Below, one piece after another: positions 1 through 64,000 of a DNA stretch of 64,000 bases. The notes under the pieces were generated by a model. The model did not search any database. It saw only the letters and a program-made list of their open reading frames with translations, and was not told where the DNA came from. The stretch is taken from assembly GCF_003667315.2 (NCBI RefSeq), contig NZ_RCTZ02000007.1, positions 62,001 to 126,000 of the forward strand, given 5' to 3'. Both the position numbers and the translations under genes were made by a program. This stretch comes from Tropicibacter alexandrii (GTDB taxonomy: Bacteria; Pseudomonadota; Alphaproteobacteria; Rhodobacterales; Rhodobacteraceae). Numbering within the stretch: position 1 is the stretch's first letter; each line of letters begins with the position of its first letter.

Positions 1-1
1 G

Positions 2-286
2 GACCTGCCGCCGCCGCCGATCTGCGCGCGGACATGGCGCGCGCCGCTGCTTGACGCGCTCGGGCCCGTGCCTTTGACCCTGCTGGTCGGGGGGCATGCG
101 CAGTCGTGGCACCTGAAGACCCGCAACGTCACCGACACCGTCGCCCGCTGGCGCGACTATCTGCCCGGCATCCTGCCCTTGCCGCATCCGTCCTGGCGCA
201 ATACGGCTTGGCTCAAACGCAATCCGTGGTTCGAGGCCGAGCTGGTGCCTGCGCTCCGCGCCCGTGTCGCCGAGGTGATGAGATGA
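2..286 (+). CDS. uracil-DNA glycosylase superfamily protein, C-terminal part
   Basis: The gene begins before the window; frame 2 is open from base 2 to a TGA at 284-286. The visible 94 residues carry TLLVGGHAQSWHL and then PLPHPSWRN with WLKRNPWFEAELVPALR. This matches the C-terminal half of uracil-DNA-glycosylase-fold proteins (PF03167), where the HPS segment is the usual second active-site motif. The family acts on uracil or related damage in DNA, but the specificity of this single-domain branch is uncertain. Its stop overlaps the start of the next gene in an ATGA arrangement, so the two are probably co-transcribed. Confidence 0.75.
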   Translation, partial: DLPPPPICARTWRAPLLDALGPVPLTLLVGGHAQSWHLKTRNVTDTVARWRDYLPGILPLPHPSWRNTAWLKRNPWFEAELVPALRARVAEVMR

Positions 287-1068
287 CCCAGACCGCTTTG
301 GACAAGGCTTTTGCCGCGATGGACGCCGCCCCTGGCGACGACGCGGCGCGGCTGCGGTTCTATGACCGATTGGCGGGGGCCGAGCTGTTTCTCATGCTGA
401 CCCGCGAGGCGGAAGAGGACCGCATCGACCCGGAGGTGTTCGAGGTCGAGGACCAGTCCTTTGTCCTTGCCTTCGATCTGGAGGAACGGCTGTCGGCCTT
501 TGCCGGTCGTCCTGTTCCCTATGTCGCCCTGTCGGGGCGCGCGCTGGCGGGGATGCTGGCCGGGCAGCGGATCGGGCTGGCGCTGAATATCGAGGTCGCG
601 CCGTCGGCGCAATTGCTGCCGGCCGAGGCCATGGCATGGCTGGCCGAAACCCTCGGACATGCGCCCCAGCAGGCCGAGGCGCGCCCCGAGCAGGTCTTGC
701 CCCCCCGCATCCCCGAAGCATTGGTGACCGCGTTGGACGCAAAGCTGGCTACCGCAGCCGGACTGGCGCGCAAGGCCTATCTGGCGCAGGTCGTCTACGA
801 AGGCGGCGGGCGCGGGCATCTGCTGGGCGTGACCGGGGCCTTGCCCGGCGCCGAGGCGGCGCTGGCCGGGGCGATCAACGAGGCGCTGGTGTTTTCCGGT
901 CTCGAGGCGGGGGCGCTCGACGTGACGTTCATCCGCGACGACGACCCGCTGGCGGCGGAACTGGCGCGCGTGGCGTTGCGCTTTGACCTGCCGGAACCGG
1001 AGGCGCCGCGCGAATACCGGCCTCTCGCGCCCGGCATGGACCCGGACGCGCCGCCGAAACTGCGCTAG
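283..1068 (+). CDS. SseB family protein
   Basis: A 261-residue soluble protein starting at the ATG that overlaps the previous stop (ATGA). An earlier in-frame start lies inside the previous gene and was not used. Residues about 25-120 (AGAELFLMLTREAEEDRIDPEVF, then a VPYVALSGRALA strand and a GLALNIE segment) match the SseB N-terminal domain. Alphaproteobacterial members of this family are of unknown function; the E. coli name refers to serine sensitivity. No signal peptide or membrane segment is visible. The gene runs convergently into the cytochrome gene and overlaps it by 4 bases. Confidence 0.8.
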   Translation: MTQTALDKAFAAMDAAPGDDAARLRFYDRLAGAELFLMLTREAEEDRIDPEVFEVEDQSFVLAFDLEERLSAFAGRPVPYVALSGRALAGMLAGQRIGLALNIEVAPSAQLLPAEAMAWLAETLGHAPQQAEARPEQVLPPRIPEALVTALDAKLATAAGLARKAYLAQVVYEGGGRGHLLGVTGALPGAEAALAGAINEALVFSGLEAGALDVTFIRDDDPLAAELARVALRFDLPEPEAPREYRPLAPGMDPDAPPKLR

Positions 1069-1643
1069 GGGCAGGCCGCGCCGCTGTCGATCCAGGCGCG
1101 GGTCAGGGCGCCGAAGATCTCTTGGCTGCCAGGCGCGGGCGTGCGCCCGGTGCCCGGCTCCCACCCCCAACCGACCAGCCCGTCGGTGGCGTTGTGCTCG
1201 TGCAGGGCCTCCAGATCGCGGTTCCCGTTGCGGGCGGGATCCTTCAACTGCGCGCAGATTTCGCCAACCGCAAGCCCCTGCCACCCCATCGACACCGGCG
1301 CGAGGTGCCATGGGTCATGTCCGGGCAAACTGCCCGGATAGCCTACGAAATCGCGGTTCGCCTCGCCGTGGCAGGCGGTGCAGTGCAGGCCCGCCGGACC
1401 TTCGTTCTCGGGGCCGCGGGTGATGGGCGGCATGTGCGGGGTCATCTCGTCGCCCTGCGTGGGTCGGTCCCCCACGGGGTGGCAATTCAGGCAGCGCGGA
1501 TGGGTCAGGACCTTGGCCATCTCCTCGAATATCGCGGCAGAGCGTTCCGTCTCGTCCGCGATATCGGCAAAGGCGTCGGGGCCGCGCAGCGTTTCGGCGG
1601 CGAGGGGCCCGGCAGTCAGGGCAAGGATCAGGGCTATGCGCAT
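1065..1643 (-). CDS. periplasmic dihaem c-type cytochrome-like protein
   Basis: 192 residues. Residues 1-16 form a short signal peptide ending LAAET. Two haem c attachment motifs are visible, CLNCH at 51-55 and CTACH at 88-92, so the mature protein should be a periplasmic dihaem protein. The C-terminal GLAVGEICAQLKD and LVGWGWEPG segments resemble proteins annotated as isoquinoline 1-oxidoreductase subunits in rhizobia and roseobacters. No molybdenum oxidoreductase gene lies next to it here, so its electron-transfer partner is unknown. It is transcribed away from the P1 peptidase operon end, 51 bases downstream of that gene's stop. Confidence 0.75.
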   Translation of the reverse strand: MRIALILALTAGPLAAETLRGPDAFADIADETERSAAIFEEMAKVLTHPRCLNCHPVGDRPTQGDEMTPHMPPITRGPENEGPAGLHCTACHGEANRDFVGYPGSLPGHDPWHLAPVSMGWQGLAVGEICAQLKDPARNGNRDLEALHEHNATDGLVGWGWEPGTGRTPAPGSQEIFGALTRAWIDSGAACP

Positions 1644-1694
1644 TTCGGGCTCCGGTCGGTTGACACGGGGTCAACGCGCCGGAGCGGGATTGGT

Positions 1695-2696
1695 TCACGC
1701 CACGCCAAGATCCTGCCGCAGGGTCGGCAGCGTGTCGCCCTGCGCCGGGGTCGCCTCCCAGATCGCGCGGGCGATAGCGCGCGAAAGGCACAGGCTGGCC
1801 GCATGGCCCAGCAGCGCCAATTGGCTCGGGTCCTCGACCATACGCGCGCCGGTCGACGCGGCAAAGACCAGATCGCCATCCATCGGGCTGTGCGCGGGCA
1901 GGATAGCGCGGGCGATGCCGTCATGGGCGGCGACCGCCAGCCGGTGACACTGCGCCTTGTCCAGCGCCGCATCGGTGGCGACGATGGCAATCGTCGTGTT
2001 GCCCTGCTGCGCCATCGCGGTCACCCGTCGGCTGGGGCGCATCTGGATCGACGGGACGGGATCGACGCCCAACGCGCCGAACTCGCCCCCCACCTCATAG
2101 GGCGCGGCGTGGAAATGCCGCCCCGAGGCGGTGGTCACGGAGCCCATCGGGTTCGCCGCCACCAAGGCGCCCACCGTGCTGCCATCGGGCAAGACCAGTG
2201 AGGCCGAGCCCAGCCCGCCCTTGTGCTGCGCCGTCTGCGCGCCGGTGCCTGCGCCCGCCGAACCAAGCGCAAACGCTTGCCCTGCCGCCGCTAGCGCCCG
2301 TGCGCCCAGCACCGGGTAGGGATTGGATTTCCAATCCTTGTTCCCGCCGTTCAACAAGTCGAACAGGATTGCCGCAGGCACGATCGGCACCCGTGCCGAG
2401 AACACCGGAAAGCCCCGGCCCTGCGCATGCAGCGCATCCATAACCCCCTGCGCCGCCGCCAGTCCAAACGCGCTGCCGCCCGACAGCACAAGCGCATCGA
2501 CGCCCGGCGCGGACTTGTCCGGCGCCAGCAGGTCGGTTTCCCGCGTGCCCGGCGCGCCGCCATGCACCGCGACCGACGCGACAAAGGGTTGATCGGCGGT
2601 CAGCACCGTCACCCCGGTCTTGATCTGGTCGTCCTGCGACTGGCCCACGTAAAGGCCGGGAATATCGGTGATGAGGTTCAGCGGTCCGGGGCGCAT
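1695..2696 (-). CDS. P1 family peptidase (DmpA/S58 type)
   Basis: 333 residues. It has the P1/S58 fold signatures: an N-terminal DIPGLYVGQ, LSGGSAFGLAAAQGVM at 71-86 and GGLGSAS at 160-166. The last is the kind of Gly-Ser/Thr step at which this family cleaves itself into two chains to free an N-terminal nucleophile. Members are aminopeptidases or amidases with D-amino-acid or beta-peptide preference; the substrate is not readable here. There is no signal peptide, so it is cytoplasmic. It lies last in a minus-strand series after a peptide-type ABC transporter, an aldehyde dehydrogenase and an SDR, which fits a role in breaking down an imported compound (inference). Confidence 0.85.
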   Translation of the reverse strand: MRPGPLNLITDIPGLYVGQSQDDQIKTGVTVLTADQPFVASVAVHGGAPGTRETDLLAPDKSAPGVDALVLSGGSAFGLAAAQGVMDALHAQGRGFPVFSARVPIVPAAILFDLLNGGNKDWKSNPYPVLGARALAAAGQAFALGSAGAGTGAQTAQHKGGLGSASLVLPDGSTVGALVAANPMGSVTTASGRHFHAAPYEVGGEFGALGVDPVPSIQMRPSRRVTAMAQQGNTTIAIVATDAALDKAQCHRLAVAAHDGIARAILPAHSPMDGDLVFAASTGARMVEDPSQLALLGHAASLCLSRAIARAIWEATPAQGDTLPTLRQDLGVA

Positions 2697-2765
2697 CGGG
2701 GGGCCTTTCGTATCGGATACAATCGGTGCACATCAAGTGCTCAAGCATGGCTACAGGCGTCGTCG

Positions 2766-3509
2766 CTAGATACAGCGACCGCCATCAACTTCCATGCAGA
2801 CGCCGGTCACCATGCTGGCCTCGTCCGAGCATAGATAAAGCGCCGCGTTGGCCATGTCCTCGGGCGTGGAAAAGCGACCCAGCGGGATGGTCGACAGGAA
2901 TTTGGCCCGCATCTCGGGTGTGTCTTCACCCATAAAGCTTTTCAGCAGCGGTGTTTCCCCGGCCACCGGGTTGATCGCGTTGACGCGGATGCCAAACGGG
3001 GCCAGTTCGACCGCCATCGCCTTGGTCGCCGTGTTCACCCAGCCCTTGGAGGAATTGTACCAGTTCAGCTTGGGGCGCGGCGACAGGCCCGCCGTGGACG
3101 ACACGTTCAGGATCGCGCCCGCGCCCTGATCCTTGAGGATCGGCACCAAGGTTCGCGCGGCAAGGTAGATCGACTTGCAATTGACGGCAAAGACCCGGTC
3201 GAAATCCTCCTCGGTCACGTCCTCCATATAGGCGGGCAGGTGGGTGCAGCCGGCATTGTTCACCAGAATGTCGATGCCGCCGAACTGCTCCTGCGCCTCG
3301 GCGATCATCATGTCGATATCGCTTGCCTTCGAAACATCGGCGCGAAAGGCCACGCCGTTGCCGGTCGCCTCGACGATGCTGAGCGCGGCGTCATGGTTCA
3401 GATCGGCCAGCAGGACCTGCGCCCCCTCCGCCATGAAGCGCCGCGCGATGCCTGCGCCAAAGCCCGAGCCCGCGCCGGTGACAATCGCGCGTTTTCCCTG
3501 CAATCTCAT
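2766..3509 (-). CDS. SDR family NAD(P)-dependent oxidoreductase
   Basis: 247 residues, a classical short-chain dehydrogenase. The cofactor motif TGAGSGFG is at 11-18, NNAG at 84-87, and catalytic Ser137/138, Tyr151 and Lys155 in the YNSSK arrangement. An acidic Asp at the end of strand 2 (LLADLN) suggests NAD preference. GGAGG lies just ahead of the ATG. The gene starts 18 bases after the stop of the aldehyde dehydrogenase, so the two enzymes probably act in one pathway (alcohol to aldehyde to acid, or 3-oxoacyl chemistry). The substrate cannot be named from sequence. Confidence 0.9.
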   Translation of the reverse strand: MRLQGKRAIVTGAGSGFGAGIARRFMAEGAQVLLADLNHDAALSIVEATGNGVAFRADVSKASDIDMMIAEAQEQFGGIDILVNNAGCTHLPAYMEDVTEEDFDRVFAVNCKSIYLAARTLVPILKDQGAGAILNVSSTAGLSPRPKLNWYNSSKGWVNTATKAMAVELAPFGIRVNAINPVAGETPLLKSFMGEDTPEMRAKFLSTIPLGRFSTPEDMANAALYLCSDEASMVTGVCMEVDGGRCI

Positions 3510-3527
3510 GGTCTTCCTCCCTGTCAG

Positions 3528-4964
3528 TCAGCCGTGATAGGCGGCGACGGTTTTCAGCGTGGAAAAGCCGTACAGCGCCTCGAAGCCCTTTTCGCGCCCA
3601 TGCCCGGACTTGCCGGTGCCGCCAAAGGGCAGCTCAACCCCGCCGCCCGCGCCGTAATTGTTCACGAACACCTGACCCGAACGCAGCTTGCGCGCCAGCC
3701 GCATCTGCCGCGCGCCGTCGCGGGTCCAGACGCTGGCGACAAGACCGTATTCGGTGCCGTTGGCGATTTGCAACGCCTCGTCCTCGGTGTCGAAGGGGAT
3801 CAGGCATTGCACCGGGCCAAAGATTTCCTGCTGCGCCAAAGGGTGGTCGGGCGGGACATTGCCGAACAGGGTGGCGGGCACGAAATGGCCGGGGCTTTGC
3901 GGGGTGTCGGTCTGCGCGATGATCTCCAAGTCCTTGCCTTGGTTCAGGAAATCGACGACGCGCGCTTTCTGAGTCGCGCTGATCAGCGGGCCGATATCCG
4001 GGTCGCCTAGCGCCGCCCCCATGCGCTTGGCGCGATAGGCGGCGCCCATCCGGCGGGCGACCTCGTCATAGACGCCGCGCTGCACGAGGATACGCGAGGA
4101 GGCAGAGCAGGTCTGGCCCGCGTTCTGAAGCCCCGCATTGACCAGAAACGGCAAGGCGGCGTCCAGATCGGCATCGTCAAAGACCAGTTGCGGCGACTTC
4201 CCCCCCAGTTCCAGCGTGACTGGCACCACATTCGCCCCGGCGGCGATCTGCACGGCAGCACCGGTCGCGACCGAGCCGGTAAAGCTGAGATGCTGGAGGC
4301 CGGGATGCCCGGACAGCGCCGCGCCCGCCTCGGCCCCCAGACCGGGTATGACGTTCAGGGCACCATCGGGTAGACCGGCTTCTTGGGCGAGATGGGCAAA
4401 GTAGAGCGCGGTCAGACAGGCCTCTTCGGCGGGTTTGAGGACACAGGCATTGCCCATGGTCAGCGCCGCCCCGACAGACCTCCCGATGATCTGCATCGGG
4501 TAGTTCCACGGCACGATATGGCCGGTGACGCCATGCGCCTCGCGTAAGGTATACACCGTGTATCCATCGAGATAGGGGATGGTCTCGCCATGGATTTTGT
4601 CCGCCGCGCCGCCATAGAATTCGCAGTAGCGTGCCAGCGCGACGGCATCGGCACGGGCTTGAGACAGGGGCTTGCCAACGTCGAGCGCCTCAAGTGTCGA
4701 CAATGTGTCGACATGCTGCAGGACCAACGTGGACAGGCGGGACAGGATGCGCCCGCGCTCGACCGCCGTCATGCGCCCCCAGTCGCCGTTCAATGCTTTG
4801 TGTGCAGCTTGTATACCTGCATCGATATCGGCGGCGGTGCCGCGCGCGATCCGGGTCAGCGTCTCTCCGGTGGAGGGATTGCCCAGCGGCAGGGTGTCGG
4901 CGGTCGCGCGCCACGCGCCGCCGATCAGGATATGGGCGGGGTCAAAAGGCAGGTCAGGCAACAT
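3528..4964 (-). CDS. NAD(P)-dependent aldehyde dehydrogenase
   Basis: 478 residues, full length for the ALDH superfamily. Visible motifs are PWN at 152-154, Lys177 in VLKPAE, FTGS at 228-231, general-base Glu252 in LELGGKSP and nucleophile Cys286 in GQTCSASS. All catalytic residues are present, so it should oxidise an aldehyde to the acid in the cytoplasm. Its ATG lies 11 bases inside the end of the ABC transporter ATPase gene, a translational-coupling arrangement. The likely substrate is derived from whatever the transporter imports; betaine- or aminoaldehyde-type activity is possible but not shown. Confidence 0.92.
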   Translation of the reverse strand: MLPDLPFDPAHILIGGAWRATADTLPLGNPSTGETLTRIARGTAADIDAGIQAAHKALNGDWGRMTAVERGRILSRLSTLVLQHVDTLSTLEALDVGKPLSQARADAVALARYCEFYGGAADKIHGETIPYLDGYTVYTLREAHGVTGHIVPWNYPMQIIGRSVGAALTMGNACVLKPAEEACLTALYFAHLAQEAGLPDGALNVIPGLGAEAGAALSGHPGLQHLSFTGSVATGAAVQIAAGANVVPVTLELGGKSPQLVFDDADLDAALPFLVNAGLQNAGQTCSASSRILVQRGVYDEVARRMGAAYRAKRMGAALGDPDIGPLISATQKARVVDFLNQGKDLEIIAQTDTPQSPGHFVPATLFGNVPPDHPLAQQEIFGPVQCLIPFDTEDEALQIANGTEYGLVASVWTRDGARQMRLARKLRSGQVFVNNYGAGGGVELPFGGTGKSGHGREKGFEALYGFSTLKTVAAYHG

Positions 4965-6606
4965 CTGTGGTCTCCGGCAGGTGTGGCGCGGCTGCGATCA
5001 ACTGCGCCGTGTAGGGGTGTCGAGGGTGGTCAAAGACCTGTTCCGTGGGGCCATCCTCGACGATCCGGCCATTCTGCATGACAAGGACGCGGTCGGTGAT
5101 GCCGCGCACGACGGACAGGTCGTGGCTGATGAACAGCCAGGTCAGGCGGTATTCACGCGCCAATTCTGCCATGAGATCAAGGATTTGCGCCCGAACCCGA
5201 ACATCCAGCGCGCTCACCGCCTCGTCGAACAGGATCAAGCGTGGGCGGATGATCAAGGCGCGCGCGATGGCAAGGCGCTGGCGCTGGCCACCGGAAAAGG
5301 CGTGGATGTGGCGGTGCTTGTCTTCGGGCTTCAGGCCGACATCGATCAGGGCCTGATCTATGGCGCGGTCGCACTCGGCCCCCTTGGGCGGGTCGGGCAG
5401 CAGGTGGAACGGCTCGGTGATCAGGCGGCTGACGCGGTGACGCGGATTGAAGCTGCCGTAAGGGTCCTGAAAGACGACCTGCATGTGGCGGCGCGAGTCC
5501 GGGTGGGTGACCGGCACGCCGTCCAGCGTGATCTCGCCCGACTGGATCGGGTCGAGGCCAAGGATCGCGCGGGTCAGGGTGCTTTTGCCGCAGCCGGATT
5601 CTCCAACCAAACCAAGGCGTTCGCCTTCGTTCAGGGTGAACGAGACATCGTTCACGGCGGTGAAGTGCGGACGTTTGGCGAAGGGATGAGGGCGGGGCAG
5701 AGGATAGCTGCGGGTGACACCCTCGACGCGCAGCAAGGGTTGGCTGGCGGGTGTTTCGGGCAGGTCGGCGCGATGCCGCGTGGCGTCGAAGAGGGCGCGG
5801 GTATAGGGGTGCTTCATCGTCGCAAACAAGGTTTCGGTGTCCGCGCTTTCGACGATTCCGCCCTGTTTCATGACCGCGATCCGGTCGGCCATCTGGCTGA
5901 CCACGGCGAGGTCGTGGGTGATCATCAACAGCGCCATGCCCTCTTCTCGCACGAGGTCCTTGAGCAGGTCGAGAATCTGCGCCTGCGTGGTGACGTCCAG
6001 CGCGGTCGTCGGTTCGTCGGCGATCAGCAATTCTGGGCCGCAAGCGATGGCCATGGCGATCACGACGCGCTGGCGCTGGCCGCCCGAGAGTTCATGCGGA
6101 TAGCGGTGGGGCGGCACATCCAGCCCGACCTTGTGCAGCGCTTGGACGGTCTGCGCCTGCGCATCGGCTTGGGGATCGTGAATGCGAATGACCTCGGCAA
6201 TCTGTGCACCAATTGTATGCAAAGGGTTTAGCGCCGTCATCGGTTCCTGAAAGATCATGCCGATCCGGCCGCCCCGGATTTGGCAGAGTTGTGCTTCGTT
6301 CAGCGCCAGAAGGTCCTTGTCGACAAGATGTATACGACCTGTGGTCTGACTGCCCGAAGGCAGCAGGCCCATCGTGGCCAGCGCCGTCATGGACTTGCCC
6401 GAGCCGCTTTCGCCGACCAGCGCAAGGATTTCGCCGGCGTTGATGTGCAGAGAGATCGGTTTGAGAATCTCGGTGTCGTAAATGTGGAGCGTGAGGTCTT
6501 CGATGGTGAGGATGGGTTTCGCCCCGGCTGCGCCGGGACGACCCGCCGGGGGGCGCTGCCCCCCTGACCCCCCGCGGTATTTCAGGCCAGAAGAAGCAGG
6601 GGTCAT
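4954..6606 (-). CDS. dipeptide/oligopeptide ABC transporter, fused DppD-DppF ATPase
   Basis: 550 residues with two complete ABC ATPase domains. Domain 1: Walker A GESGSGKS 65-72, LSGGQ 173-177, ADEPT 196-200. Domain 2: Walker A GESGCGKS 335-342, FSGGQ 437-441, with DEAVSALD near 461 in place of the usual DEPxSALD. Each ends with the HPYT(A/R) segment typical of Dpp/Opp ATPases. It energises uptake with the two permeases immediately upstream (ATGA overlap). The first 30 residues are not ABC sequence: they are encoded by an intergenic repeat element (6549-6606) that carries the only ATG. No in-frame ATG, GTG or TTG was seen between that ATG and the true domain at about residue 31. Confidence 0.93.
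6549..6603 (-). repeat. repeat family 1, copy inside the ABC ATPase 5-prime end
   Basis: Minus-strand reading gives the family core GCTTCTTCTGGCCTGAAATA followed by CCGCGG and a G/C hairpin (GGGGGCGCTGCCCCC at 6549-6563). The same core recurs at 37141 and, in variant form, at 11914, 15417 and 16849. In those four places it is intergenic. Here it is read through in frame as the first 30 or so codons of the ATPase. Confidence 0.8.
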
Positions 6607-7418
6607 GTTCTGAGCACCTTCAGGCGGGGATCGAGATGGTCGCGCAGGCCGTCGCCAAGCAGGTTGAGCCCGAGCACCATGAGCACGATGGTCGCGCCCG
6701 GGATCAGGGCGACATGCGGCGCGATGGCGACCATGGTTTGCGCATCCGCCAGCATGCGGCCCCAGCTAGGGGTGGGCGGCTGGGCGCCGAGGCCGACATA
6801 GGACAGGCCTGCTTCGGCGAGGATCCCGAGCGAGAACTGGATGGTGCCTTGGACGATCAACAGGTTGAGGATGTTGGGCAATATGTGTTCGGCGCTGATG
6901 CGGGTGCGGGACTTGCCCGCGACCCGGGCGGCGAGGATGAAGTCGCGTTTCCAGAGGCTTAGGGCTGCGCCGCGCGACAGGCGGGCGAAGACGGGAATGT
7001 TGAAGATGCCGATGGCGAGGATCGCGTTCAGCGCGGAGGGGCCGAAAATGGCGGTGATCAGGATCGCGATGACAAGGCTGGGGAAGGCGAAGACGAGGTC
7101 ATTCGCGCGCGAAATCGTCTCGTCCAGCAGCGAGCCGCGCGTTGCGGCAGCGGTCAGGCCCAAGGGCACGCCAAGCCCTGCGCCGATCCCAACGGCGACC
7201 AGCGCCACGGCGATCGAGGTGCGCGCGCCGACCATGAGCATGCTGAGGATATCGCGCCCGAAATGGTCGGTGCCCAGCAGGGTGTCCAGGCCCGGCGGTT
7301 GCAGCCGTCCGGCGATGTTCATCGCCTGCACATCGCCCGGGGTCCAGAGGAAGGACAGCGCGGCGGCGGCGAGGAACAGCGCGGTCAGGGCCGCGCCGAG
7401 GAGCAGGGTGGGCTTCAT
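6603..7418 (-). CDS. ABC transporter permease, DppC type
   Basis: 271 residues. An N-terminal membrane segment (ALTALFLAAAALSFLWTPG) is followed by a periplasmic part with TDHFGRDILSMLM, the hallmark of DppC/OppC proteins. Then come about five further membrane helices and a coupling EAA-type loop (ILAEAGLSYVGLGAQPPTPSWGRML). It forms the inner-membrane channel with the DppB-type partner, whose 3-prime end overlaps its start by 4 bases. Its stop overlaps the ATPase start (ATGA). These overlaps support one operon. Confidence 0.92.
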   Translation of the reverse strand: MKPTLLLGAALTALFLAAAALSFLWTPGDVQAMNIAGRLQPPGLDTLLGTDHFGRDILSMLMVGARTSIAVALVAVGIGAGLGVPLGLTAAATRGSLLDETISRANDLVFAFPSLVIAILITAIFGPSALNAILAIGIFNIPVFARLSRGAALSLWKRDFILAARVAGKSRTRISAEHILPNILNLLIVQGTIQFSLGILAEAGLSYVGLGAQPPTPSWGRMLADAQTMVAIAPHVALIPGATIVLMVLGLNLLGDGLRDHLDPRLKVLRT

Positions 7419-8353
7419 CGGCGCAGCCTCGGGTCGACGGCGGCATAGGCGAGATCGGTAAGGAAGTTCACCACGATCACGGCGAAGACCAAGAGCATGA
7501 CGACCGATTCCACGACGATCAGGTCGCGTTGCGAGATGGCCTGAAAGATTAGCCGCCCGAGACCGGGCAGGTAAAACACCTGCTCGATGATGATCGCCCC
7601 CGCCAGCAGGAAGGAGAATTGCAGCCCGAGGATCGTCAGCACCGGGATCAGCGCGTTGCGCAACCCGTGGCGGCGCAGGGCTTGCCAGCGGGTCAGGCCC
7701 TTGGCGCGGGCGGTGCGGATGTAATCCTCACCCAGCGCGTCGATCAGCGACGAGCGCAGGATGCGGGCGAGGATGGCGGCTTGGGGCAGGGCAAGGGCCA
7801 CCGCCGGAAGGGTGAGGGATTTCAAGGCATCAAGCGGCTCGTCCCAGCCGGGGAAGCCCCCCGAGGGCATGACGCGCAGCTTGATGGCGAAGAGCAGGAC
7901 AAGCAGCATGGCGAACCAGAAATTCGGGATCGCGACGCCCAGTTGGGTGCCGGCCATGACCGCGAGATCGGCCGGGCGCCCGCGCCGGGCTGCGGCGAGT
8001 ATCCCGGCGGGAAAGGCGATCAGCGCCGCCAGCGCGAGCGCGTAGAGCGCGAGGGGCAGCGATATCCACAGGCGCTCGGCGATCATTTGGGCGACGGGCG
8101 CGCGATAGGTGTAGGAGGTGCCAAAATCGCCGGTCAGCATGCCAGTGACCCACGACAGGTAGCGTTGGGCCTTGGGCTGGTCGAGGCCCAGTTCGCTGCG
8201 CAGCGCGGCGAGTGTGTCGGGTTGCGCGTTGATGCCCAGCATGTAGGCGGCGGGATCGCCGGGGGCGATTTCGACCACGGCGAAGATCACCAGCGAGGCG
8301 ACGGCCAAGCTGAGGGTCAGGGAGATCAGGCGTTTGGTCAGATAGCCCAGCAT
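7415..8353 (-). CDS. ABC transporter permease, DppB type
   Basis: 312 residues. The N-terminal helix and APGDPAAYMLG segment, followed by QPKAQRYLSWVTGMLTGDFG, match DppB/OppB permeases. About six membrane helices are visible, and the EAA loop lies near EDYIRTARAKGL. It is the first gene of the minus-strand operon permease-permease-ATPase-ALDH-SDR-peptidase. The dehalogenase-like gene upstream ends 59 bases away. No binding-protein gene is adjacent; a family-5 binding protein lies 3.7 kb upstream on the same strand. Confidence 0.92.
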   Translation of the reverse strand: MLGYLTKRLISLTLSLAVASLVIFAVVEIAPGDPAAYMLGINAQPDTLAALRSELGLDQPKAQRYLSWVTGMLTGDFGTSYTYRAPVAQMIAERLWISLPLALYALALAALIAFPAGILAAARRGRPADLAVMAGTQLGVAIPNFWFAMLLVLLFAIKLRVMPSGGFPGWDEPLDALKSLTLPAVALALPQAAILARILRSSLIDALGEDYIRTARAKGLTRWQALRRHGLRNALIPVLTILGLQFSFLLAGAIIIEQVFYLPGLGRLIFQAISQRDLIVVESVVMLLVFAVIVVNFLTDLAYAAVDPRLRR

Positions 8354-8412
8354 GGGGTGACGCTAGGGGGGATTTTCGACGGGGTCCAGAGGGGCCGGGG
8401 CCCGGCCCCGGT

Positions 8413-9294
8413 CTATCCGATGGGGGCTTGCGCGCCGAGGAAGCCCCGTAGTGCTGCGGTGGTGTCCTGCGGTGACTGGTCGGGGAAGAAATGCCCGCCC
8501 GGGATCGCCGCATGGGTCATGTCCGAGAGGCGCTCGGCCCATGTGGCGGGCACGTCATAGGCTCGCGCCATGGCGCCGTCTGCCCCGTACATCACCAGAG
8601 CGGGGCACTGGACCTGTTGCCCGAGAGAGGCCGCGTCGTGTTGGATGTCGATCAGGATCGCGGCGCGGTAATCGTCGCACATGGCGCGAATCGTGTCCTT
8701 GTCGTGCCAAGCCCGCCTGTAGGCGGCCAGCTGGTCGGGGTCGAAATCCGACAGCTTGGCCGCGCCCCAGCCGAGCAGGCAGCTTTCGTAGAACATGTCG
8801 GGGTCGGAGCCGATCAGCCGTTCGGGAAAGGGGGCGGGCTGGGCGAGGAAGAACCAGTGGTAATAGGCCTTGGCGACCTCGTGGGTCAGCTCAGTCAGCA
8901 AGAGGTGGGTGGGGACGATGTCCATCACGGTCAGGCTTTGGACTGCCTGAGGATGGTCCAGAGCCAGCCGGTGCGCGGTGCGCCCGCCGCGGTCATGCCC
9001 GACAAGGTGGAACCGGTCATGCCCCAGATCGCGCATCAAAGCGACCATGTCGGCGGCCATCTCCCGAAAGCTGTAATTCTCCACGCCCGAAGGTTTTCCG
9101 CTGTCGCCATAGCCACGCAGGTCGGCGGCCACCATGGTGAAGTCCTGCGCCAGCGCGGGCGCAATCGCCGCCCACATGGCGCGGGTCTGCGGAAAGCCGT
9201 GCAACAGCAGCACGGGCGGGCCGCTGCCGCCCGTCTCATAGGCGATCCCAACTCCGTTCGGCGCGGCGCGGCCCGATGTGAAACCGGCAATCAT
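8413..9294 (-). CDS. alpha/beta hydrolase, haloacetate (fluoroacetate) dehalogenase-like
   Basis: 293 residues from the ATG that overlaps the upstream stop (ATGA); a longer in-frame start exists but lies inside the upstream gene. It has oxyanion HGFP at 32-35, nucleophile Asp101 in GHDRGGR, substrate arginines 102 and 105, an acid Asp126 in VMDIVP and a base His269 in PGGHFF. His147-Trp148 and Tyr210 occupy the places of the halide-binding His/Trp/Tyr of fluoroacetate dehalogenases. The full set argues for C-halogen hydrolysis of a haloacetate rather than a generic esterase. It is cytoplasmic. Epoxide hydrolase is the main alternative. Confidence 0.85.
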   Translation of the reverse strand: MIAGFTSGRAAPNGVGIAYETGGSGPPVLLLHGFPQTRAMWAAIAPALAQDFTMVAADLRGYGDSGKPSGVENYSFREMAADMVALMRDLGHDRFHLVGHDRGGRTAHRLALDHPQAVQSLTVMDIVPTHLLLTELTHEVAKAYYHWFFLAQPAPFPERLIGSDPDMFYESCLLGWGAAKLSDFDPDQLAAYRRAWHDKDTIRAMCDDYRAAILIDIQHDAASLGQQVQCPALVMYGADGAMARAYDVPATWAERLSDMTHAAIPGGHFFPDQSPQDTTAALRGFLGAQAPIG

Positions 9295-10631
9295 GGGCGC
9301 GTCAGGAAGCGGCGCGAGATCCAGCCGGTGCCGCCGGTGGTGCGGACCTCGTGCCAGAGTGCGTTGTCGTCGATGCATTGCTGAAGCACCAGTTGCGCCT
9401 CGGGCGATGTGGGCTCGGCACAGGCCTGTTCGCAGCGCGCGCGGGCGCTGGCATCCGGGGGCTCGATACGGGGCGTCGAGGGGGCGAGGATGTCGACCAC
9501 CTCACCCTTGCCGACCTCGCGGATGACTTCGGCGCCAAAGCTAGGGGCCGCGCGCATGTTCACGAATTCATTGACGTTGCCGATAAAGGCGCGGTCATCG
9601 GGAAAGGTACAGGACAGCGCGGACATGACCTCGGTGGTGAACAGGACGGGGATCGCCTCGAACGGCACCTCGGCGGGGGCCAGATCGGCGATCAGCGTTT
9701 CTGGCGGGTACAACATGATCGTGTGCAGGTCGGCGCGCTGCCCGTCCTCGAAATCGGGAAAGGACACGTCGCCGATCCGGTGCAGCCCGGCCCAGCCCGG
9801 CGACAGCCGCACGCGGCAGCGCGCGGCATTGTCGGCATAGGCGTAGACGGTGGTCAGCGACAGCGTCCCGTATTCGCTGCGCATCTCGTTGACGAAATCC
9901 TGCGGCAAGGTCTGAAGCGCACCTTGGCCGTTGTCCCAGATCTGCGCCGCGCCATTGTGGCAGGCGATCTCGGTCAGCGTCTTGGCCGCGGCGTCCGGCA
10001 AGGCCAAAGGCCAGACGGCGATGTTCCATTGTGCCGCATCCACCGCCGTTTCGATATGGCGCAGCGATTGCGGCGGGGTGGCCAGCATCTCCAGCATCAG
10101 CGCGTCGGCAAAGTCGAATTGCGTGTCGATGCGCAACTGCATCAGTTCGGAGACGGCGATCAGGGCGATGCCATAGGCGGTGTCGATCTCGGCCTTGGTA
10201 TAGCTGCGATCGGCCACGGTCAGGCTGGGCGCGTGAAACCCCAGCCTTGCGCGGGGATGCATGGTGCGATCCGGGACAAAGGCCCCCTCTTCGCCGGTCC
10301 AAGCCCCGCCCATGAAGGCGATCGCACAGGCGCTTTCGCAGCGCGCGCCAGCCGGGATGGCGGTTCCGATGCCGTATTGAGTCAGCAGACTGCCCATCCG
10401 CACCCCGTCGATATAGGACCCGCCGGGACTGTCGAGGCACAGCCTCGCTTGGGTTTCGCCTTGGCCAAGACCGTTATCCGTGAGGTAATCGTACAGCCGG
10501 TCGCTGTCTCCCCGGTCGATCTGCCCGCTCAGGGTGACGGTGCAGCCCATCGTCTCGTCCCCGCCGGGCGACAGGCTGGCGGCCTGCATCGGGGACGCCA
10601 GAAGGCAAAGCAAAGCGGCAAGCAGGCGCAT
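9291..10631 (-). CDS. secreted ClpP/crotonase-fold serine protease-like protein with SH3b domain
   Basis: 446 residues from an ATG preceded by GGAGG; a start 20 codons earlier has no such site. Residues 1-17 form a signal peptide. The ClpP-like domain shows DSPGGS at 67-72, a probable nucleophile Ser100 in CESACA and a probable His133 in GFHAP, so an active Ser/His pair is plausible. The C-terminus from about residue 345 is a bacterial SH3-like segment (VNMRAAPSFGAEVI ... GTGWISRRFL) of the kind that binds cell-wall peptides. It is therefore probably a periplasmic wall-associated protease or a degenerate relative; the substrate is unknown. It overlaps the dehalogenase-like gene by 4 bases. 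Confidence 0.7.
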   Translation of the reverse strand: MRLLAALLCLLASPMQAASLSPGGDETMGCTVTLSGQIDRGDSDRLYDYLTDNGLGQGETQARLCLDSPGGSYIDGVRMGSLLTQYGIGTAIPAGARCESACAIAFMGGAWTGEEGAFVPDRTMHPRARLGFHAPSLTVADRSYTKAEIDTAYGIALIAVSELMQLRIDTQFDFADALMLEMLATPPQSLRHIETAVDAAQWNIAVWPLALPDAAAKTLTEIACHNGAAQIWDNGQGALQTLPQDFVNEMRSEYGTLSLTTVYAYADNAARCRVRLSPGWAGLHRIGDVSFPDFEDGQRADLHTIMLYPPETLIADLAPAEVPFEAIPVLFTTEVMSALSCTFPDDRAFIGNVNEFVNMRAAPSFGAEVIREVGKGEVVDILAPSTPRIEPPDASARARCEQACAEPTSPEAQLVLQQCIDDNALWHEVRTTGGTGWISRRFLTRP

Positions 10632-10778
10632 GGGACCTCCGGTTCGTTTCGCGGGCAGTATGCATGAATTTCGAACAAGGTCTTGTGCCAATTGGGCGGG
10701 ATTCGCCCCGAACCCCGCTACTGGATTGCAGACGGGGTGGCGGGTGCTAGCTTAAGGATGTCGCATTTGGAGGATCTG

Positions 10779-11786
10779 ATGACGGTTTTGACCGAAGCAG
10801 AAGAAATCTCGGACATCGCTTTTGGCTATATGGGGTCGAAGGCGCTGTTCGCCGCGTTGGAATTCGGCGTGTTCTCGGCGCTGGGCGAGGGGCCATTGCG
10901 GCTGGGCACGCTGGCCGCGCGGACAGGCCTCCCGCGTGAACGTCTGCGCACCTTGATGAGCGCCTTGACCGCCTTGGGACTGACCGAGGCCGTGGAGGAG
11001 GGCTTTGCCAATTCTCCGGCGGCCGAGGCGTTTCTGGTCAAGGGGGCCAAGTACGATTTCGGCGACTATCTGCGTTTGCAGGTCGGGCGGCAGATGTATC
11101 CCTTGATGGACCAGATCGAAAAGGCGCTGCCGGGCGAGCTGACCGAGGACGAGACCGCGTCCTACGCGGACTGGTTTTCCGATCCGGACGAAGCGCGGCT
11201 TTATTCCGAAAGCCAGCATGCCGGGTCCTTGGGGCCCGCGCGGGGGCTGGCCAAGCGGATCGACTTGTCCGGCGCGCGCAGCCTGCTGGATGTGGGCGGC
11301 GGCACGGGGGCCTTTGCGATCACGCTGTGCAAGGCCTTTCCTGACCTGCATGTCACAGTGATCGACTTCCCCAACGTGGCGCGTCTGGGCGAAGCCTATG
11401 TCGCCGATGCGGGCCTGTCGGGGCGGATCACCTATCAACACGGCAACGCGTTGGAGGCCGAGTGGCCCGAAGGCATGGATGCGATCCTGATGAGCTACCT
11501 GTTCAGCGGAGTGCCGGATCACACGCATGAGGGCCTGCTGACCAAGGCGTATAACCGGCTGACCCCGGGCGGGCGGGTGCTGATCCACGATTTCATCGTC
11601 GATGCGGACCTGACCGGGCCGAAGAACACGGCGCTTTGGCAATTGCAGCATACGGCCTTCACGCCCGAGGCGCGGTCTTTGGACGATGCGTGGCTGGCGG
11701 GGGCGATGGGGGGCGCGGGCTTTGGGGATGTCGAGGTGACGCCGCTGATCCCGGGCATGACAAAGCTGGCGTTGGGCGTGCGGTAG
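10779..11786 (+). CDS. class I SAM-dependent O-methyltransferase (plant-OMT type)
   Basis: 335 residues from the ATG five bases after GGAGG (10769-10773); the longer upstream ATG lacks a site. The N-terminal 100 residues form the winged dimerisation domain of small-molecule O-methyltransferases (FGYMGSKALFAALEFGVFSAL). The SAM motif DVGGGTG is at 171-177, with DFP after strand 2. The family includes hydroxyneurosporene and acetylserotonin methyltransferases. No carotenoid or photosynthesis genes are nearby, so the acceptor is unknown. It is divergent from the ClpP-like gene across 147 bases that should hold both promoters. Confidence 0.85.
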   Translation: MTVLTEAEEISDIAFGYMGSKALFAALEFGVFSALGEGPLRLGTLAARTGLPRERLRTLMSALTALGLTEAVEEGFANSPAAEAFLVKGAKYDFGDYLRLQVGRQMYPLMDQIEKALPGELTEDETASYADWFSDPDEARLYSESQHAGSLGPARGLAKRIDLSGARSLLDVGGGTGAFAITLCKAFPDLHVTVIDFPNVARLGEAYVADAGLSGRITYQHGNALEAEWPEGMDAILMSYLFSGVPDHTHEGLLTKAYNRLTPGGRVLIHDFIVDADLTGPKNTALWQLQHTAFTPEARSLDDAWLAGAMGGAGFGDVEVTPLIPGMTKLALGVR

Positions 11787-11886
11787 TGCGTCAAAGGCGC
11801 GGTGCCAGACCCGGGATTTCGAATGACGGACGGGTGGTTCTGCGGACATGTCCGGGTTTCGCCCTCGCTAACGCTCAGGCGACCGG

Positions 11887-11941
11887 CTGGGGGCTTTGCC
11901 CCCAGACCCCCAAGGTATTTGTAGACCAAAGAAGCAGGGGG
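11887..11941 (-). repeat. repeat family 1, intergenic copy with hairpin
   Basis: Downstream of the O-methyltransferase. It comprises a perfect stem CTGGGGG-CTTTG-CCCCCAG (11887-11905) and then the variant core GGTATTTGTAGACCAAAGAAGC ending in GGGGG. It may act as a bidirectional transcription terminator between the convergent methyltransferase and binding-protein genes, but no clean T-tract follows. Confidence 0.7.
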
Positions 11942-12038
11942 ACCGAGCGACTTTGTCGCGCCGTGTCCTGATCAGCCTATTGGCTTTGCGCGCCCGTCTA
12001 TCGCTCAACGGGCGCGCGTCAGAGGACCATTCCGTGGA

Positions 12039-13505
12039 TCAGTCTGTCCAGCGCACGCCAGTCAGGTCGGTCGCCTGTGTCGGCGCGTTGACCCACAGGC
12101 CTTCGAGCCGGGCATCGGCCACCGTCGGGAAGGCCAGCTGGAACAGGTAGCCGTTGACGTAATCCTTGGCGATGATCTCTTGTGCCTGTTTCAGCAGGCT
12201 CGACCGTTCCGCAGGCTCTGCCGTTGCGCCCAGCGTGTCGATCAGCGACTGGAATTCGGCATTGTCATACTGGAAATAGTAATCCGGCCGGGCATAGATG
12301 TTGATGTCGGCGGGTTCGGTATGGCTGACGATGGTCAGGCCGAAATCCTTGCCACGAAACACTTCCTCCAGCCATTGCGCCCATTCCAGATTGGTGATCT
12401 CGGTCTGGATGCCCACGGCGCGCAGTTGCGCGGCGATGATCTCGCCCCCGCGGCGCGCATAGGAGGGCGGTGGCAGTTTCAGCGTGGTGGTGAAGCCATC
12501 GGCAAAGCCCGCCTCGGCCAGCAGCGCCTTGGACTTCTCGGGGTCGAAATCGGACATATCGGTCAGGTCGACATAATCCGGGTTGTGCGGCGCGAAATGG
12601 GTGCCGATGGGCGTGCCAAGGCCGAACATCGCCCCGTCGATGATGTCCTGACGGTTGATCGCATGGGCCACCGCCTCGCGCACCTTGACGTTGTCAAAGG
12701 GCGGCTGCTGATTGTTCATCGCCAGAATGGTCTCGCCCTCGGTCGAGCCCACCAGCACCGTGAAGCGCGGATCGGCCTCGAATTGCGGCAGGTTTTCCGG
12801 CGCGGGGAAGCCTGCGAAGGCGTCGATATCCTGCGCCATCATCGCGGCAAAGGCGGCGGTCGGGTCGGAAATGAACTTGAACGTCGCCTCGGTCAGGGCG
12901 GGCTTGTCACCCCAATAGGCGTCGTTGGCGACCAGATGGATGCTGTCGCCCTGCGTCCATTGATCGAACTTGAACGGGCCGGTGCCGATGGGCTGTTGCT
13001 TGATATTCTCGATGCTCTCGGGCGCGACGATCACCGCATCGCCCCAGGCCATGTTGAACAGGAAGGCCCCGTCGGGTTGGCTGAGCGTAACGGTGACGGT
13101 CTGGGGGTCGGTGGCCTCGACGCTGGCAATCGAGGCAAACAGCGCCTTTTGCGCGTTCTGGCTGTCCTCGGCACGGGCACGGTTCAGCGAAAACACCACA
13201 TCCTCGGCATCCATCGTCGTGCCGTCATGGAAGGTCACACCCTCGGCCAAATGGAAGGTATAGGTCAGCCCGTCCTCGGAAATCTCCCATTCGCGGGCCA
13301 GACCGGGCACGACCGCGCCGGTTTCCGTGAACTTGGTCAGGCCCTCGAAAACGTTGGTATACAGCACGCTGTCGATGGCCCCGGCGGCGGCGCTGGTCGG
13401 GTCCAGATGCGGCGGTTCCAGTTGCAGCGCGATGGTCAGGTCGGTCTGTTGCGCAAAGGCGGCGGTCGAGGACAGCAGCAGCGCGGCAAGGGTGAGGCGG
13501 GTCAT
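12039..13505 (-). CDS. ABC transporter substrate-binding protein, family 5 (DppA/OppA type)
   Basis: 488 residues. The signal peptide (residues 1-18, ending AAFAQ) gives a periplasmic protein. The sequence [31 protein letters not shown] and the later GVTFHDGT-like segment are typical of family 5 solute-binding proteins for peptides and other bulky solutes. No transporter genes adjoin it. The nearest set of cognate type is the permease/ATPase operon at 4954-8353 on the same strand, separated by the dehalogenase, ClpP-like and methyltransferase genes. Pairing with that transporter is inferred. Confidence 0.92.
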
Positions 13506-13681
13506 GCAAGGTCTCCCAGTCAGGTGCGGGCTGTTCTGCCCGCTTGGGCGTAGTCTTGCACAAGCGGGCCAAGGATCAAGCCCGGATGCACAAGCCGGAT
13601 CATGGGGAAAAGGTCGGGGCTGGTGCTGCGGTGCAGCATCTGCTATCGCTGCGCAACTTTATTGCGCGAGGAGGCCACGCG

Positions 13682-14506
13682 ATGAGTGCAACCGCCAGCA
13701 AGAGGGCGCCGCTGCCCGACGATATCCGCGCCCGCAAGGGCGGTGTGCCGCTGGTCAGCCTGACCGCCTACACGACGCCGATGGCGCAGATGATGGACGA
13801 TCATTGCGATTTCGTGCTGGTGGGCGACTCGGTCGGGATGGTGCTGCACGGGCTGCCCTCGACGCTGAGCGTGACGATGGAGATGATGATCCTGCACGGG
13901 CAGGCGGTGGCGCGCGGGCTGTCGCGAGCGATGATGGTCGTCGACATGCCGTTCGGGTCGTATGAGGCCGCCCCACAGGAGGCCTTTGCCAATGCCGCCC
14001 GGATCATGCGGGAGACCGGCGCGGGCGCGATCAAGCTGGAAGGCGGGGTCGGCATGGCCGAGACGATTGCCTTTCTGGTGCAGCGCGGCATCCCGGTGAT
14101 GGCGCATATCGGCCTGACGCCGCAATCGATCAACACGCTGGGCGGCTACAAGGTGCAGGGGCGCGGGGCTGCGGGGGACGCGCTGATGCGCGACGCGCAG
14201 GCGGTGGCCGAGGCCGGGGCATTTGCCGTGGTGCTGGAAAAGGTGCCCGAAGGCCTGTCGAACCGGATCACGTCCGAGGTGCCGATCCCGACCATCGGCA
14301 TCGGCGCGTCGGCGGGCTGCGATGGGCAGATATTGGTGGTCGACGACATGCTGGGCCTGTTCACGGCGTTCAAGGCGAAATTCATCAAACGCTTTGCCAA
14401 TCTGGGTGAACAGGGGGCTGTGGCGATTGCGGAGTATGCCCGCGCGGTCAGGGCGCGCGACTTCCCCGGCCCGGAGCATGTGTTCAGCGATGAGGCCCCG
14501 AAATGA
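13682..14506 (+). CDS. panB: 3-methyl-2-oxobutanoate hydroxymethyltransferase
   Basis: 274 residues from an ATG preceded by GAGGAGG. It transfers a hydroxymethyl group from 5,10-methylene-THF to 2-oxoisovalerate to give ketopantoate, the first committed step of pantothenate and CoA synthesis. Visible motifs: [10 protein letters not shown] near 26-35, VGDSVGM 47-53 with the Mg-binding Asp, [10 protein letters not shown], and VLEKVPEGL carrying the catalytic Glu. It is of usual family length. Its stop overlaps the panC ATG (ATGA), so the two are translationally coupled. Confidence 0.97.
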
Positions 14507-15345
14507 CCGAGATCGTCCGGTCGAAGGCTGTCCTGCGGGACAAGGTTCTGGCGTGGAAGCGCGCGGGCGAGGTGGTGGGCGTCGTGCCGACCATGGGCGC
14601 CCTGCACGAGGGGCACCTGTCCTTGGTCGAAGCCGCGCAGGGCTGTGACCGCGTGATCGTGACGATCTTTGTCAATCCCAAGCAGTTCAACAACCCGTCC
14701 GATCTGGCGAATTACCCCCGCACAGAGGAAGACGACGCCCGCAAGCTGGCGCGCTTTCGCGTGGACGTGCTGTACGTGCCGGGGCCAGAAGAGATTTATC
14801 CCGACGGGTTTGCAACCTCTGTGTCTGTCTCGGGGCTGACCGACATGTTGTGCGGGGCGCACAGGCCCGGCCATTTCGACGGCGTCGCGACGGTGGTGAC
14901 CAAGCTCTTCACCCAGACCGGCGCTGATCGGGCGTTCTTCGGCGAGAAGGACTATCAGCAGTTGCAGGTGGTGCGCCGTCTGGCGGCTGATCTGGATCTG
15001 GGGGTCGAGGTGGTGGGATGCCCGACGATCCGCGAAGAGGACGGGTTGGCCATGTCCTCGCGCAACCTGCTGCTTTCGGACAGGGCCCGGGTGAAGGCAC
15101 CCGCCCTGTTTACTGCGATGGAGGCGATGGCCGAGGGGCTGCGGGCCGGAGGAGACGCATCCGATCTGCGCGCCGAGGCCGAACGCCGCCTGTTGGCGAA
15201 CGGGTTCACCGAGGTGGACTACCTCGACCTGCGCGCGACGGATGGCTTGCGTGCGCTTGAGCGTCTGGAGGACGGCGTTCCGGCGCGGCTTCTGGCGGCG
15301 GCGTGGCTGGCGGGCGTGCGTCTGATCGACAATATCGCGGTCTGA
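14503..15345 (+). CDS. panC: pantoate--beta-alanine ligase (pantothenate synthetase)
   Basis: 280 residues. It condenses pantoate with beta-alanine using ATP. Signature [10 protein letters not shown] is at 29-38 (the HIGH-like nucleotidyl-transfer motif), followed by [10 protein letters not shown], then GEKDYQQL and the MSSRN segment equivalent to KMSKS. All are intact and the length is normal. It is second in a panBC operon and is followed by a strong branched hairpin (15346-15401) that probably ends the transcript. panD and panE are not in the window. Confidence 0.97.
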
Positions 15346-15401
15346 GGGACGGGGGCGGACGCTGTTCTCGCTGCGCTCGAAGGCGCCCCGCCCACCGTCC
15401 C
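15346..15401 (+). repeat. repeat family 2 branched hairpin, possible panC terminator
   Basis: The outer stem GGGACGG-GGGCGG pairs with CCGCCC-A-CCGTCCC (one bulged A) around an inner CTGTTC...GAAGGCGCC hairpin. The same three-part architecture recurs at 54747-54801 and 56777-56835. It lies directly after the panC stop. A variant of repeat family 1 (TTCTTCTCTTTCCAAATACC) follows at 15417-15442. Confidence 0.65.
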
Positions 15402-15416
15402 TTGAGGCGCGCGTGT

Positions 15417-15442
15417 TTCTTCTCTTTCCAAATACCCCCGCC
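15417..15442 (+). repeat. repeat family 1, divergent copy
   Basis: TTCTTCTCTTTCCAAATACC followed by CCCGCC is a divergent version of the TTCTTCTGGCCTGAAATACCG core seen at 37141. It lies between panC and the convergent M20 deacylase. Confidence 0.55.
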
Positions 15443-15481
15443 GGAGGCTCCTGTCCTTGCAACCTGCGAAAGGGCCGGAGG

Positions 15482-16759
15482 TCACCCTGACGGCAGCAAC
15501 ACGCGTTCCAGAACCCGTCCCATCACGCAAGCGGAGTCGATCATGTCGGTGACGCCGATCCATTCATCCGGTTTATGCGCCAGTTCCAGCACACCGGGAC
15601 CATAGGCGATGCAGTTCTTCAGCTTGCCGATGCGGTCGATATGTTTCTGGTCGTAGCTGCCCGGTGACGCGATATAGGCGGCATCCGTGCCCATGACCTC
15701 GGCGATGGCGGCGTGGACATTGGTCACGACCGGCGAATCCATCGGGGTCTGGCTGGGGTCGATCCGGTTCAGGTCGCGGATCTCATAATCGAAATTCGGG
15801 CGGCTCTGCTTCAACTCGTCCAGAAGGCCGATCACCTCGGCGCGCACATCGTCATAACGCTCCTCGATCAGGATGCGCCGGTCGATCACCATGCGGCAGC
15901 TGTCGGGAACGCAAGGCGCGGGCAGGCCGGTATAGCCGGTCTCTTCGCTTTCGCCGCCATGGACCGAGTTGATGTTCAGCGTGGCGTGCCGCGCGCCTTC
16001 GGGGGTCACGGGCATGTCGGTGACCCGCGCGGCGAGCGCCGGGAACAGGCGCTGTTCGAACGTGTCGATCACCGCGCCCATGTGGCGAATGGCACAATCC
16101 CCGAGAAAGGGCATGGAGCCATGGGCGATCTCGCCCTTCGTTTCGATTTCCGCCCACCAGCCGCCCCTGTGACCGACGCAGATCCGGTCCTTGCCCAAGG
16201 GTTCGGGGATGATGACATGCTGCACGCGGTCCGGCGCAAAGAAGCCGCGCTCGGCGAGGTAGGCGACGCCGCCATAGCCGCCGGATTCCTCGTCCGCGGT
16301 GGCCGAGATCTCGATCGCGCCAGCGTAGTCGGGGTGCTCTTCGAGGAAGGCTTCGGCGGCGATGATGCTGGCGGCCAGCCCGCCTTTCATGTCGCAGGCG
16401 CCACGGCCATAGATGCGGTCGCCGTCGAGATCGGCGGCAAAGGGATCGCGGGTCCAGCCGTGGCCGATCTCGACGATATCGTGGTGCGAGTTGAAATGCA
16501 CGCACTCGCCGGGGCGCTGGCCGTCGCGGCGGGCGACGAGGTTCCAGCGCGGGTAACGGTCGCTGTCGCCGGGTGCACCGGTCGCGCGGATCAGCTGGCA
16601 GTCGAAGCCGCGCGGGCCGAGGCGCTGTTCGAGCCACTCGCAGATGTCGCGATAATGCTGGCCCGGCGGGTTGAGCGTCGGGATGCGGATCAGCCCTTGG
16701 GTCAGAGCGATCAGGTCATCACGTTTGTCGGCAATGCGGGAGAAGAGCGCGTCGGTCAT
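15482..16759 (-). CDS. M20 family deacylase, ArgE/DapE type
   Basis: 425 residues, a cytoplasmic di-zinc hydrolase. Metal-ligand motifs visible are NSHHD near 95, GRGACDMKGG near 123, DEESGG near 160 and a late AHKPDEW His. A dimerisation lid lies between about 200 and 320. Substrates of this family are N-acyl amino acids or small peptides (acetylornithine, succinyl-diaminopimelate, formylated or carbamoylated amino acids); none can be chosen from sequence. It faces panC convergently. Confidence 0.88.
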   Translation of the reverse strand: MTDALFSRIADKRDDLIALTQGLIRIPTLNPPGQHYRDICEWLEQRLGPRGFDCQLIRATGAPGDSDRYPRWNLVARRDGQRPGECVHFNSHHDIVEIGHGWTRDPFAADLDGDRIYGRGACDMKGGLAASIIAAEAFLEEHPDYAGAIEISATADEESGGYGGVAYLAERGFFAPDRVQHVIIPEPLGKDRICVGHRGGWWAEIETKGEIAHGSMPFLGDCAIRHMGAVIDTFEQRLFPALAARVTDMPVTPEGARHATLNINSVHGGESEETGYTGLPAPCVPDSCRMVIDRRILIEERYDDVRAEVIGLLDELKQSRPNFDYEIRDLNRIDPSQTPMDSPVVTNVHAAIAEVMGTDAAYIASPGSYDQKHIDRIGKLKNCIAYGPGVLELAHKPDEWIGVTDMIDSACVMGRVLERVLLPSG

Positions 16760-16798
16760 GGCCGGAGTTTCGATCCGTTTCGCCGCTTGTGCAAGCGG

Positions 16799-16872
16799 CG
16801 ATCGGGGAGGGGGCTCTGCCCCCGTCTCCCTGCGGTCGACTCCCCCGCGGTATTTTGGGCCAGAAGAAGCCC
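16799..16872 (-). repeat. repeat family 1, copy between DUF2125 gene and M20 gene
   Basis: Minus-strand core GCTTCTTCTGGCCCAAAATACC (16849-16870) is followed by CGCGGGGGAG and a hairpin GGGGGCAGAGCCCCC (16809-16823). It begins one base after the DUF2125 stop, so it could serve as that gene's terminator. Confidence 0.7.
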
Positions 16873-17814
16873 TTATGGCAGTTTGATGGTCGGCGCGGGG
16901 CCCAGCGGGAGCGGGCCGAGCAGGGTTTTGCCATTTCGGAAGGTCAGGGGAAGGTCGAGCGTGTCAGCGCGGCCCGAGAGGCTGGCGGCCATGCCGAGCG
17001 TGCTGGACAGCATGTCGGTCAGGCTGTCGGGGAGACCGGCCCGGTCGAGCGCCGCCTGCCAGTTCTCGGCGCGCAGGGTGAGGGCGCCGGAGGGGGTGCC
17101 GCTGGCGCTGATGTCGAGCAGGCCCGCAAGCGAGATGTCGATTTCGTCCACGGTATAGCTGGCATGATCGAGGTCGATCCGGGTGGGTTGCGGGCGTTGG
17201 TCGGTCAGATTGTCGAGCCGCCAGTCGGTGTCGAAGGTGATGTCCGAAAGGATTTCGACCGCGCGGGCCTGATCGGGACGCAGGGGCGAGGCCGTCGCGG
17301 CCAGAGCCTGCGCCGTCAGGGTGGTGCGGTAGGTCAGGCCCTCGGTCAGGCGCAGGTCGAAGATCGGGCGGGCGAACGAGATATCCTCACGGCCCGACAG
17401 GGTCAGTGTCTCTGCCTCGGCGATCAGGCGCAACCACTGGCCGTCGGCTGTCTCGGTCAGGCTGGCGCGGATGCCGTCGCCGCTGATTTCGAGCCTGCCT
17501 GCGCCATCCGTCAGCACCGCGCCACGTGGCAGCGCAAGGATATGGTGGCCGGGCTTGTAGGTCAGGCCGAGGCTTTGCAGGATCGGCGCTGACAGGCTGC
17601 GCCCTTCGGGATCGGTCAGGGAGAGGTCGCTCAGCGTCAGGTCCAGCCGCGAGGGGAAGCCGCGCACCTTGATCCGGGCGCTGGCCTCCCAGCCCTCGGC
17701 GCGGCGGGCATCGAGCCAGTCGGCGACGGCGCCGCGCAGGCTGTAGGCCTCGTAGGCCCAAAGGCCGCTCCACCCGAGGGCGGCGGCGAGGATGATGGCG
17801 ATCAGGCGTTTCAT
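16873..17814 (-). CDS. DUF2125 domain-containing protein
   Basis: 313 residues. An N-terminal hydrophobic stretch (LIAIILAAALGWSGLWAYEAY) acts as signal peptide or anchor. The rest is a beta-rich repetitive protein (FPSRLDLTLSDLSL, then many strands with LEISGDGI and LTLSGRE). The pattern matches DUF2125, a family widespread in alphaproteobacteria and of unknown function. It is probably periplasmic or anchored in the inner membrane. It is divergent from the ChaC-like gene, sharing a 66-base promoter region. Confidence 0.8.
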   Translation of the reverse strand: MKRLIAIILAAALGWSGLWAYEAYSLRGAVADWLDARRAEGWEASARIKVRGFPSRLDLTLSDLSLTDPEGRSLSAPILQSLGLTYKPGHHILALPRGAVLTDGAGRLEISGDGIRASLTETADGQWLRLIAEAETLTLSGREDISFARPIFDLRLTEGLTYRTTLTAQALAATASPLRPDQARAVEILSDITFDTDWRLDNLTDQRPQPTRIDLDHASYTVDEIDISLAGLLDISASGTPSGALTLRAENWQAALDRAGLPDSLTDMLSSTLGMAASLSGRADTLDLPLTFRNGKTLLGPLPLGPAPTIKLP

Positions 17815-17880
17815 ATGCGGCCCCCTTTAACCCGGCTCGAGACTGGTGTTTACAGGCGGCAGGGAACAAGGACCAGAACG

Positions 17881-18411
17881 ATGACGCTTTGGGTATTCGG
17901 ATATGCCTCGCTGCTGTGGAACCCCGGTTTTCCGGTGGTCGAGCGCGCGCATGCGCGGCTGGAAGGCTATGCGCGGTCCTTCTGCATGTATTCCATCCAC
18001 CATCGTGGCACCGAAGAGCAGCCGGGCCTCGTGCTGGCGCTGGACGCGCAGGAGGGCGCGTGTTGCGAGGGCGTCGCGCTGCGCGCCGAGCCGGGGACCG
18101 AGGAGGCGACGCTGGCCTATCTGCGCGAGCGCGAGCTGATCTCCAGCGCCTATTACGAGGCGATGGTCGAATTGCATCTGGACGACAACCGCAAGGTCGA
18201 GGCCGTGGCCTATATCATCGACCCCCATCACGTGCAGTATTGCCACCTGCCGCTCGAAGAGCAGGCCCGCCTGATCGCGCGCGCGCACGGCGGGCGGGGG
18301 CCGAACACGGAATACCTTTACAATACCGCCGAACATCTGGCCGAAATCGGCATTCCCGACCCGGATTTGGACTGGCTGTGCCGACAGGTGCGCGCCCTGA
18401 CCGCCGATTGA
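17881..18411 (+). CDS. gamma-glutamylcyclotransferase, ChaC-like
   Basis: 176 residues starting at the ATG followed by TLWVFGYASLLW. The GYASLLWNPGF motif at 7-17 matches the substrate-loop YGSLxW of the ChaC family, and LRERELISSAYYE contains candidate catalytic acids. It should cleave glutathione, or gamma-glutamyl dipeptides, to 5-oxoproline in the cytosol. The length is right for ChaC. No calcium-antiporter gene (chaA) is adjacent. Confidence 0.88.
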   Translation: MTLWVFGYASLLWNPGFPVVERAHARLEGYARSFCMYSIHHRGTEEQPGLVLALDAQEGACCEGVALRAEPGTEEATLAYLRERELISSAYYEAMVELHLDDNRKVEAVAYIIDPHHVQYCHLPLEEQARLIARAHGGRGPNTEYLYNTAEHLAEIGIPDPDLDWLCRQVRALTAD

Positions 18412-18502
18412 GCGCGCGAGGGCAACATTTCCGTGCGTTCTGGCGGGATTGTGGATAAATCCTTGGTGTTTTCCGGCGTAAACCCTTACCTATGGGGCAA
18501 GA

Positions 18503-19681
18503 ATGCATAAACGTCAGGTGTCCATGAGACAGGCCGACTTCGAGGCAGAGCCGCATTTCAGCCAACCCGTCCGTCAGGTGATACTGATGCTGGCGGTCAT
18601 CGCCTTGTCGGTCATGGGGGCGATCCTTGCGGCCCCCAGCGTGTTGCCGGTCTTTGAAAGTAACCCCTATCTGAACGGCTTCATCGGGGTCGTGTTCGTC
18701 ATCGGCGTGCTGGCCTGTTTCTGGCAGGTGGCGCAGCTGATCACCTCGGTCCGCTGGATCGAGCGGTTCACCGCGCGCGGCGATCAGGGGGTGCGGGCCA
18801 CCGCACCGCAATTGCTGGCGCCCTTGGCGGCGCTGCTGAAACGCCATGACCGGCGGATGCAGATCAACACCACCTCGACCCGGTCGATTCTGGACTCGGT
18901 CGCGACCCGCATCGACGAGGCGCGCGAGATCACGCGCTATATCGTTTCGCTGCTGATTTTCCTTGGCCTGCTGGGCACGTTCTACGGGCTGGCCACAACC
19001 GTGCCCGCGCTGGTCGACACGATCCGCAGCCTTGCCCCGCAGGATGGCGAAAGCGGCGTTCAGGTCTTTGGCCGCCTGATGACCGGGCTGGAAGCGCAAC
19101 TGGGTGGCATGGGCGTGGCCTTTGCCTCCTCGCTGCTGGGGCTGGCCTGCTCGTTGGTCGTGGGGCTGCTGGAACTTTTCGCAGGCCACGGGCAGAACCG
19201 GTTCTATCGCGAGCTTGAGGAATGGCTGTCCTCGATCACCAAGATCGGCTTTTCGTCCGATGGCGAGGGGCCCGATCTGGGCGCGGCGGGCGTGGTGCTG
19301 GACCGCATGGCCGAGCAGATGGAGCGCCTGCAATTTATGTTCGCCGAGGGCGAGCAGGGCCGATCCGAGGTCGACAACCGCCTCGGCCAACTGGCCGACA
19401 GCATCGAACGGCTGACCGAACGGATCGAGGCGACCTCGCCCTCGGCCACCTCGCTGGCGCGCATCGCCGAAGGTCAGGAACAGCTGGCACAGGCCATTCG
19501 CGAAAAGGAATCGCAGGAGGGCCTCGATGCCGAAAGCCGGATGCGCCTGCGCTCCATCGACGTGCAGATGCTGCGGATACTCGAAGAACTCAGCGCCGGG
19601 CGGCAGGAAAGCATGGCCGAGTTGCGCACCGATCTTCACGCGCTGGGGCGCGCTTTGGGCGCCAAGCGCGGGCAGGGCTAG
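18503..19681 (+). CDS. MotA/TolQ/ExbB-type proton channel family protein
   Basis: 392 residues. Four membrane segments can be read at about 26-46, 56-78, 150-172 and 200-222. A cytoplasmic loop between the second and third begins with VRWIERFTARG, and the FLGLLGTFYGL and GVAFASSLLGL helices are typical of ExbB/TolQ/MotA. The C-terminal 150 residues are charged and helical (cytoplasmic tail). It should form a proton-driven stator ring with the next gene product, whose ATG follows its stop after 3 bases. The start could also be the ATG at 18524. Confidence 0.85.
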   Translation: MHKRQVSMRQADFEAEPHFSQPVRQVILMLAVIALSVMGAILAAPSVLPVFESNPYLNGFIGVVFVIGVLACFWQVAQLITSVRWIERFTARGDQGVRATAPQLLAPLAALLKRHDRRMQINTTSTRSILDSVATRIDEAREITRYIVSLLIFLGLLGTFYGLATTVPALVDTIRSLAPQDGESGVQVFGRLMTGLEAQLGGMGVAFASSLLGLACSLVVGLLELFAGHGQNRFYRELEEWLSSITKIGFSSDGEGPDLGAAGVVLDRMAEQMERLQFMFAEGEQGRSEVDNRLGQLADSIERLTERIEATSPSATSLARIAEGQEQLAQAIREKESQEGLDAESRMRLRSIDVQMLRILEELSAGRQESMAELRTDLHALGRALGAKRGQG

Positions 19682-19684
19682 GCC

Positions 19685-22438
19685 ATGTCCCTGTCCAGAC
19701 GCACAGGCGCGCGCTTTCAGGCCAATATCTGGCCGGGTTTCGTCGATGCGATGACCGGCCTTTTGCTGGTGCTGACCTTTGTCCTGTCGATCTTCATGGT
19801 GATCCAGTTCGTGCTGAACGAAACGATCACCGGGCAGGAAACCGAACTCGACCAACTGTCGGGCGAGATCGCCGCGCTGGCGCAGGCGCTGGGCGTGCAG
19901 GAACGCCGCAACACCGAATTGTCGGGCCAGTTGGGGGCGCTGGAAAGCACGCTGAACGACCGCGACTCGCAATTGGCCGAACAGCAATCCTTGATCGACT
20001 CGCTGACCACGCAGCGGGATCGGCAGGCTGCCGAATTGGAACAGGCCGCCGGGCGCATCGCTTCGTTCGAGGAGCAGGTGGCCGGGCTTCTGGCGGAACG
20101 GGACGCGGCGCTGGGCGATGTCGCCACGCTGGAAGGCATCCGGGACGAGTTGACCAGCGAACGCGACGCGCTGAACACCGCCCTCGCGCAGGCCCGCACC
20201 GAGATGGACGCCGCCGCCGAGGAAGCCCGCCTCGCCGCCGCCCGCCGCGAGGCGCTGGAGGCGATGGTGGCCGACCTGCGCTCCTCCGCCGAGGATCGCG
20301 AGGCGCAGTTGGGTGCGTTGCAGGGGCAGGTCGCCGACCTGCAACAGGCGTTGAGCGAAGAGGAACAGCAGCGCCTGACCGAGGCTGCCGCAGCGCAGGC
20401 CTTGCGCGCGCGGCTGGAGGATGCCGACGCGGAACTGACCGCCATGACTATGGCGTTGGAGGCCGAGCGCAAAAAGGCCGAGGAAACGCTGACCCTGCTC
20501 GCCGCCGCGCGCACCGCCGAGGATGACCTGAACGCGCAGCTGGCCGCGGCGCTTCTGGCCCAAGCCGAGGCCAATGAACGCGCGGCGTCGGCGATGGCTG
20601 CCGGAGAGGCCGAGGCGCAGGACCTTCAGGCGCGCATCGATGGGCTTCAGGCGGATGTGGCGCGGCTTGAGGCCACCTTGGCCGATGCCCGGACCGAGGG
20701 CGCGCAGACCGATGAGCGGCTCTCGGCGCTGCGCGACGATCTGGCCGCCGAACGGCAGGCCCGCCAAGCCGCCGAAGCCGAGCGCGACGCGGCGCAGACC
20801 GCCCGCGACGAAAGCGTCCGGGCCTTGGCAGAGGCACGTGCCGGGGCCGATGCCCAAGCGACGCAACTCTCTGATTTGTCGGCTAAACTCGCCAACGCAC
20901 TGGCCCGCCTCACCGAGGCGGAGGCGCTGCGCACCGAACTCGAAGTCTTGCAGGAACGCAACGCGGCGCTGGTCTCGGACCTGTCGGCTGCGCGGGGCGC
21001 GGCACAGGACGGGGCCGCGGCGCTGAGCGCGCTGCGATCCGAACGCGACCGGCTCGATTCCGATCTCGCCACCGCGCGCGAAGAGGTCCGCACCGCGCAA
21101 GCCGCCCTTGACGAGGCGCGGGCCGAGGCCTCTGGCCTGTCCGCGCGGCTGGATGCGGCCCGCAATCGAGGCGACACGCAGCAGGGTCGCGTCGAGGAGC
21201 TTGAAGGGCAGGCGGCGCAGTTGCAATCGCAGATCGACGCTGCCGAGGCCCGGTCCGAAGAACGCATCGCGCGCATTCAGGCGCTGGTCACCGAGAACGC
21301 TGCGCTGTCGTCCGAACTGGCGCGGCTGGCCGAGGATACCGAGGCGCGCTCCGAGTTGGAGGCGCTGCGCAGCCGCGCGGTGCGCATGTCGTCCGAACTG
21401 GAAATCGCCCGGTCCCGCTTGGACAGCAGCGAACGCATCATCGCCGACCTGCGGCAGGCCTTGGCCGAAGCCGAGGCACGCGCGGCGGCGCAGGTCGAAA
21501 GCACGCAATCGCTTGAGGAACGGCTGGCGGCGGCGCTCGCGGCGCGCATGTCGGTCGAGGCCACGGTCGAGGAAACGCGTGAACGCCTGACGGCCGCGCT
21601 GGCGGCGCAAAAGGCGGCAGAGCAGCAACTGGACAGCCGTCTGTCCGAGGCCGAGGAACGGCAGGCCCTGCTGGCCGAGGCCCGGGACCGGCTGGCGCAA
21701 TCGCAAGAGCGCACCAGCACGGCGGAAAAACAGGCCGAGTTGCTGAACCAGCAGGTGGCGCAATTGCGCAACCAACTGGGGGTCCTACAGGCGCTTCTGG
21801 ACGACGCAAAGGCGCGGGATGCGGCGGCGCAGGTGCAGTTGCAGAACCTTGGCGCCGAGTTGAATCAGGCGATTGCGCGGGTTGCGCAAGAGGAACGCCG
21901 CCGCCGCCAGCTGGAAGAAGAGCGCGCGGCGCGTCTCGAAGAAGAGAAGAAGCGGCTGGAGGCGGAGAAGCTGGACCTCGAAAAATACAGGTCCGATTTC
22001 TTTGGCCGGTTGCGTGACGTGGTTGGTGCCCGCGAGGGGATTCGCATCGAGGGCGACCGCTTCGTCTTCTCGTCTGAGGTGCTGTTCGATGCGGGCGAGG
22101 CCGAATTGTCGCCGTTGGGGCAGCGTGAAATCTCGAAGGTTGCGAACATCCTGCGGGACATCTCGCAACAGATCCCGGAGGGTGTCGACTGGATCATCCG
22201 TGTCGACGGTCATACGGATAACGTGCCGGTCCGTCCCGGGGCCCAGTTTGCCGACAACTGGGAGCTGAGTCAGGCGCGGGCTTTGTCGGTTGTTCGGGAA
22301 ATGATCGACCGCTACGGCATTCCGCCGACCCGTCTTTCGGCCAATGGCTTTGGCGAATGGCAACCGCTGGCCGAGGGCAATTCGGCCGAAGCGCGCGCGC
22401 AGAATCGCCGGATCGAGTTGAAACTGACCGAGCGGTGA
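19685..22438 (+). CDS. MotB-like protein with very long coiled coil and OmpA peptidoglycan-binding domain
   Basis: 917 residues. A short cytosolic N-terminus leads to a single membrane helix at about 22-43 containing the conserved acidic residue in FVDAMTGLLLVL, equivalent to the proton-carrying Asp of MotB/ExbD. Residues about 50-790 are almost unbroken Ala/Glu/Leu/Arg/Gln heptads. Residues about 805-917 form an OmpA/MotB domain (LFDAGEAELSP, VDGHTDNVPV, ELSQARALSVV, NRRIELKL). It is the force-transducing partner of the channel protein just upstream. The pair is not next to tol, ton or flagellar genes, so its target is unknown. The coil is far longer than in MotB (about 300 residues total). 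Confidence 0.88.
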   Translation: MSLSRRTGARFQANIWPGFVDAMTGLLLVLTFVLSIFMVIQFVLNETITGQETELDQLSGEIAALAQALGVQERRNTELSGQLGALESTLNDRDSQLAEQQSLIDSLTTQRDRQAAELEQAAGRIASFEEQVAGLLAERDAALGDVATLEGIRDELTSERDALNTALAQARTEMDAAAEEARLAAARREALEAMVADLRSSAEDREAQLGALQGQVADLQQALSEEEQQRLTEAAAAQALRARLEDADAELTAMTMALEAERKKAEETLTLLAAARTAEDDLNAQLAAALLAQAEANERAASAMAAGEAEAQDLQARIDGLQADVARLEATLADARTEGAQTDERLSALRDDLAAERQARQAAEAERDAAQTARDESVRALAEARAGADAQATQLSDLSAKLANALARLTEAEALRTELEVLQERNAALVSDLSAARGAAQDGAAALSALRSERDRLDSDLATAREEVRTAQAALDEARAEASGLSARLDAARNRGDTQQGRVEELEGQAAQLQSQIDAAEARSEERIARIQALVTENAALSSELARLAEDTEARSELEALRSRAVRMSSELEIARSRLDSSERIIADLRQALAEAEARAAAQVESTQSLEERLAAALAARMSVEATVEETRERLTAALAAQKAAEQQLDSRLSEAEERQALLAEARDRLAQSQERTSTAEKQAELLNQQVAQLRNQLGVLQALLDDAKARDAAAQVQLQNLGAELNQAIARVAQEERRRRQLEEERAARLEEEKKRLEAEKLDLEKYRSDFFGRLRDVVGAREGIRIEGDRFVFSSEVLFDAGEAELSPLGQREISKVANILRDISQQIPEGVDWIIRVDGHTDNVPVRPGAQFADNWELSQARALSVVREMIDRYGIPPTRLSANGFGEWQPLAEGNSAEARAQNRRIELKLTER

Positions 22439-22488
22439 TCTTGGGCGCGGCCTGTGTCGTTAGGCTTCAGGGCAGCCCCGACGCCCCG

Positions 22489-23442
22489 TCATCGTGATAC
22501 GGTGACATGGGCAAAGCGATGGGCAATGACCTTGCCCTGCCGCGTCAACAGCGCCTCACCCAGATAGGTGCCGGTCGGCCAGCCCTCGGGCGGGGCCTTC
22601 TTGCCGAAGGCCCGCATGGTCGCCACTTGCGGCGCCTTCAGGACGATCTTGTGTTCGAAGACCGCGCCTTGCGGCCCCTGCGCCGAAAGGGTCAATAGGT
22701 CGCCATGCTCGGCATGTCCGGCATAGGCGTAGACCACGAGCGGCGCATCCTTGCGGGCCTCGTCCAGCCGCGCAGCCCCGCTGCGCACATCGTCGAAGCT
22801 GGGGACATGGTCGGCGAAACCGGCGGTGATCAGGCCGGTTTTCGTATACGGGGGCGGGTCGGTGAACAGGGTTTCGCCCGGTTCGCCACAGCTGTCCTGC
22901 GCCTCTGGCCGAAACGGATCGACCAGCGCGCCGTCCTTGTAGACGGTGATATGCACATGCGGGTGGTTGGTCTGGCCCGACAGGCCGACTTGGCCAAGTA
23001 CGTCGCCACGCGCAACCGGATCGCCGGGCTCGACCACCACCGAGTCCCGTTTCATGTGGCAATACATCACCTGCCAGCCATCACCATGGTCGATCAGGGC
23101 GGCGTTGCCGCAGGCGTTTTCCGAGGTCACACCGCGCATCAACCGGTCATCCGGCATGCCGTCGCGGGTCCGCAGAACGGTGCCGGGCGCCGCGGCCAGA
23201 ACGTCTACGCCACGCGCCATCGCGTCGAAGGAGAGCAGCGCGAAATCGGTGCCGCGGTGGCCGTCGCGGCTGTTGATCCCGCAGGCAAAGTCGCGTTGCG
23301 CACCCTGCGCCGGGTCCTGATCGACGTAATCCTCGATGAAGCAGGTCTGCCCGATCTCGCAATCCAGCGGCAGGGACAAACGAAAATCCTCCGCCCCGGC
23401 AGGCAGGGCGGAGGACAATATCAGTAAGGCCGAAAGGCGCAT
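22489..23442 (-). CDS. M23 family metallopeptidase (LytM type)
   Basis: 317 residues from the ATG that overlaps the clpA stop by one base (TGATG); a GTG one codon earlier is an alternative start. The signal peptide spans about residues 1-17. Zinc motif HRGTD (HxxxD) near 62-66 and HPHVH (HxH) near 161-165 are intact, so it should be an active peptidoglycan endopeptidase in the periplasm. About 130 residues follow the catalytic domain and may be a beta-rich accessory part. It is co-transcribed with clpA by position, though no functional link is evident. Confidence 0.88.
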   Translation of the reverse strand: MRLSALLILSSALPAGAEDFRLSLPLDCEIGQTCFIEDYVDQDPAQGAQRDFACGINSRDGHRGTDFALLSFDAMARGVDVLAAAPGTVLRTRDGMPDDRLMRGVTSENACGNAALIDHGDGWQVMYCHMKRDSVVVEPGDPVARGDVLGQVGLSGQTNHPHVHITVYKDGALVDPFRPEAQDSCGEPGETLFTDPPPYTKTGLITAGFADHVPSFDDVRSGAARLDEARKDAPLVVYAYAGHAEHGDLLTLSAQGPQGAVFEHKIVLKAPQVATMRAFGKKAPPEGWPTGTYLGEALLTRQGKVIAHRFAHVTVSR

Positions 23443-25775
23443 CACTCGGCGGTCAGCAGCGGCGGCTTCTTCGAGGACAGGCGCGCGGTTTCGGGCCCGT
23501 CGAGTTTCAGCACCAGTTCGCCATCCTTGACCGAGACCTTGACGACGCCACCCTTCGCCAGCTTGCCAAAGAGCAACTCCTCGGCCAGCGGCTTCTTGAT
23601 GTATTCCTGGATCACGCGGCCCAAGGGGCGCGCGCCCATCTTGTCGTCATAGCCCTTGTCGGCCAGCCATTCGGCGGCGGGCTTGGTCAGCTCGATGGTC
23701 ACGTTGCGATCCATCAGCTGCGCCTCGAGTTGCAGCACGAACTTCTCGACCACGGCAAGGATCGTGTCCTTGGGCAGCGGCGCGAAGGAAATCACCGCGT
23801 CCAGACGGTTGCGGAATTCCGGAGTGAACGTGCGTTCGATCGCGGCGGTATCCTCGCCCTCGCGGCGGTCGCGGCCAAAGCCGATCGCGGCCTTTGCCTG
23901 TTCCGCAGCGCCCGCGTTGGAGGTCATGATCAGGATCACGTTGCGGAAGTCCACCGAGCGCCCGTTATGGTCGGTCAGCGTGCCGTGATCCATGACCTGC
24001 AGCAGGATGTTGAACACATCCGGATGCGCCTTTTCGATCTCGTCGAGCAGCAGCACACAGTGCGGATGCTGGTCCACGCCATCGGTCAACTGGCCACCTT
24101 GGTCGAAGCCCACATAGCCCGGAGGTGCGCCGATCAGGCGGCTCACCGCGTGCTTCTCCATGTATTCGGACATGTCGAAGCGCAGCAGTTCCACGCCCAG
24201 CGTGCTGGCCAATTGCTTGGCCACCTCGGTCTTGCCGACGCCGGTCGGACCCGCGAACAGGTAGTTGCCGATGGGCTTTTCCGGCTCGCGCAGGCCGGCA
24301 CGGGCCAGCTTGATCGCGCTCGACAGCGCCGTGATCGCCGCGTCCTGACCAAAGACCACACGCTTGAGCGTTGCCTCCAGATCCTTCAGCACCTCTGCAT
24401 CGTCCTTGCTGACGCTCTTCGGCGGGATGCGGGCAATCTTGGCCACGACGGCCTCGATTTCCTTTTGGCCGATGGATTTGCGCCGCTTGGAGGCAGCCAC
24501 CAGATGCTGCGCCGCGCCCGCCTCGTCGATGACGTCGATGGCCTTGTCCGGCAGTTTGCGGTCGTTGATGTAGCGCGCCGACAGTTCCACCGCCGATTTG
24601 ATCGCATCGCCAGTGTATTTGACGCTGTGATGCTCCTCGAAATAGGGCTTGAGACCCTTGAGGATCTTCACGGTGTCCTCGACGGACGGCTCGTTCACGT
24701 CGATCTTCTGGAAGCGACGGGACAGGGCGCGGTCCTTTTCGAAGTGCTGGCGGAACTCCTTGTAGGTGGTCGAGCCCATGGTGCGCAGCTTACCCCCCTG
24801 AAGCGCGGGCTTCAGCAGGTTCGACGCATCCATCGCGCCACCCGAGGTGGCACCGGCACCGATCACGGTGTGGATTTCGTCGATGAAGAGCACCGCGTCG
24901 GGGTGGTCCTCAAGCTCGTTGACCACCGCCTTCAGGCGTTCCTCGAAGTCGCCGCGATAGCGGGTGCCGGCCAGCAGCGCGCCCATGTCGAGCGAATAGA
25001 TCGTCGCCTTGGACAGCACCTCGGGCACCTCGCCCGAGACGATCTTGCGCGCGAGACCCTCGGCAATCGCGGTCTTGCCGACGCCCGGATCGCCCACCAG
25101 CAGCGGGTTGTTCTTGCGGCGGCGGCACAGCACCTGAATGCAGCGCTCGACCTCGTGGTCGCGGCCGATCAGCGGGTCGATATCGCCCTCCTGCGCCTTG
25201 GCGTTCAGGTCGACGCAATACTTGCCAAGCGCGGATTCCTTGTCGGATCCGGCCGCTTGCGTGGTTTCCGCCTGACTGGTCTCTTCCTCGGCCTCGGTGG
25301 CGCCCTGCACGGGGCGGGCCTCGCCATAGGCGGGGTTCTTGGCCACGCCATGGGCGATGAAATTCACCGCGTCATAGCGCGTCATGTCCTGCTCTTGCAG
25401 GAAATAGGCGGCATTCGATTCACGTTCGGCGAAGATCGCGACGAGAACGTTGGCGCCGGTGACTTCGGTGCGGCCCGACGATTGCACATGGATCGCGGCG
25501 CGCTGGATCACGCGCTGGAAGGCCGCCGTAGGGACGGCTTCGGACCCTTCGATATCGGTCACGAGGTTGGACAGGTCCTCGTCGATGAACTCGACCAGCG
25601 TGGTGCGAAGGTCCTCGGTGTCGACCGAGCACGCCTTCATCACGCGGACGGCGTCCGGCTCGTCGATCAGCGCCAGAAGCAGATGTTCCAGCGTTGCGAA
25701 TTCATGGCTGCGCGAATTGGCGAGCGCCAGCGCTGCGTGGATTGCCTGCTCTAGGGTGTTCGAGAATGAAGGCAC
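23442..25775 (-). CDS. clpA: ATP-dependent Clp protease ATP-binding subunit ClpA
   Basis: 777 residues, of normal ClpA length. The N-domain (residues 1-140) has [28 protein letters not shown]. Two AAA+ domains carry Walker A GDPGVGKT and GPTGVGKT, with the ClpP-docking loop IGFG in the second. It unfolds substrates for ClpP in the cytosol. Ahead of the ATG is GAGGAGC. Neither clpS nor clpP adjoins it; clpS often precedes clpA elsewhere. It lies downstream of gloB on the same strand after 147 bases. Confidence 0.96.
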
Positions 25776-25922
25776 TTGGGGTGCTCCTCTTGTTTGCGCC
25801 GGGTTGCCCCCAGCATGGCCTCTTAGAGTTAAAGTTTGGTCGATTAGGTCCGCTCTTCAAGTTTTTTCTGTGGCGGACATCATCACATTCCACGGCAGAC
25901 CTGTAATTTGACGCAAACTTGC

Positions 25923-26684
25923 TCAGAACCGATCCTTTCGGGCGCGGATCTCGGTGAAGACCTCGACGTCCGGTGCACCAGACATCCCGAGCGCCTGTTT
26001 CACGCCGGGGTCGGAAGCACGAAGGAAGGGGTTTGTGGCCAGTTCGAGCGAGAGCGGCACCTGTGCCGTTGGCTCCCCCCGATCGTTGGCGGTTGCGATG
26101 TCCTGTGCACGAGATTTAAGCGTGGAATTCTCCGGTTCAATAGTCAAGGCGAAACGGGCATTCGACGCGGTGTATTCATGGCCCGAATAGACCATGGTGT
26201 CGGGCGGCAGGGCGGCCAGTTTCGACAGGCTGTCCCACATCATTTCGGGGCTGCCCTCGAACAGGCGGCCACATCCCAGGCTCATCAGGCTGTCGGCGGT
26301 AAAGACCGCCTTGGCGTTCGGGTAGTGGTAGGCGACATGGCCCAGCGTGTGGCCGGGGACGCTGATGATCTGCATGAAGCCGTCGCCGGTGCCGCCGGAC
26401 ATGCCGTCAGGCAGGGCGGCGTCGAGCGGTGGCAACTTGTCCTTTTCCGCCTCCGGACCCATGACCATGCAGCCATATTTCGCCTTCAACTCGGCCACAC
26501 CGCCCACGTGATCGTGATGGTGATGCGTGATCATGATGACATCCAGCCCCCAGCCGCGGGCTTCCAACGCGTCGATGATGGGCGCGGCCTCGGGGGCGTC
26601 GATCAGGGCGACACCGTCGGGGCCGTTCACTAGGTAGGCGTAGTTGTCCGAGAGGCAGGGGATGGTGACGATTTCCAGGGCCAT
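25923..26684 (-). CDS. gloB: hydroxyacylglutathione hydrolase (glyoxalase II)
   Basis: 253 residues with the metallo-beta-lactamase fold. Metal motif THHHHDH is at 53-59, with later VPGHTLGH, FTADSL and SGHEYT motifs; the last is diagnostic for glyoxalase II. The C-terminal dimer/substrate domain includes the NPFLR segment. It hydrolyses S-lactoylglutathione to lactate and glutathione in methylglyoxal detoxification. It is divergent from a methyltransferase-like gene across 62 bases. Confidence 0.94.
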   Translation of the reverse strand: MALEIVTIPCLSDNYAYLVNGPDGVALIDAPEAAPIIDALEARGWGLDVIMITHHHHDHVGGVAELKAKYGCMVMGPEAEKDKLPPLDAALPDGMSGGTGDGFMQIISVPGHTLGHVAYHYPNAKAVFTADSLMSLGCGRLFEGSPEMMWDSLSKLAALPPDTMVYSGHEYTASNARFALTIEPENSTLKSRAQDIATANDRGEPTAQVPLSLELATNPFLRASDPGVKQALGMSGAPDVEVFTEIRARKDRF

Positions 26685-26746
26685 GGTCTTTCCTTGCGCG
26701 CTTTGACATGTTCGGGTCAGAGTGACGCATCACAGACGGGGCCGCA

Positions 26747-27517
26747 ATGCATCTGGACGTCAAGGACCTGCGCGATTTCTATTATCGCAGCGCATTGGGG
26801 CGGGCGGCCCAGAAGATCGTGCGGACGCAGGTCACGCGGTTCTGGCCGGTCGCGGACGTGGCGCGGCAAAGCATGGCGGGGTTCGGCTTTGCCCAGCCTC
26901 TGCTGCGGCCGTACCTCGCGGATGCGCGGCGGGTGATCGGGCTCATGCCCGGCCCGCAGGGGGTGATGCCCTGGCCGCCGGGAATGCCGAATGTGAGCGT
27001 GCTGTGTGACGAGACGCTCTGGCCGTTGGAGACCGGGCATGTGGACCGGCTGATCATGATGCACGGGCTGGAAGTGTCGGAACGGCCCTCCGAGGTACTG
27101 GACGAGGCCTACCGGGTGCTGGGGCCGGGCGGGCAGGCGCTGTTCATCGTGCCCAACCGGACGGGGTTGTGGGCGCGGGCGGAATGGACACCGTTCGGCT
27201 ATGGGCGGCCCTATTCGATGGGGCAGCTGGAGGCGCAGTTGAAGCGGCACGACTTCGTGCCGGAGGCGCATGTCTCGGTGCTGTATCAGCCGCCCTCGTC
27301 GCGGCGGTTCTGGATGAAGACCGGCCCGTTCTGGGAACGGATGGGGCGGGCGATCCCGGCGGTGATGGCCGGGGGCGTGATGATGGTGGTGGCGACGAAG
27401 CGGCATCCGCCGTCGCGGCGCGGGGTCGGAGAGACGGCGCGGGTGCTGAACCCGCTCGATGTGCTGGCGCCGAAACCGGGCAAGGTCGCGGGGCAGACCC
27501 GGCAGGGCATGACCTGA
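26747..27517 (+). CDS. class I SAM-dependent methyltransferase-like protein
   Basis: 256 residues. The SAM-binding loop is atypical: [14 protein letters not shown] at about 44-57 takes the place of the usual GxGxG. It is followed by RVIGLMP and [18 protein letters not shown], matching post-motif I segments of the methyltransferase 11 fold. The protein sits head-to-head with gloB, an arrangement I associate with Rhodobacterales genomes. No substrate can be assigned. A long tail ([22 protein letters not shown]) follows the fold. Confidence 0.75.
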
Positions 27518-27891
27518 CGGTGCGGCTGCGCCGCACAGGTGGGTTTGCGTTCGGGCCACGCAGGCCCTGGGGGGTGCCCCCCAGACCCCCAGACGGCACG
27601 GTCGGGCACCCGTCAGGCGCGCCGATCGGGGGCGGGAATCGTCGCTTTGAGGTGAAAAATCGCCCTTTTCCCGCAACTTGTTTAGGCACTTATGGTCGCA
27701 GGTGGCTCAAACCCCTGTAAAACATGGGTTTAGCGCAACCGTTAAAAACTCCCTAACATGTTGCCCCAACGGTGAGGCTCTGCTACATCCGCCGCGATTT
27801 ACATGCCTTGAGGCAAATCAAGGTGCAAACGCCTCCGATCGCCGGCCCGTCGGGCCGCGCGGTGCGGGGGTATAATATCGGAAGGGTGGAC
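27518..27891. promoter_or_regulatory. 374-base leader region of the atp operon
   Basis: It holds no gene. Near the left end is an imperfect large hairpin (GACGGTGCGG... with ...GCACCCGTC). In the middle is a small inverted repeat AAACCC/GGGTTT (27709-27731). A weak sigma-70-like pair, TTGCCC at 27761-27766 and TACATC at 27784-27789 with a 17-base gap, is the best promoter candidate for atpH. None of these is strongly supported. Confidence 0.35.
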
Positions 27892-28452
27892 GTGTCTGAA
27901 TCAGCCTCAGTTTCCTCCGGCATCGCCGAGCGCTATGCCACCGCCGTCTTCGAGATCGTGAAGGAAAACAAAAACCTTCCCAAGCTCGAAGCCAATCTGG
28001 ACGATCTGTCCGCAGCCCTCAAAGACAGCGCCGATCTTCGCGACCTGTTGGCCAGCCCGGTCTACACCCGCGAAGCACAGGGTGCAGCGATCTCGGCCAT
28101 TGCCAAGAAGATGGGCCTGATCCCCGCCCTGCAGAACGCGCTGGCGCTGATGGCGTCGAAACGCCGCCTGTTCGTGGTGCCGCACATGGTCACGCGCCTG
28201 CGCGAGATGATCGCCACCGAGAAGGGCGAAGTGACCGCCGAGGTGACGTCTGCCACCGCGCTGACCGACGCTCAGACCAAATCCCTCGCCGAGACGCTGA
28301 AGAAGCAGGTCGGCAAGGACGTCAAGATCAATGCCACCGTCGATGAAAAACTCATCGGCGGTCTCGTCGTCAAGGTGGGCTCGAAGATGATCGACACGTC
28401 GATCCGCTCCAAGCTCAACTCCCTCCAGAATGCAATGAAAGAGGTCGGATAA
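27892..28452 (+). CDS. atpH: F1F0 ATP synthase subunit delta
   Basis: 186 residues from a GTG preceded by GAAGGG at 5 bases. A GTG two codons earlier and ATGs further upstream are less well placed, and family members start with MSE-type N-termini. Residues [15 protein letters not shown] and the C-terminal [21 protein letters not shown] are the OSCP/delta signatures. It forms the peripheral-stalk connector on top of F1. It is first in the atpHAGDC operon and runs directly into atpA. Confidence 0.95.
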
Positions 28453-29988
28453 ATGGGTATCCAAGCAGCAGAGATTTCTGCGATCCTGAAGGACCAGATC
28501 AAGAACTTCGGGCAGGAAGCCGAAGTTGCCGAGGTCGGTCGCGTGCTTTCCGTCGGTGACGGTATCGCCCGTGTCTATGGCCTCGACAACATTCAGGCCG
28601 GTGAAATGGTCGAGTTCCCGGGTGGCATCATGGGCATGGCCCTGAACCTGGAAACCGACAACGTCGGTATCGTGATCTTTGGTTCCGACCGGGACATCAA
28701 GGAAGGCGACACCGTCAAGCGCACCAACTCCATCGTGGACGTGCCCGCCGGTGAAGCCATGCTGGGCCGCGTTGTCGACGGTCTGGGCAACCCGCTGGAC
28801 GGCAAGGGCCCCATCGAGGCCACCGAGCGCCGCGTGGCCGACGTCAAGGCACCGGGCATCATCCCCCGTAAATCCGTGCACGAGCCGATGGCAACCGGCC
28901 TGAAAGCCGTGGACGCCATGATCCCGATCGGCCGTGGCCAGCGCGAGCTGATCATTGGCGACCGTCAGACCGGCAAGACCGCCGTGGCGCTCGACGCGAT
29001 CCTCAACCAGAAGACCTACAACGACGCGGCCAAGTCGGACAACGAGAAGCTGTATTGCATCTACGTCGCCGTCGGCCAGAAGCGCTCGACCGTGGCACAG
29101 CTGGTGAAGAAGCTCGAAGAGACCGGCGCCATCGAATACACCATCGTCGTCGCTGCGACCGCGTCCGACCCGGCGCCGATGCAGTTCTTGGCCCCGTACT
29201 CGGCCACCGCGATGGCGGAATACTTCCGCGACAACGGCAAGCACGCGCTGATCATCTACGATGACCTGTCCAAGCAGGCCGTGTCCTATCGCCAGATGTC
29301 CCTGCTGCTGCGCCGCCCGCCGGGCCGCGAAGCTTACCCTGGCGACGTTTTCTACCTTCACTCGCGCCTGCTGGAGCGCTCGGCAAAGCTGAACGAGGAC
29401 AACGGCTCCGGTTCGCTGACCGCACTGCCGATCATCGAAACCCAAGGCGGCGACGTGTCGGCATTTATCCCGACCAACGTGATCTCGATCACCGACGGCC
29501 AGATCTTCCTTGAGACCGAACTGTTCTATCAGGGCATCCGCCCCGCCGTGAACACCGGTCTGTCGGTTTCGCGCGTGGGCTCCTCGGCCCAAACCAACGC
29601 GATGAAGTCGGTTGCAGGCCCGATCAAACTGTCGCTGGCCCAGTACCGCGAAATGGCGGCCTTCGCCCAGTTCGGTTCCGACCTCGACGCCGCGACCCAG
29701 CAGCTGCTGAACCGCGGTGCGCGTCTGACCGAGCTGATGAAGCAGCCGCAGTATTCGCCGCTGACCAACGCCGAGATCGTCATCGTGATCTGCGCGGGCA
29801 CCATGGGCTACCTCGACAAGGTCGCCGTGTCCGATATCGGTCGCTTCGAGGCTGGCCTGCTGTCCCACGTCCGTGGCAAGCATCAGGACCTGCTGGACTG
29901 GATCACCAACGAAGATCCCAAGATCAAGGGTGATGCAGAAGACAAGATCAAGGCGGTTCTGAACGAATTTTCCGCAGACTTCAGCTAA
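28453..29988 (+). CDS. atpA: F1F0 ATP synthase subunit alpha
   Basis: 511 residues. Walker A GDRQTGKT near 169-176 and [22 protein letters not shown] are the family hallmarks. It is the non-catalytic nucleotide-binding subunit of the F1 hexamer. The ATG directly follows the atpH stop. Codon use is notably more regular (C-ending, highly expressed type) than in neighbouring accessory genes. Confidence 0.98.
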
Positions 29989-30001
29989 GGGGATCGGATA
30001 G

Positions 30002-30877
30002 ATGCCCAACCTGAAGGATCTTAAAAACCGGATCGCGAGCGTCAAATCGACCCGCAAGATCACCAAGGCCATGCAGATGGTCGCGGCCGCAAAACTGCGT
30101 CGCGCCCAGGAAGCGGCCGAGGCGTCCCGTCCTTACACGGAACGCTTCAATGCGGTGATGGCGTCGTTGGCCGCGTCGGTCGGAGACAGTGACAGCGCGC
30201 CCCGGCTTCTGGCCGGGACGGGCAAGGATGACGTGCATCTGCTGGTCGTGATGACCGCAGAGCGCGGCCTCTGCGGTGGCTTCAACACCAACATCGTCAA
30301 GCTGGCCAAGGCGCGGATCGCCGAACTTCAAGCCAAGGGCAAGACCGTCAAGGTCCTGACCGTCGGCAAGAAGGGCCGCGAACAGCTGAAGCGCGACTAT
30401 GCTTCGCTGTCCGTCGGTCACGTCGATCTGTCCGAGGTCAAGCGCATCGGTTACGGCAACGCTCAGGACATCGCGCGCGATGTGCTGGCGCGGTTCGACA
30501 ATGGCGAGTTCGACGTGGCGACGATTTTCTACGCCAAGTTCAACTCGGTCATCAGCCAGGACCCGACCGCCACCCAGATCATTCCGGCCTCTTACGAGGC
30601 GGAAGAGGGGGCCGAGGCGTCGACGCTGTACGACTACGAGCCGGATGAAGAAGCCATCCTCGCCGACCTGCTGCCCCGTGGGGTGGCCACGCAGATCTTT
30701 GCGGCTCTGCTGGAAAACGGTGCCTCGGAACAGGGCGCCCGGATGTCGGCAATGGACAACGCGACGCGCAACGCCGGTGAGATGATCGACAAGCTCACCA
30801 TCGAATACAACCGCTCGCGTCAGGCCGTCATCACGAACGAACTGATCGAAATCATCTCGGGCGCCGAGGCGCTCTAA
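30002..30877 (+). CDS. atpG: F1F0 ATP synthase subunit gamma
   Basis: 291 residues. The N-terminus [24 protein letters not shown] and the C-terminus [15 protein letters not shown] form the coiled-coil shaft of the rotor. GLCGGFNTN lies in the Rossmann-like central part. It starts 13 bases after atpA with a GGGGAT site. It couples proton flow in Fo to catalysis in alpha3beta3. The Fo genes are not in this window, as is usual for this order. Confidence 0.98.
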
Positions 30878-32320
<1,443 letters not shown>

Positions 32321-32340
32321 TCGTAACCGGGCGCCGATTT

Positions 32341-32372
32341 CAGGTAGGATGGGTGATCACCCATCCTACTTG
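32341..32372. repeat. repeat family 3, perfect 26-bp palindrome between atpD and atpC
   Basis: Arms GTAGGATGGGTGA/TCACCCATCCTAC form a perfect palindrome at 32344-32369. It extends to 32 bases with one G-T wobble at the first added pair. A second copy with the same 11-base arms and a CTAA loop lies at 41539-41564. There is no T-tract, so it is an operon-internal hairpin rather than a classic terminator. Confidence 0.85.
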
Positions 32373-32398
32373 GACCAAGCGCCTGAAAGGAGTTTCAC

Positions 32399-32833
32399 AT
32401 GGCAGACATGATGCAATTCGACCTGGTCTCGCCCGAGCGCAAGCTGCTCTCGGCGCAGGTTTCTTCGGTGCAGATCCCCGGTGCGGATGGCGACATGACC
32501 GCCATGCCGAGCCACGCGCCGACCATCACCACGCTGCGCCCCGGCATCCTGACGGTGGAAACCGATAAGGGCACCGAGCAATTCGTGGTCACCGGTGGCT
32601 TTGCCGAGATCGGTGAAAGCGTTTCGGTTCTGGCCGAAAAGGCCCTGCCGCGCGCGGACATGACACAGGCGACCTACGAGGCGCTGGTGAAGGAGGCTCA
32701 GGACTTCTACCACCAGACCAAGGAAGCCTTCCAGAACGAGCCGGGCCCCGTCGACGACGCGGCCAAGCTGCTTCAGGACATGGTCGCCGTCGGCAGCCAT
32801 ATCGGTCTGGATCCGATGCAGCCCTCTCTCTGA
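32399..32833 (+). CDS. atpC: F1F0 ATP synthase subunit epsilon
   Basis: 144 residues. The beta-sandwich N-domain shows [22 protein letters not shown] and [19 protein letters not shown], typical of epsilon. The C-terminal helical region is short. It is the central-stalk regulatory subunit. It starts after GAAAGGAG. It is last in the operon and is followed by a rho-independent terminator. Confidence 0.96.
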
Positions 32834-32854
32834 GGTTTGCGTCCAAAAATGCCG

Positions 32855-32885
32855 AAAACCCCGCCGCTTCGGTGGGGTTTTTGCG
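32855..32885 (+). terminator. rho-independent terminator of the atp operon
   Basis: Stem ACCCCGCC/GGTGGGGT (one G-U) around a GCTTC loop, followed by TTTTT. It lies 22 bases after the atpC stop. Confidence 0.88.
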
Positions 32886-32957
32886 TTTTTGGCGGTTGGC
32901 GCAATCTGCATTGGTCCGCCGCCATGCTACATCAGGGGGGGATGACTGGAGACGCGA

Positions 32958-33611
32958 ATGGAATTGACTTTGAACTGGGCGGGTATGCTGCGCGAACTGA
33001 TCACGCTGATCGTGGTGATCGATCCCATCGGATCGTTGCCGGTGTTCTATTTCGCGACAGCCACGGTGCCCGCCGCGCTTCACTGGAAATTCGCATTGCG
33101 TGCCGTGCTTGTCGCCTGGGTCGTCCTGATGTTCTTTCTCGTGGCGGGGCAGCTTCTGCTCGAAGGGCTGGGCCTGCGCTTTGGCTCGTTCCAGATCGCG
33201 GGCGGCGTGATCCTGTTCCTGTTCGCGCTCAGCATGATCTTTGGCGACAGCAAGGCCGAACAGGAAATCGAAAGCGCCGGGCGCGACCATCTGGCCGGGG
33301 CGGTGTTTCCGCTGGCCATGCCGTCGATCGCCTCGCCGGGCGCGATGCTGGCTATCGTTGTCTTGACCGACAACCACCGCCATTCCATTCCCGAGCAGGT
33401 CATGACGGCCGGGCTTCTGACCGTCGTCCTGTTGCTGACCTTGGTGCTGCTGTTGCTGGCGGGCAAGCTGAAGCGCGTGCTGGGCAACACCGGTGCGGGT
33501 GTGATCAGTCGGGTGATGGGGATCATCCTCGCCACGGTTGCGGTCGATGCCGTGCTGGGAGGCCTTGACGCGGTGGGTGCCTTGAACCTGTCCGTCCAGC
33601 CGGACGGGTGA
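32958..33611 (+). CDS. MarC family membrane protein
   Basis: 217 residues with six hydrophobic segments, spread through the whole chain. LITLIVVIDPIGSLPVFY near the N-terminus, FALSMIFGDSK and VFPLAMPSIASPGAML in the middle are the MarC/UPF0056 signatures. It is an inner-membrane protein of unknown transport function; the old link to multiple antibiotic resistance is not supported for the family. It starts after GGAG and is a monocistronic unit behind the atp terminator. Confidence 0.9.
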   Translation: MELTLNWAGMLRELITLIVVIDPIGSLPVFYFATATVPAALHWKFALRAVLVAWVVLMFFLVAGQLLLEGLGLRFGSFQIAGGVILFLFALSMIFGDSKAEQEIESAGRDHLAGAVFPLAMPSIASPGAMLAIVVLTDNHRHSIPEQVMTAGLLTVVLLLTLVLLLLAGKLKRVLGNTGAGVISRVMGIILATVAVDAVLGGLDAVGALNLSVQPDG

Positions 33612-33703
33612 TCGCAGGCAAATTGCCCGGAAATCTACCTTTCCCGTTCAAATTCGTGCCGTAATGCGGGATTATGCGGGAGAGCAGACCATAGAGGCCG
33701 TGC

Positions 33704-34054
33704 ATGAAAAAGTATGTGGGTTCGCTGATCGGCATCGATCAGGGCAATGACGAGGTGTTCTCCGATTTCGCATCGGGCGGTGAGATGTGGACAGGCCACG
33801 GCTCGCGCGAGCGTCGCAAGAAGGTGAAATTCTCCGAACCGTTCCGCTCGATCCCCACGGTGCAAGTGGCCCTATCCCTGTGGGACATGGATCAGGGCGC
33901 CAATGTCCGCGCCGACATCACCGCAGACAAGATCACCGAAACCGGCTTTGAATTGGTCTTTCGCACATGGTCTGACACCCGGGTTGCCCGTGTGCGCATG
34001 AACTGGATGGCCATTGGCGAGGTCGCGTCCGAGGACGATTGGGAACTGTATTGA
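33704..34054 (+). CDS. H-type lectin domain protein
   Basis: 116 residues, almost entirely one H-type lectin domain (PF09458-like). Visible are GGEMWTGHGSRERRKKVKFSEPF, IPTVQVALSLWDMD, ADKITETGFELVFRTWSDTRVARVRMNWMAIG. Such domains form hexameric GalNAc-type carbohydrate binders in snails and amoebae and occur sporadically in bacteria. There is no signal peptide, so export would need another route. Its stop overlaps the start of an SMI1/KNR4-like gene (TGATG), indicating a two-gene unit. Confidence 0.8.
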   Translation: MKKYVGSLIGIDQGNDEVFSDFASGGEMWTGHGSRERRKKVKFSEPFRSIPTVQVALSLWDMDQGANVRADITADKITETGFELVFRTWSDTRVARVRMNWMAIGEVASEDDWELY

Positions 34055-34515
34055 TGTCCGACGCGCTGCTGCGCTTTTCCGAACGGTGGCATGGCGGGTA
34101 TCATGACATCGAACGCATCCGACCGGAGTCCCTCGACATGGTCGAGGCGGAATTGTCAATCCGGCTGCCGCTGGACTACCGCCAGCAGGTGATCGAGGTC
34201 GGCCTGCCGTCCATGGGGCTGGAATTGCTGGAGGCTGTCAGTGATGCGGGCATGTTCGCGCCGCCAGATCTGAGCCAGTTCCTCAAGCCTGACGAAATCA
34301 TCGAGACGACCGAGGACTGGCGCAACATCGGCCTGCCTGACACCTTGGTTGCGATTGCATCTGACTCGATGGGGAACCTGTTCTGCTTCTCAACGGGGGA
34401 CATGCAGCACGCACAGCCGACCGCCCCGATCTATTTCTGGGACCACGAATTCGATGACACGAGCTTCGTCGCCAATAGCTTTTCTGCGTGGCTCGAGCGC
34501 TATCTCATCCTCTAG
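34054..34515 (+). CDS. SMI1/KNR4 family protein
   Basis: 153 residues from the ATG that overlaps the lectin stop. ESLDMVEAELSIRLPLDYRQQVIEVG is the classic SMI1/KNR4 opening, followed by LVAIASDSMGNLFCFSTGD and PIYFWDHE. This superfamily contains many immunity proteins of polymorphic toxin and contact-inhibition systems, but also housekeeping scaffolds. No toxin gene is adjacent; its only close partner is the lectin. Cytoplasmic. Confidence 0.82.
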   Translation: MSDALLRFSERWHGGYHDIERIRPESLDMVEAELSIRLPLDYRQQVIEVGLPSMGLELLEAVSDAGMFAPPDLSQFLKPDEIIETTEDWRNIGLPDTLVAIASDSMGNLFCFSTGDMQHAQPTAPIYFWDHEFDDTSFVANSFSAWLERYLIL

Positions 34516-34525
34516 CCAAAGGAAA

Positions 34526-34544
34526 GGCGGGGCATAACCCCGCC
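34526..34544. terminator. GC hairpin after the lectin/SMI1 unit
   Basis: Perfect GGCGGGG-CATAA-CCCCGCC stem 11 bases after the SMI1 stop, without a long T-run. A second perfect 12-bp stem, CCGGGTGCCTGC/GCAGGCACCCGG at 34570-34602, lies just beyond the convergent prs stop. Confidence 0.6.
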
Positions 34545-34609
34545 CTAGGATCTGTTCTGCCCGGACTGACCGGGTGCCTGCGGACTGTCGGCAGGCACCC
34601 GGCCTCCCT

Positions 34610-35617
34610 TCAGAGAATGCCTTCGTAGATCGGCCCCAAAGTATCGGTCTCAAACAGCGACGACACGGAGGTGCCGTTCCAGATGTTCAGGATCGACTGC
34701 GCGAACATCGGCGCGGTCGGCAGGACCCGGATGTTCGGCGCCGCCGAAACAGGCCCGGTCGGCTGGATCGAATCCGTCAGCACCAAGGTCTTGAGCACCG
34801 ATTTGGTGATCCGCTCGACGGCCGGACCGGACATGACCCCGTGCGAGATATAGGCGTGCACTTCGGTCGCGCCGTGTTCCATGATGACCTCGGCGGCCTT
34901 GCACAGCGTCCCGGCGGTGTCACACATGTCGTCGACGATGATGCAGCGCTTGCCGGTCACGTCCCCGATCACCGTCATCTCGGCCACTTCGCCCGCCTTT
35001 TCCCGGCGCTTGTCGACGATGGCGAGCGGAGCACCGATGCGCTTGGCCAATTCACGCGCCCGCGCCACGCCGCCCACGTCGGGCGAGATCACCAGCACAT
35101 CGCTGAGGTCCTCGAACTGGTTCTGGATGTCCAGCGCGAAGATCGGCGAGGCATAGAGGTTGTCCACCGGGATATCGAAGAAGCCCTGGATCTGCGCGGC
35201 GTGCAGGTCCAGCGTCAGCACCCGCTCGATGCCAGCGGTGACCATCATATTGGCCACCAGCTTGGCGGAAATCGGGGTGCGCGCCTTGGTGCGGCGATCC
35301 TGCCGGGCATAGCCGAAATAGGGGATCACGGCAGTGATGCGCGCCGCCGACGACCGGCGCAAAGCGTCGGCCATGATGAGCAGCTCCATCAGGTTGTCAT
35401 TCGCCGGGTTCGAGGTCGGCTGGATGATGAACATATCCTCGCCGCGCACGTTTTCGTAAACCTCGACAAAGATCTCCTGATCGTTGAACCGTTCGACGCG
35501 GGCATCCACCAGCCCCACGGACTTGCCACGATACAGCGACATGCGGCGGCCGATGGCCTCGGCCAGCGGGCGGTTGGCATTGCCGGCGATCAATTTGGGT
35601 TCGACGAGAGTGGGCAT
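34610..35617 (-). CDS. prs: ribose-phosphate pyrophosphokinase (PRPP synthetase)
   Basis: 335 residues. [36 protein letters not shown] (ATP and flexible loop) and the PRPP-binding [12 protein letters not shown] are intact. It makes PRPP from ribose-5-phosphate and ATP for nucleotide, His and Trp synthesis. It is slightly longer than the usual 310-320 residues. Its promoter lies in the 126-base gap shared with a divergent isomerase gene. Confidence 0.96.
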
Positions 35618-35743
35618 GGGGCAGCTCCGGGAGGATGACGGATTCGTGACGTTGCGGCTCGCTTAGCACGCGGCTAACCTCCGGGCCAGCATCACAATCC
35701 GGACGCGACAATCCGTGACCGGTCTGCCCCTATAGGACGCACC

Positions 35744-36340
35744 ATGGCCCATATCGACTACTACTTCGCCACGCTCTCGCCGTTCACCTATTTCGCCGGA
35801 ACACGGCTGGAGGAGATCGCGGCCAAGCACGACGCGACCATCGCCTACAAACCGCTCGATATCCTTGCGCTGTTTGCCCGCACCGGGGGCACGCCGCCGG
35901 GCGACCGTCACCCCAACCGCATTGCCTATCGCGCGCAGGAATTGACGCGGAACGCGAAAAAGACCGGCATGCCCTTCAACCTGCGCCCGACGCATTGGCC
36001 CACCAACATGGCCCCGTCATCCTACGCGGTAATCGCCGCCCAAGAGGCTGGCGGCGGTGATCTGGGCAAGCTGGTGCACGCGATCCTGCGGTCCTGCTGG
36101 GCTGATGACAAGGACGTGGCCGATGATGCCGTGATCGGCGATTGTCTGGAGGAAGCGGGCTTTGACCGCGGCCTGTCCTTCACCGGGATGCTCACCGGGG
36201 CCGAAATCTATCCCCGCAACCTCGAAGAAGCCATCGACCGCGGCGCATTCGGCGTGCCGACCTATGCGGTGGGCGATCAGCTGTTCTGGGGGCAGGATCG
36301 GCTTGACGATCTGGACGCGCATCTGGCAGGGACCCTCTGA
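35744..36340 (+). CDS. 2-hydroxychromene-2-carboxylate isomerase / DsbA-family thioredoxin-fold protein
   Basis: 198 residues. IDYYFATLSPFTYFAGTRLEEIA replaces the CxxC site of DsbA with a Ser, as in the kappa-class GST/HCCA isomerase family. The C-terminal GAFGVPTYAVGDQLFWGQDRL is the cis-Pro loop and end motif. Activity is probably glutathione-dependent isomerisation or transfer; the naphthalene-pathway name is only the family label, and no aromatic genes are nearby. Cytoplasmic. A hydrolase gene follows after 14 bases. Confidence 0.85.
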   Translation: MAHIDYYFATLSPFTYFAGTRLEEIAAKHDATIAYKPLDILALFARTGGTPPGDRHPNRIAYRAQELTRNAKKTGMPFNLRPTHWPTNMAPSSYAVIAAQEAGGGDLGKLVHAILRSCWADDKDVADDAVIGDCLEEAGFDRGLSFTGMLTGAEIYPRNLEEAIDRGAFGVPTYAVGDQLFWGQDRLDDLDAHLAGTL

Positions 36341-36354
36341 ACAGGAGGAGCCCC

Positions 36355-37134
36355 ATGGATTTGCACATCACGACGCTGGGCAGCGGCCCGATCCCGGTCC
36401 TTGCCCTGCATTGCGGCCTTGGGCGCGGCTCCATGTGGAAGGGCGTGTCGAAACACGCGCCCGACCTGACGATCACCGCCCCCGATCTGCCGGGGCATGG
36501 CCGCAGCCCGGCCTTTCCCGACGGTGTCGACGTGCATGACGCGACGACCGAGGCGGTGCGCCCTCTGATGCGCGACTGGGTGCATCTGGCCGGGCACAGC
36601 TTTGGCGCGACGGTGGCGTTGCGGCTGGCGCTGGAGGTCCCGGAACAGGTCGCCTCGCTGACGCTGGTCGAGCCGGTGTTCTTTGCCGCCGCGGCCAACG
36701 CAGAGCCCAAGGCGCGGCATCGCGCCGCCGAAGAGCGCGTGTTCGCAGCCTATCAGACCGGCGACATGCTGGCTGCCGCGCGGGCGTTCAATGGGTTGTG
36801 GGGCGGCGGCGTGCCGTGGGACAGCTTCCCGCCCGAGGTGCAACAGGGCATGGCGCAGGGCATGGGCTTCATCGCGGGGACAGAGGCCAGCCTTTGGGGC
36901 GATTGCCACGGGCTGCTCGCCCCCGGCAAGCTGGAGGCGCTGACCTGCCCGATCACCTTCCTGCGCGGCGAAGACACGGTGCCGATCATCACGGATGTGC
37001 ATAAGGGCCTGATGGCCCGCCTGCCACAGGCGCGCGAGGTCGTGGTGCCGTGTGCGGGCCACATGGTCACGCTGACCCATGCCAGCGCCCTCGCCGAGGC
37101 CCTCACGACCACTGTCGCGGCCCAACCCGCCTGA
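36355..37134 (+). CDS. alpha/beta hydrolase
   Basis: 259 residues behind an AGGAGG site. The fold is clear: LALHCGLGRGSMW (oxyanion region), PDLPGHGRS, nucleophile Ser in LAGHSFGATVA near residue 82, and a C-terminal CAGHMVTL His. The strand-7 acid is probably in RGEDTVPII. The substrate is unknown. It is co-transcribed with the isomerase upstream and followed by repeat family 1. Confidence 0.85.
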   Translation: MDLHITTLGSGPIPVLALHCGLGRGSMWKGVSKHAPDLTITAPDLPGHGRSPAFPDGVDVHDATTEAVRPLMRDWVHLAGHSFGATVALRLALEVPEQVASLTLVEPVFFAAAANAEPKARHRAAEERVFAAYQTGDMLAAARAFNGLWGGGVPWDSFPPEVQQGMAQGMGFIAGTEASLWGDCHGLLAPGKLEALTCPITFLRGEDTVPIITDVHKGLMARLPQAREVVVPCAGHMVTLTHASALAEALTTTVAAQPA

Positions 37135-37140
37135 ACCATC

Positions 37141-37190
37141 CCCTGCTTCTTCTGGCCTGAAATACCGCGGGGTTTGGGGCAGCGCCCCAA
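37141..37190 (+). repeat. repeat family 1, best-conserved intergenic copy
   Basis: Core CTGCTTCTTCTGGCCTGAAA followed by TACCGCGGGG, then a perfect stem TTGGGGC-AGC-GCCCCAA at 37174-37190. It starts 7 bases after the hydrolase stop and before convergent plsY. The core is the same as the minus-strand copy inside the ABC ATPase gene. Confidence 0.8.
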
Positions 37191-37279
37191 CGGGCCGCAG
37201 GCCCGCCACGCGGGCGCAGCCCGCGCGGGTCGACGCGGTCAGGCGGCGAAAACCCCTGTGAAAACCGCTGCGCCGAGCC

Positions 37280-37885
37280 TCAGGATTTCTGACCGATCTT
37301 CGGCTCCGTCCCGGCCTTCAACCGGGCCAGGTTCGCCCGGTGGCGCCAATAGATCAGCGCCGTCAGGATCGTGGCCGGAATGAGAAAGGCGCTGTATCCC
37401 ATGAAGAAGAACCAGACCGTGCTGGACATCGCGGCCATCAGCGCCCCCACGGATGAGATGCGCGAGACCACGGCGGCGAACAGCCAGGTTGCACAGCACA
37501 GCAGACCCACGGGCCAGGCCCAGGCCAGAACCACGCCAAGGAAGGTCGCAACCCCCTTGCCGCCCCGGAACTTCAACCAGACCGGATAGCAATGGCCGAC
37601 AAAGGCCGCCAGCCCCGCAATCTGCACCGCGCCCGCGTCTTGGGTCACATAGCGCGCCAGCAGCACCGCCGCCGCGCCCTTGACCCCGTCCAGCAGCAGC
37701 GTCGCCGCCGCCGCGCCCTTGTTGCCGGTGCGCAGCACGTTGGTCGCCCCGATATTGCCCGACCCGATCTGCCGCAGATCGCCCAGCTTCAGCGCACGGG
37801 TGATGAGGATGCCAAAGGGGATCGATCCCAACAGGTAGCCGATCACGGCCCACAGGATCGCGACGGTCGGTGCGGTGTCCAGCAT
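37280..37885 (-). CDS. plsY: glycerol-3-phosphate acyltransferase PlsY
   Basis: 201 residues with five membrane segments. All three PlsY motifs are present: GSIPFG near 20-25, GSGNIGATNVLR near 42-53 and KFRGGKGVAT near 107-116. It transfers acyl from acyl-phosphate to glycerol-3-phosphate, the first step of phospholipid synthesis, at the inner membrane. It lies downstream of pyrC on the same strand with hairpin repeats in the 115-base gap. Confidence 0.95.
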   Translation of the reverse strand: MLDTAPTVAILWAVIGYLLGSIPFGILITRALKLGDLRQIGSGNIGATNVLRTGNKGAAAATLLLDGVKGAAAVLLARYVTQDAGAVQIAGLAAFVGHCYPVWLKFRGGKGVATFLGVVLAWAWPVGLLCCATWLFAAVVSRISSVGALMAAMSSTVWFFFMGYSAFLIPATILTALIYWRHRANLARLKAGTEPKIGQKS

Positions 37886-37975
37886 CTGGGGTCCTTTTCA
37901 TCTGTTTGGGCTGAGGTGCACACCCGCCCCGGGCTTGAGCCCCGAGGCCTCGTGTCAGAGGTGCCCGAGGGAGAG

Positions 37976-37996
37976 GTCCCGGGTCAAGCCCGGGAC
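37976..37996. repeat. GTCCCGGG inverted repeat between pyrC and plsY
   Basis: Perfect 8-bp arms GTCCCGGG-TCAAG-CCCGGGAC. A degraded relative (GCCCCGGGCTTGAGCCCCGAGG) lies about 45 bases away at 37926-37947. Such CCCGGG(N)CCCGGG elements are common between alphaproteobacterial genes. Confidence 0.7.
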
Positions 37997-38000
37997 GGTG

Positions 38001-39308
38001 TCACGCGGCGTAGACGCGGGTGCCCGCGACCCATGTGCCCAGCACCTTGCCCTGCAAACGGGCATTGTCGAAGGGCGTGTTCTTGGATTTCGAGCGCAGC
38101 TTGAAGCGGTCGAGGATGATCGGCTTGTCCGCGTCGAACAGCACCAGATCGGCAGGCGCGCCCGCCGCCAGACGACCGCAGGGCAGGCCCAGACGCTTTG
38201 CAGGGTTCAGGGACAGCGCGCGGAACAGGGTCGGCAGATCCAACTCGCCCGAATGATACAGGCGCAGCAGCACCGGCAGCATCGTCTCCAGCCCGACAGC
38301 GCCGGACGCCGCCTCCTCGAAGGGCAGGCGTTTGCTTTCCTCATCCTGCGGCGTGTGGAAGCTGCCAATGATGTCGATCAGCCCACTGCGCACGGCCTCG
38401 ACGATTTCAAGACGGTCCTCCTCGGCGCGCAGGGGCGGTTTGACCTTGAAGAAGGTGCGGTAGTCGGCCACGTCCATCTCGTTCAGCGTCAGGTGATGCA
38501 TCGAGGTGCCCGCGGTGACGTCGAACCCGTTCTTCTTGGCGCGCACCAGCGCGGGCAGGGCGCGGGCGGTGGTGATCTGGTCGGCGTGGTAGCGGACGCC
38601 GGTCATCTCGACGAGCGCGATGTCGCGGTCCAGCCCCATGCGCTCGGCCATCGCCGAGACGGCGGGCAGGCCACGCAGGCTTGCGAATTTGCCGCTGGTC
38701 GCCGCCGCGCCGCGCGACAGGCCGGGGTCTTGCGGGTGGCCGATGACCAGCGCGCCAAGGCTGCGGGCATAGGTCATGGCGCGGGACAGCACCTTGGTAT
38801 CGCGGACCACGTGGTCGCAATCGGTGAAGGCGACGGCCCCCGCATCCAGCAGAAAGCCGATCTCGGTCATCTCGCGCCCCTCGCGGCCCTTGGTCAGGGC
38901 GGCCATGTGCAGGACGTTCACGGTCGCATCCTCTGCGGCGCGGCGGCGGATGAAGTCGAGCCCCTCGGGGGTGTCGATGGCGGTGGTGGTGTCGGGCCGG
39001 GTGACGATGGTGGTCACCCCCCCCGCAGCCGCCGCACGCCCGGCGGTGGCATAGGATTCCTTGTGCCGTTCGCCGGGTTCGCCGACCTTGACACCGATAT
39101 CGACGATGCCGGGCGCAAGGCATTTGCCTTTGCAATCGACCACCTCGACCTGCCCGGCGTTGACCTTTGCCAACTTTTCGCCCTTCGGATCAGTGCCTTG
39201 GGTAAAGATTTCCTTGATCACGCCGCCCGAGATCAGCACGGCCCCAAGGTCGTCAGAGCCGGTTTCGGGATCGATCAGGCGGGCGTTGGAAAGCAGGGTA
39301 TCGGTCAT
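38001..39308 (-). CDS. pyrC: dihydroorotase
   Basis: 435 residues. It closes carbamoyl-aspartate to dihydroorotate in de novo pyrimidine synthesis. GIVDIGVKVGEPGERHKESYATAGRAAAAGGVTT corresponds to the metal-binding strand 1 region, but the usual HxH pair (DxHVHxRxPG) reads DIGVKVGEPG, so the first two metal-ligand histidines are absent. This is the pattern of the inactive PyrC-like (PyrX/PyrC-prime) partner that binds aspartate transcarbamoylase in some bacteria. Catalytic activity is therefore doubtful and a structural role with PyrB two genes upstream is likely. Confidence 0.85.
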   Translation of the reverse strand: MTDTLLSNARLIDPETGSDDLGAVLISGGVIKEIFTQGTDPKGEKLAKVNAGQVEVVDCKGKCLAPGIVDIGVKVGEPGERHKESYATAGRAAAAGGVTTIVTRPDTTTAIDTPEGLDFIRRRAAEDATVNVLHMAALTKGREGREMTEIGFLLDAGAVAFTDCDHVVRDTKVLSRAMTYARSLGALVIGHPQDPGLSRGAAATSGKFASLRGLPAVSAMAERMGLDRDIALVEMTGVRYHADQITTARALPALVRAKKNGFDVTAGTSMHHLTLNEMDVADYRTFFKVKPPLRAEEDRLEIVEAVRSGLIDIIGSFHTPQDEESKRLPFEEAASGAVGLETMLPVLLRLYHSGELDLPTLFRALSLNPAKRLGLPCGRLAAGAPADLVLFDADKPIILDRFKLRSKSKNTPFDNARLQGKVLGTWVAGTRVYAA

Positions 39309-39391
39309 GGTGGTCCGGTCAGGTACGGGGTTTTTCCCCTCTTAGGGCAATTCAAGGAACGGGGGAACCGCTGTTCGGTGAGGTCTGGGGG

Positions 39392-39486
39392 CAAGGCCCT
39401 TCGAAGGGCCTTGGATCAAGCGCTTTGCAAAGCGCTTGTCACGCGTCTTCGAAGACGCGTCCCTCAAGGCGCTTCGAAGCGCCTTG
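39392..39486. repeat. cluster A: four tandem 22-bp TTCGAA-type palindromes
   Basis: Units at 39392-39413, 39417-39438, 39440-39461 and 39465-39486. Left halves are CAAGGCCC, CAAGCGCT, CACGCGTC and CAAGGCGC, each followed by TTCGAA (TTGCAA in the second unit) and the reverse complement of the left half. Units 1, 2 and 4 are perfect over 22 bases and unit 3 over 20. Gaps are 3, 1 and 3 bases. Unit 4 forms the last codons of the small membrane-protein gene on the minus strand. Confidence 0.9.
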
Positions 39487-39859
39487 CCCGCGCAGCTTCG
39501 ATCGTGGCGATCGTGGCTTGCGGGTCGGGCTGGAACTTGATCAGGTACTTGTCCCCGGCCTTGGTGATGATCTGCACCGCCGAGCCGATGGCGCGCAGTT
39601 TCGCGATCTGGTCCAGCGGCACGACGCGACCGGCGGGGCCGTGCAACGCGTCGCCGACAATGTCCCATTCATGTGCCAGTTCCTCGTCCATCAAGTACCA
39701 GCCGCGCACCGCGACGGCGGCCAGTCCGCCAATCGCACCGGTCCAGACATGGGGGCTGTCGATGATCCACAGGATCAGCATGCCCGCTCCCATGGCGAGC
39801 GCGGCCATGGTGGCGTGTGTGCGCAGATACGTGGCGCGATCGGCGCGGAAAGACGTCAT
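39464..39859 (-). CDS. small membrane protein of the pyr operon, unknown function
   Basis: 131 residues. Two hydrophobic segments at about 16-34 and 38-52 are followed by a soluble, PH-like domain (WDIVGDALHGPAGRVVPLDQIAKLRAIGSAVQIITKAGDKYLIKF). I do not recognise a named family. It sits between the tail-anchored protein and pyrC, all minus strand, so it is probably co-transcribed with pyrimidine genes. Its final residues RRFEAP are encoded by the last palindrome of cluster A, so the C-terminus was probably altered by acquisition of the repeat. Confidence 0.75.
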   Translation of the reverse strand: MTSFRADRATYLRTHATMAALAMGAGMLILWIIDSPHVWTGAIGGLAAVAVRGWYLMDEELAHEWDIVGDALHGPAGRVVPLDQIAKLRAIGSAVQIITKAGDKYLIKFQPDPQATIATIEAARARRFEAP

Positions 39860-39983
39860 GTCGCGCGCCTGCTGGCCTTGGACGGGCAGCGCGGGACAAG
39901 CCAGCCCGGCCTCGAGGTGCCCCTGATCGCCGAGCCGGCCACGCGCCGCGCCGCGTGGATGCCTGAACCGTCGCGGGTGCCGC

Positions 39984-40523
39984 TCATCGCAGGACCATGA
40001 CCATGACGGCGACCACGATCACCGCGAGGATGGCAACGATGAGTTTCAGCGTGGTCGAACTGCCTTTGCCCGGTCCGGCGGGGTTGGCCGACGACAGGCC
40101 CCGCGCGGATGTCGTCTTGATCGGGGCGCTGCGTCCGGCGGGTTTCGTTTCGGCATATGTGCCGAGGTGGCGCAGCGGCGTTTGCACGGTCAGGGTCTGG
40201 GTCGTGTTCTCGAAGGCCTGCGCGGGCAGGGCGATCACCGTGCCCTTGAGTGCATCCAACCGCGCGCGATCCCCGGCCAGCGCCGCGCTCGAAACGCCAT
40301 GCGCCTGTTGAAGGTAGGTCGACAGCGGCATCCCTTCGAGGTCGCGAATGTCGATCACATCGACAAAGCCGGGGCGCAGCTTCGTGGCACCCAGCCCGTA
40401 TTTCAAAGGGTATTCGCCGGTGCCCGCCATGGTGGTGTAGCGCTCGACCGCCTCGGGGGGCAGGTCCAGCAGGAACAGGCGCAGCGTATCGGTTTCCGAT
40501 CCGTTGATCTGAAGGGTGGTCAT
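39984..40523 (-). CDS. tail-anchored protein of the pyr operon, unknown function
   Basis: 179 residues. The first 130 are soluble ([53 protein letters not shown]). A Pro/Gly/Ser/Thr linker leads to one C-terminal hydrophobic helix ([21 protein letters not shown]), so it should be a tail-anchored inner-membrane protein facing the cytosol. Its ATG overlaps the pyrB stop by 4 bases, a strong sign of co-expression with aspartate transcarbamoylase. No family name can be given. Confidence 0.78.
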
Positions 40524-41470
40524 GCCATGACCTCCTTGGGGTTTGCGCGCAGGTTGCGCGCCAGCAGGTCCATCGCGGCCATGCGCACGGCGACACCCAT
40601 TTCCACCTGATCCTGAATGACCGAACGGTTGATGTCATCGGCGATGGTGCCGTCGATCTCGACACCCCGGTTCATGGGGCCGGGATGCATGACGATGGCG
40701 TCTTCCTTGGCGTAAGACAGCTTTTCCGCGTCCAGCCCGTAGCGGTGGTAATATTCGCGGGTCGAGGGGATGAAGCCGCCGTCCATGCGTTCCTTTTGCA
40801 GGCGCAGCATCATCACGACATCCACGTCGCGCAGCCCTTCGCGCATATCGTCATAAACCTCGACGCCGAAATGCTCGATCCCCGAGGGCACCAGCGTCGA
40901 TGGCCCGACAAGGCGGATGCGGTTTTCCATCTTGTGCAGCAGCAGGATGTTGGACCGCGCCACGCGGGAATGGGCGATGTCGCCGCAAATGGCGATGTTC
41001 AGGCGGTGCAGACGGCCCTTGGCGCGGCGGATGGTCAGCGCGTCCAGCAGGGCCTGCGTGGGGTGCTCGTGCCGCCCGTCACCCGCGTTCAGCACCGCAC
41101 AGTTGACCTTTTGCGCCAGCAGATCGACCGCGCCGGAATGCGGGTGACGCACGACCAGCAGGTCGGGATGCATGGCGTTCAGAGTCATAGCGGTGTCGAT
41201 CAGGGTCTCGCCTTTCTTGATCGACGAGGCCTGCATCGACATGTTCATCACATCCGCGCCCAGACGCTTGCCCGCCAGTTCGAAACTGGCCTGCGTGCGG
41301 GTGGAATTTTCAAAGAACATGTTGATCTGAGTCAGACCCGACAGCGCCTGTGCGTGCTTGTCGCGGCGACGGCCCAAGGCGACGTAATCGTCGGCGAGGT
41401 CCAGCAAGGTGGTGATCTCGTCGGGGCGCAGGGGGTCTATTCCCAGAAGGTGACGTTGGTCGAAGCGCAT
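40520..41470 (-). CDS. pyrB: aspartate carbamoyltransferase, catalytic subunit
   Basis: 316 residues. The carbamoyl-phosphate motif [16 protein letters not shown] near 51-66 and the aspartate-side segment near [10 protein letters not shown] are intact. It makes carbamoyl-aspartate in pyrimidine synthesis. AGAGGA precedes the ATG. It is first in the operon with two small membrane proteins, the PyrC-like protein and plsY. The divergent gap to the uracil-DNA glycosylase contains a family 3 hairpin. No pyrI gene is present. Confidence 0.96.
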
Positions 41471-41538
41471 CGGGTCCTCTTGGCAAGCCTGCCGGTCTTG
41501 TATGGTCTGCGCCGGGCTCGGGCAAGGGCGGGGCTTGG

Positions 41539-41564
41539 GTAGGATGGGTCTAAACCCATCCTAC
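41539..41564. repeat. repeat family 3, second copy upstream of uracil-DNA glycosylase gene
   Basis: Arms GTAGGATGGGT and ACCCATCCTAC with a CTAA loop. The arms match the first 11 bases of the atpD-atpC palindrome. It lies in the divergent promoter region between pyrB and the glycosylase gene. Confidence 0.85.
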
Positions 41565-41604
41565 TGCGTTTTCCTTTCCGTAAGGCAGGGATAAGGTGGC
41601 CCGC

Positions 41605-42387
41605 ATGGAATCGGCATTGGACTGGCATACGGCGCGCGCGCTGCTCGAATGGCAATTCGAGATGGGGGTGGACGAGGCGATCCTCGACCAGCCCATGGAC
41701 CGCTTCGCCGTGGAACAGGCTGCGCGGGAAGCCGCCGAAGCGCGGAAGTCGACCCTGCCCGCCGCCGGTCCCACCCGCGTCCAGCGGGTCGAAATCGACC
41801 CGGTGGGCGAAGCCGAGGCCGCCGCAAGGGCCGCCACGTCGCTCGATGCGCTGCGGGCTGCCATGGACGGGTTCGAGCATTGCCACCTCAAACGCGGCGC
41901 GCGCAATCTCGTCTTCTCGGACGGCGTGCCCGGTGCCAAGGTGATGCTCGTGGGCGAGGCACCGGGGCGCGACGAAGACCTGCAAGGCAAACCCTTCGTC
42001 GGCAAGGCGGGTCAACTGCTCGACCGGATGCTCGCGCCGATCGGCCTGTCGCGCGCCGAGTCGGTCTACATCACCAATGTGCTGCCGTGGCGTCCGCCGC
42101 AAAACCGCGATCCCAAGCCCGAGGAAATCGCGATGATGCTGCCTTTCCTGCTGCGCCATATCGCGCTGGCCAAGCCCGACCTGCTTGTCATCGTCGGCAA
42201 CATCTCCTGTCAGGCGCTGCTGGGGAAACGTGGTATCACGCGGCTGCGCGGCATCTGGACCAGCGCCGCCGGTAAACCGGCCTTGCCGATCTTTCACCCG
42301 GCCTACCTTCTGCGCAACCCGGCCGCCAAGCGCGAGGCGTGGGCGGATATGCTGGCGCTGCGCGCCAAATTGGAGTCAGGACAATGA
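41605..42387 (+). CDS. uracil-DNA glycosylase, family 4-like
   Basis: 260 residues from the ATG; an in-frame GTG three codons earlier is possible. Active-site motifs GEAPGRDED and HPAYLLR and the QGKPFVGKAGQLLDRML and LPWRPPQNR segments match family 4 uracil-DNA glycosylases. It removes uracil from DNA. Thermophilic family 4 enzymes hold a 4Fe-4S cluster with four Cys; only two Cys are present here (in FEHCHLK and GNISCQALL), so the cluster is probably absent, as in an alphaproteobacterial side branch. The N-terminal 80 residues are an Ala-rich extension. It overlaps the LysE gene by 4 bases. Confidence 0.88.
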   Translation: MESALDWHTARALLEWQFEMGVDEAILDQPMDRFAVEQAAREAAEARKSTLPAAGPTRVQRVEIDPVGEAEAAARAATSLDALRAAMDGFEHCHLKRGARNLVFSDGVPGAKVMLVGEAPGRDEDLQGKPFVGKAGQLLDRMLAPIGLSRAESVYITNVLPWRPPQNRDPKPEEIAMMLPFLLRHIALAKPDLLVIVGNISCQALLGKRGITRLRGIWTSAAGKPALPIFHPAYLLRNPAAKREAWADMLALRAKLESGQ

Positions 42388-42992
42388 TCGTCGATCCGGT
42401 GATGCTGCTGGCTTTCATTCCGGCGGGGCTGGCGCTGAACATCACGCCCGGCCCGGACATGCTGTTCTGCCTTGCCCAAGGGTTGAAAGGCGGCCCGCGC
42501 GCCGGTTGGGCGGCCTCGACCGGGGTCGGATTGGGCGGTGTGGTGCATGTGACGCTGGCGGGTCTGGGGCTTGGCGCGTTGGTTGCGGCGCTGCCCGGTG
42601 CCTTCGACGTGATCCGTTGGGTCGGCGCGGCCTATCTGGCGTGGATCGCATGGAAGACCCTCAGGACGCCGCTCGCCGGGGGCGATGCCCCCGCGATGAC
42701 CCCGGCCAAGGCGCTGCGGCAGGGCTTTGTCGTCAACCTGACCAACCCGAAATACATCCTCTTCGTGCTGGCCTTCGTGCCGCAATTCGTGGACCCGGCC
42801 CGCGCCGTGCTGCCGCAATTCCTTGTCTTCGGATCGCTGATGATCCTTGGCGGGCTGGTGGTGAACGGGCTGGTGGGGCAGTTCGCGGGCCTGCTGCGCA
42901 AGCGGCTGCAGGGCGGCACGCGGACCGAACGCACCTTGCGCTATCTCTGTGCCACGCTGTTTGGCGGCCTCGCCCTGCGGCTGGCGATATAA
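42384..42992 (+). CDS. LysE/RhtB family amino-acid exporter
   Basis: 202 residues from the ATG overlapping the glycosylase stop (ATGA). LAFIPAGLALNITPGPDMLFCLAQGLKGG is the diagnostic N-terminal motif of LysE/RhtB translocators, and about six membrane helices follow. It exports amino acids or related metabolites (homoserine, threonine, leucine types) across the inner membrane. Substrate unknown. moaB follows after 9 bases. Confidence 0.9.
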   Translation: MIVDPVMLLAFIPAGLALNITPGPDMLFCLAQGLKGGPRAGWAASTGVGLGGVVHVTLAGLGLGALVAALPGAFDVIRWVGAAYLAWIAWKTLRTPLAGGDAPAMTPAKALRQGFVVNLTNPKYILFVLAFVPQFVDPARAVLPQFLVFGSLMILGGLVVNGLVGQFAGLLRKRLQGGTRTERTLRYLCATLFGGLALRLAI

Positions 42993-43001
42993 GGAAAGAC
43001 C

Positions 43002-43544
43002 ATGAGCCGAATCGACCAGTCCAAGGACTTCATCCCCGTGCGCATCGCCATCCTGACCGTCAGCGACACGCGCGGTCTGGCCGAGGATCGGTCGGGCGAT
43101 ACGCTGGTCGCGCGTCTGACAGAGGCGGGGCATGTGCTGGCCGACCGCAAGATCATCCGCGATGAACGGGCCGAGATCGCCGACCAGTTGCGCGCATGGA
43201 TCGCCGATCCGGAGGTCGACGTGGTGATTTCAACCGGCGGCACGGGCCTGACGGGGCGGGATGTCACCGTCGAGGCGCATCGCGAAGTCTACGAGAAGGA
43301 GATCGACGCCTTCGGCACGGTCTTTACCATGGTGTCGTTCCAGAAGATCGGCACCAGCGCGGTGCAAAGCCGCGCGACGGGCGGCGTTGCGGGCGGCACC
43401 TATCTGTTCGCGCTGCCCGGCTCGACCGGCGCGTGCAAGGATGCGTGGGACGAAATCTTGCGCTGGCAGTTGGATTACCGCCACCGCCCCTGCAACTTCG
43501 TCGAGATCTTCCCCCGGCTGGACGAACATCAGCGCCGCAAGTGA
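43002..43544 (+). CDS. moaB: molybdenum cofactor biosynthesis protein B
   Basis: 180 residues. ILTVSDTRGLAEDRSGD, ISTGGTGLTGRDVT and FALPGSTGACKDAWDEIL are the MoaB/MogA adenylyltransferase-fold motifs. It takes part in molybdopterin maturation (adenylylation step in the MogA-like branch). AAGGAAAG precedes the ATG. It is last in the glycosylase-LysE-moaB series. No other moa genes are in the window. Confidence 0.93.
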   Translation: MSRIDQSKDFIPVRIAILTVSDTRGLAEDRSGDTLVARLTEAGHVLADRKIIRDERAEIADQLRAWIADPEVDVVISTGGTGLTGRDVTVEAHREVYEKEIDAFGTVFTMVSFQKIGTSAVQSRATGGVAGGTYLFALPGSTGACKDAWDEILRWQLDYRHRPCNFVEIFPRLDEHQRRK

Positions 43545-43642
43545 CCCTCGGCAGCGTGCGACCGGGGGCGGTCATTCGCCGCGCTTGGATCAAAAGCCGG
43601 AAAATTCGCGCAATTGTGCGACGGGAAAGCGCCGTGTGACCG

Positions 43643-43648
43643 TATAAT
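43643..43648 (+). promoter_or_regulatory. candidate -10 box for the RND efflux operon
   Basis: A perfect TATAAT lies 69 bases before the adaptor ATG. No good -35 is seen at 16-18 bases upstream (GACGGG), so the call rests on the -10 alone. Confidence 0.3.
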
Positions 43649-43716
43649 GTCGTGGTAGGTCGAAATTCTCGGCTTATATGCAAACGTTGACAACGATCAC
43701 CACGCGAGCACCGCCC

Positions 43717-45174
43717 ATGCGCTTTCTCCGCAAGAGCCTTCTGGGGCTCTTTCTCCTGTCCTTGACCCTCGGGCTGCTGGCCTATGCGGGGGTCTTGGTC
43801 CGTGACGCCGTACAGGTGCGGCTGAACGAGGAACCGCGCGTGCCGCGTGCCCGCGAGCGGGTGTTCGCGGTCAACGTGGTGCCGGTGGAGTTCGGCACGG
43901 TGGTCCCCGAACTGGCCGCTTTTGGCGAGGTGCAAAGCCGCCGCACGCTGGAATTGCGCGCCGCCACGGGGGGAACCTTGATGGACCTCGCCGAGGACTT
44001 CGTCGAGGGCGGTCGCGTCGAGGCGGGGCAATTGCTGGCGCGGGTCAATCCGGCGGATGCAGAGGCGGCGCTGTCGCGCGCCGAGAGCGACGTTCTGGAT
44101 GCCGAACTGGAAACCCGCGAGGCCGCGCGCGCCCTTGAACTGGCGCGCGACGAACTGGCCGCCGCCGAGGATCAGGTGGCGCTGCGCGAGCAGGCGCTGC
44201 AACGGCAACGCGACCTGCTGGAGCGCAATGTCGGCACGGCCGCGGCGGTCGAGACCGCCGAACTGGCCGTGTCCTCGGCCCGGCAGGCGGTCCTGACCCG
44301 CAGGCAGGCGCTGGCCAGCGCCGAGGCGCGGATCGATCAGGCCGCCAGCGCCGGGAAACGCGCGCAGCTTGCCCGTGAAGAGGCGCAAAGGCGCCTCGAC
44401 GATACCGAGATACGCGCCCAGTTCGCCGGGACATTGACCGATGTGAACGTTGTGGCCGGACGGCTGGTATCCGCGAATGAACGGTTGGGATCGCTGATCG
44501 ACCTCGGCGCGCTCGAAGTGGCCTTCCGCGTCTCGACCCAGCAATACGCGCGCCTTTTGGACGATGACGGGCGCTTGCGCCCGGCGGGGGTGACGGTGAC
44601 GCTGGATGTGTTCGGCACGAACATCACCGCCCAAGGCACCCTGTCGCGCGATGGCGCGGCGGTGGGCGAGGGACAGACCGGGCGGTTGCTGTTCGCGTCT
44701 CTGGACGCGGCGCGGGGCTTCAAGCCGGGCGATTTCGTGACGGTGACGCTGGCGGAGCCGGCGCTCGACTTCGTCGCGCGCCTGCCGGCTACGGCGGTGG
44801 ATGCGGGCGATCAGGTCCTGATGGTAGGGGAGGAAGACCGGCTGGAAGTCGTCGACGTGCGCGTCATGCGCCGTCAGGGGGATGACGTGCTGATCCGTGC
44901 GCGTGACCTTGCGGGACGCGAGGTGGTGGCCGAACGCACGCCCCTGCTGGGGGCCGGAATCAAGGTCAAGCCCTTGCGCGCCGGTGGGGACGAGGCCCCT
45001 GCGGAACCGGAGATGCTGGAACTGACCGAGGAACGGCGGGCGCGGCTGGTCGCCTTCATCGAGGGCAACACGCGGATGCCTGCCGAGGCCAAGACCCGGA
45101 TCTTGGCGCAACTCGCGCAGCCCAAGGTCCCCGCTCAGACCGTCGAACGGATCGAGTCGCGGATGGGGGGCTGA
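43717..45174 (+). CDS. RND efflux periplasmic adaptor (membrane fusion protein)
   Basis: 485 residues from the ATG at MRFLRKSLLG; an ATG 13 codons earlier is the alternative and neither has a clear ribosome site. A signal anchor spans about 8-28. A biotinyl-lipoyl-like half (FGEVQSRRTLELRAATGGTL), a long alpha-hairpin rich in Ala/Glu/Arg/Leu, and a beta-barrel part (DTEIRAQFAGTLTDVNVVAGRLV) follow in the usual order. It bridges the RND pump and an outer-membrane channel; no channel gene is adjacent. The operon spacer to the pump gene holds the cluster B palindromes. Confidence 0.9.
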   Translation: MRFLRKSLLGLFLLSLTLGLLAYAGVLVRDAVQVRLNEEPRVPRARERVFAVNVVPVEFGTVVPELAAFGEVQSRRTLELRAATGGTLMDLAEDFVEGGRVEAGQLLARVNPADAEAALSRAESDVLDAELETREAARALELARDELAAAEDQVALREQALQRQRDLLERNVGTAAAVETAELAVSSARQAVLTRRQALASAEARIDQAASAGKRAQLAREEAQRRLDDTEIRAQFAGTLTDVNVVAGRLVSANERLGSLIDLGALEVAFRVSTQQYARLLDDDGRLRPAGVTVTLDVFGTNITAQGTLSRDGAAVGEGQTGRLLFASLDAARGFKPGDFVTVTLAEPALDFVARLPATAVDAGDQVLMVGEEDRLEVVDVRVMRRQGDDVLIRARDLAGREVVAERTPLLGAGIKVKPLRAGGDEAPAEPEMLELTEERRARLVAFIEGNTRMPAEAKTRILAQLAQPKVPAQTVERIESRMGG

Positions 45175-45231
45175 GATGGCAGAAGACAACGGACGCACAT
45201 CCCGGCGCATCCTTTGGACCGGATCGCGGGA

Positions 45232-45385
45232 CAACTGCCTTCGAAGGCAGTTGCAAATCCATTCGAATGGATTTGGCCCCCAGTCTCAAAGGGGCGCGCG
45301 GCCTCGCCAACAGAGCCTGACGATCGCCGCGCAGCGCCCCACAAATTCCTTCGAAGGAATTTGCAAGCCCGTTCGAACGGGCTTC
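45232..45385. repeat. cluster B: two abutting pairs of 22-bp TTCGAA palindromes flanking a larger stem
   Basis: Units at 45232-45253, 45254-45275, 45342-45363 and 45364-45385. Left halves are CAACTGCC, CAAATCCA, CAAATTCC and CAAGCCCG, each followed by TTCGAA and the complementary right half. The first three are perfect over 22 bases and the last over 20. Between the pairs lies GGGGCGCGCGGC (45291-45302), able to pair with GCCGCG-CAG-CGCCCC (45326-45340). The whole sits between the adaptor and pump genes of one operon, 25 bases before the pump ATG. Confidence 0.9.
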
Positions 45386-45397
45386 CCCCCTCGCGCC

Positions 45398-45410
45398 GGG
45401 AGGTCCTCCC
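45398..45410 (+). promoter_or_regulatory. palindromic ribosome-binding site of the RND pump gene
   Basis: GGGAGGTCCTCCC lies directly before the ATG at 45411. The GGGAGG ribosome site is one arm of a 5-bp stem (GGGAG-GTC-CTCCC), so it can be masked in the mRNA. Confidence 0.5.
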
Positions 45411-48400
45411 ATGCGTAACATGCCGCGCAGCGCCGGGGGCATCTTGTCCTATTTCACGCGTCACCCGACCATCGCCAACCTTCTGCTCGTCATCTTGCTG
45501 GCCTCTGGCCTGCTGGCGGCGCCGAACATGCGCGCGCAGTTCTTTCCCGATGTAATCATCGACAATGTCAGCGTCTCTGTCCGTTGGGACGGTGCCGGGT
45601 CCGAGGACGTGGACGCCGCCATCGTCCAAGTGCTCGAACCGGCCCTGCTGTCCGTGGAAGGCGTCGAAAGCTCCGAGGCGACCTCGCGCGAGGGGCGCGC
45701 CTCGATCCGGCTCGAATTCGAGCCGGGCTGGGACATGTCCCGCGCCGCCGACGATGTGCAGACCGCGGTCGACGCGGTCGGCAACCTCCCCGAAGAGGCC
45801 GAGGACCCGGAGGTGACGCGCGGCGCTTGGCGCGACCGCGTCACGGACGTGGTCGTCACCGGGCCGGTGGGAGTCGACCAGCTGGGACGCTTTGCCGATG
45901 AATTCGTCGTTCGGCTCTTTGCCGAAGGCGTCACGCGCACCACCATTCAGGGCCTCGCGGCGCCGGAGACGATCGTCGAAGTGCCGTCCGCGAATCTCAT
46001 CGCCCATGACATCACCATGCGCGAAATCGCCAGTGCCATCGCGGCGGAGGTCGATGCCGACCCGGCCGGAGATGTGGGCGGTGCTGGCGCGCGCGTGCGC
46101 ACGGGGGTCGAGAAACGCAGCGCCGAGGATATCTCGGGCATCGTCCTGCGCTCGAATCCCGATGGCTCCAACCTGACCATTGGCGATGTCGCGACCATCC
46201 GGGTCGAGGGCATCGACCGCGAGCGCAGCTATTTCGTCGGTCCCAATCCAGCGATCTCGATTCGGGTCGACCGGTCCGACCGGGGGGACGCCATCGGCAT
46301 CCAGCAGGATGTCGAGCGCATCGCGGCTGAGTTTCAGGCCTCGTTGCCCGACGGGGTCAGCGTCGACCTGATCCGCACCCGGGCCGAGGCGATCACCGGG
46401 CGCCTCAACATCCTGCTCGACAACGCGCTGAGCGGGCTGGGGCTGGTCATCATCCTGCTGTTCTTGTTCCTCAACACCCGGACGGCCTTCTGGGTGGCGG
46501 CGGGCATCCCGACGGCGATGCTGTCGGCGATTGCCCTGATGTACGTGGCCGGGCTGACGCTGAACATGATCTCGCTGTTCGCGCTGATCATCACGTTGGG
46601 CATCGTCGTCGACGATGCCATCGTCGTGGGCGAGCATTCGGACCACCGCGCACGGTCTGGGCTTGGCCCGTACGAGGCGGCCGAAAGCGCCGCGCAGCGG
46701 ATGGCGCTGCCGGTGTTTTCCGCGACGCTGACCACGGTCATCGCCTTCTTTGGCCTGACGGCGATCTCCGGGCGGTTCGGCGATCTGATCGCCGACATTC
46801 CCTTTACCGTGATCGTGGTCCTGCTGGCCTCACTGGTGGAATGCTTCCTGATCCTGCCGCATCACATGGCACAGGCGCTGAAACATTCGGGCGAGCGGCA
46901 TTGGTATGACATGCCCTCGCGCATGGTGAACCGGGGCTTTCGCTGGATCCGCGACACGCTGTTCCGTCCGCTGATACGTCTGGTCATCGCGATGCGCTAC
47001 GCGGTGCTGGCCGGGGCGGTCGTGCTGCTGGCCTCCCAAGTGGCGCTGCTGATCAAGGGCGACGTGCAATGGCGCTTCTTCAACTCGCCGGAACAATCGT
47101 CCGTGACGGGTAACTTCGCCATGGCACCGGGCGCCACGCGCGCCGATACGCTGGCGCAGATGCGCATGTTCCAGCAGGCGGTCGAGGATCTGGGCCGCGA
47201 ATACGAGGAACGCCACGGCCTGAACCCGCTGGCCTATGTCATGGCCGAGATCGGCGGCAATGCGGGCCGGGGGCTGGCTGGTACGGATACCAAGGATGCC
47301 GACCAGCTGGGCGGCATCTCGATCGAACTGATCGAGGCCGACCTGCGGCCCTATTCGTCTTATGCCTTCGTCGGGGAGTTGCAGGACCGGGTGCCCAACC
47401 ACCCGATGGTCGAGACGATCTCCTTCCGCTCTTGGCGCTCCGGCCCCGGTGGCGACGCGCTGGACGTGCAGTTCTACGGCGCCAGCGCCGAGGTGCTGAA
47501 ACAGGCGTCAGAGGCGCTGAAGACCGCCGTGGCGCGCTTTCCGGAGGTTTCGGCGGTCGAGGACAACCTCGCCTACGACAAGGAAGAGTTGATCCTTGAA
47601 CTGACACCGCAGGGGCAGGCGCTGGGGTTTGACATCGACGGGCTGGGATCGGTGCTGCGCAACCGTCTGGGCGGGATCGAGGCGGCGACCTATCCGGTGG
47701 GACCGCGCTCGGCGGCGATCCGGGTGGACCTGCCCGAGGGCGAATTGACGGCGGATTTCCTTGAACGCACGCAGATGCGCACGCCCGCGGGGGCCTACGT
47801 TCAGCTGGCCGATATCGTCAGCGTCGAGCGGCGCACGGGCTTCAGCACGGTGCGGCGCGAAAACGGCATCCGGGTGATTTCGGTGACGGGCGACATCTCC
47901 GAAGACGACCCCGCGCGCGCGACCGAGATCATGCAGGCGCTGGAGCAGGACATCCTGCCGGGCATCGCAGAGACGCAGCAGGTGGACTACCGGCTGAGCG
48001 GGCTGAGCGAACAGGAAGATGACTTCCTCAACGACGCCCGCAACGGGCTGATCATGGTGCTGCTGGGCATCTACCTTGTGCTTGCATGGGTCTTTGCCAG
48101 TTGGACCCGGCCAATGGTGGTGATGGCGATCATTCCCTTTGGACTGGTCGGCACTATCTATGGCCATGCGCATTGGGACGTGCCGATGAGCATGTTCACC
48201 GTGGTTGGCCTGTTGGGGATGACGGGGATCATCATCAACGATTCCATCGTGTTGGTGACGCAGATCGATGAATATGCAGCGGAGAGGGGGCTGATCCCGT
48301 CGATCATCGACGGCGCGGCGGACCGCCTTCGAGCCGTCTTCCTGACGACCGCCACGACGGTGCTGGGCTTGGCGCCGCTGCTCTATGAACGCTCTGCCGA

Positions 48401-48815
48401 TGCGCAGTTCCTCAAGCCGACGGTGATCACGCTGGTCTATGGTCTGGGCTTCGGCATGGGTCTGGTGCTGCTGGTGGTGCCGGCATTGGTGGCGGTGCAG
48501 CAGGACGTGGCGGTGCAGGTGCGCGCGCTCAAGCGGGGACTGCGCCACCGGGTGCTGTCGATGCGCCTTGGTATGGGCCTTGCGGTGCTGGCGGTGTTGG
48601 GCTGGTTGGCTGCCACCATGGGGCATGTGGCGTGGCGCGGTGTGCTGCCCGACGTGCTGCAACGCCCGGTATGGGAAGGCTGGGCACCGCTGAGCGCCGG
48701 ATTCGCGCTGTTCGTGCTGGGCGCGGCGGCGGTGTCGCTGGGGGCCTATGTCTTGGCGGGGCTGTCTTTGGGGGTTGCGCGCCTGCTAAGGCCGGCACGG
48801 CGGCGCAGGGCCTAA
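45411..48815 (+). CDS. RND family efflux transporter permease (AcrB/HAE1 type)
   Basis: 1134 residues, slightly longer than AcrB. The N-terminal helix after SYFTRHPTIANLLLVILLASGLL leads to large periplasmic loops. Twelve helices occur as a single helix plus five, twice over. Helix 4 contains GIVVDDAIVVGEH, where the proton-relay Asp pair normally lies, and the second half has GMTGIIINDSIVLV. It exports hydrophobic compounds by proton antiport with the adaptor encoded upstream. The spacer of 236 bases with eight repeat arms is long for this normally tight gene pair. Confidence 0.93.
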   Translation: MRNMPRSAGGILSYFTRHPTIANLLLVILLASGLLAAPNMRAQFFPDVIIDNVSVSVRWDGAGSEDVDAAIVQVLEPALLSVEGVESSEATSREGRASIRLEFEPGWDMSRAADDVQTAVDAVGNLPEEAEDPEVTRGAWRDRVTDVVVTGPVGVDQLGRFADEFVVRLFAEGVTRTTIQGLAAPETIVEVPSANLIAHDITMREIASAIAAEVDADPAGDVGGAGARVRTGVEKRSAEDISGIVLRSNPDGSNLTIGDVATIRVEGIDRERSYFVGPNPAISIRVDRSDRGDAIGIQQDVERIAAEFQASLPDGVSVDLIRTRAEAITGRLNILLDNALSGLGLVIILLFLFLNTRTAFWVAAGIPTAMLSAIALMYVAGLTLNMISLFALIITLGIVVDDAIVVGEHSDHRARSGLGPYEAAESAAQRMALPVFSATLTTVIAFFGLTAISGRFGDLIADIPFTVIVVLLASLVECFLILPHHMAQALKHSGERHWYDMPSRMVNRGFRWIRDTLFRPLIRLVIAMRYAVLAGAVVLLASQVALLIKGDVQWRFFNSPEQSSVTGNFAMAPGATRADTLAQMRMFQQAVEDLGREYEERHGLNPLAYVMAEIGGNAGRGLAGTDTKDADQLGGISIELIEADLRPYSSYAFVGELQDRVPNHPMVETISFRSWRSGPGGDALDVQFYGASAEVLKQASEALKTAVARFPEVSAVEDNLAYDKEELILELTPQGQALGFDIDGLGSVLRNRLGGIEAATYPVGPRSAAIRVDLPEGELTADFLERTQMRTPAGAYVQLADIVSVERRTGFSTVRRENGIRVISVTGDISEDDPARATEIMQALEQDILPGIAETQQVDYRLSGLSEQEDDFLNDARNGLIMVLLGIYLVLAWVFASWTRPMVVMAIIPFGLVGTIYGHAHWDVPMSMFTVVGLLGMTGIIINDSIVLVTQIDEYAAERGLIPSIIDGAADRLRAVFLTTATTVLGLAPLLYERSADAQFLKPTVITLVYGLGFGMGLVLLVVPALVAVQQDVAVQVRALKRGLRHRVLSMRLGMGLAVLAVLGWLAATMGHVAWRGVLPDVLQRPVWEGWAPLSAGFALFVLGAAAVSLGAYVLAGLSLGVARLLRPARRRRA

Positions 48816-48838
48816 GCCCGCGCGCGCATGTGTGGCGC

Positions 48839-49636
48839 CTAGCCTGTGCAGCCGTGAATGTCCAAAGGCAACTCGCCACCAAGCACCGTGATCCGCAAGC
48901 CGGAGCGATCCAGCGCGAATACCTGTGACGAGACGTGATTGACGCGGGTTTCGGCAATCAACGTATTCCCCTGCCAAGAGGTGTCCGGCTCGCCGATATA
49001 CAGGTCGGGGTCGCGCGACTCGATGACGGTTTCCTCGCGGCCGGTGCCCTTGGGCATGGTGATCTCGACCCGCAGCCCCATGCCAGAGGCGGCAGGGGTC
49101 AGGTGGCAGGTGACCGAGCGCACGCCCGCATCTGCCGGGCCGAAGGGCAGCGTGGCCAAGGCCGCCGCGATCACCGGATCGGGCTTGCGCATTTCGGGCG
49201 AGAGCATGGTTTCCACGCGCACCCGGTGCGGCAGGCAGACATCCTTGCAGATGCCGATATCGATCACACCCTTCAGGCGGCTGTCGCGGCTGTCATTCTT
49301 GAGCTTGATGCGCAGCGGCAGCACGACCTCGTGCTTGTAGCCGACCGAGCGCATGCCGGACTGGTGAAACACCTGCGGAGCGGGCCATTCGACCTGAATG
49401 CTTTGCACGTTGCGCGCCCCGCGCCAGTCGAAGAGCGGCGGGATGCCAGCATCGCCGGGGCTGCGCCAGTAGGTCTTCCAACCATCCGCAAGGGTCAGGT
49501 GCAGGGCGGCCATGTGGTCGCCATTGGCCATGCGCCAGCCGGGGCGCAGTTCGGCACGGACGACATTGTCATAGGACTCCGCCGTGGCGGAGAGCGGAAG
49601 AAGCAGAAGCGAAAGCAGGGCGATGAGGCGTTTCAT
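48839..49636 (-). CDS. DsbD N-terminal domain-like secreted protein
   Basis: 265 residues with a signal peptide at 1-19. The mature part (RPGWRMANGDHMAALHLTLADGWKTYWRSPGDAGIPPLFDW, then VGYKHEVVLPL and GICKDVCLP) matches the N-terminal disulfide-reductase domain of DsbD (PF11412), including the CxxxC pair in ICKDVC. The membrane and thioredoxin domains of DsbD are missing, which is usual for this alphaproteobacterial family. It is probably a periplasmic redox or metal-handling protein. Divergent from yqgE. Confidence 0.85.
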   Translation of the reverse strand: MKRLIALLSLLLLPLSATAESYDNVVRAELRPGWRMANGDHMAALHLTLADGWKTYWRSPGDAGIPPLFDWRGARNVQSIQVEWPAPQVFHQSGMRSVGYKHEVVLPLRIKLKNDSRDSRLKGVIDIGICKDVCLPHRVRVETMLSPEMRKPDPVIAAALATLPFGPADAGVRSVTCHLTPAASGMGLRVEITMPKGTGREETVIESRDPDLYIGEPDTSWQGNTLIAETRVNHVSSQVFALDRSGLRITVLGGELPLDIHGCTG

Positions 49637-49813
49637 GGTGTCGGATGTGCCGTGATTTGACTGAAATGAAAAGTCACGTTCCGGCGATGGAATGTCACCT
49701 GTGATGCATTGGCACGGGCATTGTCACGAACGGTCGCGGCAGTTCTGCACGCAGCGCACTTGTCACCGGGCGGGGCGAGGGCCATGTTGGACAGACACGG
49801 CATGGGGATCGGC

Positions 49814-50389
49814 ATGGGCGAGCAGATGAAGACCACGAACCTGACCGGGCATTTGCTGATCGCGATGCCGGGCATGGGGGATCCTCGCTTTGACCGGGCG
49901 GTGGTCTTCATGTGTGACCATTCCGACGATGGCGCCATGGGCTTGATCATCAACAAGCTGTCCGACGAGATCGACATGCCGACCCTGCTGTCGCAGCTCT
50001 CGATCGAGATGGAGGCGGACCTTTCGGGCCACCGCGCACATTTCGGCGGTCCGGTCGAGGTGGGGCGCGGCTTCGTTCTGCACTCGCCCGATTACGCCAG
50101 CGCGGTGACGACGCTGGAGGTGCGCGACGACATCCACATGACGGCGACGCTGGACGTGCTAGAGGATCTTGGGCGCGGGGCGGGGCCCGGCAAATGGCTG
50201 ATGGCCTTGGGCTATGCTGGCTGGGGGCCGGGCCAACTGGAAGCCGAGATCAGCCAGAACGGCTGGCTGGTCTGCGACGCGGATGCGGCGCTGGTCTTTG
50301 ATGTGGCGGATATCGACAAGTGGGAAGCGGCGCTGGATCGGCTGGGCATCTCGGCACTGATGCTGTCCGCCGAGGGCGGACGCGCCTGA
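49814..50389 (+). CDS. YqgE/AlgH family protein (UPF0301)
   Basis: 191 residues from an ATG preceded by GGGGAT; ATGs at 49784, 49802 and 49826 are also in frame and the true start is uncertain. NLTGHLLIAMPGMGDPRFDRAVVFMCDHSDDGAMGLIINK is the highly conserved UPF0301 opening, and RHFGGPVE- and YAGWGPGQLE-type segments follow. The family is widespread and of unknown molecular function; an effect on alginate transcription gave the AlgH name. Cytoplasmic. Confidence 0.9.
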   Translation: MGEQMKTTNLTGHLLIAMPGMGDPRFDRAVVFMCDHSDDGAMGLIINKLSDEIDMPTLLSQLSIEMEADLSGHRAHFGGPVEVGRGFVLHSPDYASAVTTLEVRDDIHMTATLDVLEDLGRGAGPGKWLMALGYAGWGPGQLEAEISQNGWLVCDADAALVFDVADIDKWEAALDRLGISALMLSAEGGRA

Positions 50390-50437
50390 CCCCGCAAGGG
50401 GGGGCGGGTGCATCCCCGCCCGGCCTTGTGTCGCGGA

Positions 50438-50779
50438 TCACCGCATGCGGTTGTAGATCGCCTCGCGCACGGCGCCCGCATCGGTGCCGCTGCCCACGCG
50501 GTGGACGTGGATGAACGCCATCTGGCTGTTATAGCACTTGATCGTCACGTAGAACTGGTTGTCGATCTGGTACCAAAGCGCGCTTTCACCATCGTCCCAG
50601 GTAAAGTCGAGATCGCTGGTATAGCTGCGGATCGCGCGGTGGCCCGCTTGAAGGCAATCCCAATTGCTGCCGTAATATGGTCCGTCCACGGTGAAAGACG
50701 CCTGGTCGGCGCTCGCGCCCCCGGCGGCAAGGCCCAGTGTGGTAGCAAGGGCGAGAAGCGGTCTGGAAAGGGTCTTCAT
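50438..50779 (-). CDS. small secreted protein, unknown function
   Basis: 113 residues from MKTLSRPLLALATTLG. A clear signal peptide (about 1-24, ending ASA) precedes a mature domain of about 89 residues. Cys42 and Cys82 could form one disulfide. Aromatic-rich strands (VDGPYYGSNWDCLQ, ALWYQIDNQFYVTIKCYN) suggest a small beta protein. No family is recognised. An ATG 11 codons earlier is in frame but would spoil the signal peptide. Monocistronic between convergent yqgE and the upstream TsaC-type gene. Confidence 0.7.
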   Translation of the reverse strand: MKTLSRPLLALATTLGLAAGGASADQASFTVDGPYYGSNWDCLQAGHRAIRSYTSDLDFTWDDGESALWYQIDNQFYVTIKCYNSQMAFIHVHRVGSGTDAGAVREAIYNRMR

Positions 50780-50925
50780 GTGTAGATCCTGCTGAAAGTG
50801 TCGAACAATCAAGCGTCAGGATGCGGCGTCAATACCCGTGCGTCAAGCTTGGGGCCTGTGTCAGCCCGCCAAAGTCAGGAGAACCCGACCCAATTCAGCG
50901 CCTTGCCGGGCCGCGTGAGAGCGCC

Positions 50926-51873
50926 CTACCGATCCGCTGCGGCGCGGCTGAGGCGATCATTGATGGCGATGCCCAGATCGATATGCGGGATCGGCGAGAT
51001 CGCGATCACCTCGACCCCGGTCGCATCCAGACGGTGCAGGTACTCGAACAGGTTCGCGGCGGCCTCGACCAAATCCTCGGACGGCGACAGGTTGAGATCG
51101 CATTCGGTGTCGCCAAAGCCCAGACGCGCCTCGCCGTCGTGGAACTCGGTCGCGTTCAGCCGGACCCGCGCGCGCGGCGCGTAGTGCAAGCGGGTCTGGC
51201 CCGGCGCACTGATCCTGTCGGTGGCGTGGCGCTCCGCCACGCGGGTGCCAAGCGCCTCTTGCAGCGCGTCCCGGGTGACGCCACCGGGGCGCAGCAGGGT
51301 TGGTGTGCCCGAAAGCCCCAGAATGGTGCTTTCGAGGCCGACGGGGCAGGGGCCACCATCCAGAACGGCATCGATCCGGCCCGACAGGTCGTCCAGAACG
51401 TGGCCCGCCCGGGTCGGGCTGATCCGGCCCGAACTGTTGGCCGAGGGCGCGGCAATCGGGCGCCCCGTTTCGCGCAGCAGGGCGCGCGCCGTCTCGCCTG
51501 CGGGCATGCGCACGGCGATCGTGTCCAGCCCCGCCGTCACCAGCCGCGAGATCATCGTGTCGATGCGCATGGGCAGGACCAGTGTCAGCGGACCGGGCCA
51601 GAACGCATCGGCGGCCAGTTGCGCAAGGTGATTCCACTGCACAAGCTCGCGCACCGCGTCCAGATCGGCGCAATGCACGATCAACGGGTTGAAGGTGGGT
51701 CGCCCCTTGGCCGCGTAGATACGGGCCACGGCGTTGTCGTTGGTGGCATCGGCCCCAAGCCCGTAGACCGTCTCTGTCGGAAACGCGACGAGGCCGCCCT
51801 CGTTCAGAATCCGGGCGGCGCGGGCAAGGCCGGGCCCGGTGGCGGGCAAGGTTTCGGTGAGTTGCGCGGACAT
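50926..51873 (-). CDS. L-threonylcarbamoyladenylate synthase (Sua5 type)
   Basis: 315 residues. The YrdC domain (residues 1-200) shows LVAFPTETVYGLGADATN, IYAAKGRPTFNPLIVH and PSANSSGRISPT. The C-terminal part (LHYAPRARVRL onward) is the Sua5 domain, so it is the long form. It makes threonylcarbamoyl-AMP for the t6A37 modification of tRNAs reading ANN codons. Divergent from the acyl-CoA dehydrogenase gene, sharing a 126-base promoter region. Confidence 0.94.
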   Translation of the reverse strand: MSAQLTETLPATGPGLARAARILNEGGLVAFPTETVYGLGADATNDNAVARIYAAKGRPTFNPLIVHCADLDAVRELVQWNHLAQLAADAFWPGPLTLVLPMRIDTMISRLVTAGLDTIAVRMPAGETARALLRETGRPIAAPSANSSGRISPTRAGHVLDDLSGRIDAVLDGGPCPVGLESTILGLSGTPTLLRPGGVTRDALQEALGTRVAERHATDRISAPGQTRLHYAPRARVRLNATEFHDGEARLGFGDTECDLNLSPSEDLVEAAANLFEYLHRLDATGVEVIAISPIPHIDLGIAINDRLSRAAADR

Positions 51874-51925
51874 GTGCCCCCGTGACGCGGCGTTATTTCG
51901 GTACAGGACTGCTGTGCCCTGTAAC

Positions 51926-51966
51926 TTGACGGTTCAAACGCGGTATCTATGGAACTGGTTCCAGTT
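51926..51966 (+). promoter_or_regulatory. promoter with overlapping inverted repeats before the acyl-CoA dehydrogenase gene
   Basis: TTGACG (51926-51931) and TATGGA (51948-51953) with a 16-base gap form a sigma-70-like promoter. Two nested inverted repeats cover and follow the -10: TGGAAC-TG-GTTCCA (51950-51963) and AACTGG-TT-CCAGTT (51953-51966). This looks like a repressor operator, for example of TetR type; no regulator gene is adjacent. Confidence 0.55.
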
Positions 51967-51999
51967 TGCCAATCAGATTTACCCCGAGGGAGAGGTTTC

Positions 52000-53709
52000 A
52001 TGCCATATCGCGCGCCTTTGGACGATTTTCGCCTGCTCTTGTCCCATGTGGTCGGCTACGATGCCGTCGCCGGGACCGAACGGTTCAGCGACTCCGGAAT
52101 GGAGACGGTCGAGGCTGTCCTGACCGAAGCCGGCAAGATGTGCGAAGAGGTGATCGCGCCGCTCAACCGCAGCGGCGATCTTGACCCGGCGGTGTTGGAA
52201 AACGGCAAGCTGCGCACCCCCAAGGGCTTTGCCGATGGGTATAAGGCGATTGCCGAAGGCGGCTGGATTTCCATGTCCGCCGATCCCGATTTCGGCGGCA
52301 TGGGGCTGCCGCTGACGGTGACGACCTGCGTCAACGACATGCTGTCCTCGGCCTGCCTGTCGCTGCAATTGAACCCGTTGATGACCCAAGGCCAGATCGA
52401 GGCGCTGGAGCATCACGCCAGCGATGAGCTGAAGGCGCTCTATCTGCCCAAGCTGATCAGCGGCGAATGGGCGGGCACGATGAACCTGACCGAGGCGCAG
52501 GCCGGGTCCGATGTCGGTGCCCTGTCGACCAAGGCAGAACCCAACGGCGATGGCACATACGCGATCACCGGGCAGAAGATCTACATCACTTGGGGCGACA
52601 ACGATTTCACCGGCAATGTCTGCCATCTGGTGCTGGCGCGTCTGCCGGGCGCGGTGCCGGGGACGAAGGGGATCTCGTTGTTCCTCGTGCCGCGCAACAT
52701 CCCCGATGAAAACGGCAATCCCGGTGTCGCCAACAGCCTCAAGGTCGTCAGCGTCGAGCACAAGCTGGGCCTGCACGGCTCGCCCACCTGCGTGATGCAG
52801 TACGAGGGCGCGACCGGCTGGCTCGTGGGCGAGGAAAACGACGGCATGCGCGCCATGTTCACCATGATGAACAACGCCCGTCTGGGCGTGGGCGTGCAGG
52901 GCATCGGCGTGGCCGAAGGTGCCTATCAGCACGCGCTGGCCTATGCGATGGACCGCAAGCAGGGCAAAACCCCCGGTTCGGAGTCTGGGGGCACGATCAT
53001 CGGCCATGCGGATGTGCGCCGGATGCTGGCGACGATGAAGGCGCAGACCTTTGCGGCCCGCGCGATTGCGCTGGCGCAGGCGGTGGCGATCGATATGGGC
53101 AACGCGACGGGCGCGCCCGAGTGGAAGGCACGCGCGGCGTTGCTGACGCCGGTCACCAAGGCATTCGGCACCGATACCGGCATCGAAGTGTCCAATATCG
53201 GCATTCAGGTGCATGGCGGCATGGGCTATGTCGAGGAAACAGGGGCCGCGCAATTTGCCCGCGACGTGCGTGTGACCGCGATCTACGAGGGCACCAACGG
53301 CATTCAGGCGATGGACCTCGTCGGGCGCAAGATGATGGATGGCGGCGAGGCGGCCTTTCGCCTGCTGGATGAGATCGAGGCCTTTGCCGAGCAGGCCAAG
53401 GGGCAGCTTCCGGATCTCGCGGAACCGGTCTGGCAGGCCGCCGAGACCCTCCGCGAGGCGGTCGAGGCTCTGGTCGCGATGGAGGACATGCAGGACCGGT
53501 TCGCCGGCGCCGTGCCCTTCCTGCGCGGGTTTGCCTTGGTGCTGGGCGGGTATTTCCACCTGCGTGCGGCGATGCAGGGGGGCGCTGCGGAACGGCTGGC
53601 ACGGTTCTACATCCAGCGCATGTTGCCGGATCATGTAGGCCAGTTGGCCCATGCCCGCGCCGGGGCCGAAGGGCTGATGGCGCTGACGGTAGAGGATTTC
53701 GCCGCGTGA
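52000..53709 (+). CDS. acyl-CoA dehydrogenase, DmdC-like
   Basis: 569 residues from the ATG at MPYRAPLDDF, preceded by GGGAGAGG. The long N-terminus, the AGTMNLTEAQAGSDVGAL flavin region, VHGGMGYVEETGAAQFARDVRV and IYEGTNGIQAMDLVGRK are diagnostic. The extra C-terminal domain and overall length place it in the clade that includes 3-methylmercaptopropionyl-CoA dehydrogenase of the DMSP demethylation pathway. Other members act on ordinary acyl-CoAs, and no dmdB or dmdD adjoins, so DMSP use is only a possibility. It overlaps the next gene by 1 base. Confidence 0.9.
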   Translation: MPYRAPLDDFRLLLSHVVGYDAVAGTERFSDSGMETVEAVLTEAGKMCEEVIAPLNRSGDLDPAVLENGKLRTPKGFADGYKAIAEGGWISMSADPDFGGMGLPLTVTTCVNDMLSSACLSLQLNPLMTQGQIEALEHHASDELKALYLPKLISGEWAGTMNLTEAQAGSDVGALSTKAEPNGDGTYAITGQKIYITWGDNDFTGNVCHLVLARLPGAVPGTKGISLFLVPRNIPDENGNPGVANSLKVVSVEHKLGLHGSPTCVMQYEGATGWLVGEENDGMRAMFTMMNNARLGVGVQGIGVAEGAYQHALAYAMDRKQGKTPGSESGGTIIGHADVRRMLATMKAQTFAARAIALAQAVAIDMGNATGAPEWKARAALLTPVTKAFGTDTGIEVSNIGIQVHGGMGYVEETGAAQFARDVRVTAIYEGTNGIQAMDLVGRKMMDGGEAAFRLLDEIEAFAEQAKGQLPDLAEPVWQAAETLREAVEALVAMEDMQDRFAGAVPFLRGFALVLGGYFHLRAAMQGGAAERLARFYIQRMLPDHVGQLAHARAGAEGLMALTVEDFAA

Positions 53710-54746
53710 TGGATGGCGCGCGCGACCCGATCCGCTACCCGTTTGCCGATGCGCCCGAAGGGGCGCAGGCGGTGGAGGTGGCCGAAGGTGTCTTGTGGCT
53801 GCGCCAGCCGCTGCCGATGAAGCTGGACCACGTCAACGTCTACGTGCTGGACGAGGGCGACAGCTGGACCGTGGTCGATACCGGCTTTGACACGCCGCAG
53901 TCACGGGCGCTGTGGACGGCGTGGCTGGAGGGCCCTTTGAAGGGCAAGCCCGTGGGGCGGGTGATCGTGACGCATCACCACCCCGACCATATCGGCTTGG
54001 CGGGCTGGTTGCAGGGGCAGGGCGCCGAACTGGTGACGACGCGGACAGCTTGGCTGTATGCCCGGATGCTGGTCATGGATGTCGAGCCAACGCCCTCTGC
54101 CGAGACGGTGACCTACTGGAAACGCTGCGGGATGGACCCGGAGATATTGGAAAGGCGGCTGACGGAGCGGCCTTTCAACTTTGCCGATTGCGTGGCGCCG
54201 CTGCCATCGGGCTTTACCCGGATCAAGCAGGGCGACGTTCTGACGGCCGGGGGGCGCACGTGGGACGTTCATATCGGCAATGGCCATGCGCCGGAACATG
54301 CGACACTCTGGAGCCGGGACGACGGGCTGGTGATCGCCGGGGATCAGATCCTGCCGTCGATCAGTTCCAATCTCGGCGTCTATCCCACGGAACCTGAGGC
54401 AGACCCGGTGGGCGAATGGCTGGAGGCCTGCGAACGGCTGGCGCTGTTGGCGCAGGACGGGCATCTGGTGCTGGGCGGGCACAAGCTGCCCTTTACCGGC
54501 CTGCCTGCACGGATGCGGCAATTGATCGACAATCATCATCACGGGCTGGACCGGCTGCATGACCATCTGAGCACGCCACTGGCGGCGGGCGATTGCTTTG
54601 CGCCCTTGTTCAAACGCCGGATCGGCGAGGCGGAATACAACCTCGCGCTGGTCGAGGCGATGGCCCATTGCCTGCACCTGTGGCACGAGGGCCGCGCGAC
54701 GCGGACCGAAGCGGCGGACGGGGCATGGCTGTGGCAGGCGGTCTAG
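53709..54746 (+). CDS. MBL-fold metallohydrolase
   Basis: 345 residues from the ATG in TGATG; a GTG one codon earlier is an alternative. Metal motif THHHPDH is at 88-94, with GNGHAPEHATLW and a later LGGHKLPF giving further ligands. A C-terminal winged-helix-like part (DNHHHGLDRLHDHL, LVEAMAHCLHLWHEG) resembles the LACTB2/BLACT C-terminus seen in acyl-CoA-linked hydrolases. It is translationally coupled to the acyl-CoA dehydrogenase, so a thioester or degradation-product substrate is plausible. Confidence 0.87.
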   Translation: MDGARDPIRYPFADAPEGAQAVEVAEGVLWLRQPLPMKLDHVNVYVLDEGDSWTVVDTGFDTPQSRALWTAWLEGPLKGKPVGRVIVTHHHPDHIGLAGWLQGQGAELVTTRTAWLYARMLVMDVEPTPSAETVTYWKRCGMDPEILERRLTERPFNFADCVAPLPSGFTRIKQGDVLTAGGRTWDVHIGNGHAPEHATLWSRDDGLVIAGDQILPSISSNLGVYPTEPEADPVGEWLEACERLALLAQDGHLVLGGHKLPFTGLPARMRQLIDNHHHGLDRLHDHLSTPLAAGDCFAPLFKRRIGEAEYNLALVEAMAHCLHLWHEGRATRTEAADGAWLWQAV

Positions 54747-54801
54747 GGGCCTGCGGGTGGCTCTGTTCCGGCTGCGCCGGAAAGCGCCCACCCACCGGCC
54801 C
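54747..54801 (+). repeat. repeat family 2 branched hairpin, after the MBL gene
   Basis: Outer arms GGGCC/GGCCC, middle arms GGGTGG/CCACCC and inner stem TTCCGGC-TGC-GCCGGAA. Nearly the same sequence recurs at 56777-56835. It starts at the MBL stop and probably ends that transcript. Confidence 0.75.
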
Positions 54802-54923
54802 TTGCCGCAGGGCGCGCATCACGAGACCGCGACATTTGCGCCCGAATGCCGCCGTGACAGCGCCGTCGAAATGGGCTAATCCCAATTCCTGAAACGCAAA
54901 GCACATCACGGGACGATTCACAG

Positions 54924-55058
54924 ATGGCTGAACACAAGCACGGCTCCATGGACATCACCGAGCACGAGAAGACCTTTGAAGGGTTCGTAAAGGCGTCGAC
55001 CCGCGTGGTCATCGTCTGCATCGCAATCGCGATCTTTCTGGCGGTCTTCAATTCCTGA
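54924..55058 (+). CDS. aa3-type cytochrome c oxidase subunit IV
   Basis: A 44-residue protein. The N-terminal half is hydrophilic (HGSMDITEHEKTFEGFVKAS) and the C-terminal half is one membrane helix (VVIVCIAIAIFLAVF). This is the pattern of the tiny subunit IV of alphaproteobacterial aa3 oxidases (PF07835). The MDI...EKTFxGF signature is clear. It is a non-catalytic inner-membrane subunit. The genes for subunits I-III are not nearby, as usual. Confidence 0.9.
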   Translation: MAEHKHGSMDITEHEKTFEGFVKASTRVVIVCIAIAIFLAVFNS

Positions 55059-55084
55059 TCTGACATCATCTTGGGGGTGACGTG

Positions 55085-55708
55085 ATGGGACTGCGTTCCA
55101 TATTTCTGGTCGCAGCCGCGGCCCTTTCCTTGGCCGGTTGCGCCGAAGTGGGCTCTGGTCCGGACTCGACGCCTGAACAGGCGGCGGCGGCGGCCTATCG
55201 CGCCGGGCCACCCTACTCGATCACCCTTTACACGATGATCAACAACCGCACCAATTCCGGGGCGCATACCTCGATGATGATCAATGCGCCGAGCCAGCGG
55301 GTGGTCTTTGACCCCGCAGGCTCGGTGCGCTTTACCGGCGTGCCCGAGGTGGGCGATGTGCTGTATGGCATCACGCCCCAGGTGAAGCAGATGTACGAAT
55401 CGGCGCATGCCCGCGTGACCTATCGCGTGCAGATCCAAGAGATCTCGGTGCCTGCCGAGACGGCGGAGATGGCGCTGCAACTGGTTCAGCGCGAGGGCAC
55501 GGTGGCCCCGGCAGCCTGCACGTCATCGACCTCGCGCATCCTTGGGCAGTTGCCGGGCTTCGGCCAGATCAGGTCGGTGCTCTATCCCAACAAGCTGGCG
55601 GAGCAATTCGCGCAATTGCCGGGCGTGCAGACCCGCGTGCTGCGCGAGAATGACAGCGATGACAAATCGCTGGCGATCAACCAGATGGAAGCGGCCACCG
55701 GTCAGTAA
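55085..55708 (+). CDS. lipoprotein, unknown function
   Basis: 207 residues from the ATG after GGGGGTG. A lipobox LAGC near residue 19 gives a lipid-anchored periplasmic protein. The mature domain has ITLYTMINNRTNSGAHTSMMINAPSQRVVFDPAGS, a fold recognisable in roseobacter homologues but without assigned function; the ending DDKSLAINQMEAATGQ is typical of them. Convergent with azlD, overlapping by 7 bases. Confidence 0.75.
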   Translation: MGLRSIFLVAAAALSLAGCAEVGSGPDSTPEQAAAAAYRAGPPYSITLYTMINNRTNSGAHTSMMINAPSQRVVFDPAGSVRFTGVPEVGDVLYGITPQVKQMYESAHARVTYRVQIQEISVPAETAEMALQLVQREGTVAPAACTSSTSRILGQLPGFGQIRSVLYPNKLAEQFAQLPGVQTRVLRENDSDDKSLAINQMEAATGQ

Positions 55709-56028
55709 GGCCAATAGGCCGCGCCGATCATCACCGCAGCCCCCGCGCCCATGGCCGCGTAGAGGCTGCGGGTCACATACCCACAGACAAAGGCCAGCGC
55801 GGCGGCGCCAAGGCGGACCGGATCGGTTTCGCCGCCCGTCGCCTTGGGCCAGACCACCAGCGGGGCGACCAGCGCGGGCAGCACGGCCACGGCGGTGTAA
55901 CGCAGGTGGCGCAGCAGCCAGTCGGGCATCGTGCGGTCGCCGACCAGCCCGAGGAACACAAAGCGCAGCCCGAACGAGCCGATGCCAAGGCCGAATATGA
56001 TAAGCCAGAGCGGATAGGCGTCGGTCAT
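55702..56028 (-). CDS. AzlD family branched-chain amino-acid export subunit
   Basis: 108 residues with about four hydrophobic segments from the ATG that overlaps the azlC stop (ATGA). GLRFVFLGLVGDRTMPDWLLRHLRYTAVAVLPALV is the AzlD signature. It works with AzlC as a two-component exporter of branched-chain amino acids or their analogues across the inner membrane. Confidence 0.88.
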   Translation of the reverse strand: MTDAYPLWLIIFGLGIGSFGLRFVFLGLVGDRTMPDWLLRHLRYTAVAVLPALVAPLVVWPKATGGETDPVRLGAAALAFVCGYVTRSLYAAMGAGAAVMIGAAYWPY

Positions 56029-56726
56029 TGCAGGGCTCTCCGCTCCAGTTCGGCACCGGCGATCATGCCGGCAAGCGCGGCGACGATCAGGCCGAGATTC
56101 CACGGCAGTCCGGCGCAGGCGAGGGCGACAAGCGTCGCCGTGAGCGCCGCCCCACGATGCGCCCCCGTGCGCAGGGCGGGCGCGATCATCGCGATGAAGG
56201 CGATGGGCAGCACGAAATCGAGTCCCAGTTCCTGCGGGATCGCTTCGCCGACCCAAGCGCCGGCGAGGGTGAAAACGTACCAAGGCGGACAAATCGGCAC
56301 CACGACCCCCATGAAATAGGCGAATTTCTCGGCGAGTGTCTGGTCGGGGTGCTTTTCGAAGTCGAAGGCGGCGCTGGCATAGGTCTGGTCAACGAGGAAA
56401 TAGGCGACGAGCGCGCGCTTCCACAGGGGCAGCCGGCCGAGATGCGGGGTGATCGAGGCGGAATACATCGCCATGCGCAGGTTCACGGCCAGCGCCGAGA
56501 CGAGGACGACCAGCGTCGGCGCGTTTTCCGACATCAGCTGGATGGCAGTGAATTGTGCCGCTCCGGCGATCACGACGACCGAGAAGGAGAGGGTTTCGAA
56601 GATATCCAGCCCGGCCTCGGTGGCGATCACGCCAAAGAGCGTGGCGAACGGGGCGATGACCATCAGAAAGGGGAAGCCGTCGCGCAGACCTCGCAGGAAG
56701 GCGGACCGGGTGGAGGCATGTGGCAT
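56025..56726 (-). CDS. AzlC family branched-chain amino-acid transport protein
   Basis: 233 residues, several membrane helices. FLRGLRDGFPFLMVIAPFATLFGVIATEAGL and FSVVVIAGAAQFTAIQLM are typical of AzlC. It forms the large component of the AzlCD exporter. The operon is only azlC-azlD. Upstream lies a family 2 hairpin. Confidence 0.92.
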   Translation of the reverse strand: MPHASTRSAFLRGLRDGFPFLMVIAPFATLFGVIATEAGLDIFETLSFSVVVIAGAAQFTAIQLMSENAPTLVVLVSALAVNLRMAMYSASITPHLGRLPLWKRALVAYFLVDQTYASAAFDFEKHPDQTLAEKFAYFMGVVVPICPPWYVFTLAGAWVGEAIPQELGLDFVLPIAFIAMIAPALRTGAHRGAALTATLVALACAGLPWNLGLIVAALAGMIAGAELERRALQ

Positions 56727-56776
56727 GTGGGCAGCTCTGCTTGGACGCGTGGCGGGCGGGTTGGTCGGTTTGGGTC

Positions 56777-56835
56777 ATGGGCCGGCGGGTGGCACTGTTC
56801 CGGCTTCGCCGAAAAGCGCCCACCCGCCAGCCCAT
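56777..56835 (-). repeat. repeat family 2 branched hairpin, second close copy
   Basis: Arms ATGGGC/GCCCAT and GGCGGGTGG/CCACCCGCC enclose CTGTTCCGGC-TTC-GCCGAAAAG. It differs from the copy at 54747 at scattered positions, several of them compensated across the stem. It lies between the stop of the 330-residue membrane protein and azlC, both on the minus strand. Confidence 0.75.
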
Positions 56836-56861
56836 ATGTGGTGCGGTCGGATGTGGCGTCG

Positions 56862-57854
56862 TCAGTCGAACGTGCCGGCGACCCGACCCAGCAGCATGAA
56901 GGCGCGCGATGTGCGGGTCGCGGCGAAGGCACTGATTTCCTCGTCCGTCGCGTTCGGTTCGAAGGCCGCGAATTGCTGGTCGTAGCGGCGCAGGAAATGA
57001 TGCGCGGCATCGCGGAAGATCGGGTCCTGCTTCATCCGTCCGGTCGCCAGCGCCAGCGAGGACCGGTCGCGCACGCCACCCAGCGCCGCGATCTCGCGCC
57101 CCCGGGCGCCCTTGGCGAAGGCGCGCCACGTCTCGGGTCGGGCCAGTTCCGGGCGCAGGTCGTCCATGTAGATACCTTCCTGCGAGAGCAGGGTCAGGAT
57201 GTCCTGCGAGGCCTGGATCAAGCGCGCCGCCTGCCGGTCTTTCAGCGCGCGGCGCAGGGCGGCAAAGCCCGCCTCGTCCTCGGCGGTTTCCGGGAAGTGC
57301 AGCGCGCTGATGAAATCGGCGTTCGACAAGGGCGGTTGCAGCGCCTCCGCCGGTGTTCCCAGCGACAGGGTCGGTTGATCGTCTGCGGCGGCGGCGACGG
57401 GTTCGGCATAGCCCTCGGCCTGCCGGACGCCGCCCAGCATGGCCAGCGTTGCCTCCAGCCCCTTTTGCGCGGCGGAGATGTCGTCGAGACGTTTCATCAG
57501 CATTGGATGCGGCGGCTCCCCCTTGCCGGCCTGAGCCTGCGCGACATAGGCCTGACGGATGGCGTCGATCGCCGCTTTCAGGCGGGCGCTTTCCTCGCGC
57601 ATGATCTGGGCCGAGCGCACGGTCAGCGCCGCCACCCAGATCAGCGCCACCGGCAGGGCGATGACCATAAGCAGCAGCAGGAACCGCAATCCCTGCGCCT
57701 CGTCGCCCCCGCCCATCAGCGCGTAGCCGCCGGACAAGCCGAGCCACAGCACCGTGGCCACGGTCGCGGCCAGTTCGATCACGGTGAAGCCGCCGCTTTC
57801 GAAACGGTCGGTCAGCCCCAGAGGGCCGGGGCGGGGAGGCGTGCGGTCGGCCAT
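56862..57854 (-). CDS. conserved membrane protein, unknown function
   Basis: 330 residues. Two membrane helices at about 26-46 and 56-78 are followed by a helical region (RSAQIMREESARLKAAIDAIRQAYVAQ, then DDISAAQKGLEATLAML) and a soluble C-terminal domain (ALKDRQAARLIQASQDILTLLSQEGIYMDDL). I do not recognise a named family, though the overall design resembles proteins found next to greA in related genomes. The greA stop lies 21 bases downstream of... the opposite side: this gene follows greA on the minus strand and may share its transcript. Confidence 0.75.
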   Translation of the reverse strand: MADRTPPRPGPLGLTDRFESGGFTVIELAATVATVLWLGLSGGYALMGGGDEAQGLRFLLLLMVIALPVALIWVAALTVRSAQIMREESARLKAAIDAIRQAYVAQAQAGKGEPPHPMLMKRLDDISAAQKGLEATLAMLGGVRQAEGYAEPVAAAADDQPTLSLGTPAEALQPPLSNADFISALHFPETAEDEAGFAALRRALKDRQAARLIQASQDILTLLSQEGIYMDDLRPELARPETWRAFAKGARGREIAALGGVRDRSSLALATGRMKQDPIFRDAAHHFLRRYDQQFAAFEPNATDEEISAFAATRTSRAFMLLGRVAGTFD

Positions 57855-57875
57855 GACAAAGCCAGTCTGCTGGGG

Positions 57876-58346
57876 TTACTTGTAGGTGATCGAGAGCACT
57901 TCGTAGGACTTCTCGCCACCGGGGGTGCGGACCTCGACGCTGTCGCCTTCTTCCTTGCCGATCAGGGCGCGGGCGATGGGCGACTTGATGTTGAGCAAGC
58001 CCTTTTCGACGCTGGCCTCGTGTTCGCCGACGATCTGCCAGACCTTTTCCTCGTCCGTGTCCTCGTCGACCAGCTTGACGGTCGCGCCGAATTTGATCGG
58101 GCCGGAGAGGGTGGTGGGGTCGATGACCTCGGCCAGACCGATCACGCCTTCGAGTTCCTTGATGCGGCCCTCGATGAAGCCCTGCTTTTCGCGCGCCGAA
58201 TGATACTCGGCGTTTTCCTTGAGGTCGCCCAGTTCGCGCGCTTCGGCGATGGCCTGAATGACCGAGGGACGCTCGACCGATTTCAGGTGTTTCAGTTCGG
58301 TCTCCAGCGCGTTGAAGCCCGCGCGGGTCATCAGGATCTTTTCCAT
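57876..58346 (-). CDS. greA: transcription elongation factor GreA
   Basis: 156 residues from the second of two close ATGs, seven bases after GAGGG; the first ATG is too close to that site. The N-terminal coiled coil ([40 protein letters not shown]) carries the acidic DLKENAEY tip that enters the RNA polymerase channel. The C-terminal FKBP-like part ends [13 protein letters not shown]. It rescues backtracked polymerase. A terminator-like stem lies 22 bases upstream of the ATG. Confidence 0.95.
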
Positions 58347-58363
58347 TCTCATGCCCTCATTGC

Positions 58364-58394
58364 AAAAGGGGACGGCGCCAGAAAGGGCCGTCCC
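58364..58394 (-). terminator. terminator-like hairpin in the greA leader
   Basis: Minus strand: GGGACGG (58394-58388), a 12-base loop, CCGTCCC (58375-58369), then CTTTTGC. It lies 22 bases before the greA ATG, so it could attenuate greA or end an older upstream transcript. Confidence 0.6.
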
Positions 58395-58550
58395 TGCCGG
58401 GTGTTTTTCTTACCTGACCCAAAGGGGGTGTGGTTTGCAAGGGGCAACGCGGGGGAGAGCGCGGGAAGTGTGGCGGTTTGGCGGGGTTTTGCCCGGATGG
58501 GGGCTTTGTGCGGTCCTGCTGGCGGGCGCTGAGGTCGTGCAGGGCCGTGT

Positions 58551-58646
58551 CATGTCGTAGCGCTCGCCGACGAAGGCTTTGGTCTCATCCACCTCCGTGC
58601 AGCTTGAGGGCTGGTCGTCGTAGGCTCCGAAGGGGCGGTAGCTGCG
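58551..58646 (-). pseudogene. RHS-repeat core fragment, copy 1
   Basis: 96 bases identical to 59280-59375. The minus strand reads RSYRPFGAYDDQP... ETKAFVGERYDM, matching the end of an RHS-repeat core (YRPFG ... ETKGFIGERYD). The RHS reading ends at that Met; what follows toward greA is unrelated. There is no start, no core upstream and no toxin tip, so it is a relic. Confidence 0.85.
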
Positions 58647-58669
58647 GAAAACCCATGCTTTGCAAATAT

Positions 58670-59056
58670 CTATTCTGAATACTTGCTAGGCCTGACTGCA
58701 CTGAAACGATCTATCCACCCGGTTTCATCAACCAGTTCACCCGCGAGTCCGTCGGACAATTCTCTCACTGGAATGTCGTTTCCTCCTTGCCGCAAAGAAA
58801 TGATTTCAAAGCATCCCTCGTCACCATCAGAGTAGTGTTCAAAAGCATGCAGTAAATAGAATAAGCTCATATCAATGGCCATCAATGCCATCTCTTTAAG
58901 CTTGTCCTTCTCTGAGACGTCGGTTGACAAGAAAAATTCCACGGCTTGGCGATACATTGGAGGTGATGTGCCATCAAGAATTTTCTCGATTTCATCGAAC
59001 ACCGGATCCCGCGCCCTTTTTACGACAAGTCGGCCAAAGTTATCTAGTTCAGTCAT
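58670..59056 (-). CDS. immunity-like protein with SDGLxGE...GWxxRFS ending
   Basis: 128 residues from MTELDNFGRLVV; a longer reading from 59200 runs through a non-coding-looking stretch. FGRLVVKRARDPVFDEI, MAIDMSLFYLLHAFE and the C-terminal ELSDGLAGELVDETGWIDRFS resemble a family of small cytosolic proteins often found behind polymorphic toxins. Base composition is clearly AT-richer than the flanks. It lies directly between two RHS-core fragments, which fits a displaced immunity gene. Function not proven. Confidence 0.65.
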   Translation of the reverse strand: MTELDNFGRLVVKRARDPVFDEIEKILDGTSPPMYRQAVEFFLSTDVSEKDKLKEMALMAIDMSLFYLLHAFEHYSDGDEGCFEIISLRQGGNDIPVRELSDGLAGELVDETGWIDRFSAVRPSKYSE

Positions 59057-59129
59057 TGTATGCCCGAATATGGAAGGTGTGTAGGTTGGTATACACCCAT
59101 TTGGCGGAAAGACGAAAGTTACGCAGCGG

Positions 59130-59438
59130 TCATGCCGCGCGCGACTGAGCGTAAGATGCTGCTTGAACCATAGCTTCGACTGAAATGCGATTCTGTTCAA
59201 TCATTGTGTTTGGCCTGGCTGAGCATTCCCAAAGCCGGGTCCATGTGAGCTGAGCGTTGAGATAGTACAGTTCCGCGTCCATGTCGTAGCGCTCGCCGAC
59301 GAAGGCTTTGGTCTCATCCACCTCCGTGCAGCTTGAGGGCTGGTCGTCGTAGGCTCCGAAGGGGCGGTAGCTGCGATTTGACATCAAATACATTGAGGTG
59401 GACGGCAGTTGTAGAGTTGGCAATTCGCTATGTTCCAT
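59130..59438 (-). pseudogene. RHS-repeat core fragment, copy 2, frameshifted
   Basis: The minus strand reads SNRSYRPFGAYDDQP... ETKAFVGERYDMDAELYYLNA, which continues the RHS core further than copy 1 (canonical GLYYLNARYYDP). After YYLNAQ the core resumes in another frame as HMDPALGMLSQAKHND and a stop, corresponding to YYDPALGRFxSPD. So a frameshift near 59250-59262 broke the gene. The 102-residue reading itself has a start only by chance (MEHSEL overlaps the upstream small gene). Confidence 0.8.
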
Positions 59439-59679
59439 TACTCGGGGCTCGCAACGATACGTCTCCGGATATCATTTCGTAAAATGCTCGGCAGGCATCC
59501 TCTTCCCTTTCAAATAATGCAAGCGCGTTTCTATTGCCCCTCTCAAAGTAGAAGGTCTTCCACTCACCGGACTCAAAAATAATGCAATAAGACTCATTTT
59601 TCTCGCCATCATTGAGTGAAAATGCCCTGCGGTCTAAATTGGAAACTTTTAGGTGCTCCGCAAGTTCATTTATATTCAT
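59428..59679 (-). CDS. small immunity-like protein
   Basis: 83 residues, AT-rich. LAEHLKVSNLDRRAFSLNDG, NESYCIIFESGEWKTFYFERGNRNAL and EREEDACRAFYEMI show the pattern of short immunity proteins (Tyr-Cys strand, Trp-x-x-Tyr-x-x-ERG, then FxxEExA helix). It lies just upstream of the frameshifted RHS fragment and behind a 32-base repeat that also precedes the next gene of the array. No toxin remains. Confidence 0.65.
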   Translation of the reverse strand: MNINELAEHLKVSNLDRRAFSLNDGEKNESYCIIFESGEWKTFYFERGNRNALALFEREEDACRAFYEMISGDVSLRAPSNGT

Positions 59680-59698
59680 CTGTCGATACCCACTGAGC

Positions 59699-59730
59699 TA
59701 GCCTTCAATTTTCAATTGCGAGACAGTATC
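59699..59730 (-). repeat. 32-bp direct repeat, copy a
   Basis: Minus strand: GATACTGTCTCGCAATTGAA then AATTGAAGGCTA, 30 of 32 bases identical to 60197-60228. It lies 20 bases before the 83-residue immunity-like gene and reads DTVSQLKIEG followed by a stop, possibly the end of a lost toxin reading frame. Confidence 0.75.
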
Positions 59731-59793
59731 TTACCATGTCTCAACGGCGTCGATCCCTTGCCCGCACTTTCAGGAACTTGTTCCGGATGGCAA

Positions 59794-60153
59794 CTAAATT
59801 CTGTAGTCCAAATCCGACATGGCCATTTCGATTAATTCGAGCGTATCTTCAAGACCCTTTCTATCGGACGGGTTTTCATCCGAAAACCTATCCATCCAAC
59901 GCTTGATCAATGGAATATTCGGACGGCAGCCCCCGAATTGTATAGGTAGGTCCAATAGAGATACTCCGGGATATGCAAGCGCATCCCAGTGGCGCTCAAC
60001 CAAATCTTCGACGATTTCAATCGCTCTTGCCGGCTCGCCGAATCTCACCAGCCAAAGCACGGCCGTTCGTCGCTTGTGAAACTCTTCGGCTTCATTGTAG
60101 ACCAAGCCTTCAGCCGCGTGCTGGGTCAAATCAGGGAGGCTGACATACTTCAT
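59794..60153 (-). CDS. immunity-like protein, unknown family
   Basis: 119 residues from MKYVSLPDL. EEFHKRRTAVLWLVRFGEPARAIEIVEDLVERHWDALAYPG and the acidic end LEDTLELIEMAMSDLDYRI suggest a small helical cytosolic protein. The frame stays open further upstream, to a TTG at 60300, and reads DTVSQLNIEGYLRDHG from the 32-base repeat, so a fusion with a toxin end cannot be excluded. Placed here as immunity-like because of its neighbours; no family is recognised. Confidence 0.55.
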   Translation of the reverse strand: MKYVSLPDLTQHAAEGLVYNEAEEFHKRRTAVLWLVRFGEPARAIEIVEDLVERHWDALAYPGVSLLDLPIQFGGCRPNIPLIKRWMDRFSDENPSDRKGLEDTLELIEMAMSDLDYRI

Positions 60154-60196
60154 TTTCACGTTACGAGTTTCCCTTCTCCGGCCATGATCCCTTAGG

Positions 60197-60228
60197 TAGC
60201 CTTCAATATTTAATTGCGAGACAGTATC
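60197..60228 (-). repeat. 32-bp direct repeat, copy b
   Basis: Minus strand: GATACTGTCTCGCAATTAAA then TATTGAAGGCTA. It is the partner of 59699-59730. Here the reading continues DTVSQLNIEGYLRDHG without a stop. Confidence 0.75.
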
Positions 60229-60368
60229 GGGTAACTTGTCCTGCATTCCAAGGCCAATTTTATTGAAGGTGGGAGATGCCGGGCCCGCTTGGACCGTCAA
60301 CGGCTTGACCGGATCGAGTGCGCATGACTCTATTCAGCTCCGGATGCGGCGCGGTATGCGAACCAAGC

Positions 60369-61061
60369 TTACAAATGGCTCTCAGCAAGGTACGTCGAAT
60401 AGACCTCCGCGACTTCCAGCACAGACACTACAGATGTTTCCAGCTGCTCTTTGGTAGCCTTCGAATTTTTTGGACAAATATCCAGGGCTCCTATCCCCAA
60501 TAGTTTCAGCGGATCAAAATCGGCAACACATTTGCACCCGTCATAGACCTGCATGGAGAAAGATACATAGGAGATACCGGAGTTCCTGAAATGCAAATAC
60601 ACCAAAATAGAACCAATCCTTTCGGTAGGAAAATCCTTTTTGAAGCAAGCTGAAATCTCGCCGCCTTGGGGGGCAATTTCTATTTCGTATTCGGGCAGGT
60701 GAAATTTTTTCATCGCCAAGTCTAGTGCTGATATCAAATCATCTTTTTCGAAACCCGTGCCGGGTTTCATATGACCAAGGGGCGCGCTTGTTCCAAACAG
60801 GCGGTCTAGAGCTTCATCGCGCACAGAACGAAAGCTCTTTGAGTAGGGCGTGTTCCACGTGCCATCCTTTTGCAAGTTGCCTCTGAAGGTCTCAGCAATT
60901 TTATCCGGGATGCAATCTGATGGCGCGCCAATCCTTTTGAGCGTTTTTATCGTAATAATTTTGATCAACTTCACGAGGAAGTTATTCTCAAACTTGTCAG
61001 AGGTGAAGAGGAACCGAGTGGCCAGTTCAAGATCCTTTGTTACTGTCTCAGTTGCGTACAT
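60369..61061 (-). CDS. hypothetical protein of the RHS/immunity island
   Basis: 230 residues, AT-rich: one 60-base line (60541-60600) has 25 G/C. The N-terminal part is helical (KDLELATRFLFTSDKFENNFLVKLIKIITIKTLKR). The C-terminal half has mixed strands (YEIEIAPQGGEISACFKKDF, SYVSFSMQVYDGCKCVADF). There is no signal peptide or membrane helix. It starts 7 bases after the stop of a 54-codon open fragment, an arrangement like toxin followed by immunity gene. No family recognised; an immunity role is an inference from position. Confidence 0.6.
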   Translation of the reverse strand: MYATETVTKDLELATRFLFTSDKFENNFLVKLIKIITIKTLKRIGAPSDCIPDKIAETFRGNLQKDGTWNTPYSKSFRSVRDEALDRLFGTSAPLGHMKPGTGFEKDDLISALDLAMKKFHLPEYEIEIAPQGGEISACFKKDFPTERIGSILVYLHFRNSGISYVSFSMQVYDGCKCVADFDPLKLLGIGALDICPKNSKATKEQLETSVVSVLEVAEVYSTYLAESHL

Positions 61062-61505
61062 ACTTAACCTATTTTGGGATCGGAAGTTTGAGGCCAGGCA
61101 GCATTATTGGTGGCGGGTTGTTGGCTTCGTACCCGACTATGTTCGCTTCTGTCCACGCTGCAAACTCATTGTTCGACACCATTCCACCGGCAAAGTCATA
61201 ATGCGGTTCTGGTTCGTCGGCTTCTACATCATTCTATCCCTAGATCGCGCGCACTCACCGTGCCCGGGTGAACTGGTCGTCAAGGTCGCAGAGGAAGGCT
61301 TTGGTCTCGGCCTCTTTGGGTAGCGCGCGGGCTGTTCCCTTTAAGCGCTGATCCGGATGCTCTCGCCCCAAACACCCCCAAACCGCCATAGGACGCGCCA
61401 ATCTCGCCGTTTTCGACCCATGTAACGCCGTGTTGCAATTGACCCTTGCTGCGCTGCCGCGCTACTCAGTCGCGAAACATTCTTGCCCCACCGAGGAGGA
61501 CCGGC
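61062..61505. other. 444-base gap between the island and ETF-QO
   Basis: It holds the 54-codon fragment described separately, then GC-rich sequence from about 61240 with no convincing gene. GAGGAGG lies 8 bases before the ETF-QO start. No clear promoter was identified. Confidence 0.5.
61069..61233 (-). pseudogene. 54-codon open fragment before the 230-residue gene, possible toxin remnant
   Basis: The frame runs from just after a stop (61234-61236) to TAG at 61069-61071. It encodes HYDFAGGMVSNNEFAAW, then TEANIVGYEANNPPP and IMLPGLKLPIPK. There is no start codon of its own except an internal ATG. The coherent residue pattern suggests the 3-prime remnant of a longer gene. Nearby at 61294-61308 is a 15-base match to the RHS fragment (encoding ETKAF), too short to be decisive. 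Confidence 0.4.
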
Positions 61506-63158
61506 ATGGCCGAGATAGACCGCGAGTCGATGGAATATGATGTGGTGATCGTGGGCGGCGGCCCGGCTGGCCTGTCCGCCGCGATCCGGCTCAAGCAGCT
61601 TGACCCCGATCTACAGGTCGTCCTGCTGGAGAAGGGCTCGGAGATCGGGGCGCATATCCTGTCGGGCGCGGTGCTCGACCCGTGCGGGCTGGATGCGCTG
61701 ATCCCCGACTGGAAAGACAAGGGCGCGCCGCTGAACGTGCCGGTCCGCGAGGACAATTTCTACATGCTGGGGCAAGAGGGCAAGGTCCGCATCCCCAACT
61801 GGCCGATGCCCGGCCTGATGAACAACCACGGCAACTACATCGTCTCGATGGGTAATGTCTGCCGCTGGATGGCCGAGCAGGCCGAGGAACTGGGCGTCGA
61901 GATCTTCCCCGGCATGTCCTGTTCGGAACTGGTCTATGGTGAGAATGGCGAGGTCAAGGGCGTCGTCGCGGGCGTGTTCGGCCTTGAGGCGGACGGCTCC
62001 TATGGCCCGAACACCGAGCCGGGCATGGAGCTGCTGGGCAAGTATGTGTTCCTCGCCGAGGGCGTGCGGGGGTCCCTGTCCAAGGAAGTGATCGCGAAAT
62101 ACGACCTGCAAGCCGGGAAAGAGCCGCAGAAATTCGGCCTCGGCATGAAGGAAATCTGGGAGATCGACCCGGCCAAGCACAAAGAGGGCACCGTGACCCA
62201 CACGATGGGCTGGCCGCTTGGCTCCAACGCGGGCGGCGGGTCGTTCATCTATCACCTTGATAACAATCAGGTCTATGTGGGCTTCGTGGTCCACCTGAAC
62301 TACGAGAACCCCTACCTGTTCCCCTACATGGAATTCCAGCGCTTCAAGCATCACCCGATGGTCGCGGAACTGCTGGAAGGCGGCAAGCGCGTGGCCTACG
62401 GCGCGCGGGCGATTTCCGAGGGTGGCTGGCAGTCCATGCCCAAGATGGTCGCGCCGGGTGTGGCGCTGCTGGGCTGTTCCGTCGGCATGGTCAACGTGCC
62501 GCGCATCAAGGGCAACCACAACGCGATGCTGTCGGGCAAGGCGGCGGCGGAGGCGGCCTATGCCGCGATCAAGGCCGACCGTTCGGGCGATGAGCTGTCC
62601 GATTACGAGACCGAAGTGCGCGAGGGCGCGATTGGCAAGGACCTGAAGCCCGTCCGCAACGTCAAACCGATGTGGTCCAAGTGGGGCCTGACGGCGTCCT
62701 TGGCCTTTGGCGGGCTCGACATGTGGACCAACTCGCTGTTTGGCATGTCGCTGTTCGGGACGCTGAGCCATGGCAAGAACGACGCGGACGCCACCGGCAA
62801 GGCCAGCAAGTTCGAGCCGATCGACTATCCGAAACCCGATGGCAAGCTGTCCTTCGACCGTCTGACCAACGTGGCGTTCAGCTTTACCAACCACGAGGAA
62901 AGCCAGCCCGCGCATCTGCGGCTGAAGGACGTGCACACGCCGACCGTGGTCAACCTCAAGCAATATGCCGGGCCGTCCCAGCGCTACTGCCCGGCGGGCG
63001 TGTATGAATTCGTTCAGGAAGAGGGCAAGGATCCGCGCTTTGTCATCAACTTCCAGAACTGCGTCCACTGCAAGACCTGCGACATCAAGGACCCCAGCCA
63101 GAACATCACATGGACGGTCCCGCAGGGCGGCGACGGGCCGAATTACCCGAACATGTGA
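61506..63158 (+). CDS. electron transfer flavoprotein-ubiquinone oxidoreductase
   Basis: 550 residues from the ATG after GAGGAGG. The FAD dinucleotide motif GGGPAG is near 18-23, with a long FAD/ubiquinone domain (GSEIGAHILSGAVLDP, NVPRIKGNHNAMLSGKAAAEAAY). At the C-terminus a 4Fe-4S ferredoxin-like cluster is built from RYCPAGVYEF and CVHCKTCDIKDPSQN. It passes electrons from acyl-CoA dehydrogenases via ETF to ubiquinone at the inner membrane. It is functionally linked to the acyl-CoA dehydrogenase at 52000, though not adjacent to it. etfAB are absent from the window. Confidence 0.96.
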   Translation: MAEIDRESMEYDVVIVGGGPAGLSAAIRLKQLDPDLQVVLLEKGSEIGAHILSGAVLDPCGLDALIPDWKDKGAPLNVPVREDNFYMLGQEGKVRIPNWPMPGLMNNHGNYIVSMGNVCRWMAEQAEELGVEIFPGMSCSELVYGENGEVKGVVAGVFGLEADGSYGPNTEPGMELLGKYVFLAEGVRGSLSKEVIAKYDLQAGKEPQKFGLGMKEIWEIDPAKHKEGTVTHTMGWPLGSNAGGGSFIYHLDNNQVYVGFVVHLNYENPYLFPYMEFQRFKHHPMVAELLEGGKRVAYGARAISEGGWQSMPKMVAPGVALLGCSVGMVNVPRIKGNHNAMLSGKAAAEAAYAAIKADRSGDELSDYETEVREGAIGKDLKPVRNVKPMWSKWGLTASLAFGGLDMWTNSLFGMSLFGTLSHGKNDADATGKASKFEPIDYPKPDGKLSFDRLTNVAFSFTNHEESQPAHLRLKDVHTPTVVNLKQYAGPSQRYCPAGVYEFVQEEGKDPRFVINFQNCVHCKTCDIKDPSQNITWTVPQGGDGPNYPNM

Positions 63159-63182
63159 CCGGGTGTAGTCCAACCGGACCAC

Positions 63183-63578
63183 ATGATCGCAGGTACGCAG
63201 GCCGCTTCGGGCAGACACCGAACGGCCTGCGCCCATGACGCCGACATCCTCAAGGCGTTTTCCCCGCTCGGGGACGACGCGACAGACTGTCTCGACAGCT
63301 ATGCCACGCGCTACGGCGTGAATGTGTCGGGCATGCTCTGGTCTTTCCACGACAATGCGAATGAGCCGCCTTTCGCGGAAACCGCTTGGCCCCATAGGCC
63401 GGACGGCAGAGAACTGAACCGCACTGCCATCACGCCCCAAATGCTCGCTGATGCCGCGAACCAAGGCGTCTGGCCGCTCACATACCCGGATCACGGGCTC
63501 CGCAATCGTGGACCGAGGTTCTGGATCATCCCGGCGCTTGCCGTTCTAGCCTTGATCCTGATGAACATCCTGTCGTGA
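63183..63578 (+). CDS. DUF1493-like protein with C-terminal membrane helix
   Basis: 131 residues as read. DILKAFSPLGDDATDCLDSYATRYGVNVSGMLWSFHDNANEP resembles the DUF1493 pattern (LGxDGDDAxEFxxxFxxxFxVDxS), and ITPQMLADAANQGVWPL fits its later helix. The C-terminal FWIIPALAVLALILMNIL is a membrane anchor. The first 20 residues are weak and no ribosome site is visible, so the true start may be elsewhere. Function unknown. Confidence 0.55.
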   Translation: MIAGTQAASGRHRTACAHDADILKAFSPLGDDATDCLDSYATRYGVNVSGMLWSFHDNANEPPFAETAWPHRPDGRELNRTAITPQMLADAANQGVWPLTYPDHGLRNRGPRFWIIPALAVLALILMNILS

Positions 63579-63650
63579 TCGCAGCCACCCGCCAGCAAAC
63601 CGATTTTGTGACAGGTGGCCCAATCGACTATTAACGTTAACCTTACGTTA

Positions 63651-63685
63651 AGTCCCGGTTGCAAGCATGGTTGCCGGGGCTTTTT
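63651..63685 (+). terminator. hairpin with T-run before the PilZ-like gene
   Basis: GTCCCGG pairs with CCGGGGC (one G-U) across a 15-base loop, followed by TTTTT. It ends about 16 bases before the next ATG, so it may terminate the preceding transcript or attenuate the next one. The AT-rich TTAACGTTAACCTTACGTTAAG just upstream may be promoter sequence. Confidence 0.5.
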
Positions 63686-63700
63686 GCAAAGGAGGCGACG

Positions 63701-63991
63701 ATGAAATGGCGTGCTGATCGGTATCCCAGCGGTTGGGCCATGGATGTGAATTGTTCAGGCGGGGAGTTTCCCGTGAAGGTCGTGAATGTCAGCACCAGCG
63801 GGCTGAAATTCTCGGGCGATGTGCAGGCTGGCGTGGACGATCCCGTGCGATTCCGCGTCTTGGGGCAGCGCATCGGCGCAAAACTGGCGCGGCGCGACAC
63901 CAAGGGCGGCGCATTGAAATTCGACCGCGCCCTGACACCGGCGCAACTGGCGACTCTGCGGCAATTCCGGTCGATGGGCGGCGTCTGGTAA
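63701..63991 (+). CDS. PilZ-like domain protein
   Basis: 96 residues from the ATG behind GGAGG; an in-frame ATG 14 codons earlier lies in the hairpin. The N-terminal WRADRYPSGW (arginine pair) and the VKVVNVSTSGLKFSGD segment resemble the two c-di-GMP-binding motifs of PilZ domains (RxxxR-like and NxSxxG). The rest, VDDPVRFRVLGQRIGAKLARRD, fits the beta barrel. It may be a stand-alone c-di-GMP receptor, but the first motif is one residue short of the RxxxR form, so binding is uncertain. Confidence 0.6.
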   Translation: MKWRADRYPSGWAMDVNCSGGEFPVKVVNVSTSGLKFSGDVQAGVDDPVRFRVLGQRIGAKLARRDTKGGALKFDRALTPAQLATLRQFRSMGGVW

Positions 63992-64000
63992 CCTCGCTTT

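What the first reader, a model, noticed from the sequence alone, without database searches (positions are those of the whole stretch)
39392..39486. Four tandem self-complementary 22-mers with variable arms in the pyr operon
Seen directly: four consecutive units CAA-n5-TTCGAA-n5-TTG (one with TTGCAA centre), each a perfect palindrome over 20-22 bases although the arms differ between units. A random perfect 22-bp palindrome has a chance of about 4^-11 per position, or about 0.015 expected in 64 kb; six occur in two clusters. Conserved length, centre and ends with freely varying but self-complementary arms imply selection or a copying mechanism acting on the fold, not the sequence. I know of no named element of this form. 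It could be an RNA-processing or attenuation site, a protein-binding array, or a mobile hairpin family.
Basis: seen in the sequence. Interest (0 to 1): 0.78.

Follow-up and report, generated by a model that had tools for sequence, protein, structure and literature searches.

The report
Hairpin arrays behind Rhodobacteraceae stop codons
Many bacteria related to Rhodobacter carry tiny DNA elements, each a row of two or four hairpins placed just after the end of a gene, whose letters change as long as every hairpin still folds; this looks like an undescribed family of repeats that may mark or protect the ends of messages.

Summary
The 95-bp array at 39392-39486 is one of about 64 copies of a four-hairpin element in this genome (128 model matches, nearly symmetric between strands). 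The array at 45232-45384 is a two-hairpin relative, present twice. The genome has 148 CAAN5TTCGAAN5TTG sites against 0 for the reversed pattern; of 55 sites read, 52 have perfectly self-complementary arms.

The design occurs patchily across Rhodobacteraceae. Type A has four hairpins (pitch 25-23-25), type B two. Hairpins within an array did not share arms. Arrays rarely lie between divergent genes (7 of 155) and mostly start 0-14 nt after a stop codon (86 of 148). At eight orthologous sites stems differ by 18 compensatory double changes and 1 single change. Relatives show array-free sites.

No Rfam family matches; the head and Y1 transposase of classical REPs are missing. Best reading: a REP-like repeat family defined by fold, working at mRNA 3' ends as exonuclease barrier or terminator. 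Function and spreading mechanism are inferred, not shown; DNA-level rivals (cruciform, templated copying) remain open.

The parts
39392..39413 (.). type A array, outer hairpin (CAAGGCCC-TTCGAA-GGGCCTTG)
   Evidence: perfect 22-bp palindrome
39417..39438 (.). type A array, inner hairpin with TTGCAA centre
   Evidence: perfect 22-bp palindrome
39441..39460 (.). type A array, inner hairpin (ACGCGTC-TTCGAA-GACGCGT), no CAA/TTG ends
   Evidence: perfect 20-bp palindrome
39465..39486 (.). type A array, outer hairpin (CAAGGCGC-TTCGAA-GCGCCTTG); together with the next base it supplies the TGA stop of the upstream 131-aa ORF
   Evidence: ORF 39464-39859 (-)
39387..39491 (.). whole type A element with its 5-nt flanks (G-rich left and C-rich right in the family)
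   Evidence: flank bias in 33 arrays; the flanks do not covary
45232..45275 (.). type B pair 1, two abutting 22-bp palindromes
   Evidence: RNA fold z -4.0
45342..45384 (.). type B pair 2, 22- and 20-bp palindromes, 26 nt before the RND-pump start codon; the same-genus genome G198 has a B pair at this site
39464..39859 (-). upstream 131-aa ORF, no Pfam match; ends inside the array
38001..39308 (-). downstream gene, amidohydrolase, taken as pyrC (dihydroorotase) from its place
   Evidence: PF01979
40520..41470 (-). aspartate/ornithine carbamoyltransferase family, taken as pyrB
   Evidence: PF02729 and PF00185

Best explanation
The array is one copy of a Rhodobacteraceae repeat family made of tandem, mutually non-identical perfect hairpins (type A, four; type B, two) that sits directly behind stop codons. 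Shown: the family, its hairpin-level constraint, its placement, and its presence or absence at the same site in relatives. Inferred: it works at the mRNA 3' end, as a barrier to 3'-5' exonucleases and in places as a terminator substitute between convergent genes, with type B acting mostly between genes of an operon; it spreads as a non-autonomous, REP-like element by machinery that I did not identify.
For: Placement, one double-fetched place dropped and all 112 named loci used: 86 of 148 arrays start 0-14 nt from a stop; 107 of 148 within 25 nt against 77.0 +- 4.3 expected for random placement in the same gap; divergent gaps 7 of 155 against 130 of 503 background gaps of at least 20 nt, Fisher P 3.5e-10. 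Local hairpins on 32 arrays 98.4% paired, covariation score 0.471 against 0.106 in shuffles. The alternative outer-with-outer pairing is broken: columns 15/98 and 24/89 pair in 1 of 63 cells. Hairpins of one array never shared arms (outer 0 of 29 against 6.5 expected, inner 0 of 29 against 4.7, in G000 and G025; B 0 of 92, one place counted twice, against 4.5), as expected if each must fold on itself. Window element: -70.7 kcal/mol as RNA, z -7.8. At one orthologous type A site G198 has a U-tract terminator found by the scan; at a second I see by eye a GC-rich stem with a T-run and a long loop, which the scan does not report. Convergent gaps with type A have a separate U-tract terminator in 1 of 19 against 11 of 36 control gaps (P 0.04, a subgroup picked afterwards). 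RNA structures protecting operon segments from 3'-5' exonucleases are established in E. coli (PMC5927463, passages).
Against: No RNA data. Stem mismatches in sense orientation are as often A.C (9) as G.U (8), others 11, whereas RNA selection should favour G.U. Inner centres are palindromic in 59 of 66, which a hairpin loop does not need. No U-tract terminator in the array. All array-bearing convergent gaps together are not depleted of separate terminators (7 of 43 against 11 of 36, P 0.18), nor are tandem ones (5 of 82 against 15 of 222), nor any class when the array is not masked. The RNA minimum-energy fold of the window copy pairs the two outer units with each other. Of five type A sites of G000 sought in G198 only one is a short bare spacer; one lies at a synteny break and one (pyr) differs by about 70 further bases.
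Confidence: 0.48

Rival explanations
1. DNA-level element: the perfect palindromes matter as cruciform or single-stranded DNA hairpins recognised by an unknown enzyme, or are kept perfect by hairpin-templated copying during replication. The 3' location is where they do least harm.
For: Mismatch types are strand-symmetric (8 G.U, 9 A.C). Inner centres alternate GC and CG and are palindromic in 59 of 66. Orthologous stems changed 18 times on both sides, once on one side and once otherwise, with flanks 71-87% identical, as if both arms change in one step. The model hits both strands almost equally well.
Against: Non-palindromic centres occur in 7 of 66 inner hairpins. The enrichment close to stops within the same gap is not explained by a DNA role alone. 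Mismatch counts are small, and my unit detector favours good stems.
Confidence: 0.27
2. Selfish REP-like repeats without host function, tolerated only in 3' flanks.
For: Copy number differs greatly within the genus (128 model matches in G000, 2 in G198). Patchy across genera. Array-free orthologous sites. The same hairpin orders recur within G000 and within G025 (my reading).
Against: Eight type B sites are kept at the same place between genomes whose flanks differ by 13-29%, with stems rebuilt. No Y1 transposase in G000; other transposase families were not tested.
Confidence: 0.2
3. Chance palindromes or coding constraint.
For: One hairpin overlaps the end of the 131-aa ORF. My caller put 6 of 161 arrays inside an ORF; in L170 and L178 the array is read through as the last 23-24 codons of a long ORF.
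Against: 148 sites against 0 control. The other 155 of 161 arrays lie in gaps, and the six lie within 25 codons of an end of the called ORF, none in mid-gene.
Confidence: 0.01

Closest known systems
REP / REPIN / BIME elements with RAYT transposases
   Same: Many short extragenic palindromes per genome, composite arrays, copy number differing between relatives; REPs too can supply stop codons (PMC3733652, passage) and often lie 1-20 nt behind an ORF (PMC12306157, passages).
   Different: No GT(A/G)G head (14 of 140 arrays against 20.6 expected), no Y1 transposase in G000 or in eight of the nine richest genomes, centre mostly self-complementary instead of interrupted, arms differ from unit to unit, fixed two- or four-hairpin design.
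Intercistronic decay-barrier stem-loops (malE-malF, Rhodobacter capsulatus puf; PMC5927463 passages)
   Same: Stem-loops between genes of an operon that hold back 3'-5' decay; type B sits in the same place.
   Different: Those are described at single loci; this is a dispersed family with strict architecture. No decay data here.
Intrinsic (U-tract) terminators
   Same: Strong hairpin behind the stop codon; one G198 site carries one where G000 carries the array, a second by eye.
   Different: No terminator-like site in the window array region.

Membership tests
REP (RAYT-type) | GT(A/G)G head next to the palindrome | tested here: not met
   14 of 140 arrays against 20.6 expected from shuffled flanks
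REP (RAYT-type) | cognate Y1 (RAYT/IS200-like) transposase in the genome | tested here: not met
   PF01797: none in G000; in 18 of 198 family genomes, and of the nine richest only in G126 (with the counts)
REP (RAYT-type) | high copy, extragenic, palindromic | tested here: met
REP (RAYT-type) | palindrome with non-complementary middle | tested here: not met
   outer centres CG in 66 of 66 (search biased to these); inner palindromic in 59 of 66
intrinsic terminator | stem followed by U-tract | tested here: not met
   0 found in 39250-39600
intrinsic terminator | ends transcription | not testable with these tools
   needs RNA 3'-end data
known RNA family (Rfam 15) | match above gathering score | tested here: not met
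   0 in the window; best over the array E 0.37, 18.7 bits against 50
decay-barrier hairpin | stem-loop directly 3' of a gene, inside an operon or at its end | tested here: met
decay-barrier hairpin | stabilises upstream RNA | not testable with these tools
   needs RNA half-lives

The most novel reading that the evidence does not exclude
A repeat family whose identity is its fold and not its sequence: an unidentified process copies or rewrites both arms of a hairpin in one templated step, so that arms drift between genomes while each hairpin stays perfect and different from its neighbours. The cell uses these arrays as interchangeable bidirectional 3'-end modules.
Probability: 0.25. Interest if true: 0.85.

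Novelty: new variant of a known kind. Interest (0 to 1): 0.62.

Why it matters
If right, a large and ecologically important bacterial family uses an undescribed repeat at mRNA 3' ends. It also offers a natural record of how perfect palindromes evolve: stems at orthologous sites changed on both sides with almost no intermediates, which makes selection against templated correction directly testable. Rfam 15 has no family that matches it.

Tried and rejected
RAYT mobilisation: rejected as a general agent, since eight of the nine richest genomes lack Y1_Tnp. Phage or plasmid carriage: 5 stretches in the viral collection, not read further, and one weak plasmid hit. Outer G5/C5 closing stem: compositional bias only, no covariation. 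Outer hairpin pairing with outer hairpin, the RNA MFE of the window copy: disfavoured by conserved mismatches. Autonomous parent: the one near-identical duplicated copy (L017/L032) carries what I read by eye as a CoA-transferase operon, not a transposase. General replacement of canonical terminators: not supported, with weak support for type A between convergent genes only. A CCGG-ended variant: perfect in some genomes (8 sites in G191), but many single hits have non-complementary arms.

Limits: genes were called with a codon-usage caller of my own, which misread at least the gene right of the window array, L117 and some starts. My first array detector lost overlapping units and was replaced. 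One search made 112 loci, of which its table showed 80; unit, arm, flank and terminator-gap counts used those 80 only and counted one place twice (L074 = L149); redid the placement counts without the duplicate and with all 112. The chance hits L153 and L157 were dropped before the counts. Of 42 type A arrays, the 33 with four detected units gave the unit statistics and 32 were aligned (L127, from the same genome as L109 and of reversed order, left out). Loci were fetched through TTCGAA patterns, so centre statistics are fair only for inner type A units, and units whose centre is not TTNNAA were missed. Orthologous pairs need both members to carry the pattern. Odds: after the terminator scan missed one of the two sites that I read by eye, I lowered the best explanation from 0.50 to 0.48.

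Full report
What is there. One search confirms four perfect palindromes of 22, 22, 20 and 22 bp at 39392-39486 and four more at 45232-45384. The window belongs to a 5.04-Mb genome (G000). In it CAAN5TTCGAAN5TTG occurs 148 times and its reversed control 0 times. Without any filter for complementarity, 52 of 55 such sites in the fetched G000 loci have all five arm bases complementary, as do 33 of 34 in genome G025 and 136 of 152 in the 80 named loci.

Architecture. Type A has four hairpins with centre spacing 24-25, 22-24 and 24-25 in 33 arrays, about 95 bp. Outer hairpins have the centre CG in 66 of 66; inner ones GC 33, CG 25 and other 8 of 66. Type B has two hairpins, abutting or 1-2 nt apart, mostly with AT-richer arms. 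The same order of hairpins recurs within a genome: in G025 most often AGCCGC-AGCGGT-ACGCGT-AGGCCC, read in either direction; G000 shows two orders, of which the window copy follows one (my reading). A covariance model of type A hits G000 128 times (both strands, so about 64 copies; only 150 candidates were scored), G025 109, G142 91, G002 69, G035 68, G062 45, G126 39, G191 20, G072 15, G121 11, G111 7, the same-genus G198 2, and G104 and G099 0.

Constraint on the fold. On 32 aligned type A arrays the local hairpins are paired in 98.4% of cells, with changes on both sides in 20 of 32 pairs, 181 double-change cells (52 in shuffles) and covariation score 0.471 against 0.106; sliding partners by one to three columns collapses the pairing. 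Detection favours good stems, so the unfiltered counts are the fairer proof. Pairing outer with outer leaves two positions unpaired almost always (1 of 63 cells). Within an array, arms were never identical.

Where it sits. After removing one place fetched twice (L074 and L149), and with all 112 named loci, 170 arrays were found: 98 between tandem, 50 between convergent and 7 between divergent genes, 6 called inside an ORF and 9 without a gene on one side. The window array is a miscall among the 7 (its neighbours are tandem). The six inside cases lie within 25 codons of an end of the called ORF; L170 and L178 look like true read-through at the C terminus. Background gaps of at least 20 nt in the same loci are divergent in 130 of 503. 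With the 80 listed loci the figures are 4 of 132 divergent and 75 of 128 at 0-14 nt. The distance to the stop codon peaks at 0-4 nt (32 of 129), 5-9 (27) and 10-14 (16) (before removing the duplicate).

Presence, absence and stem change. G198 lacks the array at the pyrC site, has a type B pair between pyrB and the next gene where G000 has none, and has a type B pair at the RND-pump site. Of four further type A sites of G000, one is a short bare spacer in G198, one has a U-tract terminator, one has by eye a stem with T-run and a long loop (not reported by the scan), and one lies at a synteny break. For type B, genome G191 (100% identical to Rhodobacter calidifons locus L108) has TGA-6 nt-array-15 nt-ATG between what I read by eye as an SDR gene and an aminotransferase gene, while G667 has TGA-22 nt-ATG: the difference is the 44-bp array; direction (gain or loss) is not settled. 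At eight orthologous type B sites (flanks 71-87% identical) 108 of 128 stem positions are unchanged, 18 changed on both sides with pairing kept, 1 changed on one side and 1 otherwise.

Distribution. 59 of 198 family genomes (own included) have at least one hit and 31 have two or more (counted from its table). Of the 28 with a single hit, the listing shows the sequence for 7, all with non-complementary arms, so single hits look like chance. Outside the family the paired pattern was found in none of the sampled genomes; of the 384 other genomes in that class sample four belong to the family and also have none. In the species collection the scan stopped at its limit with 112 stretches: 104 carry Rhodobacterales names (assignment of genera to the order is from my own knowledge). 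Of the other eight, L153 and L157 and L167 and L186 are chance matches without paired arms; L088 (Pseudomonadota MAG), L170 (Alphaproteobacteria MAG) and L187 (MAG named Exiguobacterium profundum, 68% GC) hold true pairs; L149 (named Enemella evansiae) is identical over 3,201 bp to G002, which the collection places in this family and whose contig has the same length.

Mechanism. The place behind stops, the avoidance of divergent gaps, the mutually different strong hairpins and the terminator-for-array exchange point to work at mRNA 3' ends. Against a purely RNA view stand the equal numbers of G.U and A.C mismatches in sense orientation (8 and 9), the palindromic centres and the near absence of one-sided changes. 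I hold RNA 3'-end function at 0.48 and DNA-level maintenance at 0.27.

Comparison. It works like a REP/BIME or a decay-barrier hairpin, but fails three tested marks of RAYT-type REPs: head, transposase and interrupted centre. Paper searches (listings) showed nothing on this element in the open-licence library. From PMC12306157, PMC3733652, PMC5927463 and PMC2817692 I read passages only.

Noticed in passing
window 32344-32369: Perfect 26-bp palindrome GTAGGATGGGTGATCACCCATCCTAC shortly after the end of a called gene; looks like a GTAG-type REP with heads at both ends, in a genome without a Y1_Tnp match. One more copy was found among the fetched loci (L049, 3188-3213).
   Followed up: partly
L187 (named Exiguobacterium profundum, 68% GC) may be another such case.
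   Followed up: partly
L142, L123, L091, L125 and G191: A third unit class with CCGG ends around the same core (e.g. CCGGAAAATTCGAATTTTCCGG), in pairs or added to type B pairs.
   Followed up: partly
L017 and L032: Duplicated operon, by eye a CoA transferase (96.5% identical over 1,450 bp), whose copy ends about 10 bp beyond the type A array; stems identical, a linker already changed.
   Followed up: partly
L048 and L141: Apparent orthologous site with a type A array in G000 and a type B pair in an uncultured Rhodobacter (flanks 69-70% identical).
   Followed up: no
L170 1664-1708 and L178 4822-4866: Type B array read through as the last 23-24 codons of a 947- or 956-residue ORF, giving a basic tail.
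   Followed up: no
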